Part shown: piece by piece, positions 1 to 26,106 of the stretch | Position numbering within the stretch: the stretch's first letter is position 1 | Layout: the number at the start of each line of letters is the position of its first letter | IMG/VR virus record: IMGVR_UViG_3300028383_000177 | Coordinates: 1-26,106 of that record | Reading direction: 5' to 3' (one strand) | Origin: a virus | DNA length: 26,106 nt | Notes under the pieces: generated by a model | Told to the model about the DNA's origin: nothing | Database searches by the model: none | What the model saw: only the letters and a program-made list of their open reading frames with translations | Position numbers and translations under genes: made by a program

Positions 1-584
1 TCAAGTGTAGTAGTTGCACCATTATCTTTCCTTTGTAATTCGACACTATTGAAGTTTCCAGCACCTTGCCGCCCCGCCACATAACCACTAACATTAGAAA
101 TTGTGTCACTCCCGTCCTGAACCCCAAACAAAAGCCCAGACCCTGTGTTATTACCATCACCGAACATCCGCATTGATATAATCTGCCCTTGTTCTGTTGG
201 AAAGTCTTCATAGAAAATCGCCGTATCTACACCATTGGTCGATTGGGCAGCAAAAGTGCCCTCAAATACCGGGGATGTAACTATATCCCAATCTCCTAAC
301 TGACCACTCCATCCAGAGAAGTCTCCAGACTCAAATCCTAATTTGTCGGGTATTACACTTGCTGTATCAGTCACGGCAACAACTCCCTGATTTTGGGACT
401 GTACTCGAAGAAATGGATAAGTCGCGTCAGCCGGGTCTGTAACAGGAATAAATCCCGTCCCACTCGCAGTCTCTACCCGAACGAACTCATAGATACTACT
501 TCCCGAATCACCCGTATCAAACACAGGGACATCTACCACGCCACTGTTTTGCGTTTGAAGTTTAATCGTTCCTATCTGAGCCAT
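1..584 (-). CDS. Distal tail / fibre-associated protein, C-terminus cut by left edge
   Basis: An open minus-strand frame starts at an ATG at 584, two bases after the stop of the upstream gene, and runs off the window, giving 194 visible residues. It begins MAQIGTIKLQTQNSGVVDVP. After about residue 75 it looks like a jelly-roll, carbohydrate-binding (LamG/concanavalin-like) sandwich: FESGDFSGWSG, then short beta-type segments rich in G, S and aromatics (FYEDFPTEQGQ, MRMFGDGNNTGSGLLFGVQDG). The N-terminal part resembles a small beta domain used to attach to a fibre or baseplate. Its position as the last visible tail gene, after the fibre, suggests a host-surface-binding or decoration role (inference). 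No catalytic motif is visible. The frame is certain; the function is not. Confidence 0.6.
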   Translation of the reverse strand, partial: MAQIGTIKLQTQNSGVVDVPVFDTGDSGSSIYEFVRVETASGTGFIPVTDPADATYPFLRVQSQNQGVVAVTDTASVIPDKLGFESGDFSGWSGQLGDWDIVTSPVFEGTFAAQSTNGVDTAIFYEDFPTEQGQIISMRMFGDGNNTGSGLLFGVQDGSDTISNVSGYVAGRQGAGNFNSVELQRKDNGATTTL

Positions 585-586
585 AT

Positions 587-1216
587 CTACACCGTGCTCC
601 CTGTCGCACCGATTGTCACTGAGCGAGTAAGCGTGTTCGTATCCGAGACGAGGTTGTGTTCGGGGAGTTGGATTCCCGTCACAGAAATCTCGGGTCCGGT
701 ATCTGAGTCAATAACATCAGACCACGGCTTAATCGAAACTTGACCCGGAGTTTCTCGATGTGTGACGACTTCAACTGTGACCGTTTCTTCGTCATTCATT
801 CCGGAAGCGTCTATGGTAGCCGACGTTCCATTAGTGACCGTACTATTGAATGGGGCAATTTCGGTTCCCGCTTGCGTTACGGTGATGTCAGCGAGGTCAA
901 TGTCGACAGTTCCGGTGTATTCGATTGTGACTTCTTCGGCTGTGTCGTCGTATGTGACTGTGAGGTCGTTACCTGAGGGTTCGTAGTTGATTCGTTCGGT
1001 TTCGATTGTTTCGGCGCAGTTTGCGAGTTCGTTGAAGTCAGCGAGTGCTTGACCGAGTTCTTCGACGAGGGCTTGTTGTTTGGCGAGGATTGCGTCTGAG
1101 GTTGATGGGTCGAATCCGGCTTCGGATATTGTTTCTGTTTCCTCAGCGATTTCCTGTGCTCTTTCAGCGACTTTTTCGACTTGACGTCGGGTTCGGGCTA
1201 TATCGATTTGGTGCAT
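587..1216 (-). CDS. Predicted tail/fibre accessory protein (coiled coil plus Ig-like region)
   Basis: 209 residues. Residues 1-65 are helical and heptad-like (RTRRQVEKVAERAQEIAEE, then LAKQQALVEELGQALADF), a likely trimeric coiled coil. Residues 75-209 are beta-rich with alternating T/V/E (LTVTYDDTAEEVTIEYTG, VTVEVVTHRETPGQVSI), like an Ig-like virion surface domain. I do not recognise a named family. It sits between the fibre block and the distal LamG-like protein, with only two bases separating it from each neighbour, so it is probably translated with them and is part of the tail tip (inference from position). No membrane segment or enzyme motif is present. Confidence 0.6.
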   Translation of the reverse strand: MHQIDIARTRRQVEKVAERAQEIAEETETISEAGFDPSTSDAILAKQQALVEELGQALADFNELANCAETIETERINYEPSGNDLTVTYDDTAEEVTIEYTGTVDIDLADITVTQAGTEIAPFNSTVTNGTSATIDASGMNDEETVTVEVVTHRETPGQVSIKPWSDVIDSDTGPEISVTGIQLPEHNLVSDTNTLTRSVTIGATGSTV

Positions 1217-1218
1217 TG

Positions 1219-1416
1219 TTACTCGTCTTGTGTGTTCGGTTGAAGCGACTGTAATTGTTCCGCCTGTTGGCGACGTTGTTGTTCGACGTTTTGGTACATC
1301 GAGTGAATGAGTGACTCTATTTGCTGTCTTGCTTGTTCTTCACCGGCTGACTCTACGACGTCGGCATACATATCGGCGTACAACTCACTGACTTCGAGTG
1401 TCAATTCTTCACTCAT
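1219..1416 (-). CDS. Small helical tail-region protein, unknown function
   Basis: 65 residues, almost entirely predicted helix, acidic at the N-terminus and Gln/Arg-rich at the C-terminus (EQQRRQQAEQLQSLQPN). There are no cysteines and no membrane segment. It starts at ATG 1416, 42 bases after the fibre gene, and its stop lies two bases before the next start, so it fits the tail transcription unit. Short helical proteins in this place in phages can be fibre chaperones or trimerisation factors, but nothing in the sequence proves that. Family not recognised. Confidence 0.5.
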   Translation of the reverse strand: MSEELTLEVSELYADMYADVVESAGEEQARQQIESLIHSMYQNVEQQRRQQAEQLQSLQPNTQDE

Positions 1417-1458
1417 AATAGGACTCTATACGTCGAACCGACTAAATCACTTCGGTCG

Positions 1459-3240
1459 TTAGTCGAGGTCGGAGCGATACCACATCTGTCCAATGGATGC
1501 AGTTGGGTCGGATGTATTAGTTGGTAGAGTCAACTTCTGTGTTCCAAATGCCGCACCAAAAGATTTTTCAGAATCATCTACCTCGAATAAATCTGATGAA
1601 GAATCATTCTGAATAAACCACCGGCTTCCAACGTCAATATTGGTGTTGAAGTCGCCAGTGCCAGCGACAATTCCGGCAGGATTGCTGATAACATTGTTTG
1701 ACATATTTAGGCCGCCATTGAGGATTAACTGACCACTCATCGTATCGCCTGATTCGAGAACGAACCTCGAATCAAAGTCGGTCGTACTCGCACTCGTAAT
1801 ATGACCAAACGTATCGAGAGTGATGTCTGTAATAGCACCCCCGGCGTTAGCTGAAACATCACCCTGAGACGACGTATCCGTGTGGAATAGTTCATTACCC
1901 GACTTGCTCAGACCATCTCCAACGTTGAGAGACTCCGCTCCACTGAACCGAGCGAAATTAAGCGCTGTTGTGCCGAGTGTAATCGGGTCGTCGCTAATGA
2001 GTATGAACCCGACATTCGCATTGTTAGTACCCTCAATAGTGAACGTGAACATACCCGTACTGACCTCAGCGTCTTCATTAGCGTCGGGGGCACGAGTCCA
2101 CGTAGACGGGTCTGTTGCTGTATTCGCAACGTAAATTCCGTTCTCAGTCGCGTCTGTTTGCTCAATGAGAAGGATACGGTCCCCATCAGCGAGTGTCACC
2201 CCGTCAATCGGATTGGGGTCCGTTGACGAACTGAGGTCGATATTACCGTTTCCACACGTACAGACACGGACCTCTTCTTTGACGTCAAGGCCTTCAGCAA
2301 CCGAATCCACGTAGACCTTTGGCGCGGCGTCTGAATCGGTGTCCGGTGAGGGAAGACCGGTAATTCCACCGCTGAACGTATGCTCGCTCGTCCACGTAGG
2401 TTGAATCGTCAAGTCAATTTCGTTAATCGCAATCGAATCTTGAGCGACGTCTATCGACGTAGACCCTCCGAGTGAAACGCTTCCACCTCCGGTAAGAGCG
2501 TTACCGGCTGTGACAGTGAGTGAGTCATTAGTGAGTTCGAGATTATCGGACCCGTCGTCGTTTAGACCACTCCCGGCGAAGTCAGCGGGTTCGACATCAA
2601 GGGTAATACTCGAACCCAACGAAACAGAGCCACCATTTTTGATTCCGTTGCCACCCGTGACAGTGACAGAATCATTCTGAAGGGTGGTATTCTCTATTGA
2701 GCCGAGAGCCGAGTCAGGGACTTCTCCGGCTGAAGAGTCCCACACCAACGTATTCCCGTCGACGAGGTCGTATCCGCTAACATCGAGACTGTCGTTGAAG
2801 CCTTCATCGACGGTATCATTCGTCGTGTCTATCTCAGCAATCTTGAGATACGGCGTTGAAGGCGTCGACCCGTCTGTAATGACGTTGACCGTGATGGAGT
2901 CGTCGTTGTTGAGGTCGACATCGAGATAGACTTCATTCACAGAAGCGTCTGTGAGGCTTATATCGCTTCGTGAGGCGACTTCTACTTCATACACGACGCC
3001 TCGGTCGCGTGACTGTCCGGTTTGCGCTGTAAGCGCTGAGGCGTCTTTGATGAAGGCTTTCCCGGCGCTGAGGTCGAACGTCAGACCAGTGTAGTCAACG
3101 TTGAATACCGATAGGCCGGTTGCTTTGTAGTCGCTAAGGAGGTCGTGTTGTGCAAGCGCCCCGAAGTTTGCGGCGTCGGCGGCGTCTCCTCCGGGAGCGC
3201 CTGTGCCTATATCTTCAGGGAATACGTGGTCGTTGGTCAT
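1459..3240 (-). CDS. Tail fibre / receptor-binding protein
   Basis: 593 residues, low-complexity and beta-rich throughout. Residues 1-150 form an attachment-like region. About residues 185-280 contain two related units: NDSVTVTGGNGIKNGGSVSL and NDSLTVTAGNALTGGGSVSL. After YVDSVAEGLDVKEEVRVC comes a domain common in phage tail fibres, recognisable by DGVTLADGDRILLIEQTDA, TENGIYV, WTRAPDA, GMFTFTIEGT and ITLGTTALNFARFSG. Near the C-terminus LESGDTMSGQLILNGGLNMS matches the repeated GDTMxGxLxMxG motif of fibre shafts. Together these support a trimeric adhesion fibre. Two Cys (VCTC) sit at the domain junction. The gene lies after hub and adaptor genes, as expected for the host-range determinant. 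The fibre role is well supported; the receptor is unknown. Confidence 0.82.
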   Translation of the reverse strand: MTNDHVFPEDIGTGAPGGDAADAANFGALAQHDLLSDYKATGLSVFNVDYTGLTFDLSAGKAFIKDASALTAQTGQSRDRGVVYEVEVASRSDISLTDASVNEVYLDVDLNNDDSITVNVITDGSTPSTPYLKIAEIDTTNDTVDEGFNDSLDVSGYDLVDGNTLVWDSSAGEVPDSALGSIENTTLQNDSVTVTGGNGIKNGGSVSLGSSITLDVEPADFAGSGLNDDGSDNLELTNDSLTVTAGNALTGGGSVSLGGSTSIDVAQDSIAINEIDLTIQPTWTSEHTFSGGITGLPSPDTDSDAAPKVYVDSVAEGLDVKEEVRVCTCGNGNIDLSSSTDPNPIDGVTLADGDRILLIEQTDATENGIYVANTATDPSTWTRAPDANEDAEVSTGMFTFTIEGTNNANVGFILISDDPITLGTTALNFARFSGAESLNVGDGLSKSGNELFHTDTSSQGDVSANAGGAITDITLDTFGHITSASTTDFDSRFVLESGDTMSGQLILNGGLNMSNNVISNPAGIVAGTGDFNTNIDVGSRWFIQNDSSSDLFEVDDSEKSFGAAFGTQKLTLPTNTSDPTASIGQMWYRSDLD

Positions 3241-3249
3241 AGGTCAGTC

Positions 3250-3480
3250 TTACTCGTCTGAGTATTCGACAATTCCGGTTGCGGTCTTCGGTTCAGCGTG
3301 CTCTTTGACTGAGAACGTGTTCGAGTCTTCTTTCTCTTCTCGTTGAGCGATTTCTACAGCGTGCTCTTTCGTTCGTGGGAGCGAACAGGGGTTGTCACCG
3401 ATTCCGTGCTCTTCACACTCTCGGTCAGCACAAAGTGCTTCGCGCTCTTCTTCGGTGAAGATTACGCTATCGGAGTTCAT
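3250..3480 (-). CDS. Small acidic Cys-containing protein in tail operon
   Basis: 76 residues. The ATG overlaps the stop of the upstream adaptor gene by one base (TAATG), so translation is probably coupled. The N-terminal part contains three cysteines and a histidine (ALCADRECEEHGIGDNPCSL), which could bind one metal ion, followed by a charged tail ending IVEYSDE. It is unlike the surrounding beta-rich virion proteins. Family not recognised; it may be a fibre assembly factor or a small structural zinc protein, neither of which can be proven here. Confidence 0.5.
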   Translation of the reverse strand: MNSDSVIFTEEEREALCADRECEEHGIGDNPCSLPRTKEHAVEIAQREEKEDSNTFSVKEHAEPKTATGIVEYSDE

Positions 3481-3935
3481 TAGTCGATTTCAAGTCCGGC
3501 TCCGGAGAGGGTAAACGTATCGACTGAACTCAGTACATACGTTTGGTCAAGGTCGCCCGTGAAATACAGGTGCGTAGACGGGGTGCCACCGTCTCCGGCG
3601 TCTTCTGAGTCGTATTCGATTGCGACGAAGTAAGCGTCGACGTCGATGTTTGAGTCGGTGGTATCGAAAACTTGGTCTTCGATGGAGACTTCCCAATTAC
3701 CACTCGCATTGTCTTGTACGGTTAGCTCTGACGATGAAAAGGCGGCTGTTTGACGGGTGTAGTTCGACCCGGTTGGTTCCGTTGTGATGTCGGGTTCGTC
3801 TGAGCTATCAGAGAGGTTGTCGGTCGCGTCTTCGTACAGTCCGATTTCGATGTTAGTCGGCTTCGCAATCAAGTCCTCTCGGAAGAGGTCTTTGATTGCG
3901 AACTCCTCGCCGGTATCGTGAAGCTGTGTCGTCAT
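3480..3935 (-). CDS. Tail adaptor / fibre-attachment protein (predicted)
   Basis: 151 residues, beta-rich and acidic. The pattern TNIEIGLYEDATDNLSDSSD, then NYTRQTAAF, then YFVAIEY and THLYFTGDL resembles a beta-sandwich protein often found just before the fibre in haloarchaeal tailed viruses. No membrane segment or enzyme motif is visible. It starts 53 bases after the tail hub gene and shares one base (TAATG) with the next gene. Position suggests it links hub to fibre; this is inference, and the assignment as a virion component rests on context. Confidence 0.5.
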   Translation of the reverse strand: MTTQLHDTGEEFAIKDLFREDLIAKPTNIEIGLYEDATDNLSDSSDEPDITTEPTGSNYTRQTAAFSSSELTVQDNASGNWEVSIEDQVFDTTDSNIDVDAYFVAIEYDSEDAGDGGTPSTHLYFTGDLDQTYVLSSVDTFTLSGAGLEID

Positions 3936-3987
3936 AGTACGGGTTCTATCTCACGATACGAATCTATCCACGTTAAAACTTCCGTCG

Positions 3988-5469
3988 TTATCCGTTTCCA
4001 TTTATTTGCCGATAGACGTCTCCTTCGATAGACGCCTCAATGTCGCCAATAGTGTCTGTCGTTATCTCGATTCGATTTATCTGACCGGGGTTGAGCATAC
4101 CCTTAATATCAACTCGTTCGTTGAACGGTCCTGTTCCATCTCCAAATGAGGTCCCGAGTGAAGTCCCATTCACGATAACATCACAGTTAGAGACGTAGTC
4201 TTCGGTGACAGTGACTTTATTATTTTTAAATCTCCTAAACGGGAGAGCACAGAAACAAACTTCCATACGGTGTTCGTAGACGAGTTCTTCAGGATAGTAG
4301 AACGTTGTAACGTATGGAACGCCATCGTCGCACGACTGACGACCGGAAGTCATATTATACGTGATATTCGAGCCTTCAAACGATGTGTTGTAGCGGTCGA
4401 TGTCTTTCTTATTTTCTTCTTCAGTATCGACGACTGTGAGCTTTCGAGTCGATAAATCGACTTCATAGTTCACACCCTGACTGTTGATGTTCGTTTGAAC
4501 GCTGATTACACGCATTACTCGGTCTATCTCTTCTTCGGGGTATTGAACAGTGAAAGAGTCACCGAGAGCGACGTCAAGGTCTTCAATGACCGTGAAAGCC
4601 TCAATATACGGCCTCTGATACTCTTCAGCATACTGTAGACCGAGGTTAGTGAGCATATCGACGTTGTTGTGGTCCTTGTTCGGAATCACCTCCCACTTCT
4701 TTCTATCCCCATCAGACCAATGACTCGCTGTATAACGAGTTACGTTTTGATAGTCGGGGTCAGACTCGTAATCGATTGGGTCCGACTCAGGAATAATATG
4801 AGCGACAATCTGAGAAATTCCGTCTCCACCGCCGAGCATACGAATGTGAGTGACGTCTTCTTCTCCGCTTCGCTTATCGGCGGTGAAATATTCGGTAATG
4901 AACTCGTTCTCCGGGCTAAGAATAATATCCGTCCTATCGTCTCCGCATTGGTTAGGACCGCACCCCTGAGTATAGTTGAGCGTCTTATCGGGTTGGTATC
5001 TCAATTCGCCATTAGCCGCTCGTTCTACAATTCTCAGTTTCCGAGCCTGAGAAGCATTAGACAGTATAATCGAGTTGCCTGAAGTGAGCGTACTAATATT
5101 CCCGGCTGTAATCTGAGGGATATTATCAATGGCGTCGTTTACAATGACACTGTCGTCGACGCTGTCAAACTGTTCGTCAGGGGGGGTCGGAGCGGCGTCT
5201 CTTGCATATATCTCAAAGGACTCAATGATAATCTCGGTGCGAGGACCACTTCGTATGACGTCTTTCAGGACGCCACCGAATATCGCATTGTCGTTTATAT
5301 CCGACGCGCTATCAAGGACATACATTTCTGTTGAGCCGCGTTCAACAGTATCCTCAGGAATCCGACCCCGAACGACAAAGACTCTCGCTATATCCTGACG
5401 TCCGAACTCTTCTTCGATTCTTGCTTCACTGATAGCGACTTCGTTGCTGTCGTATCGAAGAACAACCAT
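3988..5469 (-). CDS. Tail hub / baseplate-type protein (predicted)
   Basis: 493 residues, starting at the base after the tape-measure stop codon. The first 100 residues (LRYDSNEVAISEARIEEEFG, ARVFVVRGRIPEDT, IFGGVLKDVIRSGPRTEIII) have the look of the split beta-barrel of gp27-like hub proteins. A middle part (VTRYTASHWSDG, LGLQYAEEYQRPY, VALGDSFTVQYPEEEI, VISVQTNINSQG, YEVDLSTRKL) resembles the lysine-motif/hub core seen in siphovirus tail-associated proteins. The last 120 residues form an extra beta domain with Cys pairs (CFCALPF). CGPNQCGDD near residue 170 adds two more Cys. Gene order tape measure-hub-fibre fits. The fold is inferred from pattern, not from a search. Confidence 0.5.
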   Translation of the reverse strand: MVVLRYDSNEVAISEARIEEEFGRQDIARVFVVRGRIPEDTVERGSTEMYVLDSASDINDNAIFGGVLKDVIRSGPRTEIIIESFEIYARDAAPTPPDEQFDSVDDSVIVNDAIDNIPQITAGNISTLTSGNSIILSNASQARKLRIVERAANGELRYQPDKTLNYTQGCGPNQCGDDRTDIILSPENEFITEYFTADKRSGEEDVTHIRMLGGGDGISQIVAHIIPESDPIDYESDPDYQNVTRYTASHWSDGDRKKWEVIPNKDHNNVDMLTNLGLQYAEEYQRPYIEAFTVIEDLDVALGDSFTVQYPEEEIDRVMRVISVQTNINSQGVNYEVDLSTRKLTVVDTEEENKKDIDRYNTSFEGSNITYNMTSGRQSCDDGVPYVTTFYYPEELVYEHRMEVCFCALPFRRFKNNKVTVTEDYVSNCDVIVNGTSLGTSFGDGTGPFNERVDIKGMLNPGQINRIEITTDTIGDIEASIEGDVYRQINGNG

Positions 5470-8400
5470 CTAACGGGTAATATTACGGGACCGGGTGTAT
5501 CTATCTTTGTTCTTCTCAGAGATTTCAGCGATAACCTTTCCATCAGCCGTAATCTTAACGTTCTGATTTCGGCGTAGTCGCTTGATTTCGTTCCTGACTT
5601 CGTCCATACTGACCGAGAGGTCATTGAACTCAGACGTAAGTGCTTGAGCAATCGATTGAGCAAGCGAGTCTTCATCTGTTCCATCCAAAATCTCTGAGCC
5701 GCCACCTGAGACGTTTAGTTCAACAGAGGTCCCACCAGTCATATCGGGCGTCGAAGGCGTGTTGATAAGGCTCTCAAGCCGACTGAGAGGCAACACAGCT
5801 TCGGACTCTGCACCTTCTCCTATTAGTGCCCGTGTGGGACCGGTTACAATTCCACCCGTAGCGAGGGGGACGTTTCTCACTAAGTCACCCACGAAGTTAC
5901 CAAACCGATTTTCCTCAAATTCAATTTCGGGAACGGTGATGTTATCAGCAAGGTCTATGAAAGGAAGTTGGAACCTGAACTCATCGACCTCTATGAAAGG
6001 AAGGTCGAACCTTGATTCACTGACGTTAATATCAGGTATATCAACATCAACGTCGGGGATGTCGAAATCGAGATAATCCGCAATTTCAAACTCTCCAAAA
6101 CCCGGCTCGTCGATATAACTGTCAATGTCAAATTCTCCGAAGCCCGGCTCGTCGATATAACTATCAATGTCAAACTCTCCAAAGTCGGGTTCGGTAATGT
6201 AGTCTATTAGGTCTATGTCGGGGAAGTCGATAATATCTCTCGCGGCGGTAATCCCACCCTCAACGTAGTTTGAGAGCGAGCCGATTCCACTACTTACGTA
6301 ATCAGAAAGCGACCCAATCCCTCTACTCACATATTCGTCGAGGTTGATTGAACCACTGACATAGTTCGCAAAGTCATCTATCGAGACGTTGTTTATGAAG
6401 TCAGAAGCCGCGCTTAAGACGTCGTTCTTCAAGTCCGAGGCGGAATTTCTGACATCAGAAGCTAAGTCTGAAGCGGAGTTCCTAACGTTAGAAGCTAAGT
6501 CTGAAGCGGAACTCTGAACGTCGTTAAGGAATCCATTGGCCGATTCCTGTATATCCGAAAGGAAACCGGAAGCGGCTGTGACAACATCTGACTTCAAGTC
6601 ACTTGCCGCCGAGGTCACGTCGTTCTTGAGGTTATTTGCCCCTGAGACAATATCGTTCTTCAGATTTGAAGCGCCCTGTAAGACACCGTCTTTGAAGTCT
6701 TTAGCACCATTCACGACGTCATTCTTAAACTCGTTAGCTCCACTTACGATGTCATTTTTGAAGTCTTTGGCACCCTGAATGATGTCTTCTTTCAAGTCTT
6801 TCGCTGACTGTATAACGTCTTGTTTAAAATCAGAAGCCGAATTTACCACGTCTTCTTTAAAGTCCGAAGCGGCGCTTGTAATATCGTCTTTCAGATTGGA
6901 AGCTCCATTGACAATGTCGTTTTTGAGGTCCTCAGCACCCTCTATAATATCATCCTTAACATCTTCTGCACCGTCGACTACATCAGTGAAGAACTCGTCG
7001 GCTCCTTTGACGACTGTATCGTATAGCTCACTTCCCGCTTCACGTATTCGAGAGGTGACGTCTCCTAATACATCGCCACCGAACTTCACGATTTTCTCTT
7101 TCAACTCTTGTAGGAACTTCACGATGTCTTCCCACGTAATGTCCATTAGAGCATTATAGAACTCGATTGCTTTGACAGCAAACAACCCGAGTAGTGTGAA
7201 GAATGGAGAGAAGGACTCCAACACAGGCAAGATGTAGTTCATTAGCGTGCTCACAATGTCGCCTAAGAACTCTTGAGCACCGCTCACAGATAGATTCGAG
7301 AGCATACCGGGGACTTGAGTCAACCAACCTAAGAAGCCGACTCCGGCCTGATACAACTTTGTGAGAAGCCACGTAAGCGGACTGAAGGCTTCGACGCCCG
7401 GTAGGATTGCTGTGATAGCGAGAGTGAGAAGGTCTATGATAGCGATAGCCTGACCGACTACGGGGATTAGATACGCGAGACGTCCGGTCAAAAACTTCGT
7501 AATCGCCGTCAATCCGATTTTACTAAGTATGGCCTTTCCACTGATAGACGGAAGGAAACGTCCGAGAAGTGCTCCAACACTCGGGACTCTCGAAGCGACA
7601 GAAGCGAATATTCTACTCAACCCACTTCGGATAGTAGCCCCAATACTAACTTTCCCGAGTTGAAGACCGAGTCGTTTGTTCAGTATAGAGGCTATCATCG
7701 TAGTTCTCGGGAACAAAAACTTAGCAATCGATGAACCGGCGATTTTCCCTATCGCTGAACGAAGAACTCCGCTAATCAGACTCTTCGTTATAGCGGCTCC
7801 GAGAGCAATCCTAAATGCGTCGGCAATGCCGAACTCTCTATCTGTTCCGAATACAGCACTCGTAGCCAATCCTTCTATCAACCGCCGAGCTAACCACCCC
7901 AAAGCGACGATGATTCCTTCGTTATTGAATACGGTATTGAACCCCGCCGCAAGTCTAAGAGCCGCTGAAGCTATGGGAAGTAAGTACCGACCGAGAATAT
8001 TTCCGAAGGGTCGGAAGAACAACCCCATAGCCATACTGAACATATCGACAACGGTCGACAGTAGCGGTGAGTTTTTGACTGTACTCGAAGCGATTTGACC
8101 GAGTAAGAGTAAGCCGAGTCCGGCGAGTGCTACTTTACCACCTTTGCCTTTGAATGTCCGACCGAGTGTATTGAGGATGGCACTGACGCTTTGCTGTTGA
8201 GCGACCATCTCAACGAGTCCGGCGGCTTGTTCTCTCGATGCAGAAGTAAGCCGACCGAATCCATCATCAAGACGGCTTTTAACATCACCGAGAGCATTAA
8301 CCATATTCTCAAGCCGTCCTTCAGTGAGTTCTGATTGGCGAGGGTCGAAGCCTTCACCTTGAGGCGTAGAAGACTGTGTGAATAAGACGTCTTGTGCAAA

Positions 8401-8676
8401 ACCACCTGTAGAAAGTTCCTCAAGCACATCGGTGTCAAAGTTATCGATAGTATCCTGCATATCCGAAAAGTTGCTTGAGGCGGATTTCGTATGCTCTGAG
8501 ACGTTCTCAACTTGTTCTTTCATATCCTCCATTTGGTCGGAGACTTCGGATATATCGACACTGAACTCGATGTCGCTAACCGCGTCTTCAAGCTGAGACT
8601 TGAAAGCTGAGGCTTCCCGCTTTGCTGAACGCTCGTCTACTTTCGGCGTGACTTTAGCGGTAAGCCCTATCTCCAT
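5470..8676 (-). CDS. Tape measure protein
   Basis: 1068 residues, the longest complete tail gene. Residues 1-75 are charged coiled coil. About 165-540 are strongly hydrophobic helices (LAGLGLLLLGQIA, LGLFAVKAIEF), as in tape measures that contact the host membrane. About 556-764 consist of 19 eleven-residue units. About 825-865 have three 14-residue units, followed by related RFxLPFI segments. Near the C-terminus the phrase ATGGIVTGPTRALIGEGAES and then AVLPLSRL is the usual tape-measure tail motif (GG-V-GPT-ALIGE-G--E-V-PLS). It fixes tail length and is threaded through the tube. It follows the chaperone block as expected, though one other gene intervenes. Assignment is secure from length, hydrophobic core, repeats and C-terminal motif. 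Confidence 0.9.
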   Translation of the reverse strand: MEIGLTAKVTPKVDERSAKREASAFKSQLEDAVSDIEFSVDISEVSDQMEDMKEQVENVSEHTKSASSNFSDMQDTIDNFDTDVLEELSTGGFAQDVLFTQSSTPQGEGFDPRQSELTEGRLENMVNALGDVKSRLDDGFGRLTSASREQAAGLVEMVAQQQSVSAILNTLGRTFKGKGGKVALAGLGLLLLGQIASSTVKNSPLLSTVVDMFSMAMGLFFRPFGNILGRYLLPIASAALRLAAGFNTVFNNEGIIVALGWLARRLIEGLATSAVFGTDREFGIADAFRIALGAAITKSLISGVLRSAIGKIAGSSIAKFLFPRTTMIASILNKRLGLQLGKVSIGATIRSGLSRIFASVASRVPSVGALLGRFLPSISGKAILSKIGLTAITKFLTGRLAYLIPVVGQAIAIIDLLTLAITAILPGVEAFSPLTWLLTKLYQAGVGFLGWLTQVPGMLSNLSVSGAQEFLGDIVSTLMNYILPVLESFSPFFTLLGLFAVKAIEFYNALMDITWEDIVKFLQELKEKIVKFGGDVLGDVTSRIREAGSELYDTVVKGADEFFTDVVDGAEDVKDDIIEGAEDLKNDIVNGASNLKDDITSAASDFKEDVVNSASDFKQDVIQSAKDLKEDIIQGAKDFKNDIVSGANEFKNDVVNGAKDFKDGVLQGASNLKNDIVSGANNLKNDVTSAASDLKSDVVTAASGFLSDIQESANGFLNDVQSSASDLASNVRNSASDLASDVRNSASDLKNDVLSAASDFINNVSIDDFANYVSGSINLDEYVSRGIGSLSDYVSSGIGSLSNYVEGGITAARDIIDFPDIDLIDYITEPDFGEFDIDSYIDEPGFGEFDIDSYIDEPGFGEFEIADYLDFDIPDVDVDIPDINVSESRFDLPFIEVDEFRFQLPFIDLADNITVPEIEFEENRFGNFVGDLVRNVPLATGGIVTGPTRALIGEGAESEAVLPLSRLESLINTPSTPDMTGGTSVELNVSGGGSEILDGTDEDSLAQSIAQALTSEFNDLSVSMDEVRNEIKRLRRNQNVKITADGKVIAEISEKNKDRYTRSRNITR
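6085..6210 (-). repeat. Three 14-residue (42-bp) repeats inside tape measure
   Basis: Tandem units YITEPDFGEFDIDS, YIDEPGFGEFDIDS and YIDEPGFGEFEIAD. Unlike the hendecads, the second and third units are almost identical in DNA (the plus strand shows cccggctcgtcgatataact twice), which indicates a recent duplication or slippage. The strongly acidic, aromatic, non-helical composition suggests an extended linker before the C-terminal domain. Confidence 0.8.
6385..7011 (-). repeat. Nineteen 11-residue (33-bp) repeats inside tape measure
   Basis: Consecutive units of pattern x-G/S-A-x-D/N-L/F-K-x-D-V/I-x, for example EGAEDLKNDIV, NGASNLKDDIT, SAASDFKEDVV and QSAKDLKEDII. The 11-residue spacing predicts a long, slightly right-handed (hendecad) amphipathic coiled coil. 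Codons differ from unit to unit although the protein pattern is kept, so the array is old or under selection for protein sequence. The last units lose Lys (SSASDLASNVR), showing gradual divergence. Confidence 0.85.
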
Positions 8677-8696
8677 AGTACGGCTAATAATAGAAC

Positions 8697-8722
8697 CGGG
8701 ACCCCGTTAATACTTTGTCCCG
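8697..8722. other. Weak inverted repeat between two tail genes
   Basis: CGGGAC at 8697-8702 and GTCCCG at 8717-8722 form a 6-bp stem with a 14-base loop, in the 51-base gap before the tape measure start. It could be an RNA structure that affects the long downstream gene or an mRNA processing site. With only six pairs it may be chance. Confidence 0.25.
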
Positions 8723-8727
8723 TATGC

Positions 8728-9762
8728 TCAGAGATTCAAGAGTCTCTCGAAGAAGCCCTGTTCGTCTTCCGTTGTTTCTTCTTCTTCATTACCCGGAGCG
8801 TTCAACTCGGTTGCGGATGGAGCGTTTCCAATATCTACCTCAATCCGATACTCAACGACATTCGGATTGCCACTTACGAAAGTCGAAGAGGAATCAGATA
8901 CAGCACAGGGATTTGCTCTCGCTGTAATAGAATCGAACAGTATTGCTTGCTCTCCGTGAATATCGAGTTCAATCTCCGAGGCTACTGTTTCCAAACTTTT
9001 CGACGTTTGTTGGTCAGCGATACGACCCTCAACATTAACAGACTCTTTTACACCTGATTCAATCGCGGCGATATTGACAGCGTCTTTCTTTTCTTGTTGG
9101 TGTATGAGGTCACTGATATTGAGGTTAATATCTCGCTCTCTTCGCATTTTTGTAACTTCTCCGAGTTCGATTAACGTAGAAGCGGTCTGTATGGTAGTAA
9201 ACTCTTTATCGAAATTTGTGACCTTATCTTTTTGTGAATCTACGTATCTCTTTCTGTTAGTAGTGTTTTGAACGCCGTCAGCAACTTGACCCGACAATGA
9301 CCAACTCCCACGAAATCCCTCTCCCGAAGTATATTCGTGAGTAACGTTGTCGAAGATAACACCGAAGGATTCCGATGTCGGTTCAAAAACTTCATCTCGT
9401 ATTTTATCATCAATTCTGTTGCCCTGACCCTGTTCAGGCATTACAAGCGACTCAAGAAGAAATGCGTATAATCGATATGCGTTCTCAGGTGTATAATCTA
9501 TATCGGAGTAGTTGGGGAGAAACTCTCGATTTCTTCTCAAGAAAGACCCCTGTATAGTACCACTTGCACGAATTGACTGTTGACCCGCTATGGGAGCAAG
9601 AAGTGTATCTTGCGAATCTTGAGTCGGTATATCTTGTGGTTGCGTGTCTGTTTCAGTGGTTACAGTGGATTCTTCTGAGAAATATAACGGCGTTGTCGGA
9701 CCAGTAAGCGAACCATCTTCAGCCGAAATTGGTCCGTCGATTAGGATTGGTGGGGTGGACAT
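8728..9762 (-). CDS. Tail protein of unknown function between chaperone and tape measure
   Basis: 344 residues. The N-terminus is proline- and threonine-rich (ISAEDGSLTGPTTPLYF). Residues 60-180 contain aromatic beta segments and a charged helical stretch (RKRYVDSQKDKVTNFDKEF). Residues 190-260 are helical. The C-terminus after residue 320 is a very acidic tail ending QGFFERLLNL. I do not recognise a family. In most siphoviruses the tape measure directly follows the chaperone, so an extra 1-kb gene here is unusual. Its ATG follows the stop of the frameshifted chaperone frame by one base (TAG-T-ATG), so it belongs to the tail operon. It may be a tail-tip or tape-measure-associated protein (inference). 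Confidence 0.55.
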   Translation of the reverse strand: MSTPPILIDGPISAEDGSLTGPTTPLYFSEESTVTTETDTQPQDIPTQDSQDTLLAPIAGQQSIRASGTIQGSFLRRNREFLPNYSDIDYTPENAYRLYAFLLESLVMPEQGQGNRIDDKIRDEVFEPTSESFGVIFDNVTHEYTSGEGFRGSWSLSGQVADGVQNTTNRKRYVDSQKDKVTNFDKEFTTIQTASTLIELGEVTKMRRERDINLNISDLIHQQEKKDAVNIAAIESGVKESVNVEGRIADQQTSKSLETVASEIELDIHGEQAILFDSITARANPCAVSDSSSTFVSGNPNVVEYRIEVDIGNAPSATELNAPGNEEEETTEDEQGFFERLLNL

Positions 9763-9763
9763 A

Positions 9764-9961
9764 CTACATATTACTCAGCACTTCGGATATAGCCTCTCCG
9801 ACTGCACCCTTGATTAAATCCTTGTGTTGCTCAACGGTGTCTTCTACGTACTCATTAAACGCGAGGACATCTTTGACCGGTATCGTATGGGGATTTAGAT
9901 TAGCCCAATACATCAACCGGCATTTCAATACTTGAAGTTCATCTCTTCTTTCAACGACGAG
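9764..9961 (-). CDS. Second frame of tail assembly chaperone (gpT-like, by -1 frameshift)
   Basis: This frame is open from just before the slippery heptamer to the stop at 9764-9766. Its last in-frame stop upstream lies only a few codons before the heptamer. Read by a -1 slip at 9961-9967 it adds 65 residues (LVVERRDELQVLKCRLMYWA and onward, ending AISEVLSNM) to the first 213 residues of the upstream gene, giving a 278-residue product. This matches the known gpG/gpGT arrangement of tail assembly chaperones, in which the minor fusion binds tape measure and tail tube. An internal ATG at 9913 could instead start a free 49-residue protein. No good Shine-Dalgarno precedes that ATG, so frameshifting is preferred. 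Confidence 0.65.
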   Translation of the reverse strand, partial: LVVERRDELQVLKCRLMYWANLNPHTIPVKDVLAFNEYVEDTVEQHKDLIKGAVGEAISEVLSNM

Positions 9962-10599
9962 TTTCCCATTTCAGTATCACCCGTCGTATTGATAGCGTCG
10001 ACACGCTCAAACAGCCACTCGCCTACCGGAATTGGATAGTCTCCGGCGACGGGACTCTCACGCCCAAACTCTTCACGAGAGGGCGCTCCGGGCGGCCAAT
10101 CTTCGATAGCTTCATTCAGAAGCTCAGTCTGATAGAATCCCTGACGGGGTGTTCCGTCGATGTCTTCGTTCTGTATATCGACGTCGAACGACTCTTCCAT
10201 CATATCGTCAGAGACTCGCTGAAGTTGACCGAAGGTAAGTTCTCGAACCGTAATGACACACGAATCTTCGTCGGCATATCGCTCGTCTATCTCCGCCTGA
10301 TAGTCGTCTGTTTCACGTCGTAGCTCATTCGGGTCAAGTTCGTTATTCCACAGCACAACCGTCTCTTTGAACTTATTTTGTTCTCCCGAGAGTTCTGTCT
10401 TTTCGGCTTCAAGGCTTTCCCATCGGGACTCGAACTCTTCCCATCGGTCAAGGTCTTCAATATCTTCAGCGTCAGAGTCAGAGAAGGTAGACTCAAGTTG
10501 CCGTTTGACTTCTTCTTGTTCAGATTCGATTTGAGAAAGTCGTTCTCGGAGTTCTTCAATTCGGTCGACGAGGTCAAGACGGCGAGTGCTAAGTGCCAT
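9925..10599 (-). CDS. Tail assembly chaperone, zero-frame product (gpG-like)
   Basis: 224 residues, very acidic. Residues 1-90 form a long charged coiled coil (LVDRIEELRERLSQIESEQE, WESLEAEKTELSGEQNKFKE). Residues 105-224 form a compact domain (VITVRELTFGQLQRVSDDMM, LLNEAIEDWPPGAP) resembling phage proteins placed between tail tube and tape measure, where 'reltfgq' is typical. It probably coats the hydrophobic tape measure during tail assembly. It follows the tail tube gene by 38 bases, and its 3' end contains the frameshift site for the longer product. Identification rests on gene order, size and the frameshift signal. The long N-terminal coiled coil is unusual for the family. Confidence 0.7.
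   Translation of the reverse strand: MALSTRRLDLVDRIEELRERLSQIESEQEEVKRQLESTFSDSDAEDIEDLDRWEEFESRWESLEAEKTELSGEQNKFKETVVLWNNELDPNELRRETDDYQAEIDERYADEDSCVITVRELTFGQLQRVSDDMMEESFDVDIQNEDIDGTPRQGFYQTELLNEAIEDWPPGAPSREEFGRESPVAGDYPIPVGEWLFERVDAINTTGDTEMGNSSLKEEMNFKY
9961..9967 (-). promoter_or_regulatory. -1 ribosomal frameshift slippery site G GGA AAC
   Basis: On the minus strand the zero-frame codons are ATG GGA AAC TCG, so the heptamer is in the exact X XXY YYZ register for simultaneous -1 slippage. It is 34 bases before the zero-frame stop (9925-9927). The -1 frame has a TGA immediately upstream and is open downstream. No strong downstream hairpin is visible; only weak TTGAA/TTCAA pairings are possible. 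Many phage G/GT sites also lack a strong stimulator. Confidence 0.7.
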
Positions 10600-10618
10600 A
10601 TTGAACGATAAGACGGTG

Positions 10619-10635
10619 ACTCTATTAAAAAGAGT
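10619..10635 (-). terminator. Stem-loop with T-run after tail tube gene
   Basis: On the minus strand ACTCT-TTTTAAT-AGAGT forms a 5-bp hairpin three bases after the tail tube stop, with a T-run in the loop. It may be a partial terminator or RNA-processing site that raises tail tube expression relative to the downstream chaperone. The hairpin is weak. Confidence 0.35.
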
Positions 10636-10637
10636 GG

Positions 10638-11675
10638 TTATGGCGGTGTTTCTTCGTCGCTTTCGACCGTGACATCTATAGACCGAACAATACGGTCGAT
10701 GTCTTCTTCAAGAGCCGCTGTGGGGTCGCCAACATTACTACGACTGTAGGAATCAGGAAAAGCACCCGTCATACCAACAGTCATAGCGTTCGTCTTAGCA
10801 GACGTCGCGTCGAACGTAAGTTCCCCTTCAAGGTCATTAGCGTCAGACATTGAGTCCGGGATACTCGTTGCGGAAGCCGAACCATACGCTGAAACTTGTT
10901 CATCAGCCGTACTATTCGAGTCGATAAGCTTCGTGTATGAAAGGTCAGGCTCAAACTGAAGGAACGACGGGGTCGCAACAATCCGCGTTCCGAGTTCACG
11001 CTCTCCCTCAGCGTTAGACTCGAATGAAATCGAAGCGTCCTGAACAAGCGCTTCAGCGTCAACCGTGCCACTACCCGTAATATCGAGACTTAGAAGCGAG
11101 TTCCCGAAGTGGAGAGGGCGGTACTCACGGTTGGGTTGCTGTCCAATCTGACCAATCGGACTCGCTGAAGCGTCTTCGTAGTATTCTTCGTTAGCGTATG
11201 TTGCATCAAGGCTCACAGTGACCGTGTCTTCGACACTTACATCGACGTCAACGGAAGAAGCGAACACTCCCGTGTAGACAGTCTGTTCGACCGAGCCATC
11301 TTTGTAGTGCGTCTCTTCGACGACGTGAGCCGTTCGTGGCGGATTCCCGTTTGATAGGTTGTATGTGTGAGTGTAAGGTTCCTCTGAGCCTTCTGTGGTC
11401 GGTTGTCCGAAGATGAACTGAAGCCACCACGTATTAGCGAGAGTCCACTCAGCACCGAGAGAGCCATCGAAGGCTCCTTCGAGAACCGTGTCAGCCTCTC
11501 GGGAGAACGGTTGGAACATACGTTCCGCGTTGTTTGAACGGTCGATAGCGTCAGCGGTAACATTAGCACCGAAGGTTTTGAAGTCGGTGTCTGTCGGACC
11601 ATCCGGACTTTGATTGTATGAGCCGTCGTCTTCCCATACGTAAGCCCAAATAGTATCCGCGCCGGTTACTGTCAT
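10638..11675 (-). CDS. Major tail tube protein
   Basis: 345 residues, beta-rich and lacking Cys. The start (MTVTGADTIWAYVWEDDGSY), the FQPFSREADTVLEGAFDGSL segment, TWWLQFIFG and the long beta part (SSVDVDVSVEDTVTVSLDAT) are typical of tail tube subunits, with an extra C-terminal immunoglobulin-like part ending in an acidic tail (VTVESDEETPP). It polymerises into hexameric rings to form the tube. Gene order supports this: neck and tail terminator genes come before, chaperone and tape measure after. Its stop is three bases from a small hairpin, consistent with high expression. Confidence 0.75.
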   Translation of the reverse strand: MTVTGADTIWAYVWEDDGSYNQSPDGPTDTDFKTFGANVTADAIDRSNNAERMFQPFSREADTVLEGAFDGSLGAEWTLANTWWLQFIFGQPTTEGSEEPYTHTYNLSNGNPPRTAHVVEETHYKDGSVEQTVYTGVFASSVDVDVSVEDTVTVSLDATYANEEYYEDASASPIGQIGQQPNREYRPLHFGNSLLSLDITGSGTVDAEALVQDASISFESNAEGERELGTRIVATPSFLQFEPDLSYTKLIDSNSTADEQVSAYGSASATSIPDSMSDANDLEGELTFDATSAKTNAMTVGMTGAFPDSYSRSNVGDPTAALEEDIDRIVRSIDVTVESDEETPP

Positions 11676-11912
11676 TTATGAATCACTCTGAGTAGTTTCG
11701 CTTTCACCGTCTGTCGTCGACGAAGAACTGTCATTCTCGGGATTAGCCTTCCGAGTAAGAACAGCCTTCTTATCTTCATACCACGATTCGACTTCATTGG
11801 GTCGATTGGGAACATAGAGTCCCGTATGTCGTCGAATCTCGCTTCGTAACGACTGTAATTCAAGAATGGTTAGCCCATCCTTGACCGTTTCATACAGTTC
11901 GGTTTGGTTCAT
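11676..11912 (-). CDS. Small neck/tail-region protein
   Basis: 78 residues. The first 50 residues form two short helices (ETVKDGLTILELQSLRSEIR) with a conserved-looking HTGLYVPNRPNEVESWYEDK; the rest is a disordered Ser/Thr/Asp-rich tail. It ends immediately before the tail tube start, with no gap, so it is co-translated with it. The helical part resembles small SAP/HeH-like modules of virion proteins, but I cannot name a family. Role unknown; a tail completion or tube-initiation protein would fit the position. Confidence 0.5.
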   Translation of the reverse strand: MNQTELYETVKDGLTILELQSLRSEIRRHTGLYVPNRPNEVESWYEDKKAVLTRKANPENDSSSSTTDGESETTQSDS

Positions 11913-11985
11913 ACGGGACTCACGCTCTGTGTAGTATTTCTCTTTGCCTCAGTATGAACGTTTTGGATATTCACCCCTACTATTT

Positions 11986-12486
11986 CTACGAAGGACCAGA
12001 GATGGAGTCTTCCTGAATAATCGAAGCGAACTTGATAAGCCGGAAACTCCACATACCACCCCATATACCGGCCTCATAATCACTCGTTTGGTCGTCAAAC
12101 GATTCCTGATACAGAATATCGAATCCACCAATACCGTGGCGATGCCGACGAGTGATTCGTTGAACTTCACCCGCCAATCCATCATACGTACCGACATCCG
12201 GGTCTTCTCCCGTAAGACGACCACGACCACGAGCCGTTCGCAAATCAACGTCAATAAGAACCTCAATACGCTCTTCGTTGTAACCGACACCCGCCGGTTC
12301 AACAATTGGAATCCCACCATCTCGTACAATGAGCATATCACCCTGAGCTAAATCAAATGCTCTCGGTTCTATCTGAGACTCAACAAACATAGTCGGTTGA
12401 GGAACGGGAGCCTCTCTTTGATACTCCGGAGGATTTTCTGTCCACTCTTCTTGAAGTGTGTCTCGGAACTCGTTGATAATACCCAT
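11986..12486 (-). CDS. Tail terminator / tail completion protein (predicted)
   Basis: 166 residues. It starts MGIINEFRDTLQEEWTENPP, then a beta domain (MLIVRDGGIPIVEPAGVGYN, EERIEVLIDVDLRTARG) ending with DILYQESFDDQ and MWSFRLIKFAS. This alpha-beta layout with a central IEVLIDVDLRT strand pattern and length fits gpU-like tail terminators, which cap the tube and join it to the head. Its ATG shares one base with the stop of the neck gene upstream (TAATG). It lies just before the tail tube, the normal place for this function. The fold is inferred without a search. Confidence 0.55.
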   Translation of the reverse strand: MGIINEFRDTLQEEWTENPPEYQREAPVPQPTMFVESQIEPRAFDLAQGDMLIVRDGGIPIVEPAGVGYNEERIEVLIDVDLRTARGRGRLTGEDPDVGTYDGLAGEVQRITRRHRHGIGGFDILYQESFDDQTSDYEAGIWGGMWSFRLIKFASIIQEDSISGPS

Positions 12487-12848
12487 TATCTCTCTACTTC
12501 TCTCTTAATCTTAATAGCGGACTTCATAGCATATCTCTGTCGGGGAATAATTTCTTGACAGTCCTCAAGTGTCTCATAGAATTGGTCCCGAGTCCATCCT
12601 AATCCTTTAGCGTCATCATATGTATGGAATATTGTCCCTCCCATCTCATATTGACGTGCTGTAGGATGTTCTACTCTCCACTCATAGGAACGATTGTCTT
12701 CTGACTCTTCTACCTCAGTAGTATATCGACGTAGCTCTTCACCATTACCTCGTAGCTCTTTCATAGCCTGTTCTCTCCACTGTTGTGCTATCTTTTCAGA
12801 AGACGAATCTCCTATCTCTTCTAATGCGTCTATGAGTTCTTGAACCAC
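12486..12848 (-). CDS. HK97 gp10-like neck / head closure protein (predicted)
   Basis: 120 residues beginning with GTG at 12848; no ATG lies near in frame. The pattern is an N-terminal helix (LIDALEEIGDSSSEKIAQQW), a beta hairpin (YEWRVEHPTARQYEMGGTIF) and a C-terminal helix (PRQRYAMKSAIKIKREVER). The VEHPTARQYEMGG phrase matches the 'hP.A.y.efGt' signature of gp10-like tail-completion proteins that join head to tail. It is the first gene of the tail transcription unit and lies just downstream of an AT-rich divergent promoter. The short distance to a TATA-like box suggests a nearly leaderless transcript. Confidence 0.6.
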   Translation of the reverse strand: MVQELIDALEEIGDSSSEKIAQQWREQAMKELRGNGEELRRYTTEVEESEDNRSYEWRVEHPTARQYEMGGTIFHTYDDAKGLGWTRDQFYETLEDCQEIIPRQRYAMKSAIKIKREVER

Positions 12849-12989
12849 AGTAGTCTATACTACTATTATAGATTAGTCTCTTTGGGTCGTTAGTAGAATA
12901 ACGGAACACTTATGCTCTATACCTTCTTTAATATATAATATAGTAATAGTATAGTAGTCTTTTAGTATATCTATTATAGAAGAGAGAGT
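12849..12989. promoter_or_regulatory. AT-rich divergent promoter region
   Basis: 141 bases of mostly A/T between divergent starts at 12848 (minus) and 12990 (plus). For the plus gene, tttagtatat at 12961-12970 is about 26 bases before the GTG, which predicts a leaderless mRNA. For the minus gene, the complement of 12865-12873 (CTATAATAG) is a candidate TATA box about 20 bases before its GTG. A further tttaatatataata at 12927-12940 may serve either direction. TAGTA/CTATA words recur as imperfect inverted copies across the region. Confidence 0.5.
12889..12900 (+). repeat. Direct repeat GTTAGTAGAATA, left copy
   Basis: Exact 12-base match to 13412-13423 in the same orientation. The two copies bracket the only plus-strand gene of the structural module. 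Confidence 0.5.
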
Positions 12990-13274
12990 GTGAGAGAGAA
13001 AAAACCAAAGAGTCTCGAAGAACTCGATGAAGAGCGAACTGTCTACATTAGACTTTCTCGGGGAGGGAGTTCTTCTGAGAAAGCGGTACATCTAACTCCG
13101 GATTGCCGATACTGTCCTGAGAATTACAGAGAGCAAGAGGTACGACGACTTCCGAGAGTCAAAGGATTGTGCAAATGCTGTACGGGTGAGATTCACCGGC
13201 CATCGAATAACAAGAGTCTGTATGACCGGCTGTGTGAGGCGAGTCCTGAAGACCTAATTGCGAAATCCCGGTAG
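12990..13274 (+). CDS. Plus-strand zinc-binding small protein (moron-like)
   Basis: 94 residues starting GTG at 12990; no nearby in-frame ATG exists. After a charged N-terminus comes TVYIRLSRGGSSSEKAVHLT, then PDCRYCPENYRE and KGLCKCCTGE. The H-x4-C-x2-C plus C-x-C-C arrangement predicts a single zinc site, like small His/Cys proteins (pattern V-H-x-T-x-x-C ... L-C-x-x-C) that are widespread in haloarchaea. The C-terminal part (HRPSNNKSLYDRLCEASPED) is helical. It is transcribed opposite to all its neighbours, has its own promoter and is followed by structured terminator-like sequence, as expected for a moron expressed apart from the virion genes. Function unknown; nucleic-acid or protein binding is possible. 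Confidence 0.7.
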   Translation: MREKKPKSLEELDEERTVYIRLSRGGSSSEKAVHLTPDCRYCPENYREQEVRRLPRVKGLCKCCTGEIHRPSNNKSLYDRLCEASPEDLIAKSR

Positions 13275-13319
13275 TGCCGACAAGCGCATTTCGATTCTAA
13301 GACGTCTCACAGTCCACGA

Positions 13320-13376
13320 GAGCGATTTTTGCTTGTGGGTGAGTGTGTTCGGACCTAATCCGAAACAAAATCGCTC
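13320..13376. terminator. Nested inverted repeats between convergent genes (bidirectional terminator candidate)
   Basis: GAGCGATTTT at 13320-13329 pairs perfectly with AAAATCGCTC at 13367-13376. Nested inside, TTCGGA at 13348-13353 pairs with TCCGAA at 13359-13364 around a five-base loop. A T-run follows the first arm and an A-run precedes the last arm, so either strand offers U-rich RNA. The element lies between the end of the plus-strand gene and the end of the connector gene, where convergent transcripts meet. A further AGCCTC/GAGGCT pair is at 13381-13386/13406-13411. Confidence 0.5.
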
Positions 13377-13411
13377 AGTAAGCCTCTCAGAGCGTTTGAG
13401 GTTTTGAGGCT

Positions 13412-13423
13412 GTTAGTAGAATA
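13412..13423 (+). repeat. Direct repeat GTTAGTAGAATA, right copy
   Basis: Second copy of the 12-base repeat, 523 bases from the first. The pair may mark the ends of an inserted cassette or be shared regulatory sequence. Confidence 0.5.
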
Positions 13424-13430
13424 GTACCCC

Positions 13431-14156
13431 TCAGGTATTCACGCCGATAGACTTGATTTCCTTGTACTTATCGAGCCGCTTCATCGCCTGTTCCTGATAG
13501 GCTTCAGCGGTCTGTAGTTCTTCAGGCGACCCTTCAGACCCCGGAGTGCTCACTCGGTACTGTTGTGAACGAAGTAAATCAGCCGCGACGAGCTTTGCAC
13601 AAGCGTTCCGAATCGACGCCGGAACTTTGTCTTTCCCATATCTGTACGTAACCCTCAGATACTTGTATCGGTCGAAGAAGTATCCCGCCTTGTAGATGTA
13701 GAGTTTCCCCGTCGTATTATCCAACCAATAATCCCCCTCGTTTCGACCCTCAGTTTCATCCGGGTCCTGTAGCCAATCCGTATAGCCTTCTGACCCCTGA
13801 CCGATACTCCCCTCAAAGATTTCGAGTTTGTCTCCTTTATCGCCATCAAGGTCTCGGACGTTTCGGTTCATTAGTTGGAAGGGAGTTCCGGCGTTGAAGT
13901 AGTAGGTCATATCGAGATTCTTGAGTTCGTTTTCAATACGTTTTGCTCTCCACGCTCCGCCTGTGTATTGCTCGATATATTCGGTTTGCTCTTCGATTAG
14001 CATTATCACCTCTCCTTCTGTAGGGTTAGTATCAGGACCGAATCCATCTGAGAAGACGGGGTCGCCATTCGGCCCTGAATACTTATCGAAGAAAACAGCG
14101 ACGTCGTCGGGTGTGCAATACAGTTCGTCTTCGGTACTTCCGGGTACAGCACTCAT
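13431..14156 (-). CDS. Head-tail connector / adaptor protein (predicted)
   Basis: 241 residues. The N-terminus (YCTPDDVAVFFDKY), then EVIMLIEEQTEYIEQYTGGA, and late RYGKDKVPASIRNACAKLVA-ADLL match the layout of gp6/gp15-type adaptors ('t..dv..fl', 'i..aid.Y.g', 'vP..ir.A...laa.'). Residues about 85-165 are an inserted aspartate- and glycine-rich beta part (YFNAGTPFQLMNRNVRDLDG, DYWLDNTTGKLYIYKAGYFF). It would form the ring under the portal. It is the last minus-strand gene before the structured intergenic element. The assignment is from this pattern and from gene order. Confidence 0.65.
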   Translation of the reverse strand: MSAVPGSTEDELYCTPDDVAVFFDKYSGPNGDPVFSDGFGPDTNPTEGEVIMLIEEQTEYIEQYTGGAWRAKRIENELKNLDMTYYFNAGTPFQLMNRNVRDLDGDKGDKLEIFEGSIGQGSEGYTDWLQDPDETEGRNEGDYWLDNTTGKLYIYKAGYFFDRYKYLRVTYRYGKDKVPASIRNACAKLVAADLLRSQQYRVSTPGSEGSPEELQTAEAYQEQAMKRLDKYKEIKSIGVNT

Positions 14157-14167
14157 AGTATCCCTAC

Positions 14168-14497
14168 TTATGAGTTATCGTTCTCTCGTATAGAATCTTC
14201 CCCGTTAGGATTCTGTGTCTGTCGAACGTTGATAAAATCAGAGGGTTCGTGTCCATTATCGGTGAGAAGCTCTTCGACGGCTTCTGTCTCGATTTCATCG
14301 TTTGTCCGAGCGATTGCTCTGACGACGACGGTGTTCGCCTTAATCATCTTCATCAGTTGACCGTGGACGATACCACGTTTCGACCGTAGTTCGATGAATA
14401 AGTAAATCAGCGTAGGAATCCACCCCAAAGAGGGGTTTTCCATTATTTGTTCTACCCCCCAAATAATTGCGTCTATAGTTTGGAGGGTAAGCGTCAT
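14168..14497 (-). CDS. Small predicted membrane protein
   Basis: 109 residues. After an amphipathic N-terminal helix (LTLQTIDAIIWGVEQIM) there is a hydrophobic segment, LGWIPTLIYLFIEL, at about residues 24-37, then RSKRG and a charged helix and acidic tail. This is one short possible transmembrane helix with positive charges directly after it. Such one-helix proteins include holin-like proteins, but the gene lies between the head decoration-type gene and the connector, so a minor virion protein is equally possible. Its stop is 11 bases before the connector start and its ATG overlaps the preceding stop (TAATG). Confidence 0.5.
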   Translation of the reverse strand: MTLTLQTIDAIIWGVEQIMENPSLGWIPTLIYLFIELRSKRGIVHGQLMKMIKANTVVVRAIARTNDEIETEAVEELLTDNGHEPSDFINVRQTQNPNGEDSIRENDNS

Positions 14498-14919
14498 TAA
14501 GCGGTGTTCGGAGTTTGGAATCTATGAGCGGCTTCTCCGGAACCACTGACGTAGACGTATGCTTCGACAGTAAAACCGCCACTATGAGCCGTACAGTTCG
14601 CTCTGAGGTTATCGATGGGGAAACTGTTTGAGCCAGTGTAGGAAGCGTACACTCCCGTGTTCTCTTCTGACTCTACGAAGTCTCCTTCTGTAATGGAGAG
14701 AACGTCGTCTACAGCCGGTGCGCCACGGTCTACGGGGGCGAAGTCCTCTTCGCTTTCTGAAGCCTCTACACGGACTGTGAGCGTGTCTGTGGACGGGTCG
14801 AATCCATCGAAGGCTCTGACGTATAGACCGAACTTGTCGTGTCCTTTTGTGGCTTGAATTACGCCGGGTCCTGTTGCTGAGACGCCGTCAAGACTCTTCC
14901 ACTTGAGTGGCTTTGCCAT
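14497..14919 (-). CDS. Predicted head decoration / minor capsid protein
   Basis: 140 residues, beta-rich and acidic, starting MAKPLKWKSLDGVSATGPGV. Alternating segments (GLYVRAFDG, DTLTVRVEASE, FTVEAYVYVSGSG) indicate a small beta-sandwich. The opening 'K.l..v.atG.G......' and the 'lyvra.gf....t.vv' pattern resemble proteins that dock on capsid surfaces. It lies two small genes downstream of the major capsid gene. I cannot name the family; a virion role is inferred from composition and position. Confidence 0.5.
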   Translation of the reverse strand: MAKPLKWKSLDGVSATGPGVIQATKGHDKFGLYVRAFDGFDPSTDTLTVRVEASESEEDFAPVDRGAPAVDDVLSITEGDFVESEENTGVYASYTGSNSFPIDNLRANCTAHSGGFTVEAYVYVSGSGEAAHRFQTPNTA

Positions 14920-14940
14920 AATCGTGAATAGTAGGGGTGT

Positions 14941-15240
14941 TTACTTACCCTTACCGACGAACCGAACCGAAACGCTCGCACCGGACCCGACTTCGTCAAG
15001 TGCTCCCGCGCCGTCTCCACTTTCGAGAAGTCGGAGTTTCTCGCTCGTTTCGTCGTACTGTGCTACTTGATTCGTTCCATCCCGGACGTATGCCGTCACC
15101 GATTGGAACCGGTTAAGGCCGACGTCATTGGGGCTAACATCTTCTCCACCGGAGGTATACGAGGTAATATCAATTACCGCGTACCGGGCTTTCACTGCAC
15201 CCATAAACTCCGTGTCTTCGATTGTAAGGTCGTATGCCAT
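14941..15240 (-). CDS. Small head-region structural protein
   Basis: 99 residues starting at ATG 15240 with GGTGA upstream (CACGGTGAACACAAATG). The pattern is beta-rich: YAVIDITSYTSGGEDVSPND, then FQSVTAYVRDGTNQ, KLRLLESGDGAG and SVSVRFVGKGK. 'ITSYTxGGEdvtp.dlGL..' is a phrase commonly seen in small head proteins of haloarchaeal and bacterial tailed viruses. The position near the capsid gene suggests a capsid-stabilising or decoration protein. No Cys and no catalytic motif are visible. Confidence 0.55.
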   Translation of the reverse strand: MAYDLTIEDTEFMGAVKARYAVIDITSYTSGGEDVSPNDVGLNRFQSVTAYVRDGTNQVAQYDETSEKLRLLESGDGAGALDEVGSGASVSVRFVGKGK

Positions 15241-15273
15241 TTGTGTTCACCGTGTGTTCTGTTTTCTGACCGC

Positions 15274-15660
15274 TTATCTGTTTTCCATCTGCTGTTGGAG
15301 GTCTTTAACGACAGGCTCCAACTCTTCGTTGAGTTCTTCTTGTGTCGGGTGTGCCGTGTCAGGCTCTACACCGAGAGCTTTGGCGATTCGCTTCTTTTCG
15401 TGATACCCGATTTCTGTGAGGACGTCGGATACCGAGCTAATAGGACCCGTAACACGACGAGCGATTTCGCCGGTTGAGGTCCACTCGATGTCGTAGACGC
15501 TGTCGTTTCTCTCGAAGTGTTCAACGTCTTCCATCGAAGTGATAGCGACGGGCGTCGGACTCCCACCCATAGGGTTTGTGAGTCGGTATCGCTCACCCGA
15601 AGGGGCACGAACATTCACCGAGTTCATTGGACCGGTGTATTTCACTTCAGCGTATTTCAT
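15274..15660 (-). CDS. Small head-associated protein with C-terminal helical domain
   Basis: 128 residues. Residues 1-65 form a small beta domain (KYAEVKYTGPMNSVNVRAPS, PVAITSMEDVEHFERND) of the type found in short genes after the capsid gene, where the phrase resembles 'v.yTG......v...f..g.pv.v....ae.f..n'. Residues 75-128 are helical and begin SVSDVLTEIGYHEKKRIAKA, a possible HeH/SAP-like fold, followed by an acidic helix. It is first after the capsid gene and follows a stem-loop. Role unknown, probably head assembly or completion. Confidence 0.5.
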   Translation of the reverse strand: MKYAEVKYTGPMNSVNVRAPSGERYRLTNPMGGSPTPVAITSMEDVEHFERNDSVYDIEWTSTGEIARRVTGPISSVSDVLTEIGYHEKKRIAKALGVEPDTAHPTQEELNEELEPVVKDLQQQMENR

Positions 15661-15686
15661 AGGTGGTATGTCCTTAATATGAAGAG

Positions 15687-15702
15687 CGCCTTGAAAAAGG
15701 CG
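15687..15702 (-). terminator. Stem-loop after major capsid gene
   Basis: On the minus strand CGCCTT-TTTC-AAGGCG is a perfect 6-bp hairpin 16 bases after the capsid stop. It could stabilise the capsid mRNA end or partly terminate transcription before the low-abundance head genes. No long T-run follows it. Confidence 0.4.
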
Positions 15703-15717
15703 ACTCTGTTAATTTCT

Positions 15718-17076
15718 CTACGAAAGGTCGCGGACCTTCGCGTGAGCGGCGGGGTTCACGAGAGCGGGCTGACCAATCGTCACGTAGAGACCCTGATTCC
15801 CGAGACGGTCAATAGCGAACGGGTTCCCGTCCACTTCAGTACCCGTACTGTAGAACTGAGTCGGGAGAAGCGTCTTGAAGTACAGCGTCGAACTGTCAAC
15901 AAGGTAGACGCGGCTGATTCCATCTTGAGGAATGTCTACGGACTCGAAGATTGGGATTTGCTTGTACGACTGAACGGTAATGCCGACGTCTCCACCGGGT
16001 TCAGTCTCCACACCGTTCATCCCGACGCTAACACGCTCGGCTTCGAGTCGCTCCTTCCCACCGACTTCGTTCTCGATACGCTGGTAGGTATCGTGACCGG
16101 TGAGGAAGAAGTAGTTCGGGTCAGTGACCGGATTCTTACCCGAATTCTCCTTAATCTCTCGGACAGCATCATCAAGAAGGTCAATGACGAACGTTCGGTT
16201 GTTCCCGTCGTTGTGAAGAACGTTAGCTTCAAACTCGTTCTCGGAACGGTCGAAGCCGTAGACGTCGTTTGCCGTGGCGTCACTGTAGACCGTCGACTCT
16301 TCCCCGTTACTAATGAGTTGGTCGATGGAAATGAGGTCGTTTGCACCACGGGCGTCAGCGTCCTGACCGAGTTGAACGTTGATGTGTTTGGGGTGCTGAC
16401 CCATTCCGGTCTGTTGCTCAGTACCCGTACCATACCAACGACGAAGCCAATCGAAGGGGTCTTCGAGGTCGTCGTCTTCGGTCTGAGCGAGAAGCTCCTT
16501 GACCTGACTCACGTCGAAGTTGTGCTGAACGGTAACAGCGTCGACTTCGTACTGGTCAAGCGTCGGACGGTCGGTGTCATCGAGAGTCGCGTTCTCGCCG
16601 GACCCACCCGAACCGAGGGGAAGGTGGCCGTGTTCCGTAGCGATACGGACACCGGAACGGACCCACGCTCGATTTTCGAGAAGAGCGAAGATGTTCGGCT
16701 CGTGGTTGACGAGCGAGAAGACCTCCGACCCGTAGACGGCGTTACGGACGCCCGAACTCGTCGTGAGCATTGGGTTGTCCTGTTTGGACATCGTGCTCTT
16801 ACCCGACGTCTTCGACATATACTCCGGCACGAAGCCGTAGTAGTAGTCAATCATATCGTAGACCGTCCGGATACGACCGTTGGCCTTGACGAGTTTACCC
16901 GCTTCTTCGCCGTTCGGAGAGCGACCCTGAAGTCGGTAGTAACCGTTACCGACGCCGCCGCGTTCCATTTGCCGCTTTTTGAGGAACTTCTTCGCGGGGG
17001 CAGACTTCATCAAGTCGCGTTGCTTGTTGACCTGTGCTTTCGTGAGTTCGACCGCGTCACTTGTGTTGATACTCAT
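15718..17076 (-). CDS. Major capsid protein (HK97 fold, predicted)
   Basis: 452 residues from ATG 17076, one base after the protease stop. The frame is open further upstream, but that extension (MRLWANPLSRPSRRV) is an out-of-frame reading of the protease gene. The N-terminal part is basic and helical (AQVNKQRDLMKSAPAKKFLK), the likely arm. GSEVFSLVNHEPNIFALLEN, WVRSGVRIATEH, then FVIDLLDDAVREIKENSGK, NYFFLTGHDTYQRIENEV and IPIFESVDIPQDGISRVYLV and LGNQGLYVTIGQPALVNPAA read as the E-loop, spine helix, P-domain and A-domain order of HK97-type shells ('F.l.s...y..l......pv..s...p.....i...D'). The directly preceding maturation protease-scaffold gene is the usual partner. Confident from context and pattern. 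Confidence 0.85.
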   Translation of the reverse strand: MSINTSDAVELTKAQVNKQRDLMKSAPAKKFLKKRQMERGGVGNGYYRLQGRSPNGEEAGKLVKANGRIRTVYDMIDYYYGFVPEYMSKTSGKSTMSKQDNPMLTTSSGVRNAVYGSEVFSLVNHEPNIFALLENRAWVRSGVRIATEHGHLPLGSGGSGENATLDDTDRPTLDQYEVDAVTVQHNFDVSQVKELLAQTEDDDLEDPFDWLRRWYGTGTEQQTGMGQHPKHINVQLGQDADARGANDLISIDQLISNGEESTVYSDATANDVYGFDRSENEFEANVLHNDGNNRTFVIDLLDDAVREIKENSGKNPVTDPNYFFLTGHDTYQRIENEVGGKERLEAERVSVGMNGVETEPGGDVGITVQSYKQIPIFESVDIPQDGISRVYLVDSSTLYFKTLLPTQFYSTGTEVDGNPFAIDRLGNQGLYVTIGQPALVNPAAHAKVRDLS

Positions 17077-17077
17077 T

Positions 17078-18664
17078 TTATTGTTCTCGGCTGTAAATGT
17101 TCGAGAGAGCCGGGTGCGACGAAGCCGAGTCGTCGCTGTTACCCTTCTCGAAGGACGGCTCAGGGGATTCGCCCATAGCCGCACTTGCGCTCTCTACACC
17201 GTCAGATTTGGAAATCCCCTTGCCCTTGAGAACTTCTTCGACGGCGGCTTCTATCTCGCCTTCCCGGTTGGCCGACTTCTGAGTCGACTTTGCGGAAGCG
17301 CTCGTTTCGATGAACTCGGAAACGACGTCGAAGACATCGGTCGGAAGTTGACGTTCGAGTTCTTCGGCGGAGTAGTTCATCTCCTCCGTCTCGTCGTCTT
17401 CTTCGTAGTCTTCCATCTCGTCGGACATTTCGTCGTCCGACATATCATCGGCCATATCGTCGGCCATTTCCATTTCGTCGTCTTCCTCCTCCTCTTCGTC
17501 CATCATATCATCGGCCATCTCCATTTCATCGTCTTCTTCGTCGTCGGAGTAGCCGTTCATACCCTCTTCCATCTCGTCTTCTTCCTCGTAGTCTTCCATT
17601 TCCCCGTCGTCGCCCTTAGATTCGAGCATACGCTGAACCTGAGCGGGGGACATATCGTACTCCGAGGCGAGGGTTTTGACTTCTTTCGAGTAGGATTGTT
17701 TCTGAAGACCGTAGACAGTGCCGACCTGTTCGACGATTTCCTTGACCATACGCTCAACCATAGCGGGTGAGAACTCGCGGTCGAAGGGGTTCTCGACGTC
17801 TTCGTGACGATATGCGGTATCGCCTTCGTCGTCGGTATCGTCTTGCTCGGACGCTCGGACCTCCTCGAACTTCTTCTCAACCTTATTCAGGTCAAGTCCA
17901 CCGCCGGTAGATGACGAAGAACTGTTGGAGTTGTTTGTAGGCATTTGTTTCGAGATTGCGTTGTTAGCAACAGACTCGATTTGTTCGACCGAGACGGTCT
18001 TGCTCTTCTTGTCCGAAGAATCACTCGTTACCATACCGAACTTAGCTTTCTGATTCATTCCCTCTTCACAGAGAGTTACAGCGCTAAGGTCCATATCGAC
18101 GATTTGGTCGTATGCGTCACCGTCGTCGACTTTAGTACGGGTAACAAGCGCTTCACCGGAGATAGAGTACGAGTCGATTTCACCGTTCTCTATTTTCCGA
18201 CGTGTCTCACGGGCTTGACGTGAGTCGTCCCACACCTTACCCGCGACATAGAGAGCCGGTTCAAAACCATCGAGTTCCATTACGTCTGTCGGGAACTCAG
18301 ACCGCTCGAATGTTTCTCCATCGACGGATACTTTCACCGGTTCATTGACCTCAAAGGATTCGAGAATCTTCCCGACGAGTTGGTCTGAGTGTTCGAGACT
18401 GAGTCGCGCCCTCTTGAGTAGCTGTGGAAGAGCGTCTGATAGCGCTGAGGCTTTAATCAGGTCGCCTTCTTTGTCTACTACTTCAACAGAGGCCGGTCCC
18501 CAAATAACGAACTCGTTATCCGCCTTGAAGACGGTTGGAATTGTTCCGACTTGAGCCGTAAAACCGACTTTTTCAATGGTATCCGATTTCCGTAGTTTGG
18601 ATTCTACGACCTCTCGGTCATATAGATTCGCACCCAAATCCGAAATAATCGATTGAGCGCTCAT
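17078..18664 (-). CDS. Prohead maturation protease fused to acidic scaffold
   Basis: 528 residues. Residues 30-215 are a U35-type (HK97 gp4-like) serine protease: WGPASVEVVDKEGDLI, catalytic His92 in LEHSDQLVGKI, VWDDSRQARETRRKIENGEI, catalytic Ser167 in SYSISGEA, and a closing MDLSAVTLCEEGMNQKAKF corresponding to the usual 'v.l.evsl...p.n..A.f'. Residues 215-300 are a Ser/Asn-rich linker. About 350-432 are almost purely Asp, Glu and Met with tyrosines. The C-terminus is Ser-rich and ends IYSREQ. The C-terminal half is a typical internal scaffold that would be degraded after shell assembly. Fusion of protease and scaffold is common in tailed viruses. Confidence 0.85.
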   Translation of the reverse strand: MSAQSIISDLGANLYDREVVESKLRKSDTIEKVGFTAQVGTIPTVFKADNEFVIWGPASVEVVDKEGDLIKASALSDALPQLLKRARLSLEHSDQLVGKILESFEVNEPVKVSVDGETFERSEFPTDVMELDGFEPALYVAGKVWDDSRQARETRRKIENGEIDSYSISGEALVTRTKVDDGDAYDQIVDMDLSAVTLCEEGMNQKAKFGMVTSDSSDKKSKTVSVEQIESVANNAISKQMPTNNSNSSSSSTGGGLDLNKVEKKFEEVRASEQDDTDDEGDTAYRHEDVENPFDREFSPAMVERMVKEIVEQVGTVYGLQKQSYSKEVKTLASEYDMSPAQVQRMLESKGDDGEMEDYEEEDEMEEGMNGYSDDEEDDEMEMADDMMDEEEEEDDEMEMADDMADDMSDDEMSDEMEDYEEDDETEEMNYSAEELERQLPTDVFDVVSEFIETSASAKSTQKSANREGEIEAAVEEVLKGKGISKSDGVESASAAMGESPEPSFEKGNSDDSASSHPALSNIYSREQ

Positions 18665-18666
18665 AG

Positions 18667-18816
18667 TCAGATACCTTTTTCAAGCCTGTTGCCGTTCCGG
18701 TCTTCTTTGGATAGTTCAGCACCACACTCAGGACAAACGTCCGGAGTCGCTTCGCTCTTCCCTCCGCTGAGAGATTTGCTTATTGTAACCGAACTACCAC
18801 AGTTCTTACAGACCAT
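18667..18816 (-). CDS. 49-residue zinc-ribbon protein
   Basis: Begins MVCKNCGSSVTISKS and continues through VCPECGAELSKEDRNGN. Two CxxC knuckles (residues 3-6 and 28-31) give a complete four-Cys zinc ribbon. The stop is two bases before the protease ATG, so it is probably the first cistron of the head operon. The upstream 140 bases contain TTTATG about 35 bases before the start as a weak TATA candidate. Role unknown; it could be a transcription-related or structural zinc protein. Confidence 0.65.
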   Translation of the reverse strand: MVCKNCGSSVTISKSLSGGKSEATPDVCPECGAELSKEDRNGNRLEKGI

Positions 18817-18955
18817 CTACGGCTCTATCGAATAGTAACCCTGATAAGAGCATAAACGTTTTGTCTACATTACCATAGGCCTATTAGAACATAGTTGAAA
18901 AAGTGGTAATAGACCGTGTTTCAATGACGATTACAGCAAACAAGAGAAAAGAACT

Positions 18956-19219
18956 TCAGAAGTCGAACTCGTCGACGTGGCTGAAGTCCTCGAACGCGGC
19001 CATATGCTTGCACCGGACACCACGGTGCTGGTGGTCGGGGCACGTACACATCTCGGCGTCGGAGCCTGAGGTGTGAACGGCGTGTGTCTCGTCTGACCCG
19101 GCGAAGTCGAAGACGAAGTCGTCTCCGAACACACCAACGAGAGTGACGTGCTCATTGGCCGCACGGGCTTCACGGGTCTGTTCGGCGTCGGACATCGTCG
19201 CGGTGATAGCGGTGCTCAT
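18956..19219 (-). CDS. SWIM zinc-finger protein
   Basis: 87 residues. The C-terminal half holds CTCPDHQHRGVRCKHMAAF, the CxC-xn-CxH signature of SWIM domains, near residues 58-76. The N-terminal half (HVTLVGVFGDDFVFDFAGSD, THAVHTSGSD) is a short beta domain usual before SWIM fingers in haloarchaeal proteins. These domains bind DNA or protein. The start is fixed by GGAGGGAGAACTGAAATG. Its promoter is the first copy of the repeated element just upstream, shared with a divergent phosphoesterase gene. It would act in the cell, not in the virion (inference). Confidence 0.75.
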   Translation of the reverse strand: MSTAITATMSDAEQTREARAANEHVTLVGVFGDDFVFDFAGSDETHAVHTSGSDAEMCTCPDHQHRGVRCKHMAAFEDFSHVDEFDF

Positions 19220-19224
19220 TTCAG

Positions 19225-19267
19225 TTCTCCCTCCTACATATAATATATGGTTCTATGGGATTATAAA
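19225..19267. promoter_or_regulatory. Conserved promoter/operator, copy 1 (divergent)
   Basis: Holds GGAGG (minus), the perfect palindrome CATATA-A-TATATG at 19237-19249, CCATAGAACC (minus) and TTATAA at 19261-19266. With TATA about 26 bases from the start, minus transcription would begin near 19236, giving a 17-base leader that contains the Shine-Dalgarno. Since TTATAA is self-complementary, plus transcription could start near 19289. A regulator bound at the palindrome would cover the minus start site. Confidence 0.7.
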
Positions 19268-19335
19268 ACTAACGAAATATTATGGCTACTGAGAGAGGAT
19301 TTATCTCCCTACGAGCCACAAAACAAGGTGAGTGT

Positions 19336-20607
19336 ATGTCAATACACGACAGATTCACGAAGCGACAACGCGAGGTCTTGAGCCTACTTCCCGCTTCAAA
19401 AGAACAACTTGCACAGAAACTGTCTGTTGCTCAACCCACCGTAGAGGGACACATAGGCAACATTAGACGAGAACTCGAAGACGAAGAAGCCGTTGTATTC
19501 GACCGTGCTACAGAAGAATACATAATCGGCAATCCTGAGCTTAGAAATACAGAGTTCAACGAAGTAATATCACCCCCGAACTCAACATCAAAATCGGATA
19601 ACGCTAAGAAACAAGAAGGGGGTGACATCGAAAGGCCGCCCGGACTCATTGACCAACTCAAAAATGAAGGACTGACGTATCAAGAAATAACCGAAGAATA
19701 CGACGTCACGACCCGAGCGGCCCAACGACTTCTACAGAAAATACGAGAAGAAGGATTCAAGATAGAGTTCAAAGAGACGGGGAATAACGGACAGCGGATA
19801 TTCTATATCCCGGATGAATCCGGAAAGAGATTCAAATTCGGTGATGGAGACGGCACCTACAACATAGCCGTTATTTCCGATACTCACCTCGGAAGCTCAG
19901 AACAGAAACTTGAAGAACTCAATGACTTCTACGATAGAGTCGCTGAACGAGATGTCGACTTCGTCCTTCACTGTGGAGACATCAGCGACGGATGGAAGAT
20001 ATACAGGGGTCATATTAACGAAGTCATTGGTGAAGCCTCAGGGTGGAAGCGGCTTCGACGCTACGTAATCGAAAACTACCCACAGCGAGACGGAATTGAG
20101 ACGTTTTTCATCTCCGGAAATCACGACCACAAACTCCACAAACGAAGTGGTCTATACTTCGGAGAGAGCATAGCTAATGTCCGAGACGACCTTCACTGGC
20201 TCGGAGACTCACAAGCCACAGTCGTCTTAGACGCCGAGAACGACATCGACATCGAAATGATTCACCCGGACGGTGGACAGCCCTACACAGTCGGCTATCG
20301 GCTTCAGACGCTATACAGAGAGCGAGGATTAGATAAGCGACCGACAATCGCTCTTGTAGGCCACCTTCACGGTTCGATGTATGCAAAGACCGAAGGCGTC
20401 TTCGGATTCTACGCTGGCTGTTGGAAAGGGACTACGACATACGGGAAGAGAAAAGGTCACGAAGCGACCATCGGCGGTTGGTTCCTGAACCTTGAAATCG
20501 AAGACGGCGTTATCCGACGTCTGAATCCCGAATGGATAGACTACAGTGACTCAGAAGAAGAAACCGGTCAGTTCGATATACAGGACATCGAAGAAATGAC
20601 TGAGTAA
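19336..20607 (+). CDS. HTH-fused calcineurin-like metallophosphoesterase
   Basis: 423 residues from ATG 19336, preceded by AAGGTGAGTGT. An in-frame ATG at 19282 would add 18 residues, but it lies upstream of the predicted transcription start, so 19336 is preferred. Residues 5-65 are a winged-helix domain (FTKRQREVLSLLPASKEQLA, PTVEGHIGNIRREL). About 103-160 form a second HTH (LTYQEITEEYDVTTRAAQRL). From 175 on, the metal motifs are complete: D182-x-H184 (SDTHLG), G214-D215 (CGDISDG), GNHDH 261-265, H310 and GHLHG 342-346. So it should be an active two-metal phosphoesterase guided by DNA-binding domains. It is convergent with, and abuts, the next gene (TAA|TCA). Substrate unknown: nucleic acid or nucleotide. 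Confidence 0.85.
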   Translation: MSIHDRFTKRQREVLSLLPASKEQLAQKLSVAQPTVEGHIGNIRRELEDEEAVVFDRATEEYIIGNPELRNTEFNEVISPPNSTSKSDNAKKQEGGDIERPPGLIDQLKNEGLTYQEITEEYDVTTRAAQRLLQKIREEGFKIEFKETGNNGQRIFYIPDESGKRFKFGDGDGTYNIAVISDTHLGSSEQKLEELNDFYDRVAERDVDFVLHCGDISDGWKIYRGHINEVIGEASGWKRLRRYVIENYPQRDGIETFFISGNHDHKLHKRSGLYFGESIANVRDDLHWLGDSQATVVLDAENDIDIEMIHPDGGQPYTVGYRLQTLYRERGLDKRPTIALVGHLHGSMYAKTEGVFGFYAGCWKGTTTYGKRKGHEATIGGWFLNLEIEDGVIRRLNPEWIDYSDSEEETGQFDIQDIEEMTE

Positions 20608-20928
20608 TCAGACCTTGATTTCCTCAGGGTTCATATACGGCTTTACTTCAGCGTCCGTCGTTCTATTCAGTAGGTTTATTCGGTTCACCAATATTCCGTT
20701 CTCGTCTTTGAGGAACTCGTAGAGTGCATTGAGGCTGTACTCTTTCATAGCGAGTTCTACGTGTTCCCACTCTCCGGGGGTTCCTTCTCGAACGGCTTTC
20801 CACTGTTGAAGAACTTCAGTCGGCGGTCGCATAAGTTCATCACAGTAGGCACAGTAGCCACCCGTCTCACTAAGCACGGACTCATAGACGTTACGCTGAC
20901 AGTGTTGACATTGAAAAGTCCGGGACAT
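20608..20928 (-). CDS. Zinc-ribbon protein, last gene of small-ORF operon
   Basis: 106 residues from ATG 20928 (MSRTFQCQHCQRNVYES), one base after the upstream stop; an upstream ATG at 20952 would overlap that gene. CQHC and CAYC form a four-Cys zinc ribbon within the first 35 residues. The rest (LQQWKAVREGTPGEWEHVEL, LYEFLKDENGILVNRINLLN) is helical and acidic. Its stop abuts the stop of the convergent phosphoesterase. Family not recognised; a small regulator or host-interacting protein is possible. Confidence 0.65.
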   Translation of the reverse strand: MSRTFQCQHCQRNVYESVLSETGGYCAYCDELMRPPTEVLQQWKAVREGTPGEWEHVELAMKEYSLNALYEFLKDENGILVNRINLLNRTTDAEVKPYMNPEEIKV

Positions 20929-20929
20929 C

Positions 20930-21133
20930 TTACTCTCCGTCCTGACCCCCACGGATGTAGAGGATGTCTTCTCCCGTCAGGTCCGAGCGAATCCACGCCG
21001 ACGTAACTTCTTCATCTTCACGGATTTGCAGTTCGTGTCCGGCGTCGACGTACTCAGCGACGGTGTTATCGCGCTCGTCTTCTTCACTGTACCACTCGGG
21101 TTCGTTGAGGTCGATTTCGATGTCGTAGTTCAT
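20930..21133 (-). CDS. Small acidic protein, unknown function
   Basis: 67 residues, strongly acidic (EIDLNEPEWYSEEDERDNTV), with a short beta segment near the end (EEVTSAWIRSDLTGEDILYI). It starts four bases after the previous stop with no Cys or membrane segment. It is part of the tightly packed operon from promoter copy 2. Family not recognised. Confidence 0.55.
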   Translation of the reverse strand: MNYDIEIDLNEPEWYSEEDERDNTVAEYVDAGHELQIREDEEVTSAWIRSDLTGEDILYIRGGQDGE

Positions 21134-21137
21134 TGGG

Positions 21138-21263
21138 TTAGTTCTCCATCAGGCGTTCGACAGTATCGGTGCTCAGGTCGGCTGAGACGGTCCACGTTAT
21201 GTCGAAGTCGTCGAAGTCCGGTAGACCGCCCATCGAGTCCTGAACGACCATACGAGCGTTCAT
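21138..21263 (-). CDS. 41-residue small protein in early-type operon
   Basis: Sequence begins MNARMVVQDSMGGLPDFDDF and ends DTVERLMEN. Its ATG overlaps the preceding TGA (ATGA), the classic translational coupling. The NA....DFDDFD phrase recalls the first gene of the operon (MNANFDDFDAE), so the two may share a short binding motif. Function unknown. Confidence 0.5.
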   Translation of the reverse strand: MNARMVVQDSMGGLPDFDDFDITWTVSADLSTDTVERLMEN

Positions 21264-21361
21264 CGTCCACTCAGTATACAGTGGCCGCACACGTCACCCT
21301 CACGGTGAGGCGGACTCGGGAGCGTCTCTCCACAGCGAGCACAGTGAACGTGGTCGCTCAC
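21260..21361 (-). CDS. 33-residue zinc-knuckle protein
   Basis: Starts at a GTG that overlaps the previous TGA (GTGA) and ends with an ATGA overlap into the next gene. Contains HVHCARCGETLPSPPH and DVCGHCILSGR, with two CxxC pairs 15 residues apart, enough for one zinc ribbon. Being coupled on both sides supports that this tiny ORF is real. Function unknown. Confidence 0.55.
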   Translation of the reverse strand: MSDHVHCARCGETLPSPPHREGDVCGHCILSGR

Positions 21362-21456
21362 AGGCCGTCACCCCGGAAGCCGCCCTCAAACACGTCACCG
21401 GACTCTTGTGCCGCACTGTGCTCCGCGTCGAAGTCGTCGAAGTTCGCGTTCATCAT
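21358..21456 (-). CDS. 32-residue leader gene of small-ORF operon
   Basis: Starts MMNANFDDFDAEHSAAQESG; ends FRGDGL. It is the first gene after promoter copy 2, with GGAGGGAGAA directly before ATG. An alternative start at the second ATG (21453) removes one residue. It is acidic, with no Cys. Function unknown. Confidence 0.55.
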   Translation of the reverse strand: MMNANFDDFDAEHSAAQESGDVFEGGFRGDGL

Positions 21457-21508
21457 TTCTCCCTCCTACGTATAGTATATGGTTCTATGGGATAATAAGT
21501 CTATCGGA
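21457..21508 (-). promoter_or_regulatory. Conserved promoter/operator, copy 2
   Basis: Minus strand TTATTATC, then CCATAGAACCATATACTATA and CGTAGGAGGGAGAA before the ATG. The palindrome at 21469-21481 (CGTATA-G-TATATG) has one mismatch from the other copies. The predicted start is near 21469, giving a 13-base leader that is mostly Shine-Dalgarno. It shares CTATCGGA (plus, 21501-21508) with copy 3. Confidence 0.7.
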
Positions 21509-21547
21509 GTTAGTACGGGTGATATACAAAAAGAAAGACCGGAACGT

Positions 21548-21820
21548 CTACGCCGACCGTGCAACCACAGTGACGAACTCCACCTCTCCTTTGTCCGACT
21601 GACCCGCGACGAGGTACAGCCGACCACTGTGAGCGTTTATCATCAGGTGTTTCGGCGTGCTGTTCCGCTGTGAGACGTCACTGAACTCCACACCGACCAT
21701 TACGTCGGAGACGAAGTTCACACGGAGCGCACTGTCGTACTGAGCGACTTTGATGATGTCGCCCTCCTTTGCGACCTCACCGTACTCTTTGCCGCTTACG
21801 ACGTTCACTGACTCGCTCAT
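21548..21820 (-). CDS. 90-residue beta-rich protein, unknown function
   Basis: Third gene from promoter copy 3. Segments KEGDIIKVAQYDSALRVNFV, DVMVGVEFSD and HSGRLYLVAGQSDKGEVEFV suggest a small beta-barrel. Its ATG overlaps the previous TGA (ATGA). No Cys, HTH or catalytic motif is visible. Only 39 bases separate its stop from the conserved end of promoter copy 2. Family not recognised. Confidence 0.6.
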   Translation of the reverse strand: MSESVNVVSGKEYGEVAKEGDIIKVAQYDSALRVNFVSDVMVGVEFSDVSQRNSTPKHLMINAHSGRLYLVAGQSDKGEVEFVTVVARSA

Positions 21821-21978
21821 AGGCGGATACCCCCACCGTGTCCGGGGTGAGTGATTTCACCGTCGCCGTCGCATTTCGAGCACACTTCAGTCCGGGGGCT
21901 AACTGAGCCGTCCGGGTTGGGCGTCACTGGTCCTGAGACTTTACCGCTTCCGTGACAGCGTGGGCAAGTTTCTTTCAT
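21817..21978 (-). CDS. 53-residue DnaJ-type zinc-finger protein
   Basis: MKETCPRCHGSGKVSG and CSKCDGDGEITHPGHG carry two CxxCxGxG repeats, as in the zinc domain of DnaJ, here standing alone without a J domain. The 53 residues span one zinc unit. Its stop overlaps the next ATG (ATGA). It lies 29 bases after the first gene of the operon. Such isolated modules probably bind unfolded protein or nucleic acid (inference). Confidence 0.65.
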   Translation of the reverse strand: MKETCPRCHGSGKVSGPVTPNPDGSVSPRTEVCSKCDGDGEITHPGHGGGIRL

Positions 21979-22007
21979 TTTTCCTGAGTTGGGGTTGGTT
22001 GACTGTT

Positions 22008-22145
22008 CTATGCGTCGACGTCGACAGTGACAGTCAGGTGCGGACCTGAGTGGTCGACCGTCGAAGTTGAGTCGATGTTACCGCCGTCAGCGACAACGGT
22101 GTTCTCTGAGTCACTGCCGACCGTCACAGTTGGGTGAGATAGCAT
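22008..22145 (-). CDS. 45-residue leader gene after promoter copy 3
   Basis: Starts MLSHPTVTVGSDSENTVVAD; ends HLTVTVDVDA. Thr/Val/Asp alternation suggests a single beta hairpin or sheet. Start supported by GGAGAGGTGAACTGACAATG just after the promoter. Function unknown. Confidence 0.55.
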   Translation of the reverse strand: MLSHPTVTVGSDSENTVVADGGNIDSTSTVDHSGPHLTVTVDVDA

Positions 22146-22151
22146 TGTCAG

Positions 22152-22204
22152 TTCACCTCTCCACATATAGTATATGGTTCTATGGTATAATAAGTGTATC
22201 GGAA
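22152..22204 (-). promoter_or_regulatory. Conserved promoter/operator, copy 3
   Basis: Minus strand TTATTATA, CCATAGAACCATATACTATA, then a GGAGAGGTGA leader. The perfect palindrome CATATA-G-TATATG lies at 22164-22176 on the predicted start site (about 22163). Only 24 bases separate it from the end of the upstream operon, so it would restart transcription after the MuF/DUF1289 genes. Confidence 0.7.
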
Positions 22205-22228
22205 TAACACCGCTACTATTCTTACGAG

Positions 22229-22336
22229 TTACTCTTCTGAAGACCGTCCAGCGTCGATAATTTCTTCGATGGTTCTATCACAGGCCACACATACACCATC
22301 TTGCAACTCACAAACGCCGATACAAGGAGAGTCCAT
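22229..22336 (-). CDS. DUF1289-like Cys-rich small protein
   Basis: 35 residues beginning MDSPCIGVCELQDGVCVACD, then RTIEEIIDAG. The SPCIGVC...G.C.aC.RT..EI pattern is that of the DUF1289 family, which in bacteria reads S-P-C-x-x-x-C-...-C-x-G-C-x-R-T-x-x-E-I; here the glycine before the last Cys is Ala. Four Cys probably bind zinc or an Fe-S cluster. Its ATG overlaps the stop of the MuF gene by one base (TAATG). Function of the family is not established. Confidence 0.7.
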   Translation of the reverse strand: MDSPCIGVCELQDGVCVACDRTIEEIIDAGRSSEE

Positions 22337-25300
22337 TAGTCAACCCTCTCTAAGGTATGTCGACACTCGAAATGGGGTATGTATTCCTCTACACGCGAGG
22401 GCGTGCCACCCTCCGACCGATACTCTCGGGCCTTCTCTCGAAGCACGTCCTGAAGGACGTCAAGGGGGACCTGTCCACCACGACGCTCAATCTCTTCTTT
22501 CGTTTCCTCGCATATCTTCGTCGTATTGGCGTCGTCGGGTCCAACCCAATCATACTCCCACATTTCATCTTGTGGTTCAGCCGCACGGAACATCACAGAC
22601 TTTGCTGTATTGAGCACAGCGGCGACTTCCATACGAGCGATTTTCTCCGACTGACGTTTGTCCATCCAATCGAACTCGTTACGAATCCGTTTCGCCACAG
22701 AGTTCGTCGACCACCCCTGAGGCTGTGTGAGAGACGCTTTGACCTCTTCTTCGACCTTTTGGGCGGCGAGGTATGGGACGCCTTTGTAATCGCCGTGTAA
22801 CGGGTCTAATTGTTCGACGACGATACTCACATAGTCTTTGACGGTCTTCGAGACGTCTTCGTTTCCTTCCCACGTTCGTGGAGCCTTCGAGAGGTCGTCG
22901 GGCCACACTTGTTTCTCATACGTCTCTGTAAGGAGCGTGAGGACGTCGTCAGACCGTTTCATCACCGAGTCGGGTATCTTCTCGGCTGTGCTCTTCCAAT
23001 CGACGAGGTACTGATTGTCGACTTCTTGTTTGTAGTATAGCCCCGTGTCTTCGTCGTGACTGACGATAGTATCTTGAGGGGCTTGACGAACGCCGTTGAC
23101 GCTTATCTTCTTAACAGTCTTCTCTTTACGAACAGCGTCAACAGTGACGCGAGAGACGACAGTTTCCGCGCCGACTGTGTCTTCTTTTCTAAGGTCCTTA
23201 GGCGGAGTTACTCGTCGGGCGACTCGTCCTCTGAATCTATTGTACTTTCTATTCCCTCCGTCACCGCCTCGGTGAAGGACTCCTCCATCCACTCCATTAT
23301 TTCGCTTCTCGTTGCGTCGGGTCCGGGCTTTTCCATTACTACTACCTCCAAATGTAAGTACGTCTTCTATAGTCTTATTGGTTCCGGTTTCTTCAATATC
23401 CCATCCGAAGAACTGACTGTAGAACTTGAGTAGGTCTTCACCGACCTTAATCGGCTCAGGTGCATTACCCCACTCAACGTCATTATCGAACACGCCGACT
23501 TTCTCGTCAGGGATTTCCGCTTCTTCTACAATCGTATCGAATGAGTCTTGAGAAGCACTTACGGCACCTTCAATGAACTCAAGTGGAGTAAACCGTCCCT
23601 CGTCGTAGAATCTTCCAACCGCGTTAAACGCCGCTTTCTCTTTGGGGACACCAACGAAAGAAGCCCTAATATCGTAGCCCTTCTCTTCCATCGAGTCTAT
23701 CATATCCATCGTAGAGTCAGGGCTTGTAGCGACTTTGTCGATAATGACGTTGTGTTCATCCTCGAACGCTCTCGGAGCGAGGTTATCTTTCGCCATCTTC
23801 GACGCTTCGTCGTGGACTTCAGAAGCGTTTGTCTCGTTGTACTCGGGAATCGGCTCTTTCGTTCGGTCAGATGAAATAGCCGTGAACTCTCGTTCAGCGA
23901 ACTCTCCCGTTTCGCCGTATTCGCCTTCTTCGACCTGTTCTTGCCACCATCCTTTTCCGGCCCCCGGAGGGCCGAGAAGAATCATACCGATAGGTTGCTC
24001 GTCTTCGTCAGTCGCGGCATTTTCGTTGAGCAATTCCTCAGACCATTCTTTGTGTTTTTCGAGCCTTTCTTCGTCCCAATTCCCCTCTTCGTCTGTATAC
24101 TCGTTTTCGGTGTTATCGTCTCCGAAGAACGACTTGTCGAAAGCGTCAGCGCCTTCTCCGAACCACTCAGTGTCTTGTAGTTCCGTTTTGTACTCTTGAA
24201 ACTCTTCTTCGTCGTCGGGACGTTCCCACAAGACCGGGTGTCCTTCCGAACCGATAGCCGTTGACCGTTGTTCGGGGGTGAGGGGTCCGGGGGTATCAGG
24301 GACTTTCCCGTGTTCAGTGTCGACGTAGTCTTCTTGAGATTCTTCGTCGGCTTCGGTGCTCGCGTCGTCGGGGTCTTCTACGTCTCGTTCTCCGGCGGCA
24401 CCTCGTGGAGAGACGGCGTATCGTCCTTGTTCAGGGCCTTCTACGACTTCGTGTCCTTCGGGCGGGTCTTCTCCGGGTCTAAGGTATTCAGCGTCGTCGG
24501 GGACGCCTTCGGGGTTATCTTTTTGGGTCAAGTCTATGTCACCGAGTTGTTCCTGTAATTGACTAATACGCTCTTCATAAATTAACTGTCCGAACTCTTC
24601 ACCGCTAATCTCAGCCCCAATATCACTTCCATCTATCCCACGCTCTTCCATCACGTATGAACCGTCGATTTCATCTATGACATTGAGTGCCGACTCCACG
24701 CCGTTACGAACAGTCGCGCCGTAATCCGAGTCATACAACGACCCGAATATCTCTTCCAATGCGTCGATGTCAATAGAATCCCCACTATCTATTCTTTCTC
24801 CCAATCCAATCAAGTCCTGAACTTCGACCGACTCCTTACCGTTCATCTCAGCACCGAACTTGACGTAGTCTTCTTCTTCGTTGCTAAGACGATGTTCTCC
24901 GATAAACTCGTCCGAGTCGTCTTCAAGGCCAGCGCCAATACCCGAGTAGAGAACGTTCGTGTCGTCGCTGTTTGACCGAAAGCTTTCCATCGAGTCTCGG
25001 ACGGACTGTAGTTTTGTTTCGACAACAGGGAACGATTCGGATATGACGTCAAGTTCGTCAAGGACCTCAAAGAACCGACCGGGGTCGTCGGCTTGCTTCA
25101 TCGTTTTCTCCAATTCCTTTTTGGCTCGCTCGTCGGGGAGTTGTTCGACTCCCTCTTTCATACCCTCGGCAAGGTCATAGATTTCGTCTCCAACGTCCAA
25201 ATTGAAGCGTGGAGCGAATCTTGCGGTTCGGAAGAGGCGTACAGGGTCTTCATCAAATGCGTCCGTCACAGGCCGTATCTCGCGGTCTAAGAGCGATTGG

Positions 25301-26106
25301 TTCCCGTCGTGTGGGTCAACCATCTCACCGTCACGGGCGTTAACAGCAATAGCGCCGAGAGTCATATCACGACGTTCTAAATCAATGTCTAAGGCTTCCT
25401 CAACCGATTTATCTGAGCTAACAACTTCGGCTTCAAAGTCAGAAAAACCCGGTCCTGTAGACTCTTCACGACGTGGGAGAGCAACCTCACGTCCCTGACT
25501 ATCTAAAAACACCGGGAAGTCAGACTCAGTATCTATGTACTCCATACGCTCGGATAGCGCGTCGACTGAGTCTTCGATTGAATCATCTTCAGGAATCGCC
25601 ATTAGGTCAATATCCTCAGGCGACTCTCCTAACAAGTGGTCACGAACAGCGCCACCAACGATGAAGGGGGCGAATCCGTCGAACTCGTCTCCGATTTCTA
25701 CTTCATCGACCATTTGGTCACGAAGACGCCGCTCTTTCATCTCACCGAACTCTTGAATCGTCTCAGCTTCTTCCCCTTCGAGTGTATCGGCTAAGACAAA
25801 GGCTTCTCTGTGAGTGAGCGGTTCGGATTCATCAGTTTCGAGACTGTCAACCGCTTTCTCTAATTCCGATTGCTTTGCTTTTTCTCCCGGCGTCTCGAAG
25901 TCTGTATTCTCTATAGTATCCCTAACATCGGAAACCACGTTTTCCGAATTTACAGTTTCCAAAACCTCTGACTCTTCGTCTGTAGTTTGCTCTTGAGGAC
26001 TCTCGTCTTTGGGGTAATAGAACGTTCCACCGTATTTCCCCGTTTGCACTTCGACGTCGTCGGGTGCATCTTCAGGATGGTCAACGTAGACCCGAGATTT
26101 TCGAGT
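22336..26106 (-). CDS. Nucleotidyltransferase / zeta-kinase / MuF head protein, N-terminus beyond right edge
   Basis: The frame is open across the right edge (VYVDHPEDAPDDVEVQTGKY precedes a GTG at 26049, which is therefore not the start); 1256 residues are visible. (1) Class II CCA-adding/poly(A) polymerase-like domain about 25680-25100: VGGAVRDHLLG at 25659-25627, catalytic DID at 25614-25606, ERRDMTLGAIAVN near 25375, EDPVRLFRTARF near 25250. (2) Zeta-toxin-like kinase about 24000-23500: GPPGAGKG at 23973-23950, SSDRTKEPIPEY, VHDEASKMA, NVIIDK and RFYDEGRFTP. (3) Mu F/SPP1 gp7-type head domain about 22850-22339: KIARMEVAAVLNTAKSVMFR, WVGPDDANTTKIC, PHFECRHTL. Segments DAPDDVEVQTGKYGG and DPPEGHEVVEGPEQGRY are two copies of one linker motif. 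A basic linker (23337-23200) separates parts 2 and 3. The MuF part should be packaged in the head. Confidence 0.8.
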   Translation of the reverse strand, partial: TRKSRVYVDHPEDAPDDVEVQTGKYGGTFYYPKDESPQEQTTDEESEVLETVNSENVVSDVRDTIENTDFETPGEKAKQSELEKAVDSLETDESEPLTHREAFVLADTLEGEEAETIQEFGEMKERRLRDQMVDEVEIGDEFDGFAPFIVGGAVRDHLLGESPEDIDLMAIPEDDSIEDSVDALSERMEYIDTESDFPVFLDSQGREVALPRREESTGPGFSDFEAEVVSSDKSVEEALDIDLERRDMTLGAIAVNARDGEMVDPHDGNQSLLDREIRPVTDAFDEDPVRLFRTARFAPRFNLDVGDEIYDLAEGMKEGVEQLPDERAKKELEKTMKQADDPGRFFEVLDELDVISESFPVVETKLQSVRDSMESFRSNSDDTNVLYSGIGAGLEDDSDEFIGEHRLSNEEEDYVKFGAEMNGKESVEVQDLIGLGERIDSGDSIDIDALEEIFGSLYDSDYGATVRNGVESALNVIDEIDGSYVMEERGIDGSDIGAEISGEEFGQLIYEERISQLQEQLGDIDLTQKDNPEGVPDDAEYLRPGEDPPEGHEVVEGPEQGRYAVSPRGAAGERDVEDPDDASTEADEESQEDYVDTEHGKVPDTPGPLTPEQRSTAIGSEGHPVLWERPDDEEEFQEYKTELQDTEWFGEGADAFDKSFFGDDNTENEYTDEEGNWDEERLEKHKEWSEELLNENAATDEDEQPIGMILLGPPGAGKGWWQEQVEEGEYGETGEFAEREFTAISSDRTKEPIPEYNETNASEVHDEASKMAKDNLAPRAFEDEHNVIIDKVATSPDSTMDMIDSMEEKGYDIRASFVGVPKEKAAFNAVGRFYDEGRFTPLEFIEGAVSASQDSFDTIVEEAEIPDEKVGVFDNDVEWGNAPEPIKVGEDLLKFYSQFFGWDIEETGTNKTIEDVLTFGGSSNGKARTRRNEKRNNGVDGGVLHRGGDGGNRKYNRFRGRVARRVTPPKDLRKEDTVGAETVVSRVTVDAVRKEKTVKKISVNGVRQAPQDTIVSHDEDTGLYYKQEVDNQYLVDWKSTAEKIPDSVMKRSDDVLTLLTETYEKQVWPDDLSKAPRTWEGNEDVSKTVKDYVSIVVEQLDPLHGDYKGVPYLAAQKVEEEVKASLTQPQGWSTNSVAKRIRNEFDWMDKRQSEKIARMEVAAVLNTAKSVMFRAAEPQDEMWEYDWVGPDDANTTKICEETKEEIERRGGQVPLDVLQDVLREKAREYRSEGGTPSRVEEYIPHFECRHTLERVD
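23208..23336 (-). CDS. Possible 42-residue ORF, or true N-terminus of MuF gene, in another frame
   Basis: An ATG at 23336 is preceded by GGAGGTAGTAGTA, a perfect Shine-Dalgarno at ideal spacing. It reads MEKPGPDATRSEIMEWMEES and ends EDESPDE, typical acidic haloarchaeal protein. Over exactly this stretch the long frame reads the basic KARTRRNEKRNNG...RGRVARR, unlike the rest of the proteome. Either it is a gene overprinted in a linker, or it is the start of a separate MuF gene whose frame is broken near 23210 by an indel, read error or recoding. The frame change would be -1 to rejoin the long frame. Confidence 0.4.
   Translation of the reverse strand: MEKPGPDATRSEIMEWMEESFTEAVTEGIESTIDSEDESPDE

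Follow-up and report, generated by a model that had tools for sequence, protein, structure and literature searches.

Genes and features at the locus

The window, i.e., the whole stretch of DNA analyzed here, is a virus record of 26,106 bases. Its major capsid protein is 60-62% identical, over 93% of the length, to those of HCTV-1, HVTV-1, and HCTV-5, all three of which are members of the Druskaviridae. Judged by this protein and by the head/tail module, the window is from a Druskaviridae-like tailed haloarchaeal virus. The features of the tail region considered below all lie on the minus strand:

10638..11675, minus strand: tail tube protein gene (Pfam Phage_tube_2; 36% identity to the HCTV-1/HCTV-16 counterpart)
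9764..10599, minus strand: predicted G-T fusion of 278 aa, from the reading-frame layout
9925..10599, minus strand: zero-frame ORF of the predicted tail assembly chaperone (G-like, 224 aa; 34% identity to the annotated HCTV-1 chaperone)
9976..9982, minus strand: Shine-Dalgarno (SD)-like GGGUGAU, its end 8 nt upstream of the heptamer; may be a lineage-specific stimulator
9961..9967, minus strand: in-register slippery heptamer G_GGA_AAC; each of the nine lineages examined has GGGAAAN here
9764..9961, minus strand: extension in the -1 frame (T-like, 65 aa, followed by the stop TAG at 9766-9764; dN/dS 0.07 vs. L024; predicted to be helical with modest confidence)
8728..9762, minus strand: gene of 344 aa without a family match, following the T extension and preceding the tape measure gene
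5470..8676, minus strand: gene for the tape measure protein of 1,068 aa (matches PHROG profiles for tape measures with E 1.9e-29)

The chaperone gene directly follows the tail tube gene, whose counterpart in HCTV-16 carries a tail tube annotation, and lies upstream of the tape measure gene, whose product partially matches the HCTV-1 tape measure. The first-pass annotation of this DNA had described the gene order as that of lambda G/GT. The order is lambda-like overall, but the 344-aa gene (9762-8728) is inserted before the tape measure gene. Distant homologs of this gene are found at the same place in the related contig L028 (E 4e-14) and in HCTV-1 (E 1e-8), and an extra gene before the tape measure gene is also present in L039, but not at that place in HVTV-1 or HCTV-5.

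The zero-frame ORF runs from 10599 to 9925 and ends with a TGA at 9927-9925. In the -1 frame, the last stop before the heptamer is located at 9973-9971, and the frame then stays open until the TAG at 9766-9764. The heptamer G_GGA_AAC (9967 to 9961) is positioned between the final -1 stop and the zero-frame stop, where the two frames overlap by 15 codons, and it has the correct X_XXY_YYZ register, the zero-frame codons being ATG GGA AAC. A -1 slip at this site is predicted to give a product of 278 aa instead of 224 aa, with the junction ...TEMGN to LVVERRDELQ... and an extension of 65 residues. The exact register, the position between the two stops, and both product lengths had been reported in the first-pass annotation, and all of them were reproduced from the sequence. 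The main genes of the window comprise 6,424 codons and contain four X_XXY_YYZ sites in register (Y = A/T), and the probability of finding at least one canonical in-register heptamer within the 15-codon overlap is approximately 0.009 (about 0.9%). A single one of the four sites, the G_GGA_AAC at 9967-9961, opens a -1 frame that runs beyond the zero-frame stop.

Comparison with other two-frame chaperones

The chaperones of HCTV-1 (gp122/gp123) and HCTV-16 (gp127/gp126), both of the Druskaviridae (Hacavirus), share 34% identity with the zero-frame protein over 99%. In each of these two virus records, a short chaperone is entered alongside one joined from two pieces, and the HCTV-16 record carries the note "putative programmed translational -1 frameshift." Both viruses have the identical G_GGA_AAC, a homologous zero-frame protein and extension, and the same gene order as the window (tail tube, chaperone, extra gene, tape measure). 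They differ from the window in the length of the chaperone (189 aa vs. 224 aa), in the distance from the start of the heptamer to the end of the zero-frame stop (37 nt vs. 43 nt), in an additional small annotated ORF after T, and in lacking as strong an upstream SD-like element as that of the window. The slip site of HCTV-1 is listed as G_GGA_AAC in a 2016 review (PMC5009743).

HVTV-1 (gp129/gp130) and HCTV-5 (gp128/gp129), of the Druskaviridae genus Tredecimvirus, are also annotated with joined chaperones, and their -1 frameshift site, GGGAAAG, occupies the corresponding place in the genome. No sequence similarity to the window's proteins was found for their chaperone and its 122-aa extension; in addition, their A-site codon is AAG, whereas that of the window is AAC, and their tape measure gene follows directly. 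A further parallel is phage lambda, the heptamer of which is G_GGA_AAG. The lambda G/GT pair is produced by a -1 slip that occurs at a low rate toward the end of the chaperone gene, with the tape measure gene downstream (PMC5009743). The window differs from lambda by the extra gene before the tape measure gene, by the A-site codon AAC, and by the archaeal ribosome, and the likeness shown here is one of layout. By layout and heptamer, the window can also be likened to the haloviral chaperone pair HrrHc1_110/115 of Hardycor1, which has G_GGA_AAT at the -1 slip position (PMC7911831).

Conservation of the heptamer among relatives

Relatives were gathered by three queries, namely the chaperone, the tail tube protein, and the major capsid protein. 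The count given here covers the loci that reach through the interval between the tail tube and tape measure genes; the loci without a match end before this interval. An in-register GGGAAAN is found at the end of the chaperone gene in 9/9 lineages sharing the major capsid protein. The heptamer is GGGAAAC in six lineages, among them L024/L012 (the closest relatives, at 84% for the tail tube), L001/L016, L002/L018, HCTV-1/HCTV-16, and the near-identical contigs L027/L028/L030/L033. It is GGGAAAT in two, L039 and L013/L014, and GGGAAAG in one, HVTV-1/HCTV-5; the chaperones of L013/L014 and of HVTV-1/HCTV-5 are not recognizably similar to that of the window. A search for relatives with the downstream ORF but no heptamer gave none, GGGAAAN being present in every relative that covers the interval. 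A pattern scan for chaperone relatives in bacterial and archaeal genome contigs returned none, a negative of limited weight, since a scan of this kind also missed the close relative L024.

The position of the heptamer within the gene shows one outlier. In L013/L014, only 10 nt separate GGGAAAT from the end of the zero-frame stop codon, far fewer than the 37-49 nt elsewhere (L013 15842-16264, plus strand).

Coding constraint and start codons of the -1 extension

The substitution rates of the zero frame and the -1 extension were compared between the window and L024. The zero frame has a pN of 0.123 and a pS of 0.689, the -1 extension has a pN of 0.101 and a pS of 0.646, and the dN/dS is 0.07 in both cases. 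As a control, the other two frames across the extension show no comparable excess in this pair. Purifying selection on the -1 extension is thus as strong as on the zero frame. Synonymous sites have reached saturation in most other pairs, which are less informative for dN/dS. The extension aligns through all seven relatives, with only two invariant columns.

A constrained downstream frame might instead encode a separate small protein that is translated from an internal start, in which case the heptamer would be incidental. Start codons are indeed available in the window, which taken alone would allow a free product, with TTG at 33 nt and 45 nt and ATG at 48 nt past the heptamer, and most relatives likewise have a start codon approximately 30-80 nt past it. 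The free product of 49 residues considered in the first-pass annotation corresponds to a start at this ATG, which the two TTG codons precede. However, the position of the start within the extension is not conserved, and the heptamer is kept where synonymous sites are near saturation. In L039, the extension of 59 codons contains no ATG, GTG, or TTG anywhere, and a separate start therefore fails as an explanation there; in L028, the first start codon occurs 117 nt into the extension, past much of the domain. On the evidence of L039 and L028, a free start of the -1 ORF was discarded as an explanation for the group as a whole. In these two lineages, non-standard starts aside, the extension domain would be reachable essentially by frameshifting only, and parsimony extends this reading to the window. 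The start-less extension of L039 is the cleanest comparative evidence found here for access by frameshifting only, and we consider an internal start very unlikely to be the explanation for the locus.

Codon usage at the predicted slip site

The heptamer could also be conserved merely through the protein motif (M/L)-G-N, the overlap of the two frames having then arisen by chance. All seven homologous chaperones have G212 and N213, which lie inside a conserved NT-G-T-MGNSSL stretch, as would be expected from such a constraint. Of the 25 residues that do not vary among these seven proteins (Met and Trp excluded), however, GGA212 alone keeps a single codon throughout, whereas the other four invariant glycine positions use three to four codons each. 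The probability of GGA in all nine lineages, given genome codon usage, is 2.9e-6, a rough figure that assumes independence despite shared ancestry; the codon comparison within the chaperones is the better control. Furthermore, the unrelated-looking chaperones of HVTV-1 and L013 keep GGGAAAN with different flanking residues and a different Z base. Across the lineages the Z base varies among C, T, and G, and in HVTV-1 the amino acid is altered as well, which is expected of a slip site rather than of protein constraint. The constraint on the -1 extension also speaks against a chance overlap. On the codon comparison at invariant residues, the idea that selection on the G-N residues alone preserves the heptamer was rejected, and the combination of a protein motif with a fortuitous overlap appears highly improbable. 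That a sequencing or assembly error, or polymerase slippage in transcription, stands in for ribosomal slippage is scarcely credible, as the two-frame layout recurs in independent contigs and cultured isolates and the three-base runs in GGG AAA are short for slippage by a polymerase.

Candidate stimulatory elements

Folds of 60 nt and 86 nt past the heptamer have shuffle z-scores from approximately -1.5 to +1.1, and the consensus fold of the downstream alignment reaches only -1.4 kcal/mol with an unfavorable covariation term. On these single-sequence and consensus folds, a downstream stem-loop was rejected as a conserved stimulator. Upstream of the heptamer, GGGUGAU can pair with AUCACCU, which we take to be the archaeal anti-SD sequence at the 3' end of the 16S rRNA. 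The duplex has a free energy of -9.4 kcal/mol, and only 1% of gene positions are as good, although this candidate was tested after the sequence had been inspected. The window, L024, and L002 have a strong upstream SD-like element, some other lineages have a moderate one, and L001 and L028 have none. The element may raise the slip rate in this lineage, but it is not a defining part of the site.

Protein structure and chaperone assignment

The AlphaFold2 model of the G protein has a mean pLDDT of 80 and consists of a long helical hairpin at the N terminus, followed by a C-terminal domain. Among viral models, its best structural neighbor is the HCTV-1 chaperone, and a weak match to a Gordonia phage chaperone was also obtained. 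No significant match was found in a fold search of the G model against solved structures, and a profile search against solved structures returned coiled-coil matches only. The window protein does not match a chaperone profile, and phrog_344 is matched, weakly, by two relatives only (HCTV-1, E 7e-4; L039, E 0.034). The predicted chaperone function is thus assigned mainly by position, by the two-frame layout, and by homology to the chaperones of HCTV-1 and HCTV-16, the annotations of which are themselves predictions.

Proposed expression of the chaperone gene

The proposal of the first-pass annotation, a -1 frameshift in a tail assembly chaperone, is supported by the homology to HCTV-1/HCTV-16, the conservation of the heptamer, the constraint on the extension, and the start-less extension of L039. 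We consider it highly likely that the chaperone gene of this Druskaviridae-like virus is expressed as two proteins via a -1 slip at G_GGA_AAC, and the site is very probably a real, well-conserved, and functional programmed -1 frameshift. Most ribosomes would make the 224-aa G-like protein. A minority would reach G_GGA_AAC with tRNA-Gly in the P site and tRNA-Asn in the A site, slip back by one base to GGG AAA, and go on to make the G-T fusion of 278 aa. If lambda is a guide, G would coat the tape measure protein and the T extension would recruit the tail tube subunits. The register, conservation, extension constraint, gene context, and homology were observed in this analysis; from them we infer slippage in the cell, its rate, and the chaperone role.

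Frameshifted chaperones were already annotated in HCTV-1 (with the same heptamer), HCTV-16, HVTV-1, and HCTV-5, and what is new here is another lineage, an independent and uncultured one, among the haloviral cases. The first-pass annotation had regarded the locus as a test case for a process little documented in archaea. The Saccharolobus fucosidase is the only experimentally established archaeal -1 frameshift in the reviews (PMC8211752). The locus is less novel than had been supposed, since the identical G_GGA_AAC of HCTV-1 is published (PMC5009743). The reviews grade the haloviral cases as apparent or very likely (PMC5009743, PMC8211752), and a literature search found no direct experimental proof of frameshifting in related haloviruses, the evidence for HVTV-1 and HCTV-1 being available via reviews.

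A broader idea, which we hold only tentatively and think rather unlikely, is that archaeal ribosomes with an AAC (Asn) codon in the A site slip efficiently in the absence of any downstream RNA structure, aided in some lineages by an upstream SD-like GGGUGAU, with one virus family using AAC, AAT, and AAG in one and the same slip position. If true, A-site preferences of the eukaryotic and the bacterial type would be combined in a distinct archaeal flavor of -1 frameshifting. In the comparative set, the slip site is constant, and the third-codon base (C, T, G), the upstream SD-like element, and the downstream sequence vary. With such a set, what archaeal -1 frameshifting requires can be put to a direct test.

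Other observations on the window

The tape measure protein, with 1,068 aa, is longer than that of HCTV-1 (620 aa), and its repetitive middle matches apolipoprotein-like helical repeats. The length of the tape measure suggests that the tail of this virus is longer than that of HCTV-1.

A single continuous ORF of 1,237 aa, read from a GTG, occupies 22336-26049 (minus strand) and has three regions, i.e., a tRNA nucleotidyltransferase (approximately residues 129-502), a Zeta-toxin-type kinase (674-857), and a Mu gpF-like head domain (1097-1183). HCTV-1 and HVTV-1 have separate annotated genes for the Zeta and gpF-like parts. For the nucleotidyltransferase part, no phage record matching at least 80% of it was found, and its best-scoring haloviral match is a stand-alone gene of Halogranum tailed virus 1. 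At 19282-20607, an ORF of 441 aa lies on the plus strand, opposite to the surrounding head/tail genes, and has weak matches to metallo-phosphoesterases and DNA repair exonucleases.
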